Below are positions 1 to 64,000 of a stretch of DNA of 64,000 nt, piece after piece. The stretch's first letter is position 1; every line of letters begins with the position of its first letter. The notes beneath the pieces are model-generated. The model saw only the letters and a program-made list of their open reading frames with translations, was not told the origin of the DNA and did no database searches. The position numbers were made by a program, and so were the translations under genes. Source of the DNA: Geothrix paludis (GTDB taxonomy: Bacteria; Acidobacteriota; Holophagae; Holophagales; Holophagaceae); NCBI RefSeq assembly GCF_022808815.1, contig NZ_JAKZLC010000001.1, forward strand, positions 434,001 through 498,000. Reading direction: 5' to 3'.

Positions 1-528
1 CGCCACGATCAGGCGGCTCTCGGTGGCCGCGCGCCCGAAGTTGCGGAGCAGGCTCTGGGAGTAGGTGGCCGAGAAGCTGCCGTCGTAGGGATTGGTCGTG
101 GTGCCCGTGTAGAGGCTGCCGGTGTGGAAGCTGTACAGGGGCGCGTAGCTGAGACTCAGGTTGCCGCCCCAGCCGAAGGCCTTGGTGGAACCCACGGTCA
201 GGCTCCGGTTGAACGCCGTGCCCTCCAGGGTTCCGAAGGTGCCGTCGCCGTTGGGATAGCGGAAGCCGTCCTGCGTCTTGCTCACGCTCAGGCCGCTGGT
301 GAGGTTCCAGTCGAAGGCGCCCTCCTCGATGGTGAGGCCGGCCCGCGTGAAGTCGCGCGTCTCGACGGCGATCTGCACCTGCAGGTTGTTCTTCAGGGAG
401 GTCTCGATGGCCTGCTGGAGCGTCAGCTTGGCGGCGGCGGAGGGTGCGGTGGCATCGGCCTTGGGAGCCTCCTGGGCCACCAGGGAGAAGGCCACCAGCA
501 GGGCCGGAAGGAACAGGGGACGCGTCAT
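1..528 (-). CDS. TolC-family outer-membrane efflux protein, N-terminal part
   Basis: The gene runs off the left edge, so only the first 176 residues are visible and no stop codon is present. The start is the ATG whose first base is 528, preceded by an AGGAG about six bases away. A signal peptide is seen (residues 1 to about 19, ending near SLVAQEA). It is followed by LTLQQAIETSLKNNLQVQIA, which is the opening of TolC-type outer-membrane factors, where alternating helices build the periplasmic tunnel. The rest (FDWNL, then Gly/Ser/Tyr-rich strands) fits the first barrel strands. Members of this family are outer-membrane exit ducts for efflux pumps or type I secretion. The partner pump lies outside the window, so the substrate cannot be named. 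Confidence 0.8.
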   Translation of the reverse strand, partial: MTRPLFLPALLVAFSLVAQEAPKADATAPSAAAKLTLQQAIETSLKNNLQVQIAVETRDFTRAGLTIEEGAFDWNLTSGLSVSKTQDGFRYPNGDGTFGTLEGTAFNRSLTVGSTKAFGWGGNLSLSYAPLYSFHTGSLYTGTTTNPYDGSFSATYSQSLLRNFGRAATESRLIVA

Positions 529-677
529 CACCACTCCTTGGAGATCGAAAAGAGCCACCGTGGGATCAGGCTGCCTACGAACGGCACCCGCCAGAGGGTT
601 AGACCCTTCCTGGACTTGAAAGGATGACTCCCTCGCAACGTGAGGGCAAGTCCTATTTCATCGGGTGTTGAATATTT

Positions 678-1817
678 CTACTTCAAGAGTTCCCGGGCGA
701 TGACCATGCGCTGGATCTCGCTGGTGCCTTCGTAGATGGTGGTCACGCGGACATCCCGGTAGAGCCGCTCGACGGTGTATTCCCGGGAGTACCCGTAGCC
801 GCCATGGATCTGGACGGCCCGGTCGCAGATCCAGACCGCGCTTTCCGTGGTGAAGAGCTTGGCCGTGGCGGCCTCCACGGTGCAGGGCTTGCCGGCCCCC
901 TTGAGGGCGGCGGCCCGGTAGACCAGCAGGCGGGCGGCCTGGAGGCGCGCTTCCATCTCGGCCAGGTAGGTCTGGATCATCTGGTGCTCGCCGATGGGCT
1001 TCCCGAAGGACATGCGCGCCCTGGCGTAGGCCACGCTCTCGTCCATGGCCCGCTGGGCGATGCCCAGGGCCTGGGCCGCGATGCCCACGCGCCCGCCGTC
1101 GAGGCCGCCGAAGGCCACCTTCAGTCCATCGCCGGGCTTGCCCAGCATGGCGTCCTCGGGCACGAAGGCGTCCTCCAGGGCCACCATCACGGTCTTGCTG
1201 GAGCGGAGGCCCATCTTGGCCTCGGGCCGGCCCATGACCACGCCCGGCTGATCCGCGTCGAGGATGAAGGCACTGATGCCCTTCTTGCCCTTGTCCGGGT
1301 CGGTGCGCGCCATGGTGACGAAGTAGCGGCCCACGCCGCCGTTGGTGATCCAGGCCTTCGCGCCGTTCAGCTTCCAGCCGCCGTCCACCCGGGTGGCTCG
1401 GGTCTTGAGGGCCGCGGCGTCGGAACCCGCGTCGGGCTCCGTGAGCATGAAGCCGCCGATCATCTCGCCGTTCGCCATGGGCTTGAGGTACTTCTGCTTC
1501 TGGGCCTCGGTGCCGAAGGCCAGGATCGGCCCGCAGGCCACGGAGTTGTTCACGCTCATGGTCACGGCCACGGAGGCGTCGGCGTAGGCCACCTGCTCCA
1601 GGGCCAGGATGTAGCTGAGGAAGTCCACGCCGGCACCGCCGTAGGCTTCCGGCACGACCATGCCCATGAAGCCCATCTCCCCGAGCTGCTTCACGATGTC
1701 ACTGGGGAACTCGCCGCTGGCATCCCGGGCCGAAGCTCCGGGTTCGATCTCGGACATCGCGAAGTCCCGCGCGGCGTCGCGGATGGCGGTCTGGTCCTCG
1801 GTGAACTGGGGGAACAT
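678..1817 (-). CDS. acyl-CoA dehydrogenase
   Basis: FAD-dependent enzyme catalysing alpha,beta-dehydrogenation of acyl-CoA, passing electrons to electron-transfer flavoprotein. The 379-residue protein has the usual family length. It contains the FAD/substrate motif MLTEPDAGSDAA, the ITNGG strand, and the C-terminal IHGGYGYSREY and IYEGTSEIQR motifs. The Glu of YEGTSE is the expected catalytic base, as in short-chain and butyryl-CoA dehydrogenases. I chose the ATG at 1817 (MFPQF) over a TTG 33 bases upstream because homologues start there and a GGAG precedes it. It stands alone, convergent with nothing close. Acyl-phosphate enzymes elsewhere in the window (32-36 kb) would fit a short-chain fatty acid route, but that link is inference. 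Chain-length preference cannot be read from the sequence. Confidence 0.93.
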   Translation of the reverse strand: MFPQFTEDQTAIRDAARDFAMSEIEPGASARDASGEFPSDIVKQLGEMGFMGMVVPEAYGGAGVDFLSYILALEQVAYADASVAVTMSVNNSVACGPILAFGTEAQKQKYLKPMANGEMIGGFMLTEPDAGSDAAALKTRATRVDGGWKLNGAKAWITNGGVGRYFVTMARTDPDKGKKGISAFILDADQPGVVMGRPEAKMGLRSSKTVMVALEDAFVPEDAMLGKPGDGLKVAFGGLDGGRVGIAAQALGIAQRAMDESVAYARARMSFGKPIGEHQMIQTYLAEMEARLQAARLLVYRAAALKGAGKPCTVEAATAKLFTTESAVWICDRAVQIHGGYGYSREYTVERLYRDVRVTTIYEGTSEIQRMVIARELLK

Positions 1818-1954
1818 GGGCGGCTCCGGTTGGACATCCCAGGTTAGCAAGGCGGGAACGGGCGACCTTGGCGCCGCCCTCTGCTGGCCCCGGAATCACA
1901 GACCGCCGATGCCCGGGCTCGGGGAACCTCCAGCTTTCCGGGAGGGGGATGCGT

Positions 1955-3082
1955 TCAGCAGCCGAGGGCTTTCCTCAGCAGCCCCAGCGCAGCCTTGGAG
2001 CCCTCCCACTTCATGAGCTCCAGGGCCTCCTCGGGCGCGCACCACTTGAACTCGCTGTGCTCCAGGGGCTCCAGGCGGACGGGGGTCTCGGCGGACACCT
2101 CCATGGAGAAGCAGGTCTCCGTGTTGAACCTGGGCTCCGCATCCGGAAAGCGCACGATGGCGGGGTCCACCCAGAAGCTGTGGGAGAGGCCCAGGGGGCG
2201 CAGCGTGCCGGTGAGACCCGTCTCCTCCATCAGCTCCCGGTGGGCGGTCTGCTCGGGCGTCTCGCCGGGCTCCATCATGCCCGTGACACTCTGCCACCAG
2301 AGCCCGTGGGCGGGGACGCGGAGCATCATCAGGATCTCGGGGCCCGCCGCGCCGCGCCGCCAGGTCATGGCGGAGACGCTGCGGCTGGGTTCGCGGACCG
2401 GTCGCAGGTCCATGGCGAGGCAGGTGACCAGGTGGGCCTGGAGGTGGTCCGCCGCGACTTCCCACGCGGGCGCGTTCTCGCCCAGCAGCGATTGGAGGCT
2501 GCAGACGCCCTTGTCGGTGAAGCCGCAGGGCGTGATCCAGCGGAAGTGGTCCAGGTTGGGGCGCACGTTGAAGGCGATGCCGTGGGTGGTGATCCAGCGG
2601 CTCAGGTGGAGGCCGATGGCGCCCAGCTTCTCGAGGCCCCGCGGGGTCTCGACCCAGATGCCGGGAGCGCCCTGGAGCCGGTCCGCTGCCACGCCGAAGT
2701 CCGCCGCGGTGCGGATCATGGCCTCTTCCAGCCCGCGCACCAGGCGGCCCACGTCCTCGCGGCCGCCCCGGAGGTTGCAGATGGGGTAGGCCACGATCTG
2801 GCCCGGGCCGTGGTAGGTGACCTCGCCGCCCCGATCGGTGCGGTGGACGCTCACGCCCTGGGCGGCCAGGAAATCGTCGCTCATGTGGATGTCGGCGGGC
2901 GTGGCGTTCCTGCCCAGCGTGAAGACGGGATCGTGTTCCAGGAGCACGAGCTGGTCGGGATTTCCCGGCTGGCTCACATGAGCGGCCAGGGCCTTCTGCA
3001 TGCGGAGGCCCGCGGGGTAGAAGACCCGTCCGAAACGGCGGAGCTGGGCGGGACGGGGATTGGAGAAGCCGACTTCGGACAT
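1955..3082 (-). CDS. lipB: octanoyltransferase LipB fused to a C-terminal Nudix hydrolase
   Basis: A 375-residue two-domain protein. Residues 1 to about 225 are LipB, which moves octanoyl from acyl carrier protein to lipoyl domains. The RGGEVTYHGPGQ motif (84-95), the conserved Lys in GLEKLGAIG (152) and the catalytic Cys in TPCGF (186) are all present. Residues about 236-375 are a Nudix hydrolase with a complete box from G268 to L290 (GX5EX7REXXEEXGX). LipB alone is normally 210-250 residues, so the fusion is unusual. The Nudix half resembles small nucleotide pyrophosphatases (dihydroneopterin triphosphate type), but its substrate is not determinable. The start is the ATG at 3082; an upstream extension to 3355 is just open frame. 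It is divergent from the kinase gene, with 43 bases between. Confidence 0.88.
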   Translation of the reverse strand: MSEVGFSNPRPAQLRRFGRVFYPAGLRMQKALAAHVSQPGNPDQLVLLEHDPVFTLGRNATPADIHMSDDFLAAQGVSVHRTDRGGEVTYHGPGQIVAYPICNLRGGREDVGRLVRGLEEAMIRTAADFGVAADRLQGAPGIWVETPRGLEKLGAIGLHLSRWITTHGIAFNVRPNLDHFRWITPCGFTDKGVCSLQSLLGENAPAWEVAADHLQAHLVTCLAMDLRPVREPSRSVSAMTWRRGAAGPEILMMLRVPAHGLWWQSVTGMMEPGETPEQTAHRELMEETGLTGTLRPLGLSHSFWVDPAIVRFPDAEPRFNTETCFSMEVSAETPVRLEPLEHSEFKWCAPEEALELMKWEGSKAALGLLRKALGC

Positions 3083-3125
3083 GCCTCGAGTGTAGCCGGG
3101 GCGACGGGCCGGCCCCGCCTCTGGC

Positions 3126-4592
3126 ATGATCGTTGGAAGGATGAGTCTGGATCCTTCCACCATTGGCCGCTTCAAGGTCCTCGGCACGCTTGGTTCTGGC
3201 GCGATGGGAACGGTGTATCTGGCGGAAGACCCCCTGCTCAAGCGGGCCCTGGCCATCAAGGTGGTCCGGGAAGGCACCGGCGACGCGGAGGTGCTGCTCC
3301 GCTTCAAGCGCGAGGCGGAGATCTCGGCCCGGCTGAACCATCCCAACGCCATCACGGTCTACGACGTAGGGGAGGCGCAGGACCTCGGACCCTATCTCGT
3401 CATGGAGTACGTGGAGGGAGAATCGCTGTCGGACCGGATCCGGCGCGGCCCGCTGGATCCCGACGAAACGGCGGGTCTGCTGATCCAGGCCGCGGATGCC
3501 CTGGTCGCCGTGCATGCCCTGGGGATCCTCCACCGGGACATCAAGCCCGAGAACTTCATGGTGGCCAGGGACGGACGCCTGAAACTCATGGACTTCGGCA
3601 TCGCCCGAGGCGACCAGACGGGACGGCTGACCACGACATCGACCTTCCTGGGCACGCCTGCCTACGCCGCTCCGGAGGTGCTGAACGGCGAGAGGGCCAC
3701 CCCGGCCGCCGACCGCTGGGCCCTGACGCTCACGGCCTTCGAGATGCTGACGGGCACGCTTCCGTTCGCGGGAGACAGTGTAGGGGCGACCCTCTACCGG
3801 ATCGTGCATGAGGCTCCGGTCTGGCCGCCGGATTTCCCTTCCGACCTGGCCGAAGTCTTCGGGAAGGCCCTGGACAAGAACCCCGAGAAGCGGTACCCGG
3901 ACCTCTCCTCCTTCCTGGCGGCCCTCATCGAGGCGCTGCCCATGTCTCCGGAGCGCCGCGCGGCCCACTTGGCCCAGCTGGCCTCCACGGCTCCGGTGAA
4001 GGCCACGGGCACGCTGAGGCTCGAGCACCCGGCCGCCGCATCTCCACAGCGCCGATGGCTCTGGGCTGGGGGCGCCCTCCTGGCGGCGCTCGCGCTCGGG
4101 TTCCTGGTGCTTCGGCCCGAGCCCAGCCGCGTGCTGTCCATCGAATCGAAGCCCGGAGGCGCCGAGGTGTTCCTCGACGGGACGTCCCTGGGGCGGACGC
4201 CGCTGCGCCAGGTGGTGGTGAAGGGGAAGGCGGACCTGCTGCGCCTGGAGAAGGCGGACTATCTGCCCTTGGCCTATCACCTGAAGGCGGAGGACAAGGA
4301 CCTGGCCCTCCGGCTTCAGCCGGCGCCTTTCCAGGTCCAGGTGACCACCGAGCCGGCGGGCGCCGCGATCCTGCTGGATGGAGAACCCAAGGGGAAGACC
4401 CCTGCCGCCATCGAGATTCCCGGAGAAGGCAGCCATCAGCTTCGGCTCGAACTGGAGGGCTACCAGCCCTGGATGGCGGTCCCTGAGCGGCACCGGTCCC
4501 TGCCGGATTCCATCCAGCTCCAGAAGCACCGGGGGAAGAAGGGCGCCGGTGACGGAAAGATCCGGAAGTTCTTCAAGGGGATCTTCCAGTAG
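3126..4592 (+). CDS. membrane serine/threonine protein kinase with two PEGA domains
   Basis: Hanks-type kinase, 488 residues. Kinase motifs are complete: glycine loop GTLGSGAMG (20-28), Lys45, HRDIKPEN (136-143, catalytic Asp138), DFGIA (156-160) and APE (182-184). A single membrane helix lies at 311-329. After it come two PEGA repeats (about 336-386 and 403-450), each with the E(S/T)xPxGAxxxLDG pattern, which would sit outside the cytoplasmic membrane and probably bind envelope material. The tail is Lys-rich. The kinase would phosphorylate cytoplasmic Ser/Thr targets in response to an envelope signal; targets are unknown. A second possible start, ATG 3141 (MSLDPS), follows GGAAGG directly and is nearly as likely. 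A stand-alone gene, divergent from lipB. Confidence 0.9.
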   Translation: MIVGRMSLDPSTIGRFKVLGTLGSGAMGTVYLAEDPLLKRALAIKVVREGTGDAEVLLRFKREAEISARLNHPNAITVYDVGEAQDLGPYLVMEYVEGESLSDRIRRGPLDPDETAGLLIQAADALVAVHALGILHRDIKPENFMVARDGRLKLMDFGIARGDQTGRLTTTSTFLGTPAYAAPEVLNGERATPAADRWALTLTAFEMLTGTLPFAGDSVGATLYRIVHEAPVWPPDFPSDLAEVFGKALDKNPEKRYPDLSSFLAALIEALPMSPERRAAHLAQLASTAPVKATGTLRLEHPAAASPQRRWLWAGGALLAALALGFLVLRPEPSRVLSIESKPGGAEVFLDGTSLGRTPLRQVVVKGKADLLRLEKADYLPLAYHLKAEDKDLALRLQPAPFQVQVTTEPAGAAILLDGEPKGKTPAAIEIPGEGSHQLRLELEGYQPWMAVPERHRSLPDSIQLQKHRGKKGAGDGKIRKFFKGIFQ

Positions 4593-4615
4593 GCGCGCTC
4601 CGTCATGATGGACCC

Positions 4616-5866
4616 ATGGCGAGCGTGATCGTGGTGGGCGGCGGTGCGGCGGGGCTGGTGGCGGCCTGGCGGGCCGCGTCGCAGGGGCACGCCGTGACGC
4701 TGCTGGAGGCGAACGGCCGCCTGGGCGTGAAGCTCCGCATCAGCGGTGGCGGCAAGTGCAACATCACCCACGACGGCCCACCGAAGGCTCTGCTGGCGGC
4801 CTTTTCCAAGGACCAGGCCCGCTTCCTTCGCCCCTCCCTGCATGCCTTCGGCAATGGGGCCGTGCTGGACCTGTTGCGCCGGGAGGGCGTGGAGACCTAC
4901 ACCCGGGAGAACGGCCGGGTGTTCCCCCAGGACCGCCCCGGCAGCGCCGCGGCCGTGGTGGCCGCCTTCGAGACCCTCGTGCGCCGGGTGGGCGTGGACG
5001 TGCACACAGGGGCCCGCGTGACGGCGCTGGAGGGCCGCATGGCCGGGCAGGAAGGCGGCGCGCCACGCCTGGCGGCCCTGCGCCTGGGCGAGACAAGGAT
5101 GGAGGCGGACCACGTCATCCTCGCCACCGGCGGGGCGAGCTATCCCGAGACCGGCACGCGGGGGGAGGTGCTGGGGTGGCTGAGGGAGCTGGGCGTCCCT
5201 GTGAAGCCCTGGTTCCCGGCGCTGGCGCCCATCCCTCTGGCGCGACCACGCCCCGCCTGGGAGGGCGTGGCCCTGAGGAACGGTGAGCTTCGGCTGAGCG
5301 CGGGGCCCGCCGGGCGCCGGCTGGCCGCCTTCGCGGGGGATGTCCTCTTCACCAGGACCGGCATCAGCGGCCCCGCCGCCCTGGAACTGAGCCAGGCCGT
5401 GGAGCGCGCCCGCCGCGACGGCGCGGCCTGGCTGACGCATGCAAGCCTCCTGGAGGCGCCGGAGGCGGTGGACGCCGCGCTCCAGGCGGAGGCACGCGCC
5501 AACCCGCGCCTGCGGGCGGCCACGTGGCTGCAGCGGCGCCTGCCGGAACGGCTGGTGGAGGATCTGCTGCCGGAGGCTGGGGTCGGCCGCGACCTCATGC
5601 TCAAGGATCTCTCCAAGGTCGGGCGGCGGACGCTGGTGGGCCTCGTCACGGCCCTGCCGCTGGGCGCGCCCCAGCCCGTCCCCCTGGCCCGGGGCGAGGT
5701 GGCGGCGGGGGGGGTGGACCTGGTCGCCGTGGACCCGCGCACCATGGCGCTGCGCGGTTGGGAGAACCTGCGGGTCTGCGGCGAGCTGCTGGACCTCGAC
5801 GGTCCCGTGGGCGGCTACAACCTCCAGGCTGCGTTCAGCACCGGGTACGCGGCGGGGACGATCTAG
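4616..5866 (+). CDS. NAD(P)/FAD-dependent oxidoreductase, HI0933/BaiN family
   Basis: 416-residue flavoprotein. The dinucleotide-binding motif VVGGGAAGLVAAWRA starts at residue 5. It is followed by the family signature ISGGGKCNITHDG (about 42-54), and a second FAD motif occurs near the C-terminus (GPVGGYNLQAAFSTGYAAG). This is the HI0933/YhiN/BaiN family; one member, BaiN, acts in bile acid reduction, but most have no assigned substrate, so only the fold and cofactor are safe. The start ATG has no Shine-Dalgarno; a CATGAT hexamer ends six bases upstream. The stop codon shares the palindrome CTAG (5863-5866) with the stop of the convergent gene. Confidence 0.85.
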   Translation: MASVIVVGGGAAGLVAAWRAASQGHAVTLLEANGRLGVKLRISGGGKCNITHDGPPKALLAAFSKDQARFLRPSLHAFGNGAVLDLLRREGVETYTRENGRVFPQDRPGSAAAVVAAFETLVRRVGVDVHTGARVTALEGRMAGQEGGAPRLAALRLGETRMEADHVILATGGASYPETGTRGEVLGWLRELGVPVKPWFPALAPIPLARPRPAWEGVALRNGELRLSAGPAGRRLAAFAGDVLFTRTGISGPAALELSQAVERARRDGAAWLTHASLLEAPEAVDAALQAEARANPRLRAATWLQRRLPERLVEDLLPEAGVGRDLMLKDLSKVGRRTLVGLVTALPLGAPQPVPLARGEVAAGGVDLVAVDPRTMALRGWENLRVCGELLDLDGPVGGYNLQAAFSTGYAAGTI

Positions 5867-6873
5867 ACCTGTTTGGCCAGATCCAGGACCAGCTCGCAGA
5901 GCCGGGCCGCATAGCCCGTCTCGTTGTCGTGCCAGCCGAAGACCTTCACGAACCGCGGGCCGAGGGTCATGGTGAGATCCAGATCCATCAGCACGCTTTC
6001 CGCCCGGCCGGTGATGTCGCTGCTGACCGCGTGGGGCGGGGCCAGGTCCACGAGGCCCTTCCACGAACCAGCCACGGCGGAGGCGTAGGCCGCGTTCAGG
6101 GCGGCGGCATCGGCCTCGCGGTGGAGGGTGGCCACCACGTCCACCAGGTTGACGTTCAGGGTGGGAACCCGGAGGGCCACGCCGTCGAAGGCGGGCGGCA
6201 GATCCGGCATGACCCGGTGCAGGGCTCCGAAGGCGCTCGAGGTGGTGGGGATGATGCTCAGGAAGGCCGCCCGGGCGCGGCGCAGGTCCTTGTGGGGCAG
6301 GTCCAGGAGGCGCTGATCGTTGGTGACCACGTGGACAGTGCTCATGCCCGCGTGGTCGAGGCCGAAGGCGTCGTCCAGGATCTTCAGCATGGGGGCCGTG
6401 GCGTGGGCGGTGCAGCTCGCGTTGGAGATCACCCGGTGGCGGGCCAGGTCGAGCCCGGAGCCGTTCACGGGGGCGATGACGGTGTAGTCCGCGTCGGGGC
6501 TGGGGGCGCTGATCACGACGTGCGACACGCCATTTTTGAGATGCCGGGTGGCGTCGACTTTCCGGGTGAAGCGGCCGCTGGCCTCCACCACGAGGCGGGT
6601 GCCGGCGGGGAAGGGGATCAGGGCCGGATCCGCGGCGTGGAAGAGGGGCACCCGGCGCCCGCCCAACAGCAGGAAATCCTGCCCGCCCTCCGTGAGGCCT
6701 TCGATGGGCTCGCGGCTGGGGCCGTGGACGGAGTCGTAGCGGAGCAGGTGGACCAGCTGGTCCATGGGGGCGGGGTCGTTCACGGCGCCCAGGGCGCCGG
6801 GCTGGGTCGCCGTCAGGCGACGCACCAGCAAACGGCCGATGCGGCCGAGGCCATTCAGGGCTAGGGCGGTCAT
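5863..6873 (-). CDS. divergent glyceraldehyde-3-phosphate dehydrogenase paralogue
   Basis: 336 residues, GAPDH fold with NGLGRIGR (7-14) at the NAD site and the catalytic Cys (154) and His (181) kept. The region around the active site departs from true GAPDH. The usual CTTNC is CTAHA, so the second Cys is lost; the phosphate-binding STGAAKA stretch reads TSSAFGA; and WYDNEFGY reads WHDNETGY. It lies three bases downstream of a canonical GAPDH gene and is surely co-transcribed with it. I infer a duplicate that has shifted substrate or cofactor use. An erythrose-4-phosphate dehydrogenase-like role is possible but not shown. Its stop overlaps that of the convergent flavoprotein gene. Confidence 0.85.
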   Translation of the reverse strand: MTALALNGLGRIGRLLVRRLTATQPGALGAVNDPAPMDQLVHLLRYDSVHGPSREPIEGLTEGGQDFLLLGGRRVPLFHAADPALIPFPAGTRLVVEASGRFTRKVDATRHLKNGVSHVVISAPSPDADYTVIAPVNGSGLDLARHRVISNASCTAHATAPMLKILDDAFGLDHAGMSTVHVVTNDQRLLDLPHKDLRRARAAFLSIIPTTSSAFGALHRVMPDLPPAFDGVALRVPTLNVNLVDVVATLHREADAAALNAAYASAVAGSWKGLVDLAPPHAVSSDITGRAESVLMDLDLTMTLGPRFVKVFGWHDNETGYAARLCELVLDLAKQV

Positions 6874-6876
6874 CGG

Positions 6877-7881
<1,005 letters not shown>

Positions 7882-7956
7882 GGCGCCCTCCGATTCCCAG
7901 TTGTACCGATCCGGGGCGGTCCTGTCGAAAGAAAAGGGGGTGCGGTATGCAAAATG

Positions 7957-7981
7957 AAAAACCCGGCGAAGCCGGGTTTTC
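7957..7981 (-). terminator. intrinsic terminator of the Fis-type gene
   Basis: A CCCGGC/GCCGGG stem with a three-base loop is flanked by A-runs on the left and T-runs on the right. Read on the minus strand it ends in a run of five T, about 20 bases past the stop of the Fis-like gene. It also separates that gene from the gap operon. Confidence 0.8.
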
Positions 7982-8001
7982 GTCCGCAGGTGGAGCAGAG
8001 G

Positions 8002-8226
8002 TCAGCTGGCGAGGCTGACGCGCTTGAGCCGGCTCGTCGGAGCCTCCAGCTTCTTGGCGAGCGTGTTTCGATGGATGCCCAGTTCGCGGGCCGCGGCGCT
8101 GTGGTTCCCCTCGTGGGTCGCCAGCACCTCCTCCAGGTACACCCGCTCGAACTCGCGGCGCGCCAGCTCCAGAGGCACACCGCCACGCACCATCTCCGCC
8201 ACGAGGATACGCAGCTTCTCGCGCAT
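8002..8226 (-). CDS. small Fis-type helix-turn-helix DNA-binding protein
   Basis: 74 residues. The second half, YLEEVLATHEGNHSAAARE followed by LGIHRNTLAKKLE, is the Fis-type HTH (HTH_8) found at the C-terminus of Fis and of NtrC-family activators. No receiver or AAA+ domain is attached, so it is either a free nucleoid/regulatory protein or an orphan activator domain. The basic tail RLKRVSLAS follows the recognition helix. A GGAGAAG ribosome-binding site precedes the ATG. It has its own promoter and terminator, and its promoter lies back to back with that of pyruvate kinase. Targets are unknown. Confidence 0.8.
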   Translation of the reverse strand: MREKLRILVAEMVRGGVPLELARREFERVYLEEVLATHEGNHSAAARELGIHRNTLAKKLEAPTSRLKRVSLAS

Positions 8227-8259
8227 TCCGTCTTCTCCATCATCCGTATCGGGATCAAG

Positions 8260-8288
8260 AAGGTAGCACCGCGATGAAAAGAGTGAAA
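8260..8288 (-). promoter_or_regulatory. predicted sigma70-type promoter of the Fis-type gene
   Basis: On the minus strand TTTCAC (8283-8288) and TACCTT (8260-8265) are 17 bases apart. Transcription would start near 8253, giving a short leader before the ATG at 8226. Read by eye only. Confidence 0.4.
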
Positions 8289-8293
8289 GCCCC

Positions 8294-8322
8294 GTGACAA
8301 CCTCAAAACGCAGGCGCAGACT
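8294..8322 (+). promoter_or_regulatory. predicted sigma70-type promoter of pyruvate kinase
   Basis: GTGACA (8294-8299) and CAGACT (8317-8322) are separated by exactly 17 bases, just ahead of the pyruvate kinase start. It lies only six bases from the -35 of the divergent Fis-type promoter, so one bound protein could affect both. Confidence 0.45.
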
Positions 8323-8339
8323 GTGGAAAAGTGTGTGGA

Positions 8340-9788
8340 ATGCCTGTGCATGAAATGGGAGCTGATGTGCGCAAGACCAAACTCGTGATGACCTTGGGAC
8401 CTGCCCTGATGCAAGGCGACCGGTTGCGGGAATCCCTTCGCGAGGCGGATGCGGTCCGGCTGAATGCCAGCCATGGGGACCCCGCGACGCGCCTGGAGGC
8501 CCTCCAGAAGGTCCGGACCCTGGCCGCGGAACTCGGTCGCTCCATTCCCGTGTTCCTGGACCTCCAGGGTCCGAAGTGGCGGGTGGGCCTGCTGGAGGCG
8601 CCCGTGGACCTGGCCGAGGGCAGCGAGGGGGTCTTCCACGCGCCCGGCGCCACCGTTCCCGCCGGCGTGGCCTGGGCCGCGCCCCTGCCGCATCCCGAGC
8701 TCTTCGAGGGGGCCGAGCCGGGCCAGCTCTGGCTCCTGGACGACGGCGCCATCACGGTGAGGATCCTCGCGAAGAGCGCGGACCTGCTGAAGGCCCAGGT
8801 GGTCATCGGCGGCCCCCTCAAGGCGCGGAAGGGCGTCCATCCCATCGGCATGGACATCAATGTGGATCCGCTGACCGAGAAGGATCACGCCGACATCCGG
8901 TGGGGCGTGGAGCACGAGGTGGATCTCTTCGCCCAGAGCTTCGTCCGCCGGGCCTCCGACGTGCAGCAGCTCCAGGCCATCATCCAGCACCTGGGCGGAA
9001 CCCAGCCCATCATCGCCAAGATCGAGCACCCCACGGCCCTGGCCCACCTGGGCGAGATCCTCGACGTCTCCTGGGGCGTGATGGTGGCCCGCGGCGACCT
9101 GGGCGTGGAACTCGGCGTGGAGCGGGTCCCCGGCCTGCAGAAGGAGATCATCCGGGCCGCCCGCAAGGCCCTGAAGCCGGTGATCACCGCCACCCAGATG
9201 CTGGAGAGCATGATCGAGCACGCGCAGCCCACCCGCGCTGAGGCCAGCGACGTGGCCAACGCCATCTGGGACGGCACGGACGCCGTCATGCTCAGCGCCG
9301 AGAGCGCCACGGGGGCCCATCCCGTGGAAGCCGTCCAGTGGCTGGCCCGCATCGCCGCCGAGGCGGACAGCAACGTGAAGCAGCGCACCCCCACGCTGCC
9401 CGACGAGCTGGCCGAGAAGGTGCTTTCCCGCACGGACATCTCCGTGGCCTTCGCCGCCTGCCGCACCGCGGACGAGATCAACGCCCGCTGGATCGTGGCA
9501 TTCACCGAGGGCGGCGGCACGGCCCGCATGGTGAGCCGCCTGGCGGGTCGCACGCCGGTGCTGGGAGCCACGGTGGATGAGGTCACCGCCCGGCGCATGG
9601 GCCTCCTGCGGGGCGTCACGGCCCTGCTCATCCCCCGGGTGAGCAGCACGGACGAGATGGTGTCCGTGGTGCGCGAGCTGCTGGTGGCCAAGCACGAACT
9701 GGGGCCCCTCGACCGCGTCGTCATGACCATGGGCCTGCCCTTGTGGAAGACCGGCAGCACGAACACCATGAAGGTGATGACCTTCTGA
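8340..9788 (+). CDS. pyk: pyruvate kinase
   Basis: Converts phosphoenolpyruvate and ADP to pyruvate and ATP. About 482 residues. Visible motifs are RLNASHGD (substrate/K+ region), LDLQGPKWRVG, the catalytic Lys in IIAKIEHPTA, MVARGDLGVELG, and the family signature ITATQMLESMIEHAQPTRAE followed by SDVANAIWDGTDAVMLS. The last 120 residues form the regulatory C-domain. The usual KIVATLGP start reads KLVMTLGP. The N-terminus is uncertain: GTG 8331, ATG 8340 and ATG 8355 (MGADVRKTK) are all in frame. I take 8340, placing a GGAAAAG about ten bases upstream. The DinB-like gene follows ten bases after the stop and may be co-transcribed. Confidence 0.93.
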   Translation: MPVHEMGADVRKTKLVMTLGPALMQGDRLRESLREADAVRLNASHGDPATRLEALQKVRTLAAELGRSIPVFLDLQGPKWRVGLLEAPVDLAEGSEGVFHAPGATVPAGVAWAAPLPHPELFEGAEPGQLWLLDDGAITVRILAKSADLLKAQVVIGGPLKARKGVHPIGMDINVDPLTEKDHADIRWGVEHEVDLFAQSFVRRASDVQQLQAIIQHLGGTQPIIAKIEHPTALAHLGEILDVSWGVMVARGDLGVELGVERVPGLQKEIIRAARKALKPVITATQMLESMIEHAQPTRAEASDVANAIWDGTDAVMLSAESATGAHPVEAVQWLARIAAEADSNVKQRTPTLPDELAEKVLSRTDISVAFAACRTADEINARWIVAFTEGGGTARMVSRLAGRTPVLGATVDEVTARRMGLLRGVTALLIPRVSSTDEMVSVVRELLVAKHELGPLDRVVMTMGLPLWKTGSTNTMKVMTF

Positions 9789-9798
9789 AGGAGAGCTC

Positions 9799-10326
9799 AT
9801 GAGCCTCACCCGTCCGCTCCCCGGTGAATACGCCGAAGGCTACGCCACCTACATCGCCGAGGCCGGCGAGGGCGATGTGCTGGCCCTCCTCCAGGCGCAA
9901 CAGGAGGAGGTCGTGGCCCTGTTCGGGGGACTGTCCGACGCCCAGGGCGGGTTCCGCTACGCCCCCGGCAAGTGGAGCCTGAAGGACCTGCTCCTGCACC
10001 TCAGCGACACCGAGCGCATCTTCGCCTACCGCTGCCTGCGCATCGGCCGGGGGGACACCACCCCCCTGGCGGGCTTCGACGAAGATCCCTATGCCACCGC
10101 CGCCCAGGCGGACTCGCGCACCATGGCCGACCTGCTGGAGGACTGGCGCGCCGTGCGCACGGCCAGCCTTACCCTCTTCCGCAGCCTGCCGGACGCAGCC
10201 TGGGGGAACCAGGGCACCACCAACAACCGCCCCATCACGGCCCGCTGCATCCCCTACATGGTTCTGGGCCATGCGGCCCACCACCTGACAGTGATCCGCG
10301 AGCGCTACCTGCCCGTGCTGAAGTAG
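9799..10326 (+). CDS. DinB-family four-helix metal-binding protein
   Basis: 175 residues in the DinB/YfiT superfamily. The pattern fits the family: APGKWSLKDLLLHLSDTERIF supplies the first metal His, and the last helix carries GHAAHHLTVIRERY with the two C-terminal His ligands. Superfamily members are often stress-induced or are thiol (bacillithiol/mycothiol) transferases, but the substrate here is not known. A strong GGAGAG site precedes the ATG. It follows pyruvate kinase by ten bases. Its 3' end overlaps the convergent small gene by 22 bases. Confidence 0.8.
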   Translation: MSLTRPLPGEYAEGYATYIAEAGEGDVLALLQAQQEEVVALFGGLSDAQGGFRYAPGKWSLKDLLLHLSDTERIFAYRCLRIGRGDTTPLAGFDEDPYATAAQADSRTMADLLEDWRAVRTASLTLFRSLPDAAWGNQGTTNNRPITARCIPYMVLGHAAHHLTVIRERYLPVLK

Positions 10327-10601
10327 CCTTTCCACTCATCCAGCGCATCCGCCAGCTTCTCCAGCTGGGCGGGCTCCGTGGTGCGGAAGCGGCTCACCAG
10401 CTTCCAGCCCTGGGCCACCTTCTGGTACCGGTGCAGCCAGAGGGAAGGGCCCTCCCAGTCGCCTTCGGGATCGGTCTTCGTCTTCACGAGAAACGCCACC
10501 GTGGTCCAGGGCCCCCGGGCCAGAAAGCGGCGGCTCAGCTCCTGGATGCCGGACTCCTCGTCGGATTCCAGCACCAGGTCGTCGAGATCCGGGATGATCA
10601 T
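10305..10601 (-). CDS. uncharacterised 98-residue protein
   Basis: I do not recognise this small acidic protein. It begins MIIPDLDDLVLESDEESG and is rich in Trp and aromatic residues in the middle (GPWTTVAFLVKTKTDPEGDW, then GPSLWLHRYQ). The central part reads like a short beta-sheet protein. A clear AAGGAG lies six bases ahead of the ATG, and coding-like codon use supports it as real. It has no signal peptide or membrane helix. It is convergent with the DinB-like gene, overlapping 22 bases, and divergent from cinA with about 30 bases between. Confidence 0.6.
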   Translation of the reverse strand: MIIPDLDDLVLESDEESGIQELSRRFLARGPWTTVAFLVKTKTDPEGDWEGPSLWLHRYQKVAQGWKLVSRFRTTEPAQLEKLADALDEWKGYFSTGR

Positions 10602-10630
10602 GGCCGCTCCTTATCGGGCATGATTCTACG

Positions 10631-11857
10631 ATGCGCATCGAATGCATCGCCATCGGCACCGAGCTGCTCACCACGCGCCGCCTGGATACGAATTCCGTGT
10701 GGCTGGGGGAGCGCCTGGCCTCCCTGGGCCTGGCCTTCCACCGCAAGACCGCCGTGGGGGACAGCCATGAGGACTTGGCCGCGCTCTTCCGGGAGGCTCT
10801 GACGCGCTCGGACCTCATCCTCACCACGGGCGGCCTGGGACCCACCTTCGACGACTTCACGAAGGAGTGCTTCGCGGAAGTCCTGGGCGCGGAGCTGCGC
10901 GAGGACGCGCAGAGCCGCGAGGACATGCTGGCCTTCTACGCCGCCCGGAAGCGCGTCCCGCCCGAATCGAACTTCAAGCAGGCCCTGCTGCCGGAAGGGG
11001 CGGAGGCGCTGCGCAACCCTGTGGGCACGGCTCCCGGCGTGTGGTGGGAGGGCCCGAAGGGGCATCCCGGTGTGCGCATCGTGATGATGCCGGGGGTGCC
11101 CCGCGAGATGAAGCGCATGTGGGAGGACCAGGTGGAGCCCCGCCTGCGCGCCCTGGCGGGGGCTTCCACGCACACGCTGCGCATGGTGGTGGCGGGGGTG
11201 CCTGAGAGCGCCCTGGACGAGCGCATCCGCCCGGTCCGGGAGCGGCACGGCCACCTGGACTGGACCATCCTCGCCAGCCTCACCCAGGTCGAACTGCTGG
11301 CCCGCGGCTTCGATCCCGCGGCCCTGGAGGCCGCCCGGGCCGACTTCCAGCCCGTGCTGGGTGAGGACCTGGTGGGCGTGGGGGAGGGCAACCTCGAAGA
11401 TGCGGTGTTGGCGGGCCTGAAGGCCCGGGGCGAGACGTTGGCCGTGGCCGAGAGCGTGACGGGCGGTCTGCTGGCCTCACGCCTCACGGCAATTCCCGGG
11501 GCGAGCGACGTGTTCCTGGGGGGCGCCACGGTCTATTCGGCCAAAGCCAAGGTGGCCCTGCTGGGGCTGAATGCGGCGCAACTGGCCCAGGACGGCACCG
11601 TGTCCGAAGCCACCAGCCGCGAGCTGGCCGAGAAGGTCCGGGCCCGGCTGGGCGCCACCTGGGGTCTGGGGATCACCGGCAATGCCGGCCCGAGTGCCGA
11701 AGGAGGCGCGCCCGTGGGGGCCCTGTTCATCGCCTTGGCGGGACCAGAGGGAACGGTCGCGAAAGCCCTGACCATCCCTGGTGACCGGGTGGACGTGCAG
11801 CTGCGGGGCACGGCTTGGGCTTTGGACCTGCTGAGGCGGGTCTCGCGGATCGGCTGA
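10631..11857 (+). CDS. cinA: CinA: nicotinamide-nucleotide amidase / competence-damage protein
   Basis: 408-residue two-domain protein. The N-terminal MoCF-like domain has GTELLTTRRLDTNSVWLGE and LTTGGLGPTFDDFTKE, the ADP-ribose pyrophosphatase part in characterised homologues. The C-terminal domain has AESVTGGLLASRLTAIPGAS and GITGNAGPSAEGGAPVG, the NMN deamidase part (usual GIAGPGG replaced by GITGNAGPS). It recycles nicotinamide mononucleotide in NAD salvage. No Shine-Dalgarno is present; CATGAT ends six bases before the ATG, as in several other genes here. It is followed by plsY after 12 bases. Confidence 0.92.
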   Translation: MRIECIAIGTELLTTRRLDTNSVWLGERLASLGLAFHRKTAVGDSHEDLAALFREALTRSDLILTTGGLGPTFDDFTKECFAEVLGAELREDAQSREDMLAFYAARKRVPPESNFKQALLPEGAEALRNPVGTAPGVWWEGPKGHPGVRIVMMPGVPREMKRMWEDQVEPRLRALAGASTHTLRMVVAGVPESALDERIRPVRERHGHLDWTILASLTQVELLARGFDPAALEAARADFQPVLGEDLVGVGEGNLEDAVLAGLKARGETLAVAESVTGGLLASRLTAIPGASDVFLGGATVYSAKAKVALLGLNAAQLAQDGTVSEATSRELAEKVRARLGATWGLGITGNAGPSAEGGAPVGALFIALAGPEGTVAKALTIPGDRVDVQLRGTAWALDLLRRVSRIG

Positions 11858-11869
11858 TACACTGCGTCC

Positions 11870-12535
11870 ATGCCATCGCCACTCGTGCCTTCCCCGATCC
11901 TCTGGTGCCTCGCCGCCTTCCTATGCGGCAGCATCCCCTTCGGCCTCCTGCTGGTGAAGCTGGCCGGGAAGGGGGATGTGCGGGCCCATGGCAGCGGCAA
12001 CATCGGCGCCACCAACGTGAGCCGGGTTGGCGGCAAGGCATTGGGCGTCGTCACGTTGTTGCTGGATATCGCCAAGGGTTTCCTGCCCGTGTTCCTGGCG
12101 AAGAAGGCGGGCGTGGGCATCGACCTGCTGGCCCTCATGGCCCTGGCGGCCGTGCTGGGCCACGTGTTCACCCCCTGGCTGAAGTTCCAGGGCGGGAAGG
12201 GCGTGGCCACGGCCCTGGGTGTGATCCTGGCCGCGGACGCCGCCATGGTCCTCCTGCCGATGGGGATGTTCATCTTCGCCCTGTGGCTCACCCGCCATGT
12301 GAGCCTCGGCAGCATCCTGGCCGCGGCCATGGTGCCGGTGCAGCTCTTCCTGACCCGGGGCCCACACCGCCCCGTGGCGGAGCTGCTCGGCCAGGGGCCG
12401 GCGCCGGTCCTTCCCTGGGCCGCCCTGGCCATCCTGGTGATCTGGAAGCACCGCGAGAACATCTTGCGCCTGCAGGCGGGCACGGAATCCAAGCTGTGGG
12501 GCGCGAAGAAGGAGGACGCGAATGTCCAGGGCTGA
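11870..12535 (+). CDS. plsY: glycerol-3-phosphate acyltransferase PlsY
   Basis: Membrane enzyme that transfers the acyl group from acyl-phosphate to glycerol 3-phosphate, the first step of phospholipid synthesis. 221 residues with about five hydrophobic segments. The three family motifs are present: GSIPFGLLL, HGSGNIGATNVSRVGGK and the FTPWLKFQGGKGVATALG loop. It overlaps gpsA by 14 bases, so acyl acceptor synthesis (GpsA) and acylation (PlsY) are coupled. A TACACT hexamer ends six bases before the ATG and no ribosome-binding site is visible. Confidence 0.93.
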   Translation: MPSPLVPSPILWCLAAFLCGSIPFGLLLVKLAGKGDVRAHGSGNIGATNVSRVGGKALGVVTLLLDIAKGFLPVFLAKKAGVGIDLLALMALAAVLGHVFTPWLKFQGGKGVATALGVILAADAAMVLLPMGMFIFALWLTRHVSLGSILAAAMVPVQLFLTRGPHRPVAELLGQGPAPVLPWAALAILVIWKHRENILRLQAGTESKLWGAKKEDANVQG

Positions 12536-13520
12536 CATCGGCGTCTTCGGCTCCGGCGCCTGGGGCACGGCCCTGGCCATCACCTGGGCCCATGCGGGCG
12601 CGAAGGTGGCGCTCTGGGGCAATTTCCCTGACGAGATGGCCCAGATGGCCGCCACGCGCAGGCACCTCCGCCTGAAGGACGTGACCTTCCCCGAGAACCT
12701 TCAGACGTCGGACGATCCGACCGAAGCCTTCCGCGCCCCGCTGTGGATCTCGGCCATGCCGACCCAGGTGACGCCGGATGCCTGGAGGATGCTGCGTCCG
12801 AAGGCGCCGCAGGCGGCCGAGCTCGTGATCCACGTCAGCAAGGGCATCCTCCAGAGCACCCACCAGACCCTGTCCCAGGCGCTGACGGGAGTGCTGGACA
12901 TGCCCGTGGGCGTTCTCTCCGGCCCCACCTTCGCCGACGAGGTCAGCCGGGGGGTCCCTTCGGCCATCGTGATGGCCCTGCCGCCCACCGTGAGTGACGC
13001 GCGGGCCATGGCGCTCCAGGCCCAGCTCTCCTCCGAGAAACTGCGCATCTACCTCAGCCGGGACGTGGTCGGCACGGAGCTCTGCGGCGCACTCAAGAAC
13101 GTCCTCGCCATCGCGGCGGGCCTGGTGGACGGCCTCAAGCTGGGCTACAACGCCCGGGCGGCCCTCATCACCCGGGGCCTGGCCGAGATGGCCCGGCTGG
13201 TGGAGGTGCTGGGCGGCCAGCCGTCCACGGTGATGGGCCTGGCCGGCATGGGCGACCTGCTGCTCACGGCCACGGGCCCCCAGAGCCGCAACCGCACCTT
13301 CGGCGAGCTGGTGGGGAAGGGGAACAGCGTGGAAGCGGCCCGGGACGCCCTGGGCGGCCAGGTCATCGAAGGCATGTTCACCACGGACGCGGCCCTGGCC
13401 CTGGCCAAGGAGCACGGCCTGGACCTGCCCATCGCCGCCGAGGTCCACCGTCTCCTCAACGGCGAGCGCCCCGAGGAGGCCGTGCGGCGGTTGATGACGA
13501 GGTCGTTGAAGTCCGAATAG
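12522..13520 (+). CDS. gpsA: NAD(P)-dependent glycerol-3-phosphate dehydrogenase
   Basis: Makes sn-glycerol 3-phosphate from dihydroxyacetone phosphate for phospholipid synthesis. 332 residues, usual length. The nucleotide motif GSGAWGTALAI is at residues 9-19. SGPTFADEVSRGVPSA and the catalytic Lys region LCGALKNVLAIAAGLVDGL are intact, and GMGDLLLTATGPQSRNRTFG follows. It starts inside the end of plsY. The zinc-type dehydrogenase gene begins ten bases after its stop, preceded by GGAGG, making a probable plsY-gpsA-dehydrogenase-corA unit. Confidence 0.95.
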   Translation: MSRADIGVFGSGAWGTALAITWAHAGAKVALWGNFPDEMAQMAATRRHLRLKDVTFPENLQTSDDPTEAFRAPLWISAMPTQVTPDAWRMLRPKAPQAAELVIHVSKGILQSTHQTLSQALTGVLDMPVGVLSGPTFADEVSRGVPSAIVMALPPTVSDARAMALQAQLSSEKLRIYLSRDVVGTELCGALKNVLAIAAGLVDGLKLGYNARAALITRGLAEMARLVEVLGGQPSTVMGLAGMGDLLLTATGPQSRNRTFGELVGKGNSVEAARDALGGQVIEGMFTTDAALALAKEHGLDLPIAAEVHRLLNGERPEEAVRRLMTRSLKSE

Positions 13521-13530
13521 GAGGCCTCCC

Positions 13531-14595
13531 ATGGCCGATCCGTTCCGTTTCCGCATCCTCCAGCACGGTCCCGCGGGCTCGCCCGTCCGTGAAGCCTTCA
13601 CCCCCGCGGAGCCGAAGCCGGGCTGGGTCCGCCTGGAATTGAAGGCCATGGCGCTCAACCACCTGGATCTCTGGACCACGTTCGGCCTGCCGGGGTTCCC
13701 CCTGCCGCTTCCCCTCACCCCGGGCTGCGACGGTGCGGGCGTGGTGGCGGCCGCCGGCGACGGGACGGTCCTGCCCCCGGGCGTGGAGGTGGGTGGCAGC
13801 GCCATGATCGCGCCGGGCCTGAGCTGCGGCGTGTGCCCCGCCTGCCTGCGGGGCGACGACATGCTCTGTCCTTCCTACGGCGTGCTGGGCCATGTCTGCG
13901 ACGGCACCGCCGCCACCCATGTGCTGGTGCCCGCCGCCAACCTGCTGCCCATTCCCCCGAACTGGGACTTCGACCAGGCCGCGGCCTTTCCCCTGGTCTT
14001 CCTCACGACCTGGGAGATGCTCGTCCACAAAGTCGATTTCCGGCCCGGGGAGACCGCTCTCGTGTGGGGCGGGGGCAGCGGGGTGGGCAGCGCGGCCATC
14101 CAGCTGGTGAAGGCCCTGGGCGGCACAGCCATCGCCGTGGTGGGCAGCGAGGCCAAGGCCATGAAGTGCTGGGACCTGGGTGCCGAGCATGTTCTCGTCC
14201 GGGGTGACCTGAAGGCCCTGGCTTCCAAGGTGCGCGACCTGACCGGCAAGCGCGGGGTGGACGTGGTGTTCGAGCACACCGGGGCCGCCACGTGGGCCAC
14301 CAGCCTCAGCGTCTGCGCGCGCGGGGGCCGCATCGTCACCTGCGGGGCCACCACCGGGCGCGAGACCTCCTTCGACCTGCGGGCCCTCTTCGCCAAGCAG
14401 ATCCAGATCCGCGGCTCGTACATGGGCCGGCGCGAGCACCTGTGGACCCTGTTGTCCCTGCTGAAGAAGAACCCCACCAACCCGCCCTTCCGGCCCGTCA
14501 TCGACCGCGCCTTCGACCTGGCGGAGTACCCCGAGGCCCAGCGCCACCTCGAGGCCGGCCAGGGCTTCGGCAAGGTGGTGTGCCGGGTGCCCTGA
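13531..14595 (+). CDS. zinc-binding medium-chain dehydrogenase/quinone oxidoreductase
   Basis: 354 residues of the MDR superfamily. The N-terminal GroES-like domain includes GCDGAGVVAAAGDG and a structural zinc lobe with Cys residues in SCGVCPACLRGDDMLCPS. The NAD(P)-binding domain has WGGGSGVGSAAIQLVKALGG near residue 175. The catalytic zinc Cys is not obvious at the usual place (NHLDLWTTFG), as in alkenal/quinone reductase-like members, so a simple alcohol dehydrogenase role is doubtful. Substrate unknown. Its stop codon overlaps the start of corA as TGATG. Confidence 0.85.
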   Translation: MADPFRFRILQHGPAGSPVREAFTPAEPKPGWVRLELKAMALNHLDLWTTFGLPGFPLPLPLTPGCDGAGVVAAAGDGTVLPPGVEVGGSAMIAPGLSCGVCPACLRGDDMLCPSYGVLGHVCDGTAATHVLVPAANLLPIPPNWDFDQAAAFPLVFLTTWEMLVHKVDFRPGETALVWGGGSGVGSAAIQLVKALGGTAIAVVGSEAKAMKCWDLGAEHVLVRGDLKALASKVRDLTGKRGVDVVFEHTGAATWATSLSVCARGGRIVTCGATTGRETSFDLRALFAKQIQIRGSYMGRREHLWTLLSLLKKNPTNPPFRPVIDRAFDLAEYPEAQRHLEAGQGFGKVVCRVP

Positions 14596-15497
14596 TGCTG
14601 AGGAACCTGCCGCTTCCGGAAGGCTCGACCTTCACCTGGGTGGATCTGGTGGACCCCACGGCCGCTGAAATGGCCGAGGTGGCCGGACGCTACGGGCTTC
14701 ACCCCGCGGCGGTGCGGGACCTGCTCAACCAGCCCCACCTGCCCAAGTTCGAGCGGCTCCCCGGGCAGCAATTGCTCATCCTGCGGGCCTATGACGAAGT
14801 GGCCAAGCGGGGCGACACCATCCAGGCCATGACCCGCCGCCTGGTGGTGCTGATGATGGAGGGCGCGATCATCACCGTCCACCGCCGGGAGCAGCCCTTC
14901 TTCGCCCAAGCGGCGGAGCGCGCGGCCGCAGGGCAGCCCCTCCGTCCGGAGCAGCTGGTGCTGGCCCTCTGCGCCAAGGCTGTGGCCTCCTTCGACGAGC
15001 CCCTGCGCGAGAGCGAGGAGAAGCTGGACCAGATCGAGGCCGCCCTCTTCAACCGCAAGATCCCCCACCAGGGCGTCCGGCAGGTCTACGGGCTCAAACG
15101 CCGCTGCGCGGTCATCAAGCGGACCCTCGGGCGCATCACTACGGCCCTGGGCCCGCTCAAGGAGCAGGCCCGGGACGACCAGGGCCTGCTGGCGGACGTG
15201 GTGGAGGAGGCCGACCGCCTGCACACCTGGGCCGACGAGCTGCTGGAGAGCGCCACCCACCTCATGAACCTGGAGATCAGCCTGGCCAGCCAGCGGACGA
15301 ACGAGGTCATGCGGGTGCTCACGGTCTTCAGCGCCTTTTTCCTGCCCCTCACGTTCATCGCGGGGGTCTATGGGATGAACTTCAAGCGGATGCCCGAGCT
15401 GGAGCACCGCTTCGGGTACCCCCTGGTCATCGGCGCCATGCTCCTCACCGCCTTGGCCATCTGGACCTGGTTCCGCCGGAGGGGCTGGCTGAAATAG
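14595..15497 (+). CDS. corA: CorA-type divalent cation transporter
   Basis: Inner-membrane Mg2+/Co2+ channel. 300 residues from the ATG at 14595, whose A is the last base of the upstream TGA. The N-terminal two thirds is the cytoplasmic funnel with long helices. At the C-terminus two membrane helices (about 245-265 and 275-292) flank the signature YGMNF, the selectivity loop of the family. The C-terminus is basic (RRRGWLK). Translation is probably coupled to the dehydrogenase upstream. Ni2+ or Co2+ preference cannot be told from sequence. Confidence 0.93.
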   Translation: MLRNLPLPEGSTFTWVDLVDPTAAEMAEVAGRYGLHPAAVRDLLNQPHLPKFERLPGQQLLILRAYDEVAKRGDTIQAMTRRLVVLMMEGAIITVHRREQPFFAQAAERAAAGQPLRPEQLVLALCAKAVASFDEPLRESEEKLDQIEAALFNRKIPHQGVRQVYGLKRRCAVIKRTLGRITTALGPLKEQARDDQGLLADVVEEADRLHTWADELLESATHLMNLEISLASQRTNEVMRVLTVFSAFFLPLTFIAGVYGMNFKRMPELEHRFGYPLVIGAMLLTALAIWTWFRRRGWLK

Positions 15498-15557
15498 GCG
15501 CCTGCTGCGCAGGTCCGGGCGAGCGGCTAGACTGAAACGTTTGCGCAAGGAGCTCCC

Positions 15558-16610
15558 GTGAAGGTCCTCATCCTCGGTGTCAACGGATTCATCGGATCCC
15601 ATCTGGTGGACCGAATCATGCAGGACACAGACTGGGAGGTGTACGGCCTGGATCTGGGCACGCACAAGGTGTCCGACCACCTGGCCAACCCCCGCTTCCA
15701 CTTCGTGGAGGGCGACGTCACCATCTCCAAGGAGTGGATCGAGTACCACATCAAGAAGTGCGACGTGGTGCTGCCCCTGGTGGCCATTGCCACGCCCAAG
15801 GTCTACGTGACCGACCCGCTGCGCGTCTTCGAGCTGGACTTCGAGGAGAACCTCCGGGTGGTCCGCCAGTGCGTGAAGTACAAGAAGCGCGTGGTGTTCC
15901 CCAGCACCTCCGAGGTCTACGGCATGTGCCCCGACGCGGAGTTCGACGAGCACGAGTCGCCCCTGGTGACGGGCCCCATCCCCATGAACCGCTGGATCTA
16001 CAGCACCAGCAAGCAGCTGCTGGACCGCGTCATCTGGGCCTACGGCTTCCAGCAGGGTCTGAAATTCACGCTCTTCCGCCCCTTCAACTGGATGGGACCC
16101 AAGCTCGACAGCCTGAACACCGCCAAGGAGGGCAGCAGCCGCCTGGTGACGCAGTTCAGCTGGAACCTGTTCAACGGCGAGCCCCTGCAGCTGGTGGATG
16201 GCGGCACGGCGCGCCGCTGCTTCATCGACGTGGCCGACGCCCTGGACGGCCTCATGGCCGTGCTGCGTAACGAAGACGGCAAGGCCGACGGGCAGATCTT
16301 CAACATCGGCAACCCCGCCAACGACTACAGCGTGCGCGAGATCGCCGAGATGATGATCGCCATCTGGAAGGACCACCCCTTCCGCATCGAGCGTGGCATC
16401 CCAGAAGGGACGATGGTGGAGACCGGAAGCGGCGAGTTCTACGGCAAGGGCTATCAAGACGTGGCCCGCCGCACCCCCAGCATCAAGCGCATGCAGCAGA
16501 CCTTCGGCTTCCAGCCCAAGGTCTCCATGAAGGACTCCCTGAAGAAGGCCATCGACTTCTTCGTGGAAGAGCACAAGGCGCTGGAGAAGATCGTCGAGAC
16601 CGAGAACTAG
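15558..16610 (+). CDS. ArnA-type UDP-glucuronate decarboxylase (stand-alone dehydrogenase domain)
   Basis: NAD-dependent oxidative decarboxylase producing UDP-4-keto-pentose from UDP-glucuronate. 350 residues closely resembling the C-terminal half of E. coli ArnA. GVNGFIGSHL (8-17), the Ser-Glu pair in PSTSEVYGM, IYSTSKQ with the Tyr/Lys pair, FRPFNWMGP, and YGKGYQDVARRTPS (with the decarboxylation Arg) are all present. The formyltransferase half of ArnA is absent. An AAGGAG precedes the GTG start, and TAGACT (15528-15533) is a plausible -10. Two ArnT-like transferases and an ArnE-like protein downstream suggest an aminoarabinose-like envelope sugar, but ArnB, ArnC and ArnD are not in the window. 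Confidence 0.88.
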   Translation: MKVLILGVNGFIGSHLVDRIMQDTDWEVYGLDLGTHKVSDHLANPRFHFVEGDVTISKEWIEYHIKKCDVVLPLVAIATPKVYVTDPLRVFELDFEENLRVVRQCVKYKKRVVFPSTSEVYGMCPDAEFDEHESPLVTGPIPMNRWIYSTSKQLLDRVIWAYGFQQGLKFTLFRPFNWMGPKLDSLNTAKEGSSRLVTQFSWNLFNGEPLQLVDGGTARRCFIDVADALDGLMAVLRNEDGKADGQIFNIGNPANDYSVREIAEMMIAIWKDHPFRIERGIPEGTMVETGSGEFYGKGYQDVARRTPSIKRMQQTFGFQPKVSMKDSLKKAIDFFVEEHKALEKIVETEN

Positions 16611-16738
16611 GTTCCGGTCAGCTCAACGCGGCGACTGGCCTCGACCCATTCGATGGGTGCGGAGCCGCGCTGGGATGGGGAAGGCTTGCGTCTTTCTGGG
16701 ATGCGCATTGTATGACTTGCGTTGGGAGGATGGGGTCC

Positions 16739-17452
16739 ATGAACAAGGTGATTAGGATTGGCCTTGTGGGCGATCATGATCCGTCGGTGCCGGCGCACCA
16801 GGCCATTCCGCTGGCCCTGAAACAGGCCGCGGACGTGCTGCAGGTCGAGGCCGGATTCGAATGGATTCCCACGGATGAGATCCATTCCGCCTCGCGGCTT
16901 TCCGGGTTCGATGGCCTCTGGTGCGTGCCTGCGAGCCCCTATCGCAGCATGGAAGGGGCCCTGCTCGCCATCCGCCATGCCCGCGAATCGGCTGTCCCCT
17001 TCCTCGGGACGTGCGGAGGGTTCCAGCACGCGGTCGTCGAATACGCCCGGAATGTGCTCGGGTGGGCCGATGCCGATCATGCTGAAACCGCCTCCGCTTC
17101 CGCCCGCCCCGTGATCGCGCCCCAGGCCTGCGCCCTGGTCGAGGCCACGGGGTCCGTCCGGTTGCTCCCCGGCACCCGCATCGCCGCGGCCTATGGAACG
17201 GATGAGGCGACGGAAGGCTATCGGTGCCGGTACGGCCTGAATCCCGAGTTCCAGGCCGCCCTTGTCACCGGTCCCCTCCGGACCGGCGCCGAGGATGCGA
17301 CGGGCGAGATCCGGGCCCTTGAATTGGAGGGCCACCCGTTTTTCGTCGCCACGCTGTTCCAGCCGGAACGCGCCGCGCTGAAGGGCCGGCTGGCGCCGCT
17401 GGTCGTTTCGTTCGTCGGCGCCTGCGCAGGGTCATTCCCCCATCATCCTTGA
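16739..17452 (+). CDS. class I glutamine amidotransferase-like protein, CTP synthase C-terminal-related
   Basis: 237 residues resembling only the amidotransferase half of CTP synthase. The nucleophile region FLGTCGGFQHAVVEYARNVL keeps Cys92. The catalytic His-Glu motif, normally FHPE, reads FQPE, so His is replaced by Gln. This matches the group annotated as CTP synthase C-terminal region-related (seleno)proteins, whose role is unknown. Loss of the His makes normal glutamine hydrolysis doubtful. The start ATG 16739 follows GGAGG by about nine bases; upstream in-frame starts are less good. No synthase domain is nearby. Confidence 0.75.
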   Translation: MNKVIRIGLVGDHDPSVPAHQAIPLALKQAADVLQVEAGFEWIPTDEIHSASRLSGFDGLWCVPASPYRSMEGALLAIRHARESAVPFLGTCGGFQHAVVEYARNVLGWADADHAETASASARPVIAPQACALVEATGSVRLLPGTRIAAAYGTDEATEGYRCRYGLNPEFQAALVTGPLRTGAEDATGEIRALELEGHPFFVATLFQPERAALKGRLAPLVVSFVGACAGSFPHHP

Positions 17453-17539
17453 GGGCAGGGCTCCTCACGGACCGGGACCCCGCGCATCCGACGGGTTTGG
17501 CATGCGGTTCCGTCCCCGGTTCCAGCTAGCCTAGAGGCC

Positions 17540-19207
17540 ATGACGCGCCGCGAACGGAACACCCTCCTCGCCCTCTGGTTCTTCCTGGGGCTGCTGCCGC
17601 TGCTGGTGCGTCCGCTCTGGGAGCCGGACGAGGGCCGCTACGCGGAGATCCCGCGCGAGATGCTGGCCACGGGCGACTGGCTGACGCCGCGCCTCAACGG
17701 GGTGCTCTACTTCGAGAAGCCGCCGCTGCAGTATTGGCTGTCCGCCCTTGGCATGAAGCTCTTCGGGCAGAACGGCGCCGCCGCCCGGCTGCCCCTGGCC
17801 CTGGCCTCGGGCCTCATGATCTGGGCGGCCTGGCGGCTGGCCAGGCGTCTCGGCGCCCGGGATGCCCGCTGGGCGCCCTTCATGGCCGCGACTGGACTGC
17901 TGGCGTTCCTCGTGGGGCAGCTCCTCACGCTGGATGCCCTGTTCAGCGCCTTCCTGGTGGCGGCCCTGGCGGCCCTGGTCGAGGCCGTGGCCCAGCGCCG
18001 GGAGGGGAAGGGCGGCCTGGGCTGGACGCTGGCGGCCTTCACGCTCATGGCCGGGGCCATGCTCACCAAGGGGCTGGCCCAGGTGATCCTCGTGGGGGGC
18101 ATCCTGGTGTTCTCGCTGCCCTTCGGCTGGAAGGACGCCGCCCTCCGACGGGCCATCCTGCGAACGACCTTCGATCCCCTGGGATGGCTGCTCTACCTGG
18201 TGCTGGTGTCGCCCTGGTTCTGGTTCGTGGACCGCGCCAATCCCGGTCACGCGCAATTCTTCTTCATCCACGAACACTTCACCCGCTTCCTGACCCATGA
18301 ACATGCCCGCCAGGGCTCGAACAACTGGCTGCTGGACAAGCTCTATTTCATCGGGATCCTCGCGGTGGGGTTGCTGCCCTGGCTGTCGATCTCGATGGTC
18401 GGCCTCAAGCGCGCCTGGACCTTCCTGAAGGGCAGGGGGCCGCAGGGCCAGGACCCTCTGGCCCGGTGGATCGTCGGCGCCACCTTCATGGGGTTCGCCT
18501 GGCCTCTGGCCTTCTTCAGCCTGTCCGGGTCGAAGCTGCCGCCCTACATCCTGCCCGTCCTCGTTCCCCTGGCCGCCCTGGCCTGCGCCTTCGAGCACGA
18601 GAGCGAAGCTCCCACGGCCCTGCGTCGCATGGGCTGGGAACTGATGGGGTTCGGCGTCCTCTTCCTCCTGGCTGCCGTGGCCCTCCGCACTGGCATGCAT
18701 GGATCCTGGTGGTTGGTGCTGCCCGGTCTGGCCTTCATCGGGCTGGGCCTCTGGGCCCGCCACCTCAAGGTCCTCACCGGACCGCGCCTCATGGTCTCCA
18801 TGGGGACCGCCCTGTGGCTGCTGACGGCGGCCGCTCAGGTGGCCGTCGGTCCCGGCAAGTCCGTGGCCGATCTGGCCCGCTCGGCCCCGCAGGGAGCCCA
18901 GTGGATCAGCTACGGCAACTATTTCCAGGGTCTCCCCTTCTATGCCCGCACCCGGGCGGTGGTGGTGGCGGGCACCGGTGAGCTGGCCTATGGCCGCGAC
19001 CACCTGGGCTCGGCGGCGCCCCGCTGGTTCAACGAAAACCCTGATGCCCTGGGCGCCATGGCGGACCTCCTGAGGGCCGAGGCGCCGGAGCGCCCCGTGT
19101 TCGTCATGGCCAAGGCCGCCAACTGGAAGGAACTCTCCCCGGAGGAAAGGGCGCGCTGGGAGGTGGTGGGCCAGAGCCAGGCCGCGGTGGTGGCCAGGCG
19201 GCGCTAA
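17540..19207 (+). CDS. ArnT-like glycosyltransferase (GT39/GT83 family membrane enzyme)
   Basis: 555-residue polytopic membrane protein with about a dozen hydrophobic segments. WEPDEGRYAEIPREML at the first periplasmic loop carries the Asp-Glu pair used by GT-C enzymes, and DWLTPRLNGVLYFEKPPLQYW is the ArnT-type extension. ArnT moves 4-amino-arabinose from undecaprenyl phosphate to lipid A; the donor here may differ. A soluble C-terminal domain follows the last helix. TAGCCT ends seven bases before the ATG. A second, shorter homologue lies 0.5 kb downstream beyond an inverted-repeat element. Confidence 0.85.
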   Translation: MTRRERNTLLALWFFLGLLPLLVRPLWEPDEGRYAEIPREMLATGDWLTPRLNGVLYFEKPPLQYWLSALGMKLFGQNGAAARLPLALASGLMIWAAWRLARRLGARDARWAPFMAATGLLAFLVGQLLTLDALFSAFLVAALAALVEAVAQRREGKGGLGWTLAAFTLMAGAMLTKGLAQVILVGGILVFSLPFGWKDAALRRAILRTTFDPLGWLLYLVLVSPWFWFVDRANPGHAQFFFIHEHFTRFLTHEHARQGSNNWLLDKLYFIGILAVGLLPWLSISMVGLKRAWTFLKGRGPQGQDPLARWIVGATFMGFAWPLAFFSLSGSKLPPYILPVLVPLAALACAFEHESEAPTALRRMGWELMGFGVLFLLAAVALRTGMHGSWWLVLPGLAFIGLGLWARHLKVLTGPRLMVSMGTALWLLTAAAQVAVGPGKSVADLARSAPQGAQWISYGNYFQGLPFYARTRAVVVAGTGELAYGRDHLGSAAPRWFNENPDALGAMADLLRAEAPERPVFVMAKAANWKELSPEERARWEVVGQSQAAVVARRR

Positions 19208-19378
19208 GAGGTCGTAACAAAACCCCGCCTGGCTTCATCCCTTCGAGCGAGGGGCGGCGGGCGTCGCGATGCGGCGTCAGGCTCGGATCGCGTAGTCCCC
19301 GCTACGCTCACCTCGCCTTCCTGGCCTCGCTCGCCCGGCGCCCCTCGCGCAGCGCCGTGGGGTTTTGTTACGACCTCT
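19207..19378. repeat. 172-bp inverted-repeat element with perfect 20-bp ends
   Basis: The 20-bp arms at 19207-19226 and 19359-19378 are perfect reverse complements (AGAGGTCGTAACAAAACCCC). Inside, GCGAGGGGCGGCGGGCG is answered by a near-perfect complement on the right, and the centre folds as GCGTAG/CTACGC. The whole piece can form one long imperfect hairpin. It lies between the arnT-like stop and a convergent small gene, so it can terminate both, but its size and terminal repeats also resemble a non-coding mobile repeat. Confidence 0.75.
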
Positions 19379-19446
19379 AAGTCCGCACCTTCACCGCCCC
19401 CTCGCGGGTCGGTTGCTTCTCACTCCGGCTCTGGCGGGAAGAGCGC

Positions 19447-19689
19447 CTACTTCACGGCCTCTTTGACGCCGTGTCCGGCTTCCTTGGCGCCTTTGGCCAC
19501 GCCCTTGCCGGCGGTCTTGGCGCCGCGGCCGACGGCCTTGCCGCCTTCCTTGGCCGCATGGCCCACCGCCTTGCCGCCCTTCTTGAAGCCCTGGCCGATC
19601 TGCCTGGCGGCCTGCTTGATGTCCTCCTTCACGCCATCCGCGGGAACGGGGGCGGCCAGGAGCAGGAGGCTGAGGAGGGCGGGCGCCAT
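19447..19689 (-). CDS. small exported Lys/Gly/Ala-repeat protein
   Basis: 80 residues. A signal peptide (MAPALLSLLLLAAPVPADG) is followed by a low-complexity basic region. In it KAVGHAAKEGG, KAVGRGAKTAG, KGVAKGAKEAG and HGVKEAVK recur with an 11-residue step, the period of amphipathic helices in surface-seeking or LEA-like proteins. I do not recognise a named family; similar KGAKAVG-type small exported proteins occur in many Gram-negatives without a known role. It is convergent with the upstream transferase and divergent from the next one. Confidence 0.6.
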   Translation of the reverse strand: MAPALLSLLLLAAPVPADGVKEDIKQAARQIGQGFKKGGKAVGHAAKEGGKAVGRGAKTAGKGVAKGAKEAGHGVKEAVK

Positions 19690-19724
19690 GCCTTCATTGT
19701 AAGCCCTTTGGGGATCTCCCCACG

Positions 19725-21194
19725 ATGGGGGAAGATGGAGGGATGGACGGACATCCGAACGCCTCGCCCTCCAGGGGCCGCCTCGCGGAGTGGCTGCGGG
19801 CCCACGCGCCTGAGCTGCTCTTCGCCTTGCTGCTGCTGGCGGTGCTGCCCATGCGCGATCTCTGGGCTCCGGACGAACCGGACTTCGCCCAGTGCGTGAA
19901 GGAGATGCGCCTCCGTGGCGACTGGCTGCTGCCCTACCTGAACGGGGTTCCCTACAGCGAGAAGCCCATCCTCTACTACTGGGTGATGAAGGGATCCTCG
20001 GTGCTGCTGGACGCGCTCACCGGCGGGCTGGGCTTCGCGCAGGGCGTGGCCGCCTGGGCCCTCCGCCTGCCCTCCGTGATCGCCGCGGTGGCCTTCCTGT
20101 CCGCCTTCAGGCGCTGGGCCGTCCGCTTCCTGGAACCGGGGACGGCGGAGCCGGCGGCCTTGGTTCTCGCCACCACGCCCCTCTGGTTCTGGCAGGCCCA
20201 GTTCATCCAGATCGACATGCTCTTTTCCGCCTTGCTGGCCTGGAGCTGGCTGGCTTGGCTGGGGGGCTACCTCCTCCTGCGCGGCCACAGCGCGGAAGCC
20301 ACCCCCGGCGAGCACCGCCGCTGGTTCCTCAAGGCCTATTTCTGGCTGGCCCTGGCCTTCCTGGCCAAGGGGCCGCTGGCGCCGGTGCTGTCCGTCCTGG
20401 TGCTGGCGGCCTTCCTGACCTGGCAGAAGGACCTCGCGGTGCTGCGCCGCGCCGGCATCGTCGCGGGCCTCTGCCTCACCCTGCTGCTGGTGGCGCCCTG
20501 GTACGTGGCCGCGGGCCTCAAGGGCGGAGCCCACTATGCCTATGAGCTGATCATCTTCCAGAACTTCCAGCGCGCCACGCATGCCTGGGACCACATCCAG
20601 CCCTGGTGGAGGTACTTCGAGTATCTTCTGGGCGACTTCTTCCCCTGGGTGCTCCTGCTGCCGGCCTTCGCCCTGGCCGCAGCGGCGGCGGGGGCGGGCG
20701 GAGCGAAGGTGCAGGCCCAGCTGGTGGCCTTCCGGGGGCTGATCCGCCTCATGGCCCTGGCCTTGGGGGCGGGAACAGTGGCCGTGGCGGTCCTGGCCTG
20801 GAGGCGACGGTCCAGGCGCCTCGTTCCCGCGGCGGCCCTGAGCCTGGGGCTGCTCTACCTGGTGGGCGGCACTTGGGGCTTCCGGCTGCTGGATCCGCAG
20901 AAGAGCTACCGCCGCTGGACCGTGGCTGTCCAGCCCCTGATCGCCGGGCGTCAGGTCTTCTACTGGCAGACCATCCGCAGCGGGGTCATGGTCTACACGG
21001 ACCACCTCATGCCCGAGCTGCGGCGGGCCGAAGCCCTGGAGGCTCTCGACCCGGAGGCCCGGCTGGTGGCCCAGCGCAGCGAGTGGGAGCAGGACGCCTG
21101 GGGCATGACCCCGGCCCTGCGCGGCCGGTTCGAGGTGCTGCTGGCCGTGCCCACGGGCGGCGGCGAGATCCTGCTGCTGCGGAGGCGCCCGTGA
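19725..21194 (+). CDS. second ArnT-like GT39-type membrane glycosyltransferase
   Basis: 489 residues (482 from ATG 19743, which directly follows GGAGGG). The same architecture as the enzyme at 17540 is seen: the periplasmic loop WAPDEPDFAQCVKEM has the Asp-Glu pair, then DWLLPYLNGVPYSEKPILYYW, then a run of membrane helices and a soluble tail ending LLRRRP. It is about 70 residues shorter. The GT9 transferase starts within its stop codon (GTGA), and an ArnE-like gene follows in the same way, so these three are one operon. Donor and acceptor are unknown. Confidence 0.83.
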   Translation: MGEDGGMDGHPNASPSRGRLAEWLRAHAPELLFALLLLAVLPMRDLWAPDEPDFAQCVKEMRLRGDWLLPYLNGVPYSEKPILYYWVMKGSSVLLDALTGGLGFAQGVAAWALRLPSVIAAVAFLSAFRRWAVRFLEPGTAEPAALVLATTPLWFWQAQFIQIDMLFSALLAWSWLAWLGGYLLLRGHSAEATPGEHRRWFLKAYFWLALAFLAKGPLAPVLSVLVLAAFLTWQKDLAVLRRAGIVAGLCLTLLLVAPWYVAAGLKGGAHYAYELIIFQNFQRATHAWDHIQPWWRYFEYLLGDFFPWVLLLPAFALAAAAAGAGGAKVQAQLVAFRGLIRLMALALGAGTVAVAVLAWRRRSRRLVPAAALSLGLLYLVGGTWGFRLLDPQKSYRRWTVAVQPLIAGRQVFYWQTIRSGVMVYTDHLMPELRRAEALEALDPEARLVAQRSEWEQDAWGMTPALRGRFEVLLAVPTGGGEILLLRRRP

Positions 21195-22210
21195 TTCCCG
21201 CCGGCGCCCACTGGATCCGCATGCCCCGCTTCGTGGGCGACGCCATCCTGATGCACCAGGCCGCCGCGCCCCTTCTGGCCGCGGGCCAGCCCCTGGTGGC
21301 CTGGGGGCCGGCGGCCACGGTGGAGCTGTTCGAAGGATCCCCAGGCTACGTCGGCGTCGTGGCCGATCCCCCGAAGAAGGCCGGCCTGCTGGAAGGAGCC
21401 CGGTTGCTGCGGAACCACCAGCCGGCCTCCCTGCTGGCCCTGGCCAAGAGCCTGCGCGCCCCGGCCGCCGCCTTCGTGGCGAGGGTGCCGCGGCGGGTGG
21501 GCTGCGGAGACGGAGGGGCCTCCATGCTGCTCACGTCCAGCCTCAAGTACTGGAAGCGGGATGACCATTCCCTCGACCGCTACCGCGACATCGTGTGCCT
21601 CGGCTATCCCGAGCTGGGCTCCCCGGCCTTCCTCCCGTTCCGCCCCAGGGAGGAGAGCCTCGCCTGCGTGGAGGCGGCCCGTCGGGACCACGGCCTCGAT
21701 CGGGATCCTTACGTGGCCTTCGCGATGGGCGCGGCGGCGGGGGCCAAGCGGCTGGGCCTGGACCTCCTGGTGGATCTCGCCCATCGCACCCTGGCGGCGG
21801 GCCTGCGCATCGTGGTGCTGGGCGGCCCCGGGGACGACGTGACCCGGGCCGAGGCCTTCCGCCAGCGCGTGCCCGAGGCGCTGGACCTGACGGCGCGGAT
21901 CCCCTGGTCCCAGAGCGCCGCGTGGCTGGCGGGCGCCCAGGCGGTGCTCGCCAACGATTCCGGGCTGGCCCACCTGGCGGCGGTCGTCGGCACCCCGGTG
22001 GTCGTGGTGTTCGGGCCCACCATCCCGCGGCACACGGCCCCCCGGGGGCCGAAGGTGACCGTGGTGCGCAAGGAGGACCTCGCCTGCCTCGAGTGCCAGA
22101 AGTGGCACTGCCCGCTGCCGGACCACCCCTGCATGACCCAGGTGCCCGCCGGCATCATCTGGGACGCCCTGGAAGCCTACCTCGCCGCCCCTGTCCCGGA
22201 GACCCCGTGA
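21191..22210 (+). CDS. glycosyltransferase family 9 (ADP-heptose:LPS heptosyltransferase-like)
   Basis: 339 residues from a GTG that overlaps the previous stop; GGAGG lies five bases ahead. The C-terminal sugar-nucleotide motif LANDSGLAHLAAVVGTPVVVVFGPT is the GT9 signature, and the N-terminal MPRFVGDAILMHQAA matches the start of heptosyltransferases (usually R-x-x-GD). A Cys-rich loop LACLECQKWHCPLPDHPCM near the end is typical of RfaF-like members. It would add a heptose-like sugar to lipopolysaccharide core in the cytoplasm. The surrounding envelope-sugar genes fit this role. Confidence 0.87.
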   Translation: MIPAGAHWIRMPRFVGDAILMHQAAAPLLAAGQPLVAWGPAATVELFEGSPGYVGVVADPPKKAGLLEGARLLRNHQPASLLALAKSLRAPAAAFVARVPRRVGCGDGGASMLLTSSLKYWKRDDHSLDRYRDIVCLGYPELGSPAFLPFRPREESLACVEAARRDHGLDRDPYVAFAMGAAAGAKRLGLDLLVDLAHRTLAAGLRIVVLGGPGDDVTRAEAFRQRVPEALDLTARIPWSQSAAWLAGAQAVLANDSGLAHLAAVVGTPVVVVFGPTIPRHTAPRGPKVTVVRKEDLACLECQKWHCPLPDHPCMTQVPAGIIWDALEAYLAAPVPETP

Positions 22211-22584
22211 GCCCCAATGTGAAGGCCATTCCCCTGATCGTGCTGGGCGTGCTGCTGAATGCGGCGGCGCAGATCTGCCTGAAGAAGGGCCTCCAGGCCG
22301 CCGGCGGCATGCAGCTGGCCGTGGGCCCTCTGTTCAGGCTGATGCTCGAACCCTGGGTGCTGGCCGGCCTCGCCTGCTACGCCGTGAGCGTGGTCGTGTG
22401 GCTTGGCGCCCTGTCCATGGTGCAGGTGAACTACGCCTATCCCTTCCTGGCGCTCGGGTTCGTCGCCAACGCGCTCATGGCCCGGACTTTCCTCGGCGAG
22501 GCCATGACGCCCATGCGCTGGGTGGCCCTCACGATCATCGTCGTCGGCGTGGGCCTCCAGGCCCTGAGCGGCCGGGGACATTAA
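22207..22584 (+). CDS. EmrE/ArnE-like four-helix transporter
   Basis: 125 residues with four hydrophobic helices, of the EamA/SMR type that includes ArnE and ArnF. NAAAQICLKKGLQ in helix 1, WLGALSMVQVNYAYPFLAL in helix 3 and FLGEAMTPMRWVALTIIVVG in helix 4 fit the family. ArnE/ArnF flip undecaprenyl-phosphate-aminoarabinose to the periplasm, where ArnT uses it. Only one subunit is present, so a homodimer is likely. The GTG start overlaps the GT9 stop. Its position at the end of a GT39-GT9 operon supports a lipid-sugar flippase role by inference. Confidence 0.8.
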   Translation: MSPNVKAIPLIVLGVLLNAAAQICLKKGLQAAGGMQLAVGPLFRLMLEPWVLAGLACYAVSVVVWLGALSMVQVNYAYPFLALGFVANALMARTFLGEAMTPMRWVALTIIVVGVGLQALSGRGH

Positions 22585-22589
22585 GCGCT

Positions 22590-22642
22590 GCGGTCTCCGA
22601 CTCGAGCGTAGCGGTCTCCGACCAGAGTGTAGTGGTCCCCGG
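22590..22642 (+). repeat. 21-bp tandem repeat upstream of purF
   Basis: GCGGTCTCCGA plus ten bases recurs at 22590-22610 and 22611-22631, then a degenerate GTGGTCCCCGG begins at 22632. The 21-bp step is two helical turns. It lies between the ArnE-like stop and the purF start (22693), where a regulator could bind, but chance duplication is possible. Confidence 0.4.
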
Positions 22643-22692
22643 AGGCCGCGGGCCGCTTGGTATCCTGGAGGATCTGTTCCGGGAGGCTGAGC

Positions 22693-24123
22693 GTGTGTGG
22701 CATCGCAGGTGTGTTTGAAGCCGAGGGAGCCACGTCGATCGTCTCCTCCATCCTCTTCGCCATCCAGCACCGGGGGCAGGAGAGCTGCGGAGCCGCCGCC
22801 CGGGACGCCGCAGGCCGCATCGTGGCCCACAAGGGCATGGGGCTCGTGAAGCAGGTGCTCGACGAGGAGGCCCAGGCCCGCCTCTCAGGCGCGACGGCCA
22901 TCGGGCATGTCCGGTATCCCACCGCGGGCTGCAGCGACGTGGCGAACGCCCAGCCCCACGCCATCGAACTCGCGGAGGGGCCGGTCATGGCCATCGCCTC
23001 CAATGGCGACCTCATCAACTACGGAGAGCTGCGGGCGCGCATGGAGCGGGACGGCGTGGTCTTCAAGAGCGACAACGACGCCGAGCTGATCGGCCGGCTC
23101 ATCGCCCTCTACCACGTGCGCGACGGAATGAGCATCGAGCAGGCCATCGCTCGGGTCCAGGGCGAGCTGAAGGGCGCGTTCTCCACGGTGCTGATGTACA
23201 AAGACCGCCTCTACGCCTTCCGCGATCCCCATGGCTTTCGCCCCTTCGTCATGGGCCACCTGGGGCACGATGGGGAGGGCGAGCCCGCCAGCGAGGGCAC
23301 CGTCTTCGCATCGGAGTGCTGCGGCTTCGGCATCATCGGAGCCCGCCGCTTGCGGGAGGTGAAGCCCGGCGAGATCCTGCGCCTGGAGAAGGGCCGGCCC
23401 GTGGTGTCGGTGGCCTCCGCCCCGCTCCGGGCCCGCCACTGCGTCTTCGAGCTCATCTACTTCTCCCGCCCCGACAGCACCATCTTCGGGAAATCGGTCT
23501 ACCAGGCCCGGGAGCGCATCGGAGCCTGCATGGCCGCCAAGGATGGCGCCCTGGCCAACGGCGAGGATCTGGTGGTGATGCCCGTCCCGGACTCCTCCAA
23601 CTTCATCGCCCTGGGGTACGCCAGAACCAAGAAGGCCGAGTTCGGCATGGGGCTGCTGCGGAACCACTATGTGGGCCGCACCTTCATCAAGCCCACTCAG
23701 GCCAGCCGGGACGAGGGTGTGAAGCAGAAGTTCAACCCGCTGCCGGATTTCTTTCCGGGCAAGCGGGTGGTGCTCATCGACGACTCCATCGTCCGGGGCA
23801 CCAGCCTGCGCAAGATCGTGCGGATGGTGAGGTCCGCCGGCGCGAAGGAGATCCACGTCCGCATCGGCTCCCCCAAGGTCATCGGCCCCTGCTTCTATGG
23901 CATCGACACCCCCACCCGCGAAGAGCTCATCGCCAACCGCATGTCCGAGGCGGAGATCTGTGAATACCTGGGCGCCGACAGCCTGCGCTGGCTGGACGTG
24001 GCCGACTTCGAGGGCCTGCTGCCGGGTCGCCGACAAGAGTTCTGCACCGCCTGCTTCGACCTGGACTACATCTACCCGCCCCAAGGGTTCGGAGCCAAGA
24101 CCAACGCGCCGGTGGCGAGGTAG
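22693..24123 (+). CDS. purF: amidophosphoribosyltransferase PurF
   Basis: First committed step of purine synthesis: PRPP and glutamine to phosphoribosylamine. 476 residues from the GTG at 22693, with GGGAGG upstream. This start puts Cys at position 2 (VCGIAGVF), the N-terminal nucleophile after Met removal. IQHRGQESCG marks the glutaminase domain and VVLIDDSIVRGTSLRKIV the PRPP site. Cys residues in RHCVFE, GPCFYGID and FCTACFD match the four ligands of the iron-sulfur cluster in the Bacillus-type enzyme, so this is probably the Fe-S, oxygen-sensitive form. No other pur genes are adjacent. Confidence 0.95.
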   Translation: MCGIAGVFEAEGATSIVSSILFAIQHRGQESCGAAARDAAGRIVAHKGMGLVKQVLDEEAQARLSGATAIGHVRYPTAGCSDVANAQPHAIELAEGPVMAIASNGDLINYGELRARMERDGVVFKSDNDAELIGRLIALYHVRDGMSIEQAIARVQGELKGAFSTVLMYKDRLYAFRDPHGFRPFVMGHLGHDGEGEPASEGTVFASECCGFGIIGARRLREVKPGEILRLEKGRPVVSVASAPLRARHCVFELIYFSRPDSTIFGKSVYQARERIGACMAAKDGALANGEDLVVMPVPDSSNFIALGYARTKKAEFGMGLLRNHYVGRTFIKPTQASRDEGVKQKFNPLPDFFPGKRVVLIDDSIVRGTSLRKIVRMVRSAGAKEIHVRIGSPKVIGPCFYGIDTPTREELIANRMSEAEICEYLGADSLRWLDVADFEGLLPGRRQEFCTACFDLDYIYPPQGFGAKTNAPVAR

Positions 24124-24135
24124 AGGCCAAAGAAG

Positions 24136-24210
24136 AAACGCCAACCGCAGAGAACGCGGAGAACGCAGAGGGAAACCAGGCTTTCTCTGCGTTCTCCGCG
24201 TTCTCTGTGG
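24136..24210. repeat. dispersed CGCAGAGAACGC-type inverted repeat, copy 1
   Basis: The arm CCGCAGAGAACGCGGAGAAC and following bases (24145-24170) is mirrored at 24185-24210 with one mismatch, giving a 26-bp stem. Bases 24136-24170 are also the exact reverse complement of 25312-25346 on the other side of mtnA. This type of repeat is scattered in many bacterial phyla. It may serve as a terminator for purF and mtnA, which converge here. Confidence 0.75.
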
Positions 24211-24226
24211 TGAGATCGCTCTTACT

Positions 24227-25222
24227 TCACCTGCACACCCGGGTCAGCGCCCCGCGTTGGAGCTCGTCCTGGGTGTAGACGCCGCGGTCGAGGACGAGGC
24301 TGGTGACGAGGCCCAAGGGGGTGACGTCGAAGCTGGGGTTCCAGGTGGGCATGCCTTCCGGGGCCCAGCGCCAGGCCCCGTACCCGCGCACTTCGGCCTC
24401 GTCCCGAAGCTCGATGGGGATGGCGGCGCCGTTGGGGCAGGCGAGGTCCACGGTGCTGGAAGGGGCCACAGGATGGAAGGGCACGCCGTGGTGTCGGGCC
24501 TGCACGGCCACGCCGTAGGTGCCCACCTTGTTGGCGAAGTCGCCGTTGGCGGCCACGCGGTCCGAGCCCACCAGCACGCGCTGCACCTTCCCGTCGCGCA
24601 GGAGCAGGGCCGCCATGCTGTCGGTGATGAGCGTCGAGGGGATGCCCAGCTTGCGCAGCTCCCAGGCCGTGAGGCGGCCGCCCTGGAGCAGGGGCCGGGT
24701 CTCATCCGCGTAGACATGGATGCGCTTGCCCTGTTCGTGGGCCCGGCGGATGACGCCCAGGGCCGTGCCGATGCCCGCGGTGGCGAGGCCGCCGGTGTTG
24801 CAGTGGGTGAGGATGCCTTCGCCGTCCTGGATGAGTGCCGCGCCGTGCTGGGCCATGCCTTCGCAGAGGCGCACATCTTCCTCGAAGATGGCCTGGGCTT
24901 CGGCCACGGGATCAGCCGCATCCTTCATGCGGTCCATGGCCCACATGAGGTTCACGGCCGTGGGCCGGGCGGCGCGCAGGGACGTGCAGGCGGTCGCATA
25001 CTCGGAAGCGGAGGCGCCCCGGTGCGCGAAGGTGGCTAGGCTCGCCGCGGCCGCCACGCCGATGAGCGGCGCGCCGCGCACCGCCAGGCGCTTGATGAGA
25101 CCCACCATGACCGCCGGATCGCTGCCGTCCAGCCAGATCTCCGCGTCCGGAAGCTGCGTCTGGTCCAGCACCCAGAGCGTGCGGCCATCGTGTTTCAGTC
25201 CAAGGGATTCAAAAGGGTTCAT
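24227..25222 (-). CDS. mtnA: S-methyl-5-thioribose-1-phosphate isomerase
   Basis: Converts 5-methylthioribose 1-phosphate to the ribulose form, in methionine salvage or the related DHAP shunt. 331 residues from ATG 25222. RGAPLIGVAAA, the catalytic Cys in THCNTGGLATAG, YADETRPLLQGGRLTAWEL and SDRVAANGDFANKVGTYG (with the catalytic Asp) are all intact. The next gene upstream on the same strand is a class II aldolase, separated by a repeat. No mtnC, mtnD or mtnK is visible, so a complete methionine salvage pathway is not shown here. Confidence 0.93.
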   Translation of the reverse strand: MNPFESLGLKHDGRTLWVLDQTQLPDAEIWLDGSDPAVMVGLIKRLAVRGAPLIGVAAAASLATFAHRGASASEYATACTSLRAARPTAVNLMWAMDRMKDAADPVAEAQAIFEEDVRLCEGMAQHGAALIQDGEGILTHCNTGGLATAGIGTALGVIRRAHEQGKRIHVYADETRPLLQGGRLTAWELRKLGIPSTLITDSMAALLLRDGKVQRVLVGSDRVAANGDFANKVGTYGVAVQARHHGVPFHPVAPSSTVDLACPNGAAIPIELRDEAEVRGYGAWRWAPEGMPTWNPSFDVTPLGLVTSLVLDRGVYTQDELQRGALTRVCR

Positions 25223-25266
25223 GGGCAATTCTCAATCCGGCGGGGAGGGGCATGAAAGGTGGATTC

Positions 25267-25346
25267 ACCGCAGAGAACGCAGAGAACCCAGAGGAAGACA
25301 TAAGGGCATTGCTCTGCGTTCTCCGCGTTCTCTGCGGTTGGCGTTT
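25267..25346. repeat. dispersed CGCAGAGAACGC-type inverted repeat, copy 2
   Basis: The left arm begins near 25267 (ACCGCAGAGAACGC) and the right arm is 25312-25346. The right arm is the exact reverse complement of 24136-24170, giving a perfect 35-bp inverted repeat that brackets mtnA. It fills the gap between the aldolase gene and mtnA. Confidence 0.75.
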
Positions 25347-25362
25347 GTCTTTTCAATCGAGT

Positions 25363-26013
25363 TCAAATGATCCTCGGCCCGAGCTTCGCGCGCAGGGCTC
25401 GGAGCGCTTCGAGTTCGGAAGGAGCCAGCGGCTTGGCTCCGCCCAGGGCCTCGGCCTTCCAAAGGATCTGGGCCACCTGCTCCAGGCGCTCCAGGCCGCC
25501 CACGGCCTCGTCCAGGTGCTCGCCCCAGCAGAGGCCGCCGTGGCGGGCCAGGATCAGGAGGCGGTGGGCGGGCAGGAACGGCAGGAGGTTCGTCCCCATG
25601 GCTTCGGTGCCGGGGATGGCCATGGGCACGATGGGGATGCGGCCCGCGGCGAGGATCACCTCGGGCAGGCCGTCCGAGGGGAGCTCCGCCAGCTCAGGCC
25701 GGGCGAGGCTCCAGGCGATGGCCGTGGGCGGGTGGGCGTGGACCACCGCTTTCGCTTCCGGCACCGCCCGGTAGACGGCCAGGTGCATGGCCCGCTCGCT
25801 GCTGGGACGGCCGGAGAGGATCTCGCCCTTCAGCGTGAGGTGGGCCAGATCCTCCAGGCGCACCTTGGCCTTGGGGACGCCGCTGGGCGTCATGGCGATG
25901 AGGCCGTTGGGCAGGCGCACCGAGAGGTTGCCGTCCGAGGCCGCCAGAAGACCGCCCGCATGGAGTCGGCGGCAGCCGTCGAGGAGGTCGTGGAGTGGGC
26001 CGTTGGCGTCCAT
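25363..26013 (-). CDS. class II aldolase/adducin family protein (MtnB- or Ald2-like)
   Basis: 216 residues. The zinc site is complete: Glu in SSERAMHLAVYR, His-x-His in VVHAHPPTA and a third His in LARHGGLCWGE. GGLLAASDGNLSVR is the usual substrate loop. In methionine salvage MtnB dehydrates methylthioribulose 1-phosphate. In the DHAP shunt a related class II aldolase splits the same substrate into DHAP and an aldehyde. Both follow MtnA, which is the next gene here, and the sequence alone does not separate them. Absence of the later mtn genes in view slightly favours the aldolase, which is inference. Confidence 0.83.
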   Translation of the reverse strand: MDANGPLHDLLDGCRRLHAGGLLAASDGNLSVRLPNGLIAMTPSGVPKAKVRLEDLAHLTLKGEILSGRPSSERAMHLAVYRAVPEAKAVVHAHPPTAIAWSLARPELAELPSDGLPEVILAAGRIPIVPMAIPGTEAMGTNLLPFLPAHRLLILARHGGLCWGEHLDEAVGGLERLEQVAQILWKAEALGGAKPLAPSELEALRALRAKLGPRII

Positions 26014-26059
26014 GACGGGATTATCGCCTGAGGAAGGACGGGAATTGGCCTGCGGTCCC

Positions 26060-26479
26060 CTATGGCTTCGCTTTTTTCGAAGATTTCGACTTGCCGGCGA
26101 TGTTGAGGGCGACCGCTTGGCGAATGAGCGCCTTGAAGGCGGACGCGTCGATCTCGTCTCCCTCGTGGATGTCGACGGCTCGGCGGGCGTTCCCGTCGAG
26201 GCTCGAGTTGAAGAGATGGTCCGGGTCTTCCAGGGACGCGCCCTTGATGAAGGTGAGCTTCACGGCCTTCTTGTACGATTCGCCTGTGCAAATGATGCCG
26301 TCGTGGGACCAGACGGGCGTGCCCATCCATTTCCACTCCTCGACGACGTCCGGGTCGGCCTCCTGTATGAGCTTGCGCATCCTGTCGAGGGCTTCCCCCC
26401 GCCAGTCACCGAGCTCGGCGAACCGCTCCGAGATGAGTTCCGAGGCTGACCGGCCTTGATTCGCGTCTGTCTTTTTCAT
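26060..26479 (-). CDS. DUF1801-domain protein
   Basis: 139 residues. The central part, IQEADPDVVEEWKWMGTPVWSHDG and then KKAVKLTFIKGASLEDPDHLF, has the pattern of DUF1801 (YdhG/YjhX-like, SufE-unrelated fold). Some members were called iron chaperones (frataxin-like) in Bacillus; the general role is not settled. The C-terminus is Lys/Ser-rich. No signal peptide. It is 46 bases upstream of the aldolase gene on the same strand and could be co-transcribed, though no functional link is evident. Confidence 0.75.
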   Translation of the reverse strand: MKKTDANQGRSASELISERFAELGDWRGEALDRMRKLIQEADPDVVEEWKWMGTPVWSHDGIICTGESYKKAVKLTFIKGASLEDPDHLFNSSLDGNARRAVDIHEGDEIDASAFKALIRQAVALNIAGKSKSSKKAKP

Positions 26480-26559
26480 GGGCTCATCCTGGCAGGTCGG
26501 GACAAGTCACGGGCGGGGAGGCAGGGGAGGGCCATGGCAATGCCTCGGAATGACCCAGC

Positions 26560-27399
26560 CTAACGTCGCTTGGGTGCGGGCAGGGAGGCGTAGCGCTCGG
26601 CTTGGCGCAGGTTCTCGGCGATGATGGGATCGTCCGGGCGCAGGGCCAAGGCAGCACGGAAGTCGTCCCGGCTCTCCTTGTAGAGCTTCAGCTCGAAGCG
26701 GGCACGGCCACGGTTGAAGAGGGCCTCCAGCTGGCCGGGATCCAAAGCCAGGGCCCGGTCCAGGGCTTCACAGGCCTCGCCCCATGCCTTCCGCTCATTG
26801 AGGCAGCGCCCCAGGTTGTTCCAGGCGTAGGCGATCTTCGGGTCCTTCGCCAGGGCCTCGCGCAGGATCGGCTCTGCCTCCGCCAGGTGGTCCTGTCGCG
26901 CCAGGGCCTCGCCCTTCCAGGCCAGGGCCATGGCATCTCCGGGGCGCGTCCCGAGCAGGGCCTCAGCGTAGGCCTGGAGTGCACCCCAGTCCTGGGCCAG
27001 CCGGGCTTCGGCGCAGGCGTTCGGGAAACCGTCGGGGTAGCCCAGGCGGCCGTTCTCGGCATGGGCGGCTGCGGCCTCGGCGTGGCGGCCCAGCTGGCTC
27101 AGGGCCTGGGCCCGGTAGAGGCGGTAGGTGCCCAGGTGGGGGCCGGACTTGGCCTCCAGCTGCGGCTGGAGCGCCTCGCAGACCGTCACGAGGCGCTCCC
27201 AGCGCCGGCTCCGTTGGAGGGCCCGGATCCACGTCTCGTAGTGGGCTCCCCGGGTGGCGGGCGGCACGGTCTCGAACCAGTCTGCGAGGCCGGCCCAGTC
27301 GCCAGCCTTGTAGAGGGCCTCCGCCGGAGCGGGCATGGGCAGAGCGAGTCCCTGGGTCTGGACCTGAGCGAAGGGGAACAGCAGGAGCAGCGGGAGCAT
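26560..27399 (-). CDS. exported tetratricopeptide-repeat protein
   Basis: 279 residues from ATG 27399 (MLPLLLLFPFAQVQTQG, a signal peptide). The C-terminal half has at least three TPR units, for example AYAWNNLGRCLNERKAWGEA and ALFNRGRARFELKLYKESRD, each with the W/G/Y/A/P spacing. The N-terminal half has looser helical repeats. Such proteins are scaffolds, here probably periplasmic. An upstream TTG at 27432 is in frame but would bury the signal peptide. Partner unknown. Confidence 0.75.
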   Translation of the reverse strand: MLPLLLLFPFAQVQTQGLALPMPAPAEALYKAGDWAGLADWFETVPPATRGAHYETWIRALQRSRRWERLVTVCEALQPQLEAKSGPHLGTYRLYRAQALSQLGRHAEAAAAHAENGRLGYPDGFPNACAEARLAQDWGALQAYAEALLGTRPGDAMALAWKGEALARQDHLAEAEPILREALAKDPKIAYAWNNLGRCLNERKAWGEACEALDRALALDPGQLEALFNRGRARFELKLYKESRDDFRAALALRPDDPIIAENLRQAERYASLPAPKRR

Positions 27400-27443
27400 G
27401 GGCGTCCGGGAAAGGTGGAAGATGATCCCCAAAACTTACCAGC

Positions 27444-27470
27444 GAAAGGGGCGGCAGAGCCGCCCCTTTC
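27444..27470 (-). terminator. hairpin after the SPFH gene
   Basis: A perfect 12-bp stem (GAAAGGGGCGGC/GCCGCCCCTTTC) with a three-base loop lies 19 bases past the stop of the SPFH gene. The T-run is weak (it lies in the stem, CCCTTTC), so this is a probable rather than certain terminator. Confidence 0.6.
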
Positions 27471-27488
27471 CTGGAAACCTGGGAGGGG

Positions 27489-29522
27489 TCACTTCGTGAG
27501 GTTCTGCCTCAGGACCGCCTTCAGGGCTTCGGCCTCGGGATTGGCCGCGGTGGGCACCACGCCCGCCAGCTGGCCGGCCTTCTCGCTGAGGAGGAGGCCC
27601 AGCAGGCTCTCGATGAGGCTGCCGCCGCCCTTGTCGCCGCCGCCCATGTGGATCTTGGGCACGACGTCCACCTGGGACTTCTCGATGGCCTCGGCGAAGC
27701 GGCTCATGACCTGCTGCACGAGCTGGAACTGGGGGCCGCCGTAGGCGCGGACCTGCTCCTCGATGGCCATGGCCTGGGCGATGCCCACGCGGGCGGCCTG
27801 TTCGGCCTGGGCCTCGGCCATGACCTTGATGCGCTTGGCCTCGCCTTCGCCCATGAGGCGCACCTTCTCGGCCTCGGCGCCGGCGAGCGTCTGAATCTGC
27901 GCCGCCTGCTGCTGGGCCTTGGCGTACTCGGCCTTGCCCTGGTTGCTCTGCACCTCGATGCCGATGGCGGATTCCGTGAGCAGGGTCTGCTGCTTGGCCC
28001 GGGCCTCGGCTTCGCGGAGTTCGCGTTCCTTCACCGCGGCGCTCTGCTGGCGGCCGTAGGTCTCCACCTGCTCGTCGGCGATCTGGCGGCTGCGCAGCTG
28101 GACGAGGATCTGCTCGATCTGCCCGCCGGGGGCGCCGCTGGTGGGTGTGCCGATGAGCACTTCCTGGAGTTCCAGGTTGTATTGGGTGAACTTCTCCTTC
28201 ATCTGGACGCCGCTCTGCTCCTGGATGGCGCTGCGGTCCTGGATGAGCTGGATGAGGGTGCGCGTCTGGCCGACGTTTTTGAAGTAGGCGCTGACCATGG
28301 GGTCGAGGGTCTGCTCCACCAGCTTCTTGATGTCGCCGAAGCGCTGGATGACCAGGGGCGCCTTGCGGTAGTCGATGTGGACGACCACTGATAGCGGCAG
28401 GCTGGGCTCGAAGGCATCCTTGGTGATGAGGCTCACCTCGGTCAGGTTCTCGTCGAACTTGTGGCTGCCCACCTCGCCCTTCGTCCACTTCAGGATGAAG
28501 TTCGTGGTCGGCACCATGAGCACCTTGCCGGCGTAGGTGTTGAAGGCGTACTTGCCGGGCAGCAGGGGCTCGCTCCACACGCCGCGGGTGCCCTTGGCCA
28601 CCAGCTCGCCGTGGCGGTATTCCTGGCCGCTGATGTCGGTGCCCACTTCGCCGGTATAGCTCACCACCACGCCCACGGTGCCCACTTCCACCACGGTCTT
28701 CGGGATCAGCTCCACGGTGGCGAAGAGGCGGTTGATGTAGTAGGTGCCTTCCACCAGCACCTGGTACTGGCGCCCGCGCTGGCCGCCCGCCACCAGGAAC
28801 TTGTCGGCGTCCTGGAAGTTGTTGTGGTACGTCGAAGCCTGATGGGGATCCTCGCCCACGGTGGGCGCGATGATCTCGCCGCTGGCCAGGCTGGGGCCGT
28901 CATGCACGGTCACGATGCCCACGGCGTCGTCCGTGCCCTTGATGATCACGGGCCGCCAGCCGGCGCGCTCGGTGATGATGGCGCTCATCTTCTGGAAGGT
29001 GTCCAGCTCGCCGGGATCCAGGGGCAGGTAGAAGAGCCGGTCCTCGGTGAGCACCACGAACTGCACCAGGTTGATGGCGTAGATGCCCTCGCGCAGGATC
29101 TGGCGCTGGGGGCCCTTCTCGCCACCGCCCTGGATGAAGGCCACCACATCCTGGAAGTCGGCACCGTGCGTGTTGCTGGCCAGGGCCTGGGAGGGCGGCA
29201 GGTCATGGCCGTCCCGGGCGAAGATGTAGCCGATCTTGCCCTGGGGGATGGTCACCAGAGGCATCTTGTGGATGCGGTACTGGAAGGGCGTGAGCAGGTG
29301 CCAGCCGCCGCGCAGGAGCTGGGGCTGGTAGCCGGCCTCGCCGCTGAGGGCGATGAGGCCGGTCTTGACCGAGCCCTTCCGGCTGATGAGCTTCTCGACG
29401 ATGCCCACGCGGTTGTTGGGGATGTAGCGGATCCACTTGCTGAGAAGCACCACCGCGAAGGTGATGGCGAGCAGGGCCAGCAGGGTGAAGCCGGGGTTGG
29501 CGGAAAGCCAGGTGAGGTCCAT
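27489..29522 (-). CDS. large SPFH/Band 7 (flotillin-like) membrane protein
   Basis: 677 residues from ATG 29522, which has GGAG at the right distance. One N-terminal membrane helix (about 11-27) is followed by SPFH-type strands. A long Glu/Ala/Lys/Gln coiled coil then runs (AEARAKQQTLL, GAEAEKVRLMGEGEAKRIKV). It ends with a C-terminal region containing GGGDKGGGSLIESLLGLLLS. SPFH proteins form membrane-bound rings that organise lipid domains or guard proteases. It is longer than most flotillins because of an inserted second beta domain (about 200-330). It stands alone, so a partner is not indicated. Confidence 0.82.
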   Translation of the reverse strand: MDLTWLSANPGFTLLALLAITFAVVLLSKWIRYIPNNRVGIVEKLISRKGSVKTGLIALSGEAGYQPQLLRGGWHLLTPFQYRIHKMPLVTIPQGKIGYIFARDGHDLPPSQALASNTHGADFQDVVAFIQGGGEKGPQRQILREGIYAINLVQFVVLTEDRLFYLPLDPGELDTFQKMSAIITERAGWRPVIIKGTDDAVGIVTVHDGPSLASGEIIAPTVGEDPHQASTYHNNFQDADKFLVAGGQRGRQYQVLVEGTYYINRLFATVELIPKTVVEVGTVGVVVSYTGEVGTDISGQEYRHGELVAKGTRGVWSEPLLPGKYAFNTYAGKVLMVPTTNFILKWTKGEVGSHKFDENLTEVSLITKDAFEPSLPLSVVVHIDYRKAPLVIQRFGDIKKLVEQTLDPMVSAYFKNVGQTRTLIQLIQDRSAIQEQSGVQMKEKFTQYNLELQEVLIGTPTSGAPGGQIEQILVQLRSRQIADEQVETYGRQQSAAVKERELREAEARAKQQTLLTESAIGIEVQSNQGKAEYAKAQQQAAQIQTLAGAEAEKVRLMGEGEAKRIKVMAEAQAEQAARVGIAQAMAIEEQVRAYGGPQFQLVQQVMSRFAEAIEKSQVDVVPKIHMGGGDKGGGSLIESLLGLLLSEKAGQLAGVVPTAANPEAEALKAVLRQNLTK

Positions 29523-29732
29523 GAGGACTCCAGGGGACGGGTTTCTGTGAGTGTACCGGTCCAGCGCGCCGTCCCGCGTGGATTCGGGGAGCTTTCCGCG
29601 GTCCTGCATCCCGGCTCCGGAGGGAGCGGATGACTGGGATCCTGCGCGGAAAGAACCATACGAAGGCACGAATCATAGGCCCATCCCACCTATCCGCCGT
29701 GACGGCCGTCACCATTTCGCCTAGGCTTGGGC

Positions 29733-31382
29733 ATGTCCATCGCGCAGGAAAGGAGCCGACGTCCGGATCGCTTCTGCCGGAGGGCTGTCCTGGCGGTGTT
29801 CCTGGTCGGCGCCACGCTCGGCGCCCAGGCGCCGCCCACCTGGGAGGAGCTGGAGGCCCGGCAGGCCCGCATCGCAGGCATCGACATCCTTGTTGGTGAT
29901 GTCTTCGATCTCTCCCTTCCCAACGAGAACCACTGGATCGGGCGCACCGCGAACTTCCTGCACATCCAGACGCGGGATCAGGTGGTTCGCCGGGAGATCC
30001 CCTTCAAGCCGGGGGATCCGGTGAACGCCCGGCTGATCCACGAGGCCGAGCGGAACCTGCGGACCTTCCGGTTCTTCAAGGATGCCCAGATCGATCCCCA
30101 GGTGGACGAGACGGGGGAGGTCAGGGCGGTGGTCCGCACCCGGGATGCCTGGACCTTGAAGGGCAGCGCGGGCTTCACCCAGGTGGGTGGGCAGCGGGAT
30201 TTCGGGTTCTCCCTCCACGAAGCCAACTTCCTGGGCTACGGGAAAGACCTGATCCTGTCCCACGAGCGCACGCCCGAGCGCTCCATCGAGACGATGCAGT
30301 ACCTGGACCGGCAGATCCTGGGCACCCAATGGACGCTGGATTCGCGCTACCAGGTGCTCTCGGACGGGAAGACGCGCTACCTCGAACTCTCGAAACCGTA
30401 TCGGGGGCTGGAAACGCCCTGGTCCATGACGTTCAGGGCCTCCTCCTCGGACGCCATCCAGTCGGTCTACAACCAGGAGCGTACCGCCTACGCCTTCGCC
30501 TCCCGGCAGGAGGCCCTCCTGGCCGAAGGCTCCACGGCCACCGCGGTGATGGAGGGGCGGGCCGTGCGGCTGGGCGGGGGGCTGGACCTGAGCCGATCCG
30601 AGTACGGCCCGATCCAGACCCTGGATGCCGGGAACCTTCCCGTCCCCTCGTTGACGGATCGCCGGCTGCGAGGCCTCCACGTCTCGTGGAGCCTGTACGA
30701 CGACCAGTTCCGGACGTTCCGGGATCTCGCGGGCATGACCCACTCCGAGGACTACAACCTCGGCTGGGCGGCGAGCGTCAGCGTGGGCTCCTATCTGAAG
30801 CGCCTGGGGAGTGACCTCGACTCGCCCTTCGTCCGGGTCAGCGCCTCCAAGGGATGGGCGCCAGGGGACAGTTCCCTCATCCTGCTCCGAACCAAGGGGG
30901 CGGCCCGGCATGAGCCCGACGGCTGGCGGGATGCCTTCGCGACCCTCAGCCTGACCACCTACTACCAGGGTTTCCGGGCGCAGACCCAGGCGGCCTACGT
31001 GCAGCTGGACGCAGTCCGCCGGCCGGAGCCCGAGTCCTACCTCTACCTGGGCGGGATGGACGGGATGCGGGGGTACGGGAACCACCTGCTGCTGGGTGAT
31101 CGCCGGTGGATGGCCTCCCTCGAGGAGCGCGTCAACACCTCCTACGACTGGCTCGGCATCCTGCGGCTCGGATTCGTGGCCTACGCGGACGCCGGCGCCA
31201 TCCACCGGACCGATACCGGGCGATGGAGCCGTACCTACGTGGACGTGGGGGGTGGCCTGCGCCTGGGCAACCTGAAGAGTTCGGTCGGGCGCGTGTTCCT
31301 GTTGACCATCGCCTACCCGCTGGTTCGGGAGCCGGGCACGGAGCACCACCAGTTCGTCATCTCGGATGTCGTGAAGTTCTGA
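29733..31382 (+). CDS. short BamA/TamA-like outer-membrane barrel with one POTRA-like domain
   Basis: About 549 residues. A signal peptide ends near LGAQA. Residues about 60-150 form a POTRA-like domain: REIPFKPGDPVNARLIHEAE, then RTFRFFKDAQIDPQVDETG. A beta-barrel follows, including YLYLGGMDGMRGYGNHLLLG, the RGF/RGY loop of Omp85 proteins, and a terminal strand ending in VVKF with a C-terminal Phe. BamA has five POTRAs and about 800 residues, so this is a reduced Omp85 member for insertion or secretion, cargo unknown. TAGGCT ends five bases before the ATG, and GTGACG lies 17 bases further up. Confidence 0.78.
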   Translation: MSIAQERSRRPDRFCRRAVLAVFLVGATLGAQAPPTWEELEARQARIAGIDILVGDVFDLSLPNENHWIGRTANFLHIQTRDQVVRREIPFKPGDPVNARLIHEAERNLRTFRFFKDAQIDPQVDETGEVRAVVRTRDAWTLKGSAGFTQVGGQRDFGFSLHEANFLGYGKDLILSHERTPERSIETMQYLDRQILGTQWTLDSRYQVLSDGKTRYLELSKPYRGLETPWSMTFRASSSDAIQSVYNQERTAYAFASRQEALLAEGSTATAVMEGRAVRLGGGLDLSRSEYGPIQTLDAGNLPVPSLTDRRLRGLHVSWSLYDDQFRTFRDLAGMTHSEDYNLGWAASVSVGSYLKRLGSDLDSPFVRVSASKGWAPGDSSLILLRTKGAARHEPDGWRDAFATLSLTTYYQGFRAQTQAAYVQLDAVRRPEPESYLYLGGMDGMRGYGNHLLLGDRRWMASLEERVNTSYDWLGILRLGFVAYADAGAIHRTDTGRWSRTYVDVGGGLRLGNLKSSVGRVFLLTIAYPLVREPGTEHHQFVISDVVKF

Positions 31383-31420
31383 TCCGGAGCCCGGGCCTCC
31401 GGTCAGGGTAGCCTTGGGCC

Positions 31421-32056
31421 ATGGATGAATGGCTCGAGGGATGGCGTGAGCGCCGGGCAAGCCTGGTCATGGCGAGCCTGGTCCTCATCGCCGCGTTCCT
31501 GTGGTGGGACCAGCGGGCCGTATCCCAGCCCGCAGGCGCCCTCGCACCGGAGGAACCGGTCCAGGAGCCCCCGGAATCGACGGCCACGTGGACCTTCAAG
31601 AACCACACCCTCACCCCACTCGCCGCCTTCGACATCCATGCGCGAATCCTGGGCAAGGAGCGCTACCGCTTCGATCGGGCGGCGGAGCTGTCGCCCGTGG
31701 ACCTGGCCCTGGGATGGGGTCCCATGTCCGATTCGCGCGTCCTGGAGGCCTTCACCATCGACCAGCGGGACCGCTGGTACTTCTGGCGATCGGCGCGCAT
31801 GCCCATACCGGCAACCCAGGTCGTCAGCCACAGCGCCAACATGCACATGATCCCCGCGGACGGGGGCGTCGCCCGTCGCCTGAAGGCGGCCCGGGTGGGA
31901 CAGCTGGTCCACCTGAAGGGCCAGCTCGTGCGGGCGGACGGGAAGGACGGCTGGCACTGGGTGAGCAGCCTGAGCCGGACGGATACCGGGGACGGTTCCT
32001 GCGAGGTGATCTGGGTGGAGTCGGCCCAGGTCGCAGACCGGTCGCCGGATATGTGA
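31421..32056 (+). CDS. conserved membrane-anchored protein of unknown function
   Basis: 211 residues. One N-terminal helix (about 14-30, LVMASLVLIAAFLWW) anchors a periplasmic domain after a Pro/Glu-rich linker. The domain has SANMHMIPADGGVARRLKA, GQLVHLKGQLVRADG and WVSSLSRTDTGDGSCEVIWVE. I recall homologues with the same motifs in proteobacteria, annotated only as hypothetical. The C-terminal half looks like a small beta-barrel. The Cys in GSCEVIWV is single. No ribosome-binding site; TAGCCT ends six bases before the ATG. Function unknown. Confidence 0.65.
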   Translation: MDEWLEGWRERRASLVMASLVLIAAFLWWDQRAVSQPAGALAPEEPVQEPPESTATWTFKNHTLTPLAAFDIHARILGKERYRFDRAAELSPVDLALGWGPMSDSRVLEAFTIDQRDRWYFWRSARMPIPATQVVSHSANMHMIPADGGVARRLKAARVGQLVHLKGQLVRADGKDGWHWVSSLSRTDTGDGSCEVIWVESAQVADRSPDM

Positions 32057-32120
32057 CCATGGGATCGGCAAAATAGAATCCACTGCCTGCTAGACTCTGC
32101 GCTGCAAGGCTTTTCAAGCG

Positions 32121-34340
32121 ATGCGGAGCCCCATGTTTGACATCGAAGCGTCCCTCGACAGTCGTCTCCTGGCCGTGCCCCGGAACCGCCCCACGGTGAT
32201 GTTCCCGGAGGCCCTGGACCCCCGCACCCTCGAAGCCGCCTGTTTCCTCGGGCGCTTCATCCGCCCCGTCTTCCTCGCGCCCGAGGCCGAGGTCCGGGCC
32301 GTGGCCGCCCAGCGGCTGGCGCACCTGGGCGCGGACCGGGTGGCCTACACCCTATCCGAGAGCGCCTTCGTGGATCCCGCTTCCCGGCCGGACCTGGTGG
32401 AGTCCTTCGCCGCGGCCTGCGTGGAGTTCGGAAGAACCCACCAGCGGCCCATCGGGATCGCGGAGGCCCGGGACCTGGTCCGGGAGCCTGGCCGCTTCGG
32501 CATCTGGGCGGTGAAGCTGGGGCATGCCGACCTGGTGGTGGGCGGTGCCATCCACGAGCCCAAGGCCTTCTTCCGCCCGATGGTGGACATCCTGTCCCAG
32601 CGCAGCGTCGCCTGCGAGGCGGGCGTGTTCGTGCTGCCGGACGAGCATCCCGAGGAGGTCTACCCCCGCAACATCGTGGTCTTCGGCGACGTGGGCGTGA
32701 ACGCGACAATGACGCCGCGCACGCTGGCGGAAGTGGCTGTGGGCACCTGCGCGGTGGCCCGCGACCTCATCCCCGAGGAGGTGCTGCCGGAGATCCGCTG
32801 CGCCATGGTGTCGTACTCCAACCGCGGCAGTGACGAAGGGCCCTCGCCGGAGCTGGTGCGGCAGGCCGCCGAGCTGGTGCCGGAGATCCTCGCGGAACGC
32901 ATCGCCCACCACACGCGCTACGCCAGCATCCACATCCGCGGCGAGGTGAAGGTCAGCGTGGCCCTCTCGCGCCGCTCGGCGGACCTGTACCACGCGGACG
33001 GCCTGCCCTGGGAAGGCGTCCCCAACGTGATCGTGTGCCCCAATCTGGACATGGGGAACCTGCTGTACCACCTCTACGCCACGCGGTTCCCGGAGGCGAA
33101 GAAGTTCCCCGTCATGTTCGGCCTCTGGTTCCAGGGCGTGGACCTGCCCATGGACTGTACGCCCGAGGACATCCGCCTGGCCATCAAGGCCTCCATCATG
33201 CGCCTCCACGCCTACGGCGAGTGGAAGCGGACACCCAAGGACACCTTCTTCCGGCGCCATCGCGTGCTGGTGTTGAACCCCGGATCGACGTCCACCAAGA
33301 CCTCGATCTTTGAAGGCGACGAGGAGCGGTTCACGGAGGAGCTCCAGCACTCCGCCGAAGAGCTGAAGCCCTTCGAGGGCCACCCCATCACCGAGCAGTT
33401 TGCCTTCCGCAAGGATGCGGTCCTGTGCTTCCTGCGGGACCGGGGCCTCACCCCTGCGGACCTCGACGCCGTAGCCGGGCGGGGAGGCCTGCTGCGGCCC
33501 ATCCCCCACGGCACCTGGCGGGTGGGGCCTCCCATGCTGGAGGACCTGAAACGAGGGTCCCGCGGCGAGCACGCCTCGAACCTGGGGGCCCTCATCGCGG
33601 CCGAGCTGGTGGCCGGCACGGGCACCCCGGCCTACATCGTGGACCCGGTGGTGGTGGACGAGGCCGATCCGAAGGTGAAGGTATCCGGCCTGAAAGAGTT
33701 GCCCCGCCGCGTGATCAGCCATGCCCTGAACCAGATCGCGACGGCCCGCCGCTACGCCGAGGAACACGAGACCTTCTACGAGCGCGTGAATGTCATCGTG
33801 GCCCACATGGGCGGCGGCATCACCGTGGGCGCCCACCGCAAGGGCCGCTACATCGACGTGAACAACGGCCTGGATGGGGAAGGGCCCTTCTCACCCCAGC
33901 GCACGGGCACCCTGCCCGCAGGCCAGCTCATCGACCTCTGCTTCTCCGGCAAGTACACCAAGGCCGAGTTGAAGCTCAAGAACAAGGGCCGGGGCGGCAT
34001 GATCGACCTGCTGGGCACCTCGGACATGCGCGAGGTGGAGCGCCGCGTGGAGGCCGGGGACGCCGAAGCCACGCTGGTCTATGACGCCATGATCTACCAG
34101 ATCGCCAAGGCCATCACGGCGCTGGCGCCCGCTTTCGAAGGCGCCTCCATCGACGCCATCCTCCTCACGGGAGGCATGGCCCGCTCCCCGAAGCTGGTGG
34201 CGGAGCTGACCCGCCTGACCGCCGCCCTCGGCTGCCCCGTGAAGGTCTACCCCGGCGAGAACGAGATGGCTGCCCTCGCCAAGGGCGCCCTGCGCGTCCT
34301 CTCCGGCCGGGAAACGGCCAAGGATTACCCACCGGCCTGA
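32121..34340 (+). CDS. phosphotransacetylase-butyrate kinase fusion
   Basis: 739-residue two-domain protein. Residues 1 to about 370 are a phosphate acyltransferase of the Pta type: ADLVVGGAIHEPKAFFRP, MTPRTLAEVAVGTCAVARD, SYSNRGSDEGPSPELV, CPNLDMGNLLYHL. Residues 381-735 are a butyrate kinase-type acetokinase: RVLVLNPGSTSTKTSIFEG, HMGGGITVGAHRKGRYIDV, GPFSPQRTGTLP, LTGGMARSPKLV. Together they would turn acyl-CoA and phosphate into acyl phosphate and then acid plus ATP on one chain. The two activities are normally separate adjacent genes. A TAGACT (-10-like) lies at 32091-32096. A separate phosphate butyryltransferase is encoded 0.9 kb downstream. Confidence 0.88.
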   Translation: MRSPMFDIEASLDSRLLAVPRNRPTVMFPEALDPRTLEAACFLGRFIRPVFLAPEAEVRAVAAQRLAHLGADRVAYTLSESAFVDPASRPDLVESFAAACVEFGRTHQRPIGIAEARDLVREPGRFGIWAVKLGHADLVVGGAIHEPKAFFRPMVDILSQRSVACEAGVFVLPDEHPEEVYPRNIVVFGDVGVNATMTPRTLAEVAVGTCAVARDLIPEEVLPEIRCAMVSYSNRGSDEGPSPELVRQAAELVPEILAERIAHHTRYASIHIRGEVKVSVALSRRSADLYHADGLPWEGVPNVIVCPNLDMGNLLYHLYATRFPEAKKFPVMFGLWFQGVDLPMDCTPEDIRLAIKASIMRLHAYGEWKRTPKDTFFRRHRVLVLNPGSTSTKTSIFEGDEERFTEELQHSAEELKPFEGHPITEQFAFRKDAVLCFLRDRGLTPADLDAVAGRGGLLRPIPHGTWRVGPPMLEDLKRGSRGEHASNLGALIAAELVAGTGTPAYIVDPVVVDEADPKVKVSGLKELPRRVISHALNQIATARRYAEEHETFYERVNVIVAHMGGGITVGAHRKGRYIDVNNGLDGEGPFSPQRTGTLPAGQLIDLCFSGKYTKAELKLKNKGRGGMIDLLGTSDMREVERRVEAGDAEATLVYDAMIYQIAKAITALAPAFEGASIDAILLTGGMARSPKLVAELTRLTAALGCPVKVYPGENEMAALAKGALRVLSGRETAKDYPPA

Positions 34341-34396
34341 GAACGCCCTTAGACTGGGGCCATCCATCGTCGAAACCTGACCTTCCGGAGGGCCCC

Positions 34397-35251
34397 TTGA
34401 GCCACCGCCGCCGTCTTGCCCCGATTCTCCTCCTCGCCTTGGCCGGGCTCGGCCCGGCGGCCTGGGGACCCGCACTCTTGGCGGCGCCTCCCAAGGCAGC
34501 ACCCAAGGCAACGGCACCCAAGGTCGTGGCCGATCCCGAAAGAGTGCTCCAGAAGGCCCGTGCGGCCTATGTGAACCTGGCCGGGAAGGGCTTCAACCGC
34601 TACCGCTTTGTCGCGACGCCGGATTGGGCCGCCATGCTGGCGGAGCAGGCGAAGACGAATCCGGAGGGATACCGGGCGGCCCTGGACCTCTTCGCGAAGG
34701 TCCGGTTCGACGTGCTGGTGGGCCCCCAGGGCGACGCCCAGGTCTCGCACAACACCGTGGACAGTCCGAACCCCCAGACCACGGCCGGGCTGAACCAGGT
34801 CTACAGCGGCATGGAGCAGACCCTCACGGGCTTCTTCCAGACCTGGGCCCCCTTCATGGTGAACACCCCGTTCCCGCCCGCGGGCACCTCCGCCCGGCTG
34901 GCAGACGCAGGCTCCCACTACCTGGTGGACTGGGAGGAGACGGGGGACGTCAAGGTCCACCTCCAGATGGACCGGACCTTCACCATCACCGAGATGAAGG
35001 TGAAGAGCCCGGCCTTCGACTCCACCATCCGGCCCGCCTTCGAGCGTCAGCCGGGTGGGCTGGTGCTCGCTGGTTACGACGCCGAGTACCTGTCCACGGC
35101 ATCCTCCCTGCGGCTGAAGGTCCAGATCAAGAACAAGGCCATCCAGGACCTTCCGCTTCCCGTGGCCCTCGACCTCAGCGTCTGGATGGGGGAAGGGGCC
35201 AGGCAGCAGATCCTGATGACCTTTTCCGGGATGACCCTGGAGAAGAAGTAA
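34397..35251 (+). CDS. exported protein of unknown function
   Basis: 284 residues from a TTG start with GGAGGG seven bases upstream. A signal peptide (to about residue 29) is followed by a Lys/Ala/Pro linker and a domain of about 230 residues. That domain begins ERVLQKARAAYVNLAGKGFNRY. The alternation of strands and the ending LKVQIKNKAIQDLPLPVALDL loosely recall LolA-type or outer-membrane lipoprotein-sorting folds, but no motif is decisive. TAGACT at 34350-34355 may be its -10. It sits between two acyl-phosphate genes, with no obvious link to them. Confidence 0.6.
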   Translation: MSHRRRLAPILLLALAGLGPAAWGPALLAAPPKAAPKATAPKVVADPERVLQKARAAYVNLAGKGFNRYRFVATPDWAAMLAEQAKTNPEGYRAALDLFAKVRFDVLVGPQGDAQVSHNTVDSPNPQTTAGLNQVYSGMEQTLTGFFQTWAPFMVNTPFPPAGTSARLADAGSHYLVDWEETGDVKVHLQMDRTFTITEMKVKSPAFDSTIRPAFERQPGGLVLAGYDAEYLSTASSLRLKVQIKNKAIQDLPLPVALDLSVWMGEGARQQILMTFSGMTLEKK

Positions 35252-35254
35252 GCG

Positions 35255-36157
35255 CTAAGCGAGCAGGGCCGCCAGGGCGATGGAGCTGAGCTTGGTCTTG
35301 GCGGTGTCGCCCCGGCTGCTGAGCACGCAGGGGACCCTGGCGCCGGCCACCACGGCGGCGATCTCGGCCCCGCCCAGCTTGGTACCGGCCTTGTAGAAGG
35401 TGTTGCCGGCCTCCAGGTTGGGGAAGAGCAGGCAGTCGGCATCGCCCGCCACGGGGCCGGTCATGCCCTTGATGCGGGCGGAGTCGGGATCGATGGCGCC
35501 GTCCAGGGCCATGGGGCCATCCACCAGGGCGCCCTTGATCTGGCCCCGGTCCGCCATCTTGGAGAGTAGGGCCGCCTCGGCGCTGGCGCGCATCTTCGGC
35601 TGTACCTGCTCGGAGGCGGCCAGCACGGCCACCTTGGGGGTCTCGATGCCCAGGGCCTTCGCGGTCCGCACCAGGTAGCCGAGGATGGCCACCTTCTCCT
35701 TGAACTCCGGTTCGGGAATCACGGCCACGTCGCCCGCGATGAGCAGCTTGGGATGGCCCGGGTGCTCCATCACCGTCACGTGGCTGAGGATGGCGCCGGG
35801 GTCCAACAGGCCCTGGTCCTTGTTCAGGATGGCCTTCATGTACTTCTCGGTGCTGAGCAGGCCCTTCATCAGCAGGTCCGCCTCGCCGAAGCGCACCATG
35901 GCCACGGCCTTGTCCGCGGCCTCCGTGTCCGTGGCGGCGTGGACCATGCGGAAGCGCTCCTTCGCCATGCCCTGTTCGCCACAGACCTTCACCATCACGG
36001 GTTCGTCGCCCACGAGGATGGCCTCCACCAGGCCCGCCTCCACGGCGGCGTTCACGGCCTGCAGGGTGTGGGCGTCGTTGGCCCAGGCCACCACCAGGCG
36101 CTTGCGGGGGCGGTCCTTCACGGCGCGGAGCAGGTCGTCGAGGGTGTTGATCCGCAT
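35255..36157 (-). CDS. ptb: phosphate butyryltransferase (phosphate acyltransferase)
   Basis: Exchanges CoA for phosphate on short acyl groups. 300 residues from ATG 36157 with AGGA seven bases ahead, the size of Ptb rather than full-length Pta. LLMKGLLSTEKYMKAILNK, HVTVMEHPGHPKLLIAGDVA, VAVLAASEQVQPKM and the C-terminal GDADCLLFPNLEAGNTFYKA are typical. It duplicates the acyltransferase step of the nearby Pta-Buk fusion, although the two sequences are clearly different subfamilies. The convergent gene's stop is four bases away. A role in butyrate or branched-chain acid production or use is inferred. Confidence 0.88.
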   Translation of the reverse strand: MRINTLDDLLRAVKDRPRKRLVVAWANDAHTLQAVNAAVEAGLVEAILVGDEPVMVKVCGEQGMAKERFRMVHAATDTEAADKAVAMVRFGEADLLMKGLLSTEKYMKAILNKDQGLLDPGAILSHVTVMEHPGHPKLLIAGDVAVIPEPEFKEKVAILGYLVRTAKALGIETPKVAVLAASEQVQPKMRASAEAALLSKMADRGQIKGALVDGPMALDGAIDPDSARIKGMTGPVAGDADCLLFPNLEAGNTFYKAGTKLGGAEIAAVVAGARVPCVLSSRGDTAKTKLSSIALAALLA

Positions 36158-36218
36158 GGGGGATCCTGTGAAAACGCCGGGCGTCCCGGCGGTGCCGCGA
36201 GGAGAGTACCATGGCGCC

Positions 36219-36575
36219 ATGGCCGTTTCCGTGAGCTACCGCACATACCTCCTGGAGCAGATGGGGCAGATCCGCCCCGTGGACTCCCGGCGGATGTTCG
36301 GCGGTCTCTGCTTCTTTGCCGACGGCCGCGCCTTCGCCCTGGCCGCGGAGGACACGCTCTACTTCAAGGCGGACGACACGAACCGCCCCGACTTCGAGGC
36401 CGCCGGCATGGGGCCCTTCATGCCCTTCGGTGATCCCGCACGGCCCATGCAGTACTACGAACTGCCCGTGGAGGTGCTGGAGGACCCGGACCTGCTCGCG
36501 GTCTGGATGGCCAAGGCCATCGCCGTGGCCGCCCGCGCCAAGACGAAGCCCCGCTCCAACCCCAAGCGAAAGTAG
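36219..36575 (+). CDS. TfoX/Sxy N-terminal domain protein
   Basis: 118 residues. RRMFGGLCFFADGRAFALAAEDTLYFKADDTNR is the TfoX N-terminal fold, and MGPFMPFGDPARPMQYYELP completes it. Sxy/TfoX regulates competence through CRP in gammaproteobacteria, but short stand-alone N-domains are widespread with no proven role, so competence control should not be assumed. The tail is Lys/Arg-rich. No ribosome-binding site; TACCAT ends exactly six bases before the ATG. It is five bases ahead of the acetyltransferase gene and heads a three-gene unit. Confidence 0.8.
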   Translation: MAVSVSYRTYLLEQMGQIRPVDSRRMFGGLCFFADGRAFALAAEDTLYFKADDTNRPDFEAAGMGPFMPFGDPARPMQYYELPVEVLEDPDLLAVWMAKAIAVAARAKTKPRSNPKRK

Positions 36576-36580
36576 CGCCC

Positions 36581-37114
36581 ATGCCCGCCATTGCCATCCG
36601 ACCCGCCACCTCCGAAGATGCCGCCATCCTCGCGGACCTTGGCGCCCGCACCTTCCGCGAGACCTTCGAGCCGTACATCTCCGGTCCGGACCTGGAGGCT
36701 TTCCTGGCGACCGCCTATGGCGAGGCCATCCAGCGCGCCGAGCTGGCGGATCCCTCCCGGCCCGCGCGGATCCTGGAGGCCGATGGGATGCCGGTGGGCT
36801 TCCTCCAGCTGCGCCTGGGCCACCGGGAGCCCGGCGTCCCCGGCGAGCGCCCGGTCGAGCTGCAGCGCATCTACGTGTTGCGTGCGGTCCAGGGCGGCGG
36901 CCGAGGCGCGGCCCTGATGGCGGAGGCGGTGGAGATGGCGCGGGCCTGGGGCGCGGACGTGCTCTGGCTGGGTGTGTGGGAGAACAACCTGAAGGCCCTG
37001 GCTTTCTACGCCCGGACCGGTTTCCGCGAAGTAGGCGACCACGTCTTCCAGATCGGGGACCAGGTGGACCGCGACCTGCTCCTGGCCCTGGACCTGGGCC
37101 GGGACCTGTCTTGA
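36581..37114 (+). CDS. GNAT-family N-acetyltransferase
   Basis: 177 residues. The acetyl-CoA pyrophosphate loop is seen as VQGGGRGAALMAEAV (normally Q/RxxGxG/A), followed by WLGVWENNLKALAFYARTGF, the last two motifs of the fold. IRPATSEDAAILADLGARTF is the first strand and helix. This resembles small amino-acid/peptide acetyltransferases, but no substrate can be named. It lies between the TfoX-like gene and rsmE; its stop codon overlaps the rsmE start (TTGA). Confidence 0.85.
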   Translation: MPAIAIRPATSEDAAILADLGARTFRETFEPYISGPDLEAFLATAYGEAIQRAELADPSRPARILEADGMPVGFLQLRLGHREPGVPGERPVELQRIYVLRAVQGGGRGAALMAEAVEMARAWGADVLWLGVWENNLKALAFYARTGFREVGDHVFQIGDQVDRDLLLALDLGRDLS

Positions 37115-37818
37115 ACCTGGTGCTGCTGCTGCCTGAGGACCTGACGGCCCCGGCCCGGGCCCGTCTCACGGGCCGGCGCCTGGCCCATGTCCGTGAGGTC
37201 CATCGCGCCGCGGTGGGCGACGAGCTGGCCGTGGGCCTCCTGGGCGGGAACATGGGCCGGGGCCGGGTGCTGCGCCTGGACGACGAGGCCCTGGAGCTGG
37301 AGCTGACGCTGGACCAGGCGCCGCCGCCCAAGCTGCCGCTGACGCTGCTGATCGCCGTGCCGCGGCCCAAGGTCCTGAACCGCGTGGTGGCCGCGGCCGC
37401 CAGCCTGGGCGCGGCCCGAATCGTCCTGCTGAACGCCTGGAAAGTGGAGAAGGCCTACTGGGCCAGCCCGAGGATGAAGCCCGAGAACCTGCGCGAGCAG
37501 GTGATCCTGGGCCTGGAGCAGGCCAAGGACACGGTGCTGCCGGACCTTCGCCTGGCGCGACTCTTCCGGCCCTTCGTGGAGGACGAGCTGCCCGGCCTGC
37601 TGGCGGGCGGCACGGGCCTCATGGCCCACCCCGGCACCGGCGCCGCAGTGCCGAAGGTTCTGGCCGCTCCCGTCACCCTCGCCATCGGTCCCGAGGGCGG
37701 CTGGGTGGAGGCCGAAGTGCAGAGCCTCCTCAAGGCCGGCCTGAAGCCCCTCGACCTCGGCCCCCGCATCCTCCGCACCGAGACAGCCCTGGCGGCGCTG
37801 GTGGGGAGGCTGTTTTGA
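37111..37818 (+). CDS. rsmE: 16S rRNA m3U1498 methyltransferase RsmE
   Basis: SPOUT-class SAM methyltransferase acting on the assembled 30S subunit. 235 residues from a TTG overlapping the upstream stop. The N-terminal PUA-like part has RRLAHVREVHRAAVGDELAVG. The SPOUT knot has ASLGAARIVLLNAWKVEK, the SAM loop AIGPEGGW and LGPRILRTETALAALVG, all diagnostic. The TTG start suggests translation coupled to the acetyltransferase. Normal length. Confidence 0.92.
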   Translation: MNLVLLLPEDLTAPARARLTGRRLAHVREVHRAAVGDELAVGLLGGNMGRGRVLRLDDEALELELTLDQAPPPKLPLTLLIAVPRPKVLNRVVAAAASLGAARIVLLNAWKVEKAYWASPRMKPENLREQVILGLEQAKDTVLPDLRLARLFRPFVEDELPGLLAGGTGLMAHPGTGAAVPKVLAAPVTLAIGPEGGWVEAEVQSLLKAGLKPLDLGPRILRTETALAALVGRLF

Positions 37819-37844
37819 CGTTTTGATTACCTTCGGGGGTGGGA

Positions 37845-37942
37845 AAGGACCTCCACGAAGGACACGAATGGAAGGACAAGAGCACGAAGGGAATCCATTC
37901 GTGTCCTTGAGGCTTTTCTTCGTGCCCTTCGTGGAGAGCTGT
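37845..37942. repeat. dispersed CTCCACGAAGG-type inverted repeat, copy 1
   Basis: CTCCACGAAGGACACGAA (from 37851) is mirrored by CTTCGTGCCCTTCGTGGAG near 37918-37936, with an inner pair CACGAATGG/CCATTCGTG. It occupies the gap between the convergent rsmE and ilvA stops. A second copy of the family is at 47598-47757. Confidence 0.7.
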
Positions 37943-37960
37943 TCCTGCTCCAGCGATGAC

Positions 37961-39499
37961 TCAGCCCAGGAACAGCCGGTACGCCGGGTTGTCTCCTTCA
38001 TCCACGAACCGATAGCCCAGGCCGTCCAGGAAGGCCTGGAAGGCGGTCTGGTCCTCGGGGGGGACCTGGATGCCGGCCAGGACGCGACCGTAGTCGGCGC
38101 CGTGGTTGCGGTAGTGGAAGAGGGAGATGTTCCAGCCGCGGCTCATGCGCTCCAGGAAGCGGAGCAGGGCGCCGGGGCGCTCGGGGAACTCGAAGCGGTA
38201 GAGCCGCTCGTGGGTGGCCGCGGGGGCCCGGCCGCCCACCAGGTGACGGACGTGGAGCTTGGCCATCTCGTTGTCGCTCAGGTCCTGGGCCTCCAAGCAT
38301 TCGGCCCTCAGGCGGGCCAACAGCGGTTCGAGTTCCGAACGATCCGCCATCTGGAGCCCCACGAAGATGTGGGCCCGCTCCGGGTCCGCCAGGCGGTAGT
38401 TGAACTCGGTGATGGCGCGGGCGCCGATGAGCTCGCAGAAAGCCTTGAAGCTGCCGGGCCGCTCGGGGATGGTGACGGCGAGGATGGCCTCGCGCTTCTC
38501 GCCCAGCTCGGCCTGCTCCGCCACGAAGCGGAGGAGGTCGAAGTTGGCGTTGGCGCCGGAGAGGATTGCCACCAGGTTCCCTCCGGCCGGGTCCACGCCT
38601 TGGCGGGCCGCCCAGGCCTTGAGCCCCGCCAGGGCCAGGGCTCCGGAGGGCTCCAGGATGGAGCGGTGCTCCTCGAAGACATCCTTGATGGCGGCGCAGA
38701 TCTCATCCGTGTCCACCCGCACCATCTCGTCCACGTACTGCCGGCAGAGCTCGAAGGGCAGGGCGCCCACCTGGCTGACGGCCACGCCGTCCGCGAAGAG
38801 GCCCACCCGCTCCAGCCGCACCCGGTGGCCCACCGCCAGGGAGCGAGTCATGGCGTCCGCGTCTGCGGGCTCCACGCCGACGATCCGGATCTCCGGCCGG
38901 AGCCGTTTCAGGTAGGCGGCGATGCCCGCGATGAGGCCTCCGCCGCCCACGGGCACGAAGACCGCCCGCAGGCCCCGGGGCATCTGGCGCAGCAGCTCCA
39001 GGCCGATGGTGCCCTGGCCCGCGATCACATCAGGATCGTCGTAGGGGTGGATGTAGACCTTGCCCCCGACGGCCATGAGGGCCTGGGAGTGGGCGTAGGC
39101 CTCGTCGAAGGAGTCCCCGTGGAGGACGACCTCCGCACCCAGGCGGCGCACGGCGTCCACCTTGATGCGGGGCGTGGTCACGGGCATGACGATCACCGCG
39201 TCGCAGCCCAGCTTCCGGGCGGACAGGGCCACCCCTTGTGCGTGGTTGCCCGCGGAGGCGGCGATGACGCCCTTGGCGCGCTCCGAGGGCTCGAGCCGGG
39301 CGATCTTGTTGTAGGCGCCCCGGAGCTTGAAAGAGAACACGGGCTGGAGGTCCTCGCGCTTCAGCCACACGGGGCAGCCCACCCGGCCCGACAGGCGCGG
39401 CGCCGCCTCCAGGGGCGACTCGATGGCCACGTCGTAGACGAGGGCCGTGAGGATGCGCTCGAGGAGATCCTGGGGAGGCTGGACCGTGTCTGGGCTCAT
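37961..39499 (-). CDS. ilvA: biosynthetic threonine ammonia-lyase IlvA
   Basis: Deaminates threonine to 2-oxobutanoate, the entry to isoleucine. 512 residues from ATG 39499 (GGAG upstream), the long form. The PLP Lys is in FSFKLRGAYNK (Lys58), and SAGNHAQGVA and the glycine loop PVGGGGLIAG are intact. Two ACT-type regulatory domains follow (about 330-405 and 425-500: ERPGSFKAFCELIG and ERPGALLRFLERM), so isoleucine feedback is expected. A leader peptide and attenuator lie just upstream. An alternative start at 39523 would begin inside the attenuator tail and is less likely. Confidence 0.94.
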   Translation of the reverse strand: MSPDTVQPPQDLLERILTALVYDVAIESPLEAAPRLSGRVGCPVWLKREDLQPVFSFKLRGAYNKIARLEPSERAKGVIAASAGNHAQGVALSARKLGCDAVIVMPVTTPRIKVDAVRRLGAEVVLHGDSFDEAYAHSQALMAVGGKVYIHPYDDPDVIAGQGTIGLELLRQMPRGLRAVFVPVGGGGLIAGIAAYLKRLRPEIRIVGVEPADADAMTRSLAVGHRVRLERVGLFADGVAVSQVGALPFELCRQYVDEMVRVDTDEICAAIKDVFEEHRSILEPSGALALAGLKAWAARQGVDPAGGNLVAILSGANANFDLLRFVAEQAELGEKREAILAVTIPERPGSFKAFCELIGARAITEFNYRLADPERAHIFVGLQMADRSELEPLLARLRAECLEAQDLSDNEMAKLHVRHLVGGRAPAATHERLYRFEFPERPGALLRFLERMSRGWNISLFHYRNHGADYGRVLAGIQVPPEDQTAFQAFLDGLGYRFVDEGDNPAYRLFLG

Positions 39500-39527
39500 G
39501 GGTGCTCCGGGCAAAGAGGTCATAACA

Positions 39528-39558
39528 AAGCCCCCCGACCTTGCGGTGCGGGGGGCTT
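39528..39558 (-). terminator. attenuator hairpin in the ilvA leader
   Basis: On the minus strand AAGCCCCCCG and CGGGGGGCTT pair perfectly around an 11-base loop and are followed by TGTTAT, which gives an intrinsic terminator 29 bases before the ilvA ATG. Its GCCCCC arm can instead pair with GGGGGC at 39585-39590, inside the leader peptide gene, forming an antiterminator. Confidence 0.75.
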
Positions 39559-39580
39559 GGAATCGTGGATCGGATCCGGC

Positions 39581-39649
39581 CTATGCCCCCTCGCGCGACG
39601 GAATGATCGCGATGGCGGCGCTAATGATGGCGGAACCGGTGTGGGACAT
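39581..39649 (-). CDS. ilvA leader peptide, 22 codons, isoleucine-rich
   Basis: A short open frame from ATG (39649) to TAG (39581) encodes a 22-residue peptide with Ile at positions 8, 9, 13, 15 and 16 (SAIISAAIAIIP), followed by SREGA. The pattern, Ile codons followed by Pro and a GC-rich end, is that of ilv leader peptides in enterobacteria. If charged tRNA-Ile is scarce, ribosomes stall on codons 13-16 and leave the GGGGGC of codons 20-22 free to pair with the attenuator arm, so ilvA is read. If Ile is plentiful, the ribosome reaches the stop, covers that segment and the terminator forms. Only a weak AGG lies before the ATG. Confidence 0.7.
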   Translation of the reverse strand: MSHTGSAIISAAIAIIPSREGA

Positions 39650-39669
39650 GGAAAGCCTGTTGGAAAGTC

Positions 39670-39698
39670 AAACTAGCACCGATTTCCAGGTGCCACAA
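39670..39698 (-). promoter_or_regulatory. predicted promoter of the ilvA leader
   Basis: Minus-strand TTGTGG (39693-39698) and TAGTTT (39670-39675) are 17 bases apart. Transcription would begin about 15 bases before the leader-peptide ATG, as expected for an attenuation leader. Confidence 0.45.
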
Positions 39699-39782
39699 GG
39701 CGATTCGCGTGTTCCTGCACACGAAGCTCGCTCCTTCATCGTTAAGCGATGTATAGTGGTCCACCCGTCACCGGAGTCTTTG

Positions 39783-42700
39783 ATGCCGCGCTTCCGTGCT
39801 TCCGCCGTGCTTCTCGTGGCCTGCGCCCTCGTGGCACAGGATCGTGCTCCCCGCTTCGTTAGCTCGCCGGATGTGCATGGCGATCGCGTGGTGTTCACCT
39901 GGGAAAGTGACCTCTGGCTGGGCTCCCTCAAGGGCGGCATGGCCCGTCGCCTGACGTCGCATCCAGGCCTGGAGACTGCGGCCCGCTTCAGCCCCGATGG
40001 CAAGTGGATCGCCTTCACCGCCCAGTACGACGGGGCCACCGAGGCCTACGTCATGCCCGCCGAAGGCGGCATGCCGAAGCGCCTCACCTGGAGCGGGTAC
40101 GCCTCCGTGCAGGGCTGGACGCCGGACAGCCTCCAGGTGGTGGTCAAGGCCCTCGGCGGGTACGACCGCCGCCCCATCGAGCGACTCTTCACCGTGGATC
40201 TGGAAGGCCACGAACCCGCCGCCCTCGCGGTTCCGCGGGCGGTCCAGGGCACCCTGTCGCCGGATGGCCAGCGCTTGGCCTACAGCTCCAAGGGACATGT
40301 CGAATACTACTGGAAGCGCTACAAGGGTGGTCTGCACCAGGACCTCTGGCTGGCGGACCTGAAGACCGGCGGCTTCACGAAGCTGACGGACTACGTGGGC
40401 CGCAACGGCGCCCCCATCTGGGCGAACGGCAAGGTGCTCTTCGAGTCCGACCGCGGCGCCAGCGGCATCACCAACCTCTATGCGGTCGATCCCGCCACCA
40501 AGGCCGTGGAGCAGCTCACCGACCTGAAGGACTTCGACGTGCAGCAGCCCAGCACGGACGGCCGCACGGTGGTCTTCGTGCAGGGCGGCCACCTCCAGGC
40601 CCTGGACCTGGCCACGAAGACTGTTCGCCCCGTGCCCGTGACCACCGCCAGCGACAGCTGGAAGGTGGCGCCCCACCCGGTGAACCCCAAGGAGTGGATC
40701 CAGGCCATGAGCCTGACGGGCCAGACCGCCGTCTTCGAGGCCCGGGGAGAAGTCTTCCTCCTGCCCACGGACGCGGCGAAGCCTGCGAAGAACCTCACGC
40801 AGACGCCCGGCGTGCGCGAGCGCTTCCCGCGCCTGTCGCCGGACGGCAAGCGCGTGGCCTACTTCAGCGACGCCAGCGGCGACTACGACCTCTACGTGCA
40901 GCCCGCGGACGGTAGCGCCGCCGAGCGCATCCCCACGGGCCTCAAGACCGCCCTCTACCACCTGGAGTGGAGCCCGGACGGCACGAAGGTCCTCTTCGGC
41001 GACAAGAGCTTCGCCATCTACGTCATGGACGTGGCTACGAAGAAGCTCACCAAGGTGGACGAGTTCCACGACCTGAAGAACGACCAGTTCACCTGGGAGG
41101 TGAGCGACTACGCCTGGGCGCCGGACTCCCAGTGGGTGGCCTATTCCGTGGTGGAGCCCAGCCGCAACGGCCGCATCACCCTGTTCAACCTCACCACGAA
41201 ACAGAAGGTGGCCCTCACGGACGGTTTCTACGACTGCGTGAACCCCACCTTCGACCACGATGGCAGCACCCTCTACTTCCTCAGCTACAGCAACTTCCAC
41301 ACGAGGCTCGACCCCAGCCAGGACAACCACATCCAGTCCACGCCCGTGCAGGTCATGGCGGTGAAGCTGCGGGCCGGCGAGGAGAAGGCCGGCTCCTCTT
41401 CCTCCGCGTCCGGCGCCTTCCGCATCGATGTGGCGGGCCTCTCCGACCGCATCGCACCTCTGCCGGTGAAGCCGGGCAACCTCTTCCACCTCAAGGCGGG
41501 CAGGGGGATCGTCGGCTGGGACGAGGTCGAGGGCTGGGACGACAACGTGGTGGAGGAGTTCTACGCGCCCCGCGGCGCCGACAAGTGGAAGCTGCACCTC
41601 TACGACCCCTCCGCCAAGAAGGACAAGGAGGTGATGCTGACCGACGCCATCAGCGACTGGACCTTCGATGCCGAGGGCAAGCGCCTGCTCCTCCGCAAGG
41701 GACCGAACTTCCACGTGGGCGAGGCCGCGGCCGTGTTCACCTCCAAGGCCCTGCCCGAGAAGCTGGACCTGGAGCGGATGATCATGACCGCCGATCCCCG
41801 GGCCGAGTGGAAGCAGATCTTCGAGGACACCTGGCGCTGGTACCGGGACTTCTTCTACGACACGGCCATGAACGGCAACGACTGGGCCGCCATCGGCGCC
41901 AAGTACCGCGCCTGGCTGCCGGAGCTGAACTCCCGGCAGGAGCTGAACTGGCTGCTGAGCCAGATGGTGGGCGAGCTGTGCGTGAGCCACACCTATGTGT
42001 CCGGTGGCGACCTGGGGCCGGCCAAGCTGGCTCCGAGCCCGGTCTATCCGGGCTTCCTCGGCGCCGACTTCAAGGCCGAGAACGGCCTCTACCGCTTCGC
42101 CAAGGTGTATGGCCCCACGGCCTACGCCCGCGACCTCAAGGCGCCCCTGGCCGACCCCGCGCCCAAGGTGAAGGAGGGCGACTACCTGCTGGCCATCGAC
42201 GGCAAGCCCCTCAAGGCGCCTGAAGCCATCGAGTCGCGCCTCCAGGTCATCAAGGGCCAGAAGGTCACGCTGACGGTGAACGCGAAACCCACCCTGGACG
42301 GCGCCCGCACCATCGAGGTCGAACCCTTCCCCAATGACGGGTCCCTGCGCTACGAGCACTGGGTGGCCGGCAACATCGCCGCCGTGGACAAGGCCTCCAA
42401 CGGCCAGCTGGGCTACATGCACATCACCGCCATGGGCGACCAGAACATCGGCCAGTTCGACAAGTACTGGCGTGCCTTCCGCTACAAGAAGGGCATCGTG
42501 GTGGACGTGCGCGGCAACGGCGGCGGCTGGACCGAGTTCTTCATGATCGACAAGCTGGAGCGCAAGCAGGTGGGCTTCAACGTGCTGCGCGGCATGGGGC
42601 CCTTCCGCTACCCCGGCACCGCCAGCGACGGCCGCTACGTCTTCCTCACGAATGAGCAGAACGGCAGCGACGGCGAGGCCTTCCTCGAGCATGTGAAGGC

Positions 42701-43004
42701 GCGGAAGCTCGGCACCATCGTGGGCGTGCCCAGCTGGGGCGGCCTGGTGGGCATCATCAACACCCAGTTCACCCTGGACGGCGGCCGCGTCGAGCAGAGC
42801 AACAACGGCTTCTACGGCAAGGAAGGAAAGTGGTGGGTGGAGAACCACGGCGCCGACCCCGACCTCACCGTGGAGAACGACCCCGCCAGCCTCCTGCAGG
42901 GCCACGATCGCCAGCTCGAAGTGGGCATCGAGACCCTGCTCAAGCAGCTCAAGGAGAACCCGACGCCGAGCTTCCCGGCGGTGCCGGCTTATCCGAAGCG
43001 GTGA
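39783..43004 (+). CDS. tricorn-type S41 protease
   Basis: 1073 residues, matching archaeal tricorn protease. A signal peptide is seen (ending near LVAQDR), so this copy is exported. Residues about 30-640 form two beta-propellers with TolB/WD-like blades (RFSPDGKWIAFTAQYDG and similar). A helical/C1 region with the Ser-His pair in ELCVSHTYVSGGD follows, then a PDZ domain (VKEGDYLLAIDGKPLKA). The S41 domain carries the nucleophile in NEQNGSDGEAFLEHV. It degrades peptides. ATG 39783 has GGAG upstream, and TATAGT at 39752-39757 is a possible -10. It is divergent from the ilvA leader. Confidence 0.92.
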   Translation: MPRFRASAVLLVACALVAQDRAPRFVSSPDVHGDRVVFTWESDLWLGSLKGGMARRLTSHPGLETAARFSPDGKWIAFTAQYDGATEAYVMPAEGGMPKRLTWSGYASVQGWTPDSLQVVVKALGGYDRRPIERLFTVDLEGHEPAALAVPRAVQGTLSPDGQRLAYSSKGHVEYYWKRYKGGLHQDLWLADLKTGGFTKLTDYVGRNGAPIWANGKVLFESDRGASGITNLYAVDPATKAVEQLTDLKDFDVQQPSTDGRTVVFVQGGHLQALDLATKTVRPVPVTTASDSWKVAPHPVNPKEWIQAMSLTGQTAVFEARGEVFLLPTDAAKPAKNLTQTPGVRERFPRLSPDGKRVAYFSDASGDYDLYVQPADGSAAERIPTGLKTALYHLEWSPDGTKVLFGDKSFAIYVMDVATKKLTKVDEFHDLKNDQFTWEVSDYAWAPDSQWVAYSVVEPSRNGRITLFNLTTKQKVALTDGFYDCVNPTFDHDGSTLYFLSYSNFHTRLDPSQDNHIQSTPVQVMAVKLRAGEEKAGSSSSASGAFRIDVAGLSDRIAPLPVKPGNLFHLKAGRGIVGWDEVEGWDDNVVEEFYAPRGADKWKLHLYDPSAKKDKEVMLTDAISDWTFDAEGKRLLLRKGPNFHVGEAAAVFTSKALPEKLDLERMIMTADPRAEWKQIFEDTWRWYRDFFYDTAMNGNDWAAIGAKYRAWLPELNSRQELNWLLSQMVGELCVSHTYVSGGDLGPAKLAPSPVYPGFLGADFKAENGLYRFAKVYGPTAYARDLKAPLADPAPKVKEGDYLLAIDGKPLKAPEAIESRLQVIKGQKVTLTVNAKPTLDGARTIEVEPFPNDGSLRYEHWVAGNIAAVDKASNGQLGYMHITAMGDQNIGQFDKYWRAFRYKKGIVVDVRGNGGGWTEFFMIDKLERKQVGFNVLRGMGPFRYPGTASDGRYVFLTNEQNGSDGEAFLEHVKARKLGTIVGVPSWGGLVGIINTQFTLDGGRVEQSNNGFYGKEGKWWVENHGADPDLTVENDPASLLQGHDRQLEVGIETLLKQLKENPTPSFPAVPAYPKR

Positions 43005-43075
43005 GCCGTTCGCATTGAAATAGAATTCACCACCAGATATCTGTATGTCTCGCGTATCAGCGCAGCTGATGCCGA

Positions 43076-43162
43076 GAGGACACCAAGGCACCAAGAAAAG
43101 ACAAACCAAGCTGGTAATGGACGAGGAGGGACGGTGGTGGGAGAGTAGACCCATCACCGTCC
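43076..43162. repeat. CACCAAGGCACCAAG repeat and hairpin at the left edge of the accessory island
   Basis: GACACCAAGGCACCAAGAAA (43079-43098) belongs to a commonly scattered intergenic repeat type. It is followed by a hairpin GGACGGTGGTGGG/CCCATCACCGTCC (43129-43141 with 43150-43162). Just to the right, base composition drops sharply into the AT-rich gene. Possible terminator of the protease gene. Confidence 0.5.
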
Positions 43163-43206
43163 TCTTCATCATTATCGTTCAAACGTAATTAGGCGATTAC
43201 ACCAAC

Positions 43207-44709
43207 ATGAATCAAGCGCTTAGCAAACTTGGTGAAAGCATTGACTCGGCTACATCTGAGGGAAATCTCGATGCTCTCAATAACTGCCTTGCACAAGCCA
43301 AATCTATCAATGTTGAAAATCTTTCAAAAGTACAAGAAGCAACACTAAATTATTTTATCGCGAACATCCATTACGCTAAGCGTTACATTAAAAATGAACA
43401 CTTGAGCTGGGGTTGGAATCAAATTAATCTTGAAGAAGAAATCTATCATCTCCGAGTAGCTCACAAATTGATTATAAATGAACCAATTAAAAATATTCAA
43501 ACAGATCTCTCATTTAGAATTTCAACCAATTTGGCTAATGCCCTAAATTATGTTGGTCGATTTGTTGAAGCAATAGAACTTTGGGACTTTACGATCAAAC
43601 AAAATCCTAAATTTGCAATGGCAATTGGGAATCGTGCACAGGCATATTTTTATTATGCGCGTTATATAGACAGCACCGAATTAAGAAATTATATGTTAAA
43701 AGCCAGTTTTCAAGATTTTAAAAAAGCCCTTAAGATCGGAGTCGAGGATCATGCTCGGGCAAGCATGATTCAGTGGGTTAATAAATTAAGTGATATAGCC
43801 ATATGGGACAATATCCATCCATCTTTATCTATTATTAAAACAACCGAGAGTGATCTTGAAGTCGAATATCGCAAATGGTGCTCGCTTAATAGGCTAACTC
43901 TAAATTCATCCAATGACATTTCATGGGCAAAACAGGGATTCTACGATGATCTTGTTCTACCAGCTATAACGCTGCCTCTTGAAAACTCATCTCCACTATT
44001 GCCTAGTCCTTATTCAATTTTCAATCAACTCAAACAAGAATATGTGTCAGCCAGATATTTAATTTTTGAAGCTATTCAGGATAATAAGCATGATGTCCAT
44101 TTCTCTGACCGAGGTGTAGTCCTATTCGACGCACTTGACTATAGATTGTACCGTTTCTGGGTTGAGAAGCTTAAAATGGCATTTCTTGGCGCACATGCCA
44201 TATTCGATAAAATCGCATATTTAATAAATGAATATTGGCAGCTCCATTTACCACCCAAGCGGATAGATTTTTACAAGATATGGAATATCAAAGGAAAGGC
44301 CGAATTAGCAGAACCATTTTCTTCTTCCACTAATTGGCCTCTACGCGGCTTATATTGGCTGAGTAAAGATCTTTACTATCAATCATCACCCACGCGATCA
44401 ATAAATCCTGATGCAAAGATCTTGCATGATATTCGTAACCATATCGCGCACAAATATCTAAAAGTCCACGATCAGTTTTTTTTCTATCCAAATGATAATC
44501 CAGATATCCACCCCAATGAGCGCTCTTACCCAATATCGTCCTCTCAATTTGTAGCACAAACAATCAATTTATTAAAACTTACAAGAAGTGCTTTGATTTA
44601 TCTGGCTGCTGCAGTAAAACATGAAGAGCATCACAAAAAGAGAAATTCAAATCGAGGCCTCACTCTCCCCATGATGATTAATCTTGTTGAGGACGATCTT
44701 CGTCTCTAA
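43207..44709 (+). CDS. LA2681-like HEPN protein with N-terminal TPR-like repeats, AT-rich
   Basis: 500 residues. The N-terminal half has helical repeats of TPR style (STNLANALNYVGRFVEAIEL, AIGNRAQAYFYYARYID). The C-terminal half carries the HEPN ribonuclease motif R-x4-H as RNHIAH (Arg410, His415) within DAKILHDIRNHIAHKYLKV, preceded by long helices. This layout fits the LA2681-like HEPN family, thought to cut RNA in abortive defence or stress response. Codon use is AT-rich (AAA, AAT, TTA common), quite unlike every neighbour, which points to recent transfer. No Shine-Dalgarno is seen. No antitoxin-like partner overlaps it. Confidence 0.75.
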   Translation: MNQALSKLGESIDSATSEGNLDALNNCLAQAKSINVENLSKVQEATLNYFIANIHYAKRYIKNEHLSWGWNQINLEEEIYHLRVAHKLIINEPIKNIQTDLSFRISTNLANALNYVGRFVEAIELWDFTIKQNPKFAMAIGNRAQAYFYYARYIDSTELRNYMLKASFQDFKKALKIGVEDHARASMIQWVNKLSDIAIWDNIHPSLSIIKTTESDLEVEYRKWCSLNRLTLNSSNDISWAKQGFYDDLVLPAITLPLENSSPLLPSPYSIFNQLKQEYVSARYLIFEAIQDNKHDVHFSDRGVVLFDALDYRLYRFWVEKLKMAFLGAHAIFDKIAYLINEYWQLHLPPKRIDFYKIWNIKGKAELAEPFSSSTNWPLRGLYWLSKDLYYQSSPTRSINPDAKILHDIRNHIAHKYLKVHDQFFFYPNDNPDIHPNERSYPISSSQFVAQTINLLKLTRSALIYLAAAVKHEEHHKKRNSNRGLTLPMMINLVEDDLRL

Positions 44710-44905
44710 TCCTAGAACATCGTTGCCGCGCGCATAAATCGTCTAACCTCCTGTTCGACTCAGACCCTTCCTGCGCTGTCTTCCGCTCTCTCTCCCTCTC
44801 TTTACATCCCGCTTCCTCGGCTCCGTTCACCGCCTCGGTATAGGCGAGGCCAATTAGCTTCTTTTGCTAGGCATCCCTGAATCGATCAAACCAAGAGACG
44901 CCACC

Positions 44906-45256
44906 ATGCCCCCACGCGAAATCTCCAAGCTGCTCTTCACGACGGTCTATCCGCTGTACGTGCAGAAGGCCGAACGCAAGAACCGGACGAAGGAGGAGGT
45001 AGACACCATCATCTGCTGGCTGACGGGCTACAGCCGCGAGCAGCTCCGCCACCACGCCGCGGTCAATATTGATTTCCAGCATTTCTTCGACCAGGCCCCG
45101 GCGATCCACCCGAACAGTTCTCACATCAAGGGGGTCGTGTGCGGCGTTCGGGTCGAGGACATCCAGGACCCCATCACGCAGAAGATCCGGTATCTCGACA
45201 AGCTCATCGATGAGCTCGCGAAGGGCAAATCCATTGACAAGATCTTGCGCCAATAA
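44906..45256 (+). CDS. DUF2200 family protein
   Basis: 116 residues. ISKLLFTTVYPLYVQKAERK, RTKEEVDTIICWLTGYSREQL, FFDQAPAIHPNSSHIKGVVCGVR and YLDKLIDELAKGKSIDKILR follow the DUF2200 family closely along its full length. Function is unknown; members are small cytoplasmic proteins often found singly in accessory regions. The ATG at 44906 is the natural start, as upstream in-frame sequence is not conserved. GC content is back to the level of the chromosome, so it did not arrive with the HEPN gene as one AT-rich block. Confidence 0.82.
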   Translation: MPPREISKLLFTTVYPLYVQKAERKNRTKEEVDTIICWLTGYSREQLRHHAAVNIDFQHFFDQAPAIHPNSSHIKGVVCGVRVEDIQDPITQKIRYLDKLIDELAKGKSIDKILRQ

Positions 45257-45326
45257 AAGGTGGTGGCCCTCATGCAGGCCACCATCGCCACCCTGCGTCC
45301 CTGAGCCGCCGTTCCGAGTTCCGACC

Positions 45327-45563
45327 ATGCCCCTCGACTACCACAGCCTGACCGCCGCCCAGAGACAGACCTGCCCCCTCTGCGGCGGGCCGAACGGGTG
45401 TGCCCCCGCCGCCTGTGGCCGTCTGGACGTGCCCTGCTGGTGCACCACCGTCACCTTCAACCCGGCCTCGCTGGCCCTGGTTCCCGACCACCTCCGGAAC
45501 ATGGTCTGCCTCTGCCCCCGCTGCGCCGAGGCGCCGCCAGGCAAAGAGATCAGCCACGGATGA
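45327..45563 (+). CDS. Cys-rich CWC family protein
   Basis: 78 residues. CPLCGGPNGCAPAACGR, then VPCWCTTVTF and VCLCPRCAE give the CPxCG...CWC...CxCxxC pattern of the Cys-rich CWC family, probably a small zinc-binding protein of unknown role. The start is ATG 45327, without a strong ribosome-binding site. The last codons and the stop (SHG, TGA) lie inside a dispersed CCACGGATGAACAC repeat, so the original C-terminus may have been replaced. It follows the DUF2200 gene by 70 bases. Confidence 0.75.
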   Translation: MPLDYHSLTAAQRQTCPLCGGPNGCAPAACGRLDVPCWCTTVTFNPASLALVPDHLRNMVCLCPRCAEAPPGKEISHG

Positions 45564-45631
45564 ACACAGATGAACACCGATAAGGCGCGATGGCTTTCAT
45601 CCGTGTCTAGCTGGGTTCATCCGTGGCAAAA
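45549..45631. repeat. dispersed CCACGGATGAACACAG-type inverted repeat, copy 1
   Basis: CCACGGATGAACACAGATGA at the left is mirrored by TTCATCCGTGTCTAG and GGTTCATCCGTGGCA at the right. It sits at the right edge of the accessory island, between the convergent CWC and peptidase genes, and supplies the CWC stop codon. A related copy ends nudC at 54846. Confidence 0.7.
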
Positions 45632-45648
45632 CTCCCTGCGGCATGGGC

Positions 45649-46797
45649 TCAGAATCCGACGGCGTAGGCTCCATCCCGCATGAGAGGAACGGCGCTGCCG
45701 TCGGCCATCGCGAGGTCCACGGCCTCCACCTTCATGTCGGGCTGAGTCTCGGGGACGTAGACGCGGTCGATGTGGATGACGGCCTCGGGGCCGCTGAAAT
45801 CCTTCGGTCCCACCTGGCCGCCGAAGTGGTCGCTGCGGCCGAAGGCGAGGTGGAGGCCCAGCTTCTCGTCCAGGAGGATCTCGCCGATGGGCTTCACGCC
45901 GAAGGCCGCGAGCACGCCCAGGCCCAGCTCCGCCAGGTTGCCGTAGGCGGGTTCCTTCGCGAGGTGGGCGGCTTCTTCCCGGGACCTGGGGCCTTCGCTG
46001 ACCACCTCCAGGGCCTTGTTGCCTTCGATGCGGTAGCGCACCACTTCAGAGCCGAACTGCACGGGCATCACGCCCGCCGTGCGGCTGGGGTCGCCGGCGC
46101 GCTCGCCCTCGTAGGGCACGATGTAGGCCTCGCCCGAGGGCAGGTTGCCCGCCACGCCGGGCGCGGGCAGCAGGCCGCCGGAGGCGTGGCCCGTGCGGTG
46201 GCGCAGGTCCACGAAGAGCTCGCAGGGGCCGTCGGGGGTGCGGAAGCGGAAGGCGGCGCCCTCGGCCCGGTCCAGCAGATCCTTCAGGAGGTTCACGCGG
46301 CGGTTCACCTCCGTGTAGTCCAGGCGCAGGGCGGGGATCATGTCCGACCGGAAGCCGGGCATGGTGGCGGCGCGGATGGGGTGGGTCTTCGCGGCCAGCT
46401 TGAGGGGGGCGGTGGCGGAGAACTTCGTGAGGGCGATGAGGATGGGGTGGCCGGCATAGAGGTCGGCGAAGCTCACGGAGGCCGCGGGATCCAGCGAATC
46501 GGCGGAGGGCAGGGGGCCGCCGGCATGGATCCAGGCGCGCACCGGCAGGTCGCCGTTGTTGGTGTGGACGTTGGGGTAGACCACCAGGCGGGTCTCGAGC
46601 CCCAGCTCGTCGCGGTGGGCGTTCAGCGTGTCAGCCCAGGCCTGGGCGATGGCGCGGCGCTCCACCCAGCCGGCGTCGTCCGGCACCTGCAGGTCCGGCA
46701 GGTCCACCAGGATGGCCAGGGCCTTCTCGCCAGGCCGGGGCTGGAACACCCGCCGCACCAGCGCCACCAGTTCCGGTCCCGTCAGGGCTTCGCTCAT
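45649..46797 (-). CDS. M29-like aminopeptidase family protein
   Basis: 382 residues from ATG 46797 with GGAGGAAG upstream. [19 protein letters not shown] (metal Glu), [36 protein letters not shown] and VIHIDRVY match the metal-binding parts of thermophilic M29 aminopeptidases and the related NicX-like dioxygenases. The first 100 residues are less conserved. Peptidase activity is likely but not certain, because NicX-type enzymes share the fold. It is divergent from mtgA with 55 bases between. Confidence 0.75.
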
Positions 46798-46852
46798 GCC
46801 TTCCTCCGCCTGCGAGGATGCCACAGGGCGGCCGGGCTGGCATCCTGGAGGG

Positions 46853-47578
46853 ATGGCGAAGAAGAAGCGCGGGTGGGGCGGACGGATCCTGGTGGTCCTG
46901 GGCTGGATGCTGGGCCTGTTCGTGGGGATCAGCGTGGTGCTGGTGGCGGTGTTCCGCTTCGTGCCGGTGCCCGTGTCGGCCCTCATGGTGCAGCGCCGGA
47001 TGGAATCCTGGTCCAGTGACAAGCCCTATGCCTCCCATCATCGCTGGGTGCCTCTGGAGGACATCTCGCCCAGTCTGGGCGCGGCGGTGATCGCCGCCGA
47101 GGACCAGAACTTCCCGGACCACTTCGGCTTCGACTGGGATGCCATCGAGAAGGCCATCCAGCACAACGAGCACAGCCGCAAGAAGCGCGGCGCCTCCACG
47201 GTGTCCCAGCAGACGGCCAAGAACCTCTTCCTCTGGAACAGCCGTTCCTGGGCGCGGAAGGGGGCGGAGGCCTGGTTCACGCTGATGATCGAGCTGGGCT
47301 GGTCGAAGAAGCGGATCCTGGAGGTCTACCTGAACATCGTGGAGTTCGGGGATGGCGTCTATGGCGCCGAGGCTGCCGCCCGCACCTACTTCGGGAAGCC
47401 CGCCAAGCGCCTCACGCCCGGCGAGGCGGCCCTGCTGGCGGCCGTGCTGCCGAACCCCCGCAAGTTCCGCGCGAACGCCCCCAGCGACTACATCCGGGGC
47501 CGCCAGGCGTGGATCCTGAACCAGATGCGCCAACTGGGCGGCGAGCAGATGGTGAAGGAGATGGAGGCGAAGCTGTAG
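46853..47578 (+). CDS. mtgA: monofunctional peptidoglycan transglycosylase
   Basis: Polymerises lipid II into glycan strands at the inner-membrane surface. 241 residues, the size of E. coli MtgA. One N-terminal membrane helix (about 12-34) is followed by the GT51 domain. The catalytic Glu is in [20 protein letters not shown], with [36 protein letters not shown] and AARTYFGK intact. No transpeptidase domain. The ATG directly follows GGAGGG, while CATCCT ends six bases upstream, so a leaderless message is possible. Confidence 0.93.
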
Positions 47579-47597
47579 GTGGTCCCGGCCGGAGGAA

Positions 47598-47757
47598 AGA
47601 AAAGACCTCCACGAAGGGCACGAAGGAAAGGATGAATGGGCACGAAGGTGGGACCGGAGCCTGTACGAGAGGCCCTTCGCCCATCCGATCGAAATTCATT
47701 CGTGGCCTGTCTCGCGCCCGCAGGGCGTATTCGTGTCCTTCGTGGAGAGCTTTTCCT
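47598..47757. repeat. dispersed CTCCACGAAGG-type inverted repeat, copy 2
   Basis: CCTCCACGAAGGGCACGAAGG (from 47606) is mirrored by CGTGTCCTTCGTGGAGAGC at 47732-47750, with a longer spacer than in copy 1. It fills the gap between the convergent mtgA and propeller-GGDEF genes. Nothing else is seen in this stretch. Confidence 0.7.
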
Positions 47758-47783
47758 GGTTGGGTCGGGATGTCCGACTGCCC

Positions 47784-50700
47784 TCAGTGCCAGACCAGAT
47801 CCCCCTCGCGGGGGCTGTGGCGCAGCTCGACGGCGCCGGCCTGGGCGCAGAGGGCGGGGCCCTGATCGAAGCGCTGGGCCAGGCCCTCCGGCAGGCCGGG
47901 ATGCGCCGCGACGCCCACCCAGCCGTCCCGGCCGGAGCGCTTGGCGGCGTAGAGGCAGCGGTCGGCCACGCGCACCTGGTCCTCCCAGGACGCGGCCTCG
48001 AGGTGGTCCGACTGGAAGGGGAAGAGCGAGAAGCCGATGGAGCAGGTGATCTGGATCGGCTGCGGCAGGCCCAGGTTGAAGGCGTGCTCCCGGATGGCCT
48101 GGTGGAGGCGTGCCACCACCGTGGCGGCGCCGTCGAGATCGGCGGTGTGGCCCACGAAGAGGATCTCCTCGCCGCCCCACCGGATGAGGAAGTCGGACTC
48201 GCGGGCCTCGTGGCGGAGGACGTCCGCCACCTGCTTCAGGGCCAGGTCGCCCGCGGCATGGCTCCAGGTGTCGTTCACGCGCTTGAAGTGATCGAGGTCG
48301 ATCATGGCGAAGACGAGACAGGTCTCGGCCGGGTGGTGATCCGCGGCCAGGTGGTCGCGCTGGGCGCGCAGGACGAGGGCGATGACCGGGGGCAGCTCCT
48401 CCTCCAGGTAGCGCCGGTTGCGCAGGCCCGTGAGGGGATCCGTCGTGGAGATGGTGGCCAGGGCCAGGTTGCTCAGCTCCAGGGCTTCCGTGCGCTGGTA
48501 GACCAGGACCTTCAGCTCCTCGTTGCGCTTCTCCAGGAGGCGCAGCCGCCAGCGGAAGGCCATCAACCCGGCGCACACGGCCAGGCCGCCCCAGACGGGC
48601 CACGCCCACCAGCGCAGCCACCAGGGGTGGAGCACCAGGAAGGTCACGGCGGCCACCGGGCCGGCCGTGCCGTCATCCAGCAGGGCCCGGACCTCCAGCC
48701 GGTAGGGACCGGGCGGCAGGGCCTGGTAGCGGAGGTCCTGGGTGGGGATGTCCACCCAGCCCTCGTCGAGGCCGGTCAGGCGGGACTGGAAGCGGATCCG
48801 CCCTTCGTGTTCGAAGGTCAGGGAGGTGAAGTGGGCGGCCAGCGTGCGGTTCCCGTAGGGCACGGGTCCCAGGTCCACGGGGCCCGCGAAAGGGTGGCTC
48901 CATTGGCGGTCCCCCAGCCGGAAGGAGACGAAGAGGGTCGAAGGCGGATTCTGGGCCTGGAACCGCCGCTCGGGGCTGTGGTGGAGGAGTCCCGCCGTGG
49001 AGCCGAACCAGACGCCTCCATCCGCGTCCACCCAGGTGGAGAACGGATTGCAGTCCGTGCTCGTCAGGCCGTCCTCCCGCCTGAACAGGCGGTGCTCCGT
49101 CCCATCCACCCACTGGACGCCCCGGGGACCGCCCACCCACAGGCGGCCTGCGGCATCCGTCGCCAGGCTGTAGACCGAATCGCTGGCGAGGCCCTCCTTG
49201 CGGGTCCAGTGCCGCACCACCCTGGGCGCCTCGCCCCGGAGGTCCACGAGCGTGAGCCCCATGGGTTCCCGGTAGGCCACCCAGGCGGTTCCGTCGGGCA
49301 GGGGCGCCAGGGCCGCGAGGGGGGCTGGTCGGAGGCCGATGTCCTGCCCCCAGGTCCGCCAGGTGTCGCCGTCCTGACGGGCCAGCCCTTGTCCCGTGGC
49401 CACCCAGAGGCGGCCCTGGGCGTCCTCGTGAAGGGCGGTGATGGCGTCCTCGGCGGTGGTTCCAGGGATTTCCGCCCGGTGGAACTCGGGATGCCCGGCG
49501 GGATCCGAGACGCGCCACAGGCCGTCATGGGTGGTCCCCACCCACAGGTCGCCGTGCCGATCGAAAGCCAGCGCCACGGGGAGCGCTAGGGCCTTCGAGG
49601 GAGGCAGCGGGATCCGCGTCAGCTGCGACCGGTCCGGGCTGATGCGGACCAGGAAGGGATGCTCTCCCGCCCCCCAGATGGACCCGTCCGAGCTTTCCCT
49701 GAGCGCGTAGAGCACCAGCCCTGCCGCGGCGGGGAAGGGCGCCGGGCCCTTGGCCTCCATGCGGGCGAGGCCGCCGCTGGTGTCGATCCAGAGCACGCCG
49801 GAGCGGTCCCGCAGCAGGCCCCAGATGTTGTCCGCCGGCAGGCCGTCCAGCCGCGTGAAGTTCTCCCAGGCGCCGCGGCCGAGGAGACGGTGTAGGCCCA
49901 GGCTGGCCACCCAGAGGTTGCCGGCGGAGTCGACGAAGGCCTGGTTGGCCCAGCCCGAGGGCAGCCCACGGGTTTCGTCCAGGATTCTCCAGGAGCGGTC
50001 GCTGAAGTGGAGCAGGCCCTTGGCGGTGGGGACGAACACGCCGCCGTCGCCGTCGGGGCAGAGGGACTCCTCGTAGAAGCTCACGCCCAGGGGCGGGAGG
50101 CCCAGGGCTGGAAGGGTCAGGCGCGCGCCCTTGGGGGCGAGCACGCGCAGCTGGCTGGGAGTCCGAACCCAGAGGGTGCCCGAGCGGGTCTTCAGCAGGG
50201 CCTTCACCGGCTCGGCGGGCACCCCTTCGCGGGCCGCCCAGGTCTGCCAGGCACCATCTCCGCCGCGCTGGTGGAGGACGGATGACCCGCCCACCCAGAG
50301 AATTTCGCCGTCCAGGCCCAGCGAATAGGCCGGGCCGCCCGGCCAGCCCGCGGCCGGCTTGAAGTGGGGCCCGCCATCTTCGCTCTCGAACAGACCCGAC
50401 TCCGCGGCGACCCAGACGCTGCCCTGGGTGTCGCGCAGGATCTGGTGGATCTGCGCCCTGGCCAGGGGATCCGCGGCATCGAGGACCTGGATCTTGTCCT
50501 GGCGCAGCAGGCAGAGGCCGGCGCGAGTGCCGATCCAGAGGCTGCCGTCCTCGTTGGGGCCGAACGCGCGGACCCAGGCCGAGGGCAGACCCTCGGGGAG
50601 GCTCCACAAGCGGAAGCCCGCGCCATCGAAGCGGTAGGCGCCGCCTTCGGTCCCCACCCACAGGAAGCCTTCCGCGTCCTGGGCGATGGTGCTGAGGCTC

Positions 50701-50834
50701 GTGTGCTCCAGGCCCTCCGCGGGGCCGTAGCTGCGGAAGACCATGCGCCCGGAGACGGGAAGGCCTGCAGCCGCGGCGCCCAGCGCGAGGCTGGCGAGCA
50801 GGAGGAGGCGGGCGAGGTGGAGGAGGAGGCGCAT
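47784..50834 (-). CDS. two-propeller sensor with diguanylate cyclase (GGDEF) output
   Basis: 1016 residues from ATG 50834. A signal peptide is followed by about 14 regulator-propeller blades (DAEGFLWVGTEGGAYRFDG and similar), a Y_Y_Y domain near 640-730, one membrane helix (WWLRWWAWPVWGGLAVCAG), a short coiled coil and a GGDEF domain. The active loop reads RWGGEEILFVG, and DLDHFKRVNDTWSHAAGD binds GTP/metal, so cyclase activity is expected. No I-site RxxD is clear. The propellers would sense a periplasmic glycan or other ligand and control c-di-GMP inside. It is divergent from mdh. Confidence 0.9.
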   Translation of the reverse strand: MRLLLHLARLLLLASLALGAAAAGLPVSGRMVFRSYGPAEGLEHTSLSTIAQDAEGFLWVGTEGGAYRFDGAGFRLWSLPEGLPSAWVRAFGPNEDGSLWIGTRAGLCLLRQDKIQVLDAADPLARAQIHQILRDTQGSVWVAAESGLFESEDGGPHFKPAAGWPGGPAYSLGLDGEILWVGGSSVLHQRGGDGAWQTWAAREGVPAEPVKALLKTRSGTLWVRTPSQLRVLAPKGARLTLPALGLPPLGVSFYEESLCPDGDGGVFVPTAKGLLHFSDRSWRILDETRGLPSGWANQAFVDSAGNLWVASLGLHRLLGRGAWENFTRLDGLPADNIWGLLRDRSGVLWIDTSGGLARMEAKGPAPFPAAAGLVLYALRESSDGSIWGAGEHPFLVRISPDRSQLTRIPLPPSKALALPVALAFDRHGDLWVGTTHDGLWRVSDPAGHPEFHRAEIPGTTAEDAITALHEDAQGRLWVATGQGLARQDGDTWRTWGQDIGLRPAPLAALAPLPDGTAWVAYREPMGLTLVDLRGEAPRVVRHWTRKEGLASDSVYSLATDAAGRLWVGGPRGVQWVDGTEHRLFRREDGLTSTDCNPFSTWVDADGGVWFGSTAGLLHHSPERRFQAQNPPSTLFVSFRLGDRQWSHPFAGPVDLGPVPYGNRTLAAHFTSLTFEHEGRIRFQSRLTGLDEGWVDIPTQDLRYQALPPGPYRLEVRALLDDGTAGPVAAVTFLVLHPWWLRWWAWPVWGGLAVCAGLMAFRWRLRLLEKRNEELKVLVYQRTEALELSNLALATISTTDPLTGLRNRRYLEEELPPVIALVLRAQRDHLAADHHPAETCLVFAMIDLDHFKRVNDTWSHAAGDLALKQVADVLRHEARESDFLIRWGGEEILFVGHTADLDGAATVVARLHQAIREHAFNLGLPQPIQITCSIGFSLFPFQSDHLEAASWEDQVRVADRCLYAAKRSGRDGWVGVAAHPGLPEGLAQRFDQGPALCAQAGAVELRHSPREGDLVWH

Positions 50835-50980
50835 GGACCGGTCAGATTCCATCCTATCGGATGATGGACGCCGGATCTTTCCTATTGATGGGATGGTCGA
50901 ATCTTTCCACGGGACTGACCAGTGGGAGGATCAAGATCACGGATTCCCGACCTGCCGGTTTTCAGAGCCGGGGCGAGGTA

Positions 50981-50986
50981 TAGAAT
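50981..50986 (+). promoter_or_regulatory. probable -10 of malate dehydrogenase
   Basis: TAGAAT at 50981-50986, overlapped by TATAGA, lies 24 bases before the mdh start, with TTTTCA 16 bases further up. Only the -10 is convincing. Confidence 0.35.
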
Positions 50987-51010
50987 GTTCCATCCCTCAG
51001 GAGGATCACC

Positions 51011-52000
51011 ATGAAGCCCCCCGTTCGCGTGGCCGTCACCGGCGCAGCCGGCCAGATCGGATACAGCATTCTCTTCCGCATCGCCAGTGGCGCAATGCTG
51101 GGCGAGGACCAGCCGGTGATCCTGCAGCTTCTGGAGATCACGCCGGCCCTGAAGGCGCTGAATGGCGTGGTCATGGAACTCAAGGATTGCGCCTTCCCCC
51201 TGCTGGCGGGCGTCGTCACCTCCGATGATCCCAAGGTCGCCTTCAAGGATGCGGACTACGCGCTGCTTGTGGGCGCCCTGCCGCGCAAGGCCGGCATGGA
51301 GCGTAGCGACCTGCTGAACGCCAACGGCGGCATCTTCAAGCCCCAGGGCGAGGCCCTGAGCGAAGTGGCGAGCCGCAACGTGAAGGTTCTGGTGGTGGGC
51401 AATCCCGCCAACACCAACGCCCTGATCGCGCTCTCCAACGCGCCCAAGCTGAAGTCCAGCCAGTTCCACGCCATGGTGCGCCTGGACCACAACCGCGCCA
51501 TCTCCCAGCTCGCCGAGAAGACCGGCAAGCCCGTCACCGCCATCCAGAAGATGACCATCTGGGGCAACCACAGCACCACCCAGTTCCCCGACCTCTACCA
51601 CGCCACCGTCGACGGCAAGAACGCCTACGAGCTGGTCAATGACCACGAGTGGTACGAGAAGACCTTCATCCCCACCGTCGCCAAGCGCGGCGCCGCCATC
51701 ATCGAGGCCCGCGGCCTCAGCAGCGCCGCCAGCGCCGCCAGCGCCGCCATCGCCCACATGCGCTCCTGGGCGCTGGGCACCCCCGAGGGCGACTGGACCA
51801 GCATGGCCTTCCCCTCCGACGGCAGCTACGGCGTGCCCCAGGGCCTGGTCTACGGCTACCCCGTCACCGTGAAGAACGGCCAGGTGGAGATCGTGAAGGG
51901 CCTGGAGATCAACGCCTTCAGCCGCGCCAAGATGGACGCCACCGCCAAGGAGCTCGAAGAAGAGCGCCAGGCCGTGAAGGACCTGGGCCTGGTCAAGTAG
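51011..52000 (+). CDS. mdh: malate dehydrogenase
   Basis: Interconverts malate and oxaloacetate with NAD(H) in the citric acid cycle. 329 residues of the group that includes cytosolic and Thermus-type enzymes: [19 protein letters not shown] (7-25), the substrate loop [18 protein letters not shown] with both Arg, [11 protein letters not shown], and the catalytic pair in MVRLDHNRA and [14 protein letters not shown] stretch [14 protein letters not shown] is a normal helix. AGGAGG lies seven bases before the ATG. It is monocistronic, ending at a strong terminator. Confidence 0.95.
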
Positions 52001-52030
52001 GAATCCCCATCAGCGGGAAAACCAAGTGGA

Positions 52031-52062
52031 AGCGCAGGGGGAGCGACCCCCTGCGCTTTTTT
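52031..52062 (+). terminator. intrinsic terminator of mdh
   Basis: An 11-bp perfect stem AGCGCAGGGGG/CCCCCTGCGCT with a five-base loop is followed directly by six T. A textbook rho-independent terminator 31 bases after the mdh stop. Confidence 0.9.
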
Positions 52063-52116
52063 ACAATGGCGGATCGGGGCCTGGAACCTATGCTTGGTTT
52101 GAGCCGGAGGTGGACC

Positions 52117-52335
52117 ATGATCGAACAGGTCGAACGGCGCAAGAAGCCCTGGAGCCGGATCGTCGGAGTGGAGCGGCGGGCGGCGCCGCTGCACGATCTG
52201 GCCGGACATCCCCTGCCGGATCCCACGCGGCTGGAGGACGAGGAATTCGTGGCCGCCCAAGCCGAACTCGAGGCGGCCAGGAGAAAGGCCGCCAGGAAAG
52301 GCGAACCGAAGGATGATCCGGACTGGTTCGACTAG
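52117..52335 (+). CDS. uncharacterised 72-residue charged protein
   Basis: I do not recognise this protein. It is short and highly charged, begins MIEQVERRKKPWSRIVGVER, and ends with a Glu/Ala/Lys helix and the acidic tail KDDPDWFD. GGAGG six bases before ATG 52117 decides this start; two upstream in-frame ATG codons (52066, 52091) lack such a site. A TACAAT hexamer at 52062-52067, right after the mdh terminator, could be its -10. No signal peptide or membrane segment. Confidence 0.55.
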   Translation: MIEQVERRKKPWSRIVGVERRAAPLHDLAGHPLPDPTRLEDEEFVAAQAELEAARRKAARKGEPKDDPDWFD

Positions 52336-52347
52336 ATCTTTCGTGTC

Positions 52348-52376
52348 TTGACAGGTAGAAGTCCCTGGAGGACAGT
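52348..52376 (+). promoter_or_regulatory. predicted promoter of the MoaD-like/BNR pair
   Basis: A perfect TTGACA (52348-52353) is followed 17 bases later by GACAGT (52371-52376). It is 16 to 22 bases from the first start codon, so the leader is very short. Confidence 0.55.
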
Positions 52377-52391
52377 GGCCGGGCTTCCAGG

Positions 52392-52667
52392 ATGCCCATG
52401 GCCCACGTCGCCTTCACCCGCAACCTCCAGCGCCACGTGGCCTGCCCGCCCTGCGCGGTGGCGGGCGGCACGGTGCGGGAGAGCCTGGAGTCGGCCTTCA
52501 CCCTGTACCCGAAGCTGCGGGGCTACGTGCTGGATGAGCACGGCGCCCTGAGATTCCACATGGCCGTCTTCGTGGACGGCGTGCCCATCGCGGATCGCCG
52601 GGGGCTCAGCGATCCCGTGTCCGCGGCCAGCGAGATCTACGTCATGCAGGCCCTTTCCGGAGGCTGA
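52392..52667 (+). CDS. MoaD/ThiS-like ubiquitin-fold protein ending in Gly-Gly
   Basis: 91 residues. The beta-grasp pattern is visible: HVAFTRNLQRHVACPPCAVAGGTVRESLESAF, RGYVLDEHGALRFHMAVFVDG and ASEIYVMQALSGG. The C-terminal Gly-Gly is what MoaD, ThiS and small archaeal modifiers (SAMP) use for thiocarboxylation or conjugation. ATG 52398 is an equally good start. No MoaE, ThiF or E1-like enzyme is nearby. It is paired, one base apart, with a BNR-propeller gene, a pairing I have seen annotated in other genomes without a known function. Confidence 0.78.
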   Translation: MPMAHVAFTRNLQRHVACPPCAVAGGTVRESLESAFTLYPKLRGYVLDEHGALRFHMAVFVDGVPIADRRGLSDPVSAASEIYVMQALSGG

Positions 52668-52668
52668 G

Positions 52669-53775
52669 ATGGACCAGCTGCTGATTTCCACCCGCAAGGG
52701 GCTCTTCTCCGCGCGCCGCACCCAGCGGGGTGTCTGGGACCTGGAGTCCGTGTCCTTCCTGGGCGACAACGTCTCCCTGGCCATGCAGGATCCCCGTGAC
52801 GGCGCCTGGTACGCGGCCCTGGACCACGGCCACTTCGGGGCCAAGCTGCACCGCTCGAAGGATCGCGGCGCCACCTGGGAGGAACTCGGCGTTCCAGCCT
52901 ATCCCACGCCTCCCGAGGGCCACGTGGAGAAGGACTTCCTGGGCCGGGAGATCCCCTGGCGCCTCATCCGCTTCTGGTGCCTCACGCCGGGGCTGACCTC
53001 GCAACCGGGGCTGCTCTGGGCGGGCACGCTGCCGGGCGGCCTCTTCTGGAGCGAGGATTTTGGCGCCACCTGGCATCTGGTGGAATCGCTCTGGCACATG
53101 CCGGAGCGCCGCAAGTGGGCCGGCGGGGGCGCCGACTCGCCCGGCATCCACTCCATCTGCGTGGACCCCCGGGACGGGAACCGCGTGGTGGTGGCCGTCT
53201 CCAGCGGCGGCGTGTGGCACACGAAGGACCTGGGGAAGACCTGGACCGCCCACACCAAGGGCATGCGCGCCGACTACGCGCCGCCGGAGCTGGTGGAGGC
53301 GCCGGAATCCCAGGACCCGCACCGCATGGTGCAGTGCCCCGGCGCGCCGGACGTCTGGTGGGTTCAGCACCACAACGGCATCTTCCGCAGCACGGACGAC
53401 GCCATGACCTGGACCGAGATCAAGCACGTGAAGCCCTCGGTCTTCGGTTTCCCTGTGGTAGTGCATCCGAAGGATCCCGACACGGCCTGGTTCGTGCCCG
53501 CCATCAAGGACGAGCGCCGCATCCCCGTGGAGGGCCGCGTGGTGGTGAACCGCACCCGCGACGGCGGGCGCACCTTCGAGACGCTGGGTCGCGGCCTGCC
53601 CGAGTCCTGGGCCTACGATCTGGTCTACCGCCACGGCCTGGATCTCGACGACAGCGGCGAGCGCCTGGCCTTCGGCTCCACCACCGGTTCCGTGTGGATC
53701 AGCGAGAACGCCGGCGACGATTGGATCACCCTCGCGGAGCACCTGCCGCCGGTGCATGCGGTGCTGTTCGTGTAG
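52669..53775 (+). CDS. BNR/sialidase-like beta-propeller protein
   Basis: 368 residues without a signal peptide, so probably cytoplasmic. Asp-box/BNR-type blades recur: SKDRGATWEELG, SEDFGATWHLVE, TKDLGKTWTAHT, STDDAMTWTEIK, NRTRDGGRTFETLG and SENAGDDWITLAEH. It is related to WD40/YVTN/BNR-like proteins often labelled exo-alpha-sialidase, but the sialidase catalytic Arg triad and Tyr/Glu are not evident, so enzymatic activity is doubtful. The ATG lies one base after the stop of the ubiquitin-like gene, implying coupled expression and perhaps a physical pair. Confidence 0.8.
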   Translation: MDQLLISTRKGLFSARRTQRGVWDLESVSFLGDNVSLAMQDPRDGAWYAALDHGHFGAKLHRSKDRGATWEELGVPAYPTPPEGHVEKDFLGREIPWRLIRFWCLTPGLTSQPGLLWAGTLPGGLFWSEDFGATWHLVESLWHMPERRKWAGGGADSPGIHSICVDPRDGNRVVVAVSSGGVWHTKDLGKTWTAHTKGMRADYAPPELVEAPESQDPHRMVQCPGAPDVWWVQHHNGIFRSTDDAMTWTEIKHVKPSVFGFPVVVHPKDPDTAWFVPAIKDERRIPVEGRVVVNRTRDGGRTFETLGRGLPESWAYDLVYRHGLDLDDSGERLAFGSTTGSVWISENAGDDWITLAEHLPPVHAVLFV

Positions 53776-53837
53776 CGGCCGGGTACCATGGACTACCGGT
53801 GTGGCGGACCCTCTGCCCGCCGCTTCCTGGAGAATCC

Positions 53838-54086
53838 GTGACCCGAATGGCCCGCACCCTCGCCGCCCTGATGTTCGGCAGCACCCTGCTGATGGCGCAG
53901 CTCCCCAACCCCCTGGGCCTGCCGGATCCCCTGGGCCTCTCCAAGAGCCCCGCGCCGAGCCGGGACGGCCGCCGTGCCGAGCGGAGGCCCAGCCGGGAGC
54001 GGGACCACGGCAAGCACAAGGGCCACGAGAAGCGCGAAGGGCGGGAGCGCGAGGGCCGGGAGCGCAAGGGGCATGACCGGCACTAG
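53838..54086 (+). CDS. small exported basic protein
   Basis: 82 residues from GTG 53838 (GGAGA upstream); ATG 53847 is also possible. A signal peptide (TRMARTLAALMFGSTLLMAQ) leads into NPLGLPDPLGLSKSPAPSRD. A very basic, His-containing tail follows, made of Arg/Glu/Lys/Gly units (REGREREGRERKGHDRH). No family is recognised. The tail could bind metal, nucleic acid or the cell envelope. It lies between the BNR gene and nudC on the same strand. Confidence 0.5.
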   Translation: MTRMARTLAALMFGSTLLMAQLPNPLGLPDPLGLSKSPAPSRDGRRAERRPSRERDHGKHKGHEKREGREREGRERKGHDRH

Positions 54087-54110
54087 GATCCGGCCCCTGG
54101 GCGAGGCGGC

Positions 54111-54881
54111 ATGAGCGAACGGCGGATCATCTTCCAGGGAAACCGCCTCTGGCTCGCGCCGGAGGCGTCCTTACCTGAGGTGGAGGCGGAGCTTCGGCTG
54201 CGCCTGCCTGAGGGGCACCTGGCGCTGAGGGTGGCCGAGGATCATCCGGTGCCCGAGGGCGTGGAGGCGGTGGGCCTGCGCGATGCCTTCCCCCGCATGG
54301 ACCCGGAGGCATGGGCCCGCGCGGGCCGCGCCAGCCAGTGGCTGGAGTGGGCGGCCGGGCACCGCTTCTGCGGGAGCTGCGCCACGGCCCTGGAGCCTTG
54401 TGAAGGGCATGGCCGCCGCTGCCCGGCCTGCGGGCGGACGGTGTTCCCCTCCAACGCCACGGCCATCATCGTGCTCATCCAGCGCGGGGCAGGGGCGGAG
54501 CGGGAGCTGGCCCTGGCGCGCTCGCCCCACTTCAAGCCCGGCGTGTACAGCGCCATCGCCGGCTTCACCGAGCCCGGCGAATCCCTGGAACAGGCCGTCC
54601 ACCGCGAGGTGGCCGAGGAGCTGGGCATCCGCGTCCACCACCTGCGCTACTTCGGCAGCCAGCCCTGGCCCTTCCCCAACGGCCTCATGGTGGCCTTCCT
54701 GGCCGACCACCTCGATGGCGAGCTGCGGCCCGATCCCGCCGAACTGGAGGACGCCCGCTGGTTCCGCCTCGACGCCCTCCCCGACCTGCCAGCTCCCCTC
54801 AGCATCGCGAGGTGGATGCTGGATGCGGCCGTGGCGGGAAAGACGGATGAACCACGGATGAACACGGATACACACGGATGA
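54111..54881 (+). CDS. nudC: NAD(H) pyrophosphatase NudC
   Basis: Hydrolyses NADH to NMNH and AMP and can remove NAD caps from RNA. 256 residues. The zinc ribbon is FCGSCATALEPC...RCPACGRTVFPS, the Nudix box GFTEPGESLEQAVHREVAEELG, and SQPWPFPNG is the NADH-selecting motif. The last codons (TDEPRMNTDTHG) and the stop come from a dispersed CCACGGATGAACACGG repeat, so the natural C-terminus has probably been rewritten by a repeat insertion. It may end a run of genes beginning with the MoaD-like gene. Confidence 0.92.
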   Translation: MSERRIIFQGNRLWLAPEASLPEVEAELRLRLPEGHLALRVAEDHPVPEGVEAVGLRDAFPRMDPEAWARAGRASQWLEWAAGHRFCGSCATALEPCEGHGRRCPACGRTVFPSNATAIIVLIQRGAGAERELALARSPHFKPGVYSAIAGFTEPGESLEQAVHREVAEELGIRVHHLRYFGSQPWPFPNGLMVAFLADHLDGELRPDPAELEDARWFRLDALPDLPAPLSIARWMLDAAVAGKTDEPRMNTDTHG

Positions 54882-54945
54882 AAACAAAGGGTGGGATCGC
54901 TCCCGCCCTTCCGTCTTTCTCTGCGCTCTCCGCGGCTGGCGTCTT
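54846..54945. repeat. chimeric dispersed repeat between nudC and nrdJ
   Basis: The left part (GAACCACGGATGAACACGGA) belongs to the same family as the repeat at 45549. The right part (CTTTCTCTGCGCTCTCCGCGG, ending CTGGCGTCTTCTAG) matches the family that brackets mtnA. It overlaps the ends of both convergent genes: the nudC stop is inside it and the nrdJ stop abuts it. Confidence 0.65.
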
Positions 54946-57900
54946 CTAGCTGCACCCCGTCGTGGCGCCGCAGGTCTGGCACTTCATGCAGGCGCCGTTG
55001 CGGACGAGGGTGAGGTGGCCGCACTCGGGGCAGGGGTCGCCGGTATAGCCCTTCTCTCGGGCGGCCTGGGCCGCGCTCACGGCGGCGCGGGCGCCCACCA
55101 GGACGGGCTGGAGGGTGGGCTGCACGGGGGCAGGGGCGGTTGCTGGCGCCGCGCCCGTGGCCTCGGCCTCGGGGAAGGGCAGGGGCGTGCCCGTGGGCAG
55201 GCTGGGCAGGGCGCCGGCCAGGCCAGGCGCCTGGCTGCCGGGGCGCAGGCCCGTGGCGGCGTTCACGATCTGCTCGGGCTCCACGTGGGCCAGGTCGTAG
55301 CGGCCCAGGTAGCTGATGGCCAGCTCGCGGAACACGAAGTCGATGATGCTGGTGCTCATCTTGATCGTGTCGCTGCCCATGACCATGCCGCCGGGCTCGA
55401 AGCGGGTGAACAGGAAGGCGTCGCAGAACTCTTCCAGGGGCACGCCGTGCTGGAGGCCCATGCTCACGGCGATGGCGAAGCAGTTGAGCACGGCGCGGAA
55501 GGCGGCGCCCTCCTTGTGGATGTCGAGGAAGATCTCGCCGAGGCTGCCGTCCTCGTATTCACCGGTGCGGAGGTAGAGCTTGGTGCCGCCCACGGTGGCC
55601 GCCTGGGTGTAGCCGCCCCGGCGGTTGGGCATGCGGCGCCGGTAGGTGCGCACCAGCTGCTGCGTGAGCGCCTGGGCGACGGCGGGGGCCTTCTCCGTGG
55701 CGGTGGCGGACTCGTCCAGCAGCGTGTCGGCGCCGTCCAGCAGGTCGAGGTTGGTGGCCATGGCCTGGCTCATCTTGGAGCCGTCGCGGTAGAGCGCCAC
55801 GGCCTTGAGCATGAGCTGCCAGCTGGCTTCGTAGATCTTCCCGATCTCGGCCACGGAGGCCTCAGCGGGCAGGTTGATGGTCTTGCTGATGGCGCCGCTG
55901 AGGAAGGGCTGGGCGGCGCCCATCATCCGAAGGTGGCCCATGGGCGCGATGTAGCGCCGGCCCGTGCGGCCGCAGCGGTTGGCGCAGTCGAAGATGGGCA
56001 GGTGCTCGTCCTTGAGGTGGGGCGCGCCCTCCACGGTCATGGTGCCGGCCAGGGCCAGCAGGAAGGTCTCCACCTGCTCGGCGCTGAAGTCCTTCTTCAG
56101 GCGTTCGACATCGATGGCGTAGGCGGGATCGAAGGCCGTGGGGAGCTTCTGCTCCACGGCGGCGATCTCCTCCTCCGCCCAGCCGGCGCCCTTCAGCATG
56201 GAGCGGGTGATGCCAGGGGTCTCGTCGGTGATCTGGAGCCAGCCCACCACGTGGCGCTCGATCTCCTGGATCTGCGCGGGCGCGTAGCCCAGGCGGGCCA
56301 GGGCCTCGGGGATGGCGCGGTTTACCAGCTTGAAGTAGCCGCCACCCGCCAGCTTCTTGAACTTCACCAGGGCGAAGTCGGGTTCGACCCCGGTGGTGTC
56401 ACAGTCCATGAGGAGGCCGATGGTGCCCGTGGGCGCCAGCACCGTCACCTGGGCGTTGCGGTAGCCCCACTGCTCGCCGTAGGCGAGGGCGGTGTCCCAG
56501 CTCTCGCGGGCGGCCTCGACGAGGCTCTTGGGCACGCCGGCGCCGGTGAGGCCCTGGGGTCGGATGGAGAGCTGCTCGTACTCCGAGGCCGGGGCGTTGT
56601 AGGCGGCGCGGCGGTGGTTGCGGATGACGCGCAGCATGTGCTGGGCGTTCTTCTGGTAGCTGGGGAAGGGGCCCAGCTCCCGGGACATCTCCGCGCTGGC
56701 CGCGTAGGCGTCGCCCGTGAGGATGGCCGTCAGGGCCGCGCACCACTGGGTGCCCTCGGCGCTGTCGTAGGGGATGCCCATGCGCATGAGCATGGCGCCC
56801 AGGTTGGCGTAGCCGAGGCCCAGGGTGCGGAAGTCGTAGCTGCGCTGCGCGATGGCCTCGCTGGGGAACTGGGCCATGAGCACGCTGATCTCGAGCACCA
56901 CGGTCCAGAGGCGGATGGCGTGGCGGTAGCCCGCCAGGTCGAAGCCGCCGTCGTCCGTGAGGAAGGTGCACAGGTTCAGGGAGGCCAGGTTGCAGGCGGT
57001 GTCGTCCAGGAACATGTACTCGGAGCAGGGGTTGCTCGCGTTGATGGGCCCGTCCTCGGGGCAGGTGTGCCAGTCGTTGATGGTGGTGTTGAACTGGATG
57101 CCGGGGTCGGCGCAGGCCCAGGCGGCCTTGTTTACCTTCTCCCAGAGGTCGCGGGCCCGGAGCTTCTTGCTGGTCTTGCCGTCGATGCGGCGCTTCAGGT
57201 CCCAGTCGCCGTCGATCTCCATGGCGCGCATGAAGGCGTCGGGCACGCGGACGGAGTTGTTGGAGTTCATGCCGCCCACGGTGTAGTAGGCGTCGCCGTC
57301 CCAGGAGGTGTCATAGCCCTTGAGGTCGCGGTCGAAGTCGCCCTCGGCCAGGCGACCCAGGCACTGGGTGAGGAAGGCCGCCGGCACGCCCTCGCGCTTG
57401 GCGCGGGCCAGGGCCTTGCGCAGGGCCTCGTTGGTCTTAGGATCGGCATCCTTGCTGGTGGAGCCTTCCACGGACTGGCAGAGGGCGTCCCAGTGGCGGC
57501 GCACGACGGCGCTGCCGGCGGCCAGCATGGCAACCTTGCGCTCCTCGGTCACCTTCCAGTCGATGAAGGCCTCGATGTCGGGGTGGTCCAGGTCGAGGCA
57601 GACCATCTTGGCGGCGCGGCGGGTGGTGCCCCCGCTCTTGATGGCGCCGGCGGCGCGGTCGCCCACGGCTAGGAAGCTCATGAGGCCCGAGCTGCGGCCG
57701 CCGCCGGAGAGGGGCTCCTCGGAGCCGCGCACCTTGGAGAAGTTGGTGCCCGTTCCGGACCCGTACTTGAAGATCCGGGCCTCGCGGGTCCACAGGTCCA
57801 TGATGCCGCCCTCGTTCACGAGGTCGTCGGCCACGCTCTGGATGAAGCAGGCATGGGGCTGGGGGCGCTCATAGGCCGAGGTGGAGCGGGCCATCTCGCC

Positions 57901-58350
57901 GGTCCGCGGGTCCACGTAGCTGTGGCCCTGGGCCGGGCCCGAGATGCCGTAGGCGAAGTGCAGGCCCGTGTTGAACCACTGCGGGGAGTTGGGGGCGCAC
58001 ATCTGGTCGGCGAGCATGTAGGTGAGCTCGTCGTAGAAGGCCTGGGCGTCATCGGCGGAGTCGAAGTAGCCGTGGGTCTCGCCCCAATGGCGCCAGCAGC
58101 CCGCCAGCCGGTGGAAGACCTGGCGCGCGTCCTTCTCCCCGCCGTTCTGGGCGTCGATGCCCTTCCGGCGGAAGTACTTCTGGGCCAGGATGTCCACGGC
58201 CACCTGGGACCAGGCCTCCGGCACCATCACATCCTTGGCCTCGAAGACCACGGTGCCGTCGAGCTTGGAGATCCGGCTGGTCCGGGGGACGAAGCGGAAG
58301 CCTTCCAGGGGGTCGTGGCCAGCCTTGGTGAAATGGCGGGAGATCTTCAT
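54946..58350 (-). CDS. nrdJ: adenosylcobalamin-dependent ribonucleotide reductase (class II)
   Basis: Reduces ribonucleotides to deoxyribonucleotides with B12. 1134 residues. The thiyl-radical region is [21 protein letters not shown] (Cys442), and the reducing pair is probably Cys168 (HACFIQ) with Cys453. [10 protein letters not shown] and [12 protein letters not shown] line the substrate site. The C-terminus has a zinc-ribbon-like segment CPECGHLTL...CMKCQTCG, as in NrdJ_Z-type enzymes, carrying the redox Cys pair. A strong promoter lies 134 bases upstream. No cobalamin riboswitch motif is seen in the leader. Confidence 0.95.
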
Positions 58351-58483
58351 GGTCGGTCCTGGGGGTCGGTGGGGGTCGGGGTGGGGGGGAGGTTCGAGGA
58401 GAAGGCTTTCCCGGAGGCGCGCAAAGCCATCCCCTGTTCCGGGGCGCTTTGGGGGTGACCTCTATGGGTTGTGCCGGGAGAAA

Positions 58484-58512
58484 AGGATGGCCCCAACATG
58501 TGGGGGTGTCAA
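58484..58512 (-). promoter_or_regulatory. nrdJ promoter with a palindrome in the spacer
   Basis: Minus-strand TTGACA (58507-58512) and CATCCT (58484-58489) are exactly 17 bases apart. The spacer holds CCCCCACATGTTGGGG, an imperfect palindrome where a repressor could bind. A/T-rich sequence upstream (TTTTTTAAATGC) could act as an UP element. The expected leader is about 127 bases. Confidence 0.6.
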
Positions 58513-58639
58513 GGGCACCCCACCGGATTTTTCCAGCATTTAAAAAAGCCCATGAAATCCGTCACTTCGAGAGCCTGTGCGCCTCCGCGACGACCCCTTT
58601 CCCTGGCGCGACCTACCCCTTCCGGACTACCCTGTACCC

Positions 58640-58736
58640 AAGCCGGGCCCCATGCATCGGGGTGCGATGAACCGGGTCAGGTCGGAAGAAGCAGCCCTAA
58701 GTCGTTCCCCCGAGTGCCGTGGCAAGCCCGGCCCTT
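58640..58736 (+). ncRNA. ffs: signal recognition particle RNA (4.5S type)
   Basis: The apical part GGGTCAGGTCGGAAGAAGCAG and following CCC matches the conserved SRP domain (GGUCAGGU...GGAA...AAGCAGCC). The sides pair: GCCGGGC (58642-58648) with GCCCGGC (58726-58732), and TCGGGG with CCCCGA nearer the tip, giving a hairpin of about 97 nt. TACCCT (58628-58633) ends seven bases before the expected 5' end. Compared with the common form, the stem next to the GGAA loop has one pair fewer (UC-GGAA-GA rather than UCC-GGAA-GGA). It would bind Ffh for membrane-protein targeting. Confidence 0.87.
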
Positions 58737-58767
58737 TTGCGCCTGCGCAAAAGGGCCGGGTTTGCCA
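58720..58767. terminator. long near-perfect palindrome at the end of the SRP RNA gene
   Basis: TGGCAA(G)CCCGGCCCTTTTGCGC is mirrored by GCGCAAAAGGGCCGGGTTTGCCA around a two-base loop. The left arm overlaps the last bases of the SRP RNA and competes with its closing stem. It may terminate or process the RNA, but the T-run is short. Confidence 0.6.
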
Positions 58768-58950
58768 TCGCTCAGGCTGCGCCTTCGCGAATCGGCACTG
58801 GCATGGGCTCCTCGCCGGGGGCCCGGCGCCGCAGGCTCCACCGGAGCCTGCTCTGCCACCCGGCGGTCGCCCACATGGCCAGCCCGGCCTCTGGTTCCGA
58901 CGATCGAAAAAAATGTTGAAATAAGACTGCTTAAGCTTTGTCCTTTCTAT
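58768..58950. other. intergenic stretch with no gene seen
   Basis: Between the SRP palindrome and the end of the TIGR02757 gene I see no coding region or RNA. It contains a GC-rich imperfect hairpin near 58820-58850 and an AT-rich run (GAAAAAAATGTTGAAATAAG) near 58905. The 58351-58639 stretch is covered by the nrdJ leader, its promoter and the SRP upstream region. Confidence 0.5.
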
Positions 58951-59819
58951 CTCGGAATCCGCGCAGCGGATTCCGAGCCGGCACGGCAGACGGAATACAG
59001 AGGGCACTCCGCACACGTGCTCCGGTGGCGCACCCCGGGGCAATCCCCCAGGATGCCGAGGTGGCTGAGGGCGAAGTCGTAGCGGAGGGGATCGACGGGA
59101 TCGAGGCGGCGCAGGGCCTCGGTGATCTCCCGCGCCATCTTGCCGTCAGGGGTGGCGCGGCGGGTGAGGCCGATGAACCGCGACACGCGGGCCACGTGGG
59201 TATCCAGGGGAATGACCAGCAGATGGGCCGGATAGCGGGTCCAGAGGCCGAGGTCGGGCCAGCCCGGGCGGACCATCCAGCGCAGGAACATGCGCCAGCG
59301 CTTGCAGGCAGCGCCTTCCAGGGGGTCGGGCAGGGAGAACCGGGACCCGTAGGAATCCGGCAGTTCGGTACGGAGGCGCTGCACCAGCCGGGAGAGCGCG
59401 ATGTCGGGATCTTCGGTGGGCCGGGGCTGGAGGTGGGCCTCCAGGCCGCTCCCGCTCTGCGCGTCCAGCCGTTTCCATGCCAGCAGCCAGGCTGCGAGGT
59501 CGTCGGCGGTGTGGAACCGCCAGGCCCAACCGGCCAGCGTGCGGGTCAGGCTCCGCCTGAGCTCCGCCTCATTCCGCTCGCGGAGCCAGGCGGCCGGCGC
59601 GTGGCCAAGGGGCGCCAACGCGGCCTGCACGGCCCGGATCATGGGATCGACCCGGCCGTAGGCGAGATGGGCCGCCACGAACGCAGCCACCTCCCGGTCC
59701 AGCGGCGCATCGTAGGCCAAAGCCACGGAGAGGGGATCCTTGGCCAGGGCCCCGGCCGTGTCGTATCGGTCGCACAGACCGTCCAGGCGGGCTTTCAGGG
59801 TGGAGCGCGGGGTTCCCAT
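58947..59819 (-). CDS. TIGR02757 family protein with a Cys cluster
   Basis: 290 residues, full-length member of the TIGR02757/DUF2400 group. The helical core resembles HhH-GPD DNA glycosylases: LAYGRVDPMIRAVQAAL, PLDTHVARVSRFIGLTRRATPD (Asp where the glycosylase Asp sits). The C-terminal CPGVRHRSTCAECPLYSVC gives C-x8-C-x2-C-x5-C, like the Fe-S loop of endonuclease III. Substrate is not known. The final codons (SAARIPR) fall in a perfect 12-bp hairpin (58951-58977). Confidence 0.8.
   Translation of the reverse strand: MGTPRSTLKARLDGLCDRYDTAGALAKDPLSVALAYDAPLDREVAAFVAAHLAYGRVDPMIRAVQAALAPLGHAPAAWLRERNEAELRRSLTRTLAGWAWRFHTADDLAAWLLAWKRLDAQSGSGLEAHLQPRPTEDPDIALSRLVQRLRTELPDSYGSRFSLPDPLEGAACKRWRMFLRWMVRPGWPDLGLWTRYPAHLLVIPLDTHVARVSRFIGLTRRATPDGKMAREITEALRRLDPVDPLRYDFALSHLGILGDCPGVRHRSTCAECPLYSVCRAGSESAARIPR
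58951..58977. repeat. 12-bp perfect hairpin at the gene end
   Basis: CTCGGAATCCGC and GCGGATTCCGAG flank a three-base loop. It covers the last codons of the TIGR02757 gene. Without a T-run it is not a classical terminator. Confidence 0.55.
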
Positions 59820-59955
59820 CCTGTCCAGTGTCCCAGCAGGCGGGCGCCGGCGGCAAAAAACCGCACCTCGTGTCTGAAATCACTATGTAAGCAAATGCGT
59901 TGCCGTTATGCTGATGAGCGGTGGCCCGTGGCCCCATTGGGAGAAGCAACCGCAC

Positions 59956-60357
59956 ATGATGACCCTGCGTGGCCTTGGAAACCTGGCGAAGATCCTGGAA
60001 GAAGCAGCAAAGCCCGATTCCGTATTGCGTGAAGACCGCGAGAAGCCCAAGCCCAAGGTTCTCAAGAAGGGTGAGAAGGCCGGGAATACCCGGACCATCG
60101 ATCCCAAGCGGAAGGTCTGGTACGAGAAGCGCCTGAAGGAGGTCACGGCCAAGGCGGCCACCCCCGAGAGCGCCGCTTCCGGTCCCGTCAGCGCCCCGCT
60201 GGTGCCCGCGGCTCCGGCCCTGGCCAAGAGCGTGGCTTCCAAGGTGGGCGGCTCCCTGCTGCAGACCCTGGCTGCCGCCAAGGATGCCAAGCCCAAGGCC
60301 GAGGGCCAGAAGCGCTCCGAAGCCTGGCGCCGCAAGCCGGGCGAGTCGATCTTCTAG
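59956..60357 (+). CDS. uncharacterised basic 133-residue protein
   Basis: I do not recognise a family. From ATG 59956 it begins MMTLRGLGNLAKILEEAAK, continues with a Lys-rich stretch (EKPKPKVLKKGEKAGNTRTI, DPKRKVWYEKRLKEV), then an Ala/Pro/Ser linker and a basic end EAWRRKPGESIF. It looks partly disordered and could bind nucleic acid. An earlier in-frame ATG (59908) would add 16 residues. No ribosome-binding site is seen for either. A bidirectional terminator follows the stop. Confidence 0.55.
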   Translation: MMTLRGLGNLAKILEEAAKPDSVLREDREKPKPKVLKKGEKAGNTRTIDPKRKVWYEKRLKEVTAKAATPESAASGPVSAPLVPAAPALAKSVASKVGGSLLQTLAAAKDAKPKAEGQKRSEAWRRKPGESIF

Positions 60358-60373
60358 CCTCAATCCATTCATG

Positions 60374-60406
60374 CGAAAACGAGGCGGCTCTGCCGCCTCG
60401 TTTTCG
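60374..60406. terminator. bidirectional terminator between convergent genes
   Basis: A 15-bp perfect stem CGAAAACGAGGCGGC/GCCGCCTCGTTTTCG with a three-base loop; A- and T-runs at the base serve both strands. It separates the basic protein gene from the convergent gene at 60432. Confidence 0.85.
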
Positions 60407-60431
60407 TCATGCGGGGCGAAACCCCGCAGCC

Positions 60432-60944
60432 TCAAGCCAAGGGCGCGGTCCGAAGAAATTTCCGGCCGATCCACGTGGTGGAGAGGGGACGCTCGAACCG
60501 GCCGTGCCGCAGGTCCCCGAGGGTCAGCAGGGCCAGGTCCAGGATCGGTGTGGTGGCGCCCAGCGTGCCATCCGCAAGGCGGGACTCGAGTTCCGGGCGG
60601 GTGAAGGTCCGCAGGGTCCCAGACAGGCGGGCCACCACCACCTGCGGATCGAGGAGGACGAGCCCCAGGCGCCCGGCCGCCTGTCCCACGCTCCGGAGCA
60701 TGCCGTCGATGGCGCAACCCGAGGGGTTCGAAGCCAGGGTGGGCTCCGCGATGGCCAGGATGCGATCCTCCAGCAGGGTCCAGGTTCCCTGGTACTGGAC
60801 GCCCTTGTGGCGCCAGCGGCCCATGAGCGCGTCTAGGTCCGGGGCCAGGAGCGCCGCGTCCACCGGCCGGTCGAAGGCCACGAGCCAGAGCCGGGCCTCG
60901 TCGGGTAGCTCGGCGAAGGCGGACAGGGAGGCGGGGATGGCCAT
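60432..60944 (-). CDS. conserved protein of unknown function, GCAID-motif family
   Basis: 170 residues, cytoplasmic. LPDEARLWLVAFDRPVDAAL, DRILAIAEPTLASNPSGCAIDGMLRSVG and the C-terminal GRFERPLSTTWIGRKFL resemble a family mislabelled ABC transporter ATPase in Bacteroidetes. That family has no Walker motifs but a conserved SGCSID-like core. Here too no P-loop exists, so an ATPase call would be wrong. Function unknown. It is divergent from hemH, with about 110 bases between. Confidence 0.65.
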   Translation of the reverse strand: MAIPASLSAFAELPDEARLWLVAFDRPVDAALLAPDLDALMGRWRHKGVQYQGTWTLLEDRILAIAEPTLASNPSGCAIDGMLRSVGQAAGRLGLVLLDPQVVVARLSGTLRTFTRPELESRLADGTLGATTPILDLALLTLGDLRHGRFERPLSTTWIGRKFLRTAPLA

Positions 60945-61055
60945 GGCGGACTCCAGTGTCAGAACAGTTTATGGGATGCCGGTCATTCCGGCGTCATGCC
61001 GAGTCCGGGTTTCCGTGACGAAAGTTCCGCCATGTCTCGCGTAAGGTGGAAGGTG

Positions 61056-62003
61056 ATGCGAGATACGGCGATCCTGCTCCTGAACCTCGGCGGTCCAGTG
61101 AACCTGGACCAGGTTGAACCTTTCCTCGCGGCCCTGTTCGGCGACCGGGACCTGATCCGGCTGCCCGGGCCCGCCTGGCTCCAGGGCCCTTTGTCGCGGC
61201 TCATCGCCCGGCTCCGGGCTCCCGGCGCGAAGGTCCGCTACGGGCAGATCGGAGGCGGCTCTCCGCTGCTCCGGGAGAGCGCCCTCCAGGCCGCGGAGTT
61301 GCGGGCCGCCCTTCGCGCCGCCGGCCGTCCCGAGCTGGTGAAGCTATGCTTCCGCTATGCCGCCCCGCGGGCTGAGGGCCTGCTGAAGGCCCTGAAGCGC
61401 GACGGTGTCCGCAAGCTGGTGCCCGTGACCCTGTATCCCCACGACTGTCGCGCCACCACGGGTTCCAGCCTGCGCGAGCTGGTCGTGGAAGCCGCGAAGG
61501 CGGGGATCGAGATCTTGCCGGGGATTGAGCACTACGCCACGGACCCCGACTACCTGGACGCTCTGGAACGGCCCCTGCGCGCGGCGCTGAAGGACCTGCC
61601 CGAGGCCACGGTGATCTTCAGCGCCCACAGCCTTCCCGTGCGCCAGATCGAGGCCGGGGATCCCTACGAGAAGGAGATCGCGGCCACCCGCGAGGCGCTG
61701 ATCGCGCGCATCGGGCCCGTTCCCGGCGGCTACCTCCAGGCCTACCAGAGCCGCACGGGCCCCGTGCGCTGGCTGGAGCCGCCCCTGAAGTCGGTGCTGG
61801 AGTCCATGGGTGGCAAGGACGTGATCGTCGTGCCCATGAGCTTCGTGAGCGAGCACATCGAGACCCTGCACGAGCTCGACATCGAATACCGCCACGTGGC
61901 CGACCAGGCGGGCATCCGGACCTACCGCCGCGTGCCCACCCCCGGCACCGATCCGGCCTACATCCGCTGCCTGACGCGGCGCGTCCTGGAGATCCTCCCA
62001 TGA
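61056..62003 (+). CDS. hemH: ferrochelatase
   Basis: Inserts Fe2+ into protoporphyrin IX (or coproporphyrin III), a late heme step. 315 residues from ATG 61056 with GGAAGG just upstream; an earlier in-frame ATG at 60996 is unlikely. LLNLGGP, VTLYPHDCRATTGSS, IFSAHSLPVRQIE (catalytic His) and MSFVSEHIETLHELDIEYR (catalytic Glu) are present. No extra Cys cluster at the end. Its stop overlaps the hemG start (ATGA), so the two last enzymes of heme synthesis are coupled. Whether the protoporphyrin or coproporphyrin route is used cannot be told. Confidence 0.95.
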   Translation: MRDTAILLLNLGGPVNLDQVEPFLAALFGDRDLIRLPGPAWLQGPLSRLIARLRAPGAKVRYGQIGGGSPLLRESALQAAELRAALRAAGRPELVKLCFRYAAPRAEGLLKALKRDGVRKLVPVTLYPHDCRATTGSSLRELVVEAAKAGIEILPGIEHYATDPDYLDALERPLRAALKDLPEATVIFSAHSLPVRQIEAGDPYEKEIAATREALIARIGPVPGGYLQAYQSRTGPVRWLEPPLKSVLESMGGKDVIVVPMSFVSEHIETLHELDIEYRHVADQAGIRTYRRVPTPGTDPAYIRCLTRRVLEILP

Positions 62004-63259
62004 GCACCCTCATTCTCGGCGGCGGCGTGACGGGCCTGGCGGCGGCCTGGCACCTGCAGCGGAAGGGCGAACCCGTCGAAGTGTGGGAAGCCGCGGCCTC
62101 CGTGGGTGGCTGGATGAAGACCCTGCCCTGGGAAGGCGGCCACTTCGAGACGGGCCCCCAGGGCGTCCTCTGGCAGAAGGGGACCGCGGTGGACCGTCTC
62201 TTCAGCGCTATCGAGCTGCCCTTCAAGTCGCCCGGCACCGGCGCCCGCTGGGTGGGGAAGGGCGGGCGCCTCATTCCTGTTCCTGCTTCACCCGTGGGCC
62301 TGATGACCTCGCCGCTGATGTCCATCGGCGCCAAGCTGCGGATGATGCTGGAACCCTTCCAGCCTGTGCGCCAGGGTGAGCCCGAGGAAGGGCTGTCGGC
62401 CTTCATCGAGCGCCGCCTGGGCAAGGGCGTGGCCACGGAGCTGCTGCCGTCCATGATCGCGGGCGTTCTGGCCGCGCCCGCGGAGATCCTCTCCGTGGAC
62501 GCCATCCCAAAGCTGCGCCAGTGGGAGGCCACCGGCAGCCTGGTGAACGGCATCCGCAAGGGCGGCGTGAGCCATATGGTGGTGCCCGAGGGCGGCATGG
62601 GGCAGCTGCCCATCCGCCTGGCTTCGAAGCTCGCCGCCGTGCGCGCCGGCCTGCGGGCCGAGCGCCTGGAGGCCCTGCCGGACGGCCGCTGGCGCGTGAG
62701 CGGCGGAGGCGAGGTGCGCGAGGCGGATCGCGTGGTGCTGGCGCTGCCCGCCTACGAGGCTGCGGCCCTCCTCGGGCCCGTGGCGCCGAAGAGTGCCGAG
62801 GCCCTGGCGGCCATCCCTTACACCTCCGTGGACCTCTGGCACAGCCGCCATACCCCGCTGCCCGCCCTGAAGGACAGCTTCGGCTTCCTCATCCATCCCC
62901 CCGAAGGGCGCGGCTACCTGGGTTCCCTGGTGCCCTCCTGGATGGATCCCCAGAGCGCGCCGGAGGGCGCCATGCAGCTCCGCAGCTTCATCGGCGGGGC
63001 CTTCGGCAAGCCGGCGGACCTGGAGGCCTGGGAGGGCGTGTACGCCCGCCTCAAGCACTGGGTCCCCTCGCTCAGCGACCCTGCGGCCGTGCGCCACGAG
63101 CGCGCCGAGCGGGCCATCCCGCGTCCCGAACTGGGTCACCGCGCCCGGGTCCGGACGGCCCTGGAGGGGCTGCCTGCAGGCGTGGACTGGCTGAGCAACG
63201 CCCGCTTCGGGCCCGGGGTGCGCGACATCCTGGAGGGGCTGGAGGCCTGGATCGGCTGA
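62000..63259 (+). CDS. hemY: protoporphyrinogen/coproporphyrinogen oxidase, FAD-dependent (HemY type)
   Basis: Six-electron oxidation of the porphyrinogen. 419 residues. The FAD motif ILGGGVTGLAAAWHLQRKG is at 4-22. GTGARWVGKGGRLIPVP and GVLAAPAEILSVDAIPKLRQWE mark the HemY/HemG(PPO) family. The C-terminal second FAD strand is GLPAGVDWLSNARFGPGVRDILEG, where the usual GN-x-x-G reads SNARFGPG. It overlaps hemH. It is somewhat shorter than the usual 450-470 residues, but no motif seems lost. Confidence 0.9.
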   Translation: MSTLILGGGVTGLAAAWHLQRKGEPVEVWEAAASVGGWMKTLPWEGGHFETGPQGVLWQKGTAVDRLFSAIELPFKSPGTGARWVGKGGRLIPVPASPVGLMTSPLMSIGAKLRMMLEPFQPVRQGEPEEGLSAFIERRLGKGVATELLPSMIAGVLAAPAEILSVDAIPKLRQWEATGSLVNGIRKGGVSHMVVPEGGMGQLPIRLASKLAAVRAGLRAERLEALPDGRWRVSGGGEVREADRVVLALPAYEAAALLGPVAPKSAEALAAIPYTSVDLWHSRHTPLPALKDSFGFLIHPPEGRGYLGSLVPSWMDPQSAPEGAMQLRSFIGGAFGKPADLEAWEGVYARLKHWVPSLSDPAAVRHERAERAIPRPELGHRARVRTALEGLPAGVDWLSNARFGPGVRDILEGLEAWIG

Positions 63260-63303
63260 GGGATCCAGAAGGGTGGTATGGTCGCTTATTTCCAGGAGGA
63301 AGT

Positions 63304-64000
63304 ATGCGTCATGCCTGTCTTCCGGTATTTCTGGCGTCGAGCATTCTCATCCCCTCCTGGGCCCAGGAGGCGGCGGCCCCCAAGCGGCCCTGGTCCGATA
63401 AGGCGGCCCTGAGCTACGTGGCCGTGGGCGGCAATGCCTCCAGTCAGAGCCTGGGGTTCTCGAACGAGTACAAGTATCTCTGGGCCGACGCGACCTTCGC
63501 CTTCAACGCGGGAGGCGTCCGCGTGTCCACCACCACCATCGACCGCACGGCCTCGGGTCCCAGCCTCGACGCCGCCACGGTCGTGGAGACCCGCACCACC
63601 AAGACCAGCACGGAGACCTACTACGCGAACCTCCGCTACGATCACAACATCACGGACCGGCTTCAGTGGTTCGGAGCGGCGGGCTGGGAACGGAACATCC
63701 CCGCCGGGCTGGAGGCCCGCATGACCGGGCTGGGCGGACTCGGCTACTGGTGGATCAAGGCGGACCGGATGAAGTTCTTCACGGACGCGGGCGTGGGCTA
63801 CACCAAGGAGAACCTGGTGTTCCGCCCGGCCGGCACCGATGACCGCTTCGCCACGTTCCGGGTGGGGGCGAAGTTCGAGAAGAAACTCTTCGACACCTCG
63901 GTGTTCACCTCGGAGCTGAACATCTCCGACAGCTTCAAGGACTCGCAGAACTACCTGGGCGTGTGGCGGAACGCCCTGACCACCAGCCTCTCCACGAAGC
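63304..64000 (+). CDS. outer-membrane beta-barrel protein, DUF481-like, N-terminal part
   Basis: Runs off the right edge; 232 residues are visible. AGGAGGA is four bases before the ATG. A signal peptide (MRHACLPVFLASSILIPSWA) is followed by alternating strands: KAALSYVAVGGNASSQSLGFSNEYKY, TYYANLRYDHNITDRLQWFGAAGWERN and FFTDAGVGYTKE. This is the layout of DUF481 salt-induced outer-membrane proteins (YdiY-like). Role in the cell is not known. TATGGT (63277-63282) may be a -10. Confidence 0.75.
   Translation, partial: MRHACLPVFLASSILIPSWAQEAAAPKRPWSDKAALSYVAVGGNASSQSLGFSNEYKYLWADATFAFNAGGVRVSTTTIDRTASGPSLDAATVVETRTTKTSTETYYANLRYDHNITDRLQWFGAAGWERNIPAGLEARMTGLGGLGYWWIKADRMKFFTDAGVGYTKENLVFRPAGTDDRFATFRVGAKFEKKLFDTSVFTSELNISDSFKDSQNYLGVWRNALTTSLSTK

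Follow-up and report, generated by a model that had tools for sequence, protein, structure and literature searches.

The Locus and the Element

The window, by which we mean the whole 64,000-nucleotide stretch of Geothrix paludis DNA analyzed (genome G000), contains an arnT-like gene with a palindromic element at its end and, on the opposite strand, a leader preceding ilvA. The features in question are as follows, with the evidence in parentheses.

17540-19207, plus strand: open reading frame of the arnT-like gene (PF13231 and PF02366 pass cut-offs)
19205-19207, plus strand: TAA, the stop codon of the arnT-like gene and the left copy of a 3-bp target-site duplication (empty site in G001, locus L330; reading frame)
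19208-19377, no strand assigned: MITE copy of 170 bp, a non-autonomous, internally deleted member of a family of about 272 bp (family and empty-site comparison)
19208-19226, plus strand: left terminal inverted repeat, GAGGTCGTAACAAAACCCC (arm search)
19247-19263, plus strand: left strand of the retained internal arm (arm search; family structure)
19332-19348, plus strand: right strand of the retained internal arm (arm search; family structure)
19359-19377, plus strand: right terminal inverted repeat, the reverse complement of the left one (arm search)
19378-19380, plus strand: TAA, the right copy of the target-site duplication (sequence; empty site in a relative)
39515-39529, minus strand: right-end remnant of a family member, TTTGTTATGACCTCT, now the T-rich tail of a hairpin (G003 carries the complete element here, loci L223 and L303)
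39528-39558, minus strand: attenuator-type hairpin of ilvA, predating the element (fold of -26.2 kcal/mol; present in relatives without the element)
39581-39649, minus strand: predicted ilvA leader peptide, MSHTGSAIISAAIAIIPSREGA, with five Ile codons (sequence reading)

The first-pass annotation had placed an inverted-repeat element of 172 bp at 19207-19378, with perfect terminal repeats of 20 bp and a second, nearly matching internal stem of about 17 bp. Such an element is indeed present, its borders now corrected to 170 bp at 19208-19377. The terminal inverted repeats are perfect over 19-20 bp, the outer inverted arms (19204-19226 and 19359-19381) extend over 23 nt with 96% complementarity, and the internal arm pair (19247-19263 and 19332-19348) measures 17 nt, with 94% complementarity. 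The plus strand of the element folds at -110.9 kcal/mol, compared to -72.5 ± 4.5 kcal/mol for 200 shuffled versions, none of which folds as low. In the window copy, one of the two internal arms is missing its first strand. The protein encoded by the arnT-like gene scores below the cut-off of the NCBIfam ArnT model.

Insertion into a Stop Codon

The target-site duplication that had been proposed as a check was found, as a 3-bp TAA on either side of the window copy, and the exact empty site is preserved in a relative. In G001 (L330) the site reads ...GGCGGCGC-TAA-GTCCGCACC, with no element, and the window reads TAA-element-TAA; the insertion thus fell within the stop codon, which the 3-bp duplication restored. 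G046 has TAG at the same site, also with no element, and the element is likewise absent from the printed stretch of eight further relatives (the comparison covered 11 of 30 loci, from 44 genomes with an arnT-like gene). By this gene, G046, G001, and G003 stand at 91, 89, and 73%, respectively, relative to G000. The insertion point of the window copy is thus precisely the stop codon of the arnT-like gene, which was left intact, and the site offers a clean example of a small mobile element that inserted into a stop codon with the gene unharmed.

Of the 112 copies with GAG/CTC ends in a wider set, 36 are flanked by TNA on both sides, with the same N in 26 of these (14.2 expected). Two-sided TNA was not seen in the remaining 76, which we read as decay or misplaced borders. 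By our reading, the window copy is the only one of the ten in its own genome with an exact 3-bp duplication. When additional empty sites were sought automatically, 33 alignments resulted, 15 of them representing the ilvA site discussed below; the other 18 were not used. Proximity to stop codons extends beyond the window copy: among the 111 copies whose flanks could be used, 64 have the stop codon of a neighboring gene within 12 bp of the element edge, 15 of them on both sides, and 28 of the 104 gene ends facing an element are at the exact +1 position. For comparison, 31 of the 344 non-coding TNA sites in the window are stop codons. The codon model behind these gene calls was home-made and also placed a gene within 3 of the 111 copies. 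Part of the excess may come from shortened genes, since the element ends themselves carry stop codons.

A Family of Small Mobile Elements in Geothrix

The central guess of the first-pass annotation, of a single module dispersed in the genome and also present at ilvA, has proved correct. With the 172-bp sequence as the query, 11 distinct places are recognized in the same genome at E ≤ 0.001, ten of these being copies with paired ends, roughly GAG-NNCN-TAACAAAACCCC, with some departures. Counting the outer A and T, four copies measure 272 bp, and the others measure 271, 270, 408, 188, 172, and 55 bp. A longer query recovers additional, weaker and more distant relatives in this genome. A consensus of five copies folds into a three-armed structure. 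The 408-bp member (L008, C2:348153-348560) has two further inserts nested inside, and family members of 407-409 bp also occur at L093, L146, and L155. The annotation held that the idea of a dispersed module would fail if only the two matches that it listed, at the element end and at ilvA, existed genome-wide. This is the case for the strict end motif, TTTGTTANGACCTCT, which has three places in the genome at up to one mismatch, all of them exact (both ends of the window element and the ilvA leader, 39515-39529, minus strand; none for the backward control), but not for the whole element, with its 11 places.

Within the genus, 41 of 47 Geothrix genomes have a match to the element at E ≤ 1e-15, and 36 of 47 have the strict end motif (backward control, 0 of 47). 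A scan of a wider collection found at least 116 stretches. Among the matches listed, 92 are acidobacterial (85 from Holophagaceae), and the core is also present in 68 of these 92 and in none of the 24 others. Palindromes with similar ends and no match to the core are found in Massilia (103-104 bp; L046, L049, L071, L103, L125, and L131) and in a Latescibacteria genome (162 bp; L068).

The elements are short, carry no transposase gene of their own, possess terminal repeats and occur as many dispersed copies; a target duplication with its empty site has been found, as have ends in common with an autonomous element, described below. Assignment to a new MITE family, a known kind of element, is well supported, and the palindrome in the window is, as judged from sequence comparison, a shortened copy of a small gene-free mobile element common in Geothrix. 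Searches of a limited literature collection for mobile elements of Geothrix and Holophaga found no description of this MITE family; the main text of one paper, PMC11109978, mentions neither Geothrix nor Holophaga nor Acidobacteria.

Similar elements are known elsewhere. One example, described in a review, is Chunjie, a MITE of Geobacter uraniireducens of 178-235 bp (PMC10969869). Another is MITEAba12, with 9-bp duplications and ends of the ISAba12 type (PMC6382973). All three are short, gene-free elements with matched ends, target duplications, and size variants. The Geothrix MITE differs in sequence, in its 3-bp TNA target, in the possession of a two-armed core across a genus, and in that each copy has two matching ends while different copies have different ones. 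A third example is presented by the RUP and BOX elements of Streptococcus pneumoniae, which fold with their ends paired together, the RUP ends resembling those of IS630-Spn1 (PMC3049150); the ends of the Geothrix MITE, in contrast, are of the IS5 type. The same source describes 36 BOX copies that provide a stop codon at the 3' end of a gene, and SPRITE elements that are terminator-like (PMC3049150), from which the Geothrix MITE differs in that its terminator signal is not above chance.

An integron attC site was also considered for the palindrome, and rejected. The outer boxes of attC sites read RYYYAAC and GTTRRRY, and the window copy ends in GTTACGA, which does not fit; by its letters, the GTTAGGC end subtype of other copies would fit the box.

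Candidate Mobilizers

The search for a related transposase, also proposed earlier, was successful in the same genus and family but not in the same genome. In the genome carrying the window (an assembly 96.65% complete), no matches to PF13340 or PF01609 were found at E ≤ 0.001, and none to the transposase protein of L360 at 1e-12. This locus, from G022 of the same genus, is an element of about 870 bp encoding the halves of an IS5-type transposase (PF13340, PF01609, and NF033580, the first half scoring below the NF033580 cut-off). Flanked on either side by TTA, it ends in GAGTGCCTAACAATAC and GAACGGCTAACAAAAC, and GAGTGCCTAACAATAC agrees with the commonest end of the MITE family at 15 of 16 bases. 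G065, of the same family, carries five related transposase copies. Its elements with the ends GAAGTGGTAACAAAACC are flanked by TAA/TAA (L416, with one base off at one end) and TTA/TTA (L418), and GAAGTGGTAACAAAACC agrees with the end of the window copy at 15 of 17 bases. The end layout of this type, with a constant TAACAAAACC behind a variable block, is also that of the MITE ends. Among the loci examined in the PF13340/PF01609 search, this end type surrounds the transposase gene only in L360/L381, with a one-ended, partial case in L368/L408.

Insertion sequences of the IS1031 group use TNA as the target and end in GAG. Insertion at three nucleotides is a common feature of this group (PMC2516522). 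On these sequence grounds, the ends and the TNA target of the MITE resemble those of IS5-family insertion sequences of the same genus and the same family, which combine a DDE transposase of the IS5 type, similar ends, and a 3-bp TNA target. The autonomous elements are putatively IS1031-like by the matches of their transposase halves to PF13340, PF01609, and NF033580; the window element, in contrast, has no transposase.

The ilvA Leader

The near-identity of the element end to the ilvA leader, noticed in the first reading, is real, and the tail of the ilvA hairpin derives from a family member. The protein encoded downstream of the leader is IlvA by family matches, and its gene serves isoleucine synthesis. 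Of the 29 ilvA loci, found in 29 of the 47 Geothrix genomes, 24 possess the hairpin and a T-rich tail with no element, as recognized by a pattern search (21 of the 29 leaders were also read directly); in G027, G033, and G041 the pattern search found no such hairpin. In G003 a complete 270-bp element follows the hairpin and its tail, and in G000 the hairpin is joined directly to the last ~15 bases of the element. As to the possibility of chance likeness, the sequence in common within the own genome amounts to only about 15-20 bases, but the complete element in G003 has the same end subtype, is located in the same place and has the same flank, TTTGCCCGGAGC, common to G000 and G003. We have rejected chance on account of this full element, considering its probability nearly negligible. 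Thus, by comparison of the leaders, the hairpin is old and predates the element, and only its T-rich tail is new, having been replaced by the element end. The version in G000 folds somewhat better than the old version (-26.2 versus -23.0 kcal/mol).

The filled site in G003 has no clean target duplication. Because G003 is far from G000 by the arnT-like gene, the shared insertion requires exchange, an old polymorphism, or two insertions; G001 and G046 are nearer to G000 than G003 is across most of the region, although over the initial 300 bases of ilvA this does not apply to G046. Empty, filled, and remnant states of this site are all found in living relatives, and they present a clean case of a mobile-element end turned into the tail of an amino-acid attenuator hairpin. 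The remnant also brings an in-frame ATG (39523, minus strand), eight codons upstream of the likely ilvA start, which would add eight residues if used.

A Proposed History

We consider it very likely that the histories of both sites are those of a gene-free Geothrix MITE that depends for its movement on an IS5-family (DDE) transposase acting in trans. Such a transposase would mobilize the MITE and duplicate the 3-bp TNA target. One copy inserted into the TAA stop codon of the arnT-like gene, keeping the gene intact, and lost one internal hairpin arm before or after insertion. A sister copy inserted between the ilvA hairpin and ilvA, and a deletion in the own genome would then have brought the hairpin directly against the final ~15 bases of the sister copy, which replaced the original T-rich tail. 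The resulting attenuator presumably still works.

Terminator or RNA Function

The first-pass annotation also suggested that the module carries a ready-made terminator. This is not supported: the ilvA hairpin predates the element, and the end hairpins of the window copy are no better than shuffled sequences (z of -0.24 and 0.35), nor are those of two other element ends (0.37 and 0.00). In a scan for terminator patterns, the element has a site at its right end (19343-19362, tail TTTTGTTACG), one compared to 0.6 ± 0.9 expected, and the window copy presents no combination of hairpin and T-tract better than chance.

A broader alternative is that the palindrome is a bidirectional transcription terminator or a structured RNA, under selection at gene ends and spread by duplication. 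The flagged right end, the very stable fold of the whole element, and the stop codons within 12 bp of 64 of 111 copies would all agree with such a role, as would one insertion that three genomes retain in the same position (L255, L263, and L270) and an excess of two-sided stem changes (765 cells, versus 232 in shuffles and 63-127 when the alignment was slid, in six versions). The exact TAA duplication with its empty site speaks against this, as do the end hairpins, which fold like shuffles. The copies are not enriched between convergent genes: their neighbors (n = 110; 64 tandem, 26 divergent, 20 convergent) are oriented much like those of the gaps in the window (n = 41; 25 tandem, 10 divergent, 6 convergent). 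Mismatches in the end stem are A.C in 39 cases and G.T in 34, and with A.C about as frequent as G.T there is no sign of selection on one RNA strand. We thus consider a terminator or RNA origin quite improbable. A structured RNA in particular was rejected on account of this lack of a G.T over A.C bias and of the Rfam result, no family matching the element at the gathering score. Outside the end stem, a G.T excess is seen in the core, largely from four fixed positions (439 of 699). The only Rfam match in the window lies elsewhere and is the bacterial small SRP RNA (RF00169; 58641-58736, plus strand).

Ends Matched within Copies and Varied between Copies

Along with the ilvA case, the ends of the elements are the part of these data most deserving of specialist attention. 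Unexpectedly, the ends of a given copy agree although they vary from copy to copy. Across 118 copies, mismatches between the two ends average 0.81 of 17 positions, versus 4.25 with shuffled partners (minimum of 3.89 in 200 shuffles), and the variable 4-bp end block is identical at both ends in 101 of the 118, a set filtered for end pairing. From 129 extracted copies, 10 were dropped for an end-pairing score below 13 or a length outside 260-276, and one as near-identical. The borders were placed so as to maximize end pairing, and both borders and filter favor agreement of the ends, which inflates this agreement but not the occurrence of two-sided changes. In a quick tree of the core with 95 labeled copies, end subtypes change at least 33 times, compared to a mean of 46.4 (minimum of 40) for shuffled labels, suggesting that the end subtype partly follows the core.

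The agreement of ends within copies could also result from palindrome correction in place, by template switching, with no transposition involved, and the low number of mismatches (0.81 versus 4.25 in these filtered copies) is what such correction would produce. Orthologous insertions argue against this. Of nine pairs, two in reverse orientation were dropped, and in five of the seven compared the end changes are one-sided only (10 one-sided, none two-sided), the pairs being few and three of these five coming from a single three-way group, thus not independent. The other two pairs show one one-sided and five two-sided changes, and two one-sided and one two-sided change, respectively, which we read as different elements at one site. 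Correction in place is thus unlikely, and the ends seem to be matched when the element moves and to decay afterwards.

Eight end subtypes are found on one core lineage. We tentatively raise the possibility, somewhat doubtful at present, that the conserved two-armed core acts as a selfish module, altering its ends in concert to suit whichever IS5-type transposase is available. The matched but varied ends make the tracking of transposase specificity by a MITE testable within a single genus. Three distant relatives of the core in the same genome, L009 (C6:103494), L025 (C5:137139), and L027 (C1:939856), have ends of the GGGCCTGTYTTCAAAGT type on both sides, apart from a single mismatch at one of the L025 ends. 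This sequence is like the end of a different IS5-type element, which might be called IS427-like, found in G030 with CTAG at both ends; G030 has ten matches to PF13340, several of them with GGGCCTGTYTTCAAAGT-like ends.
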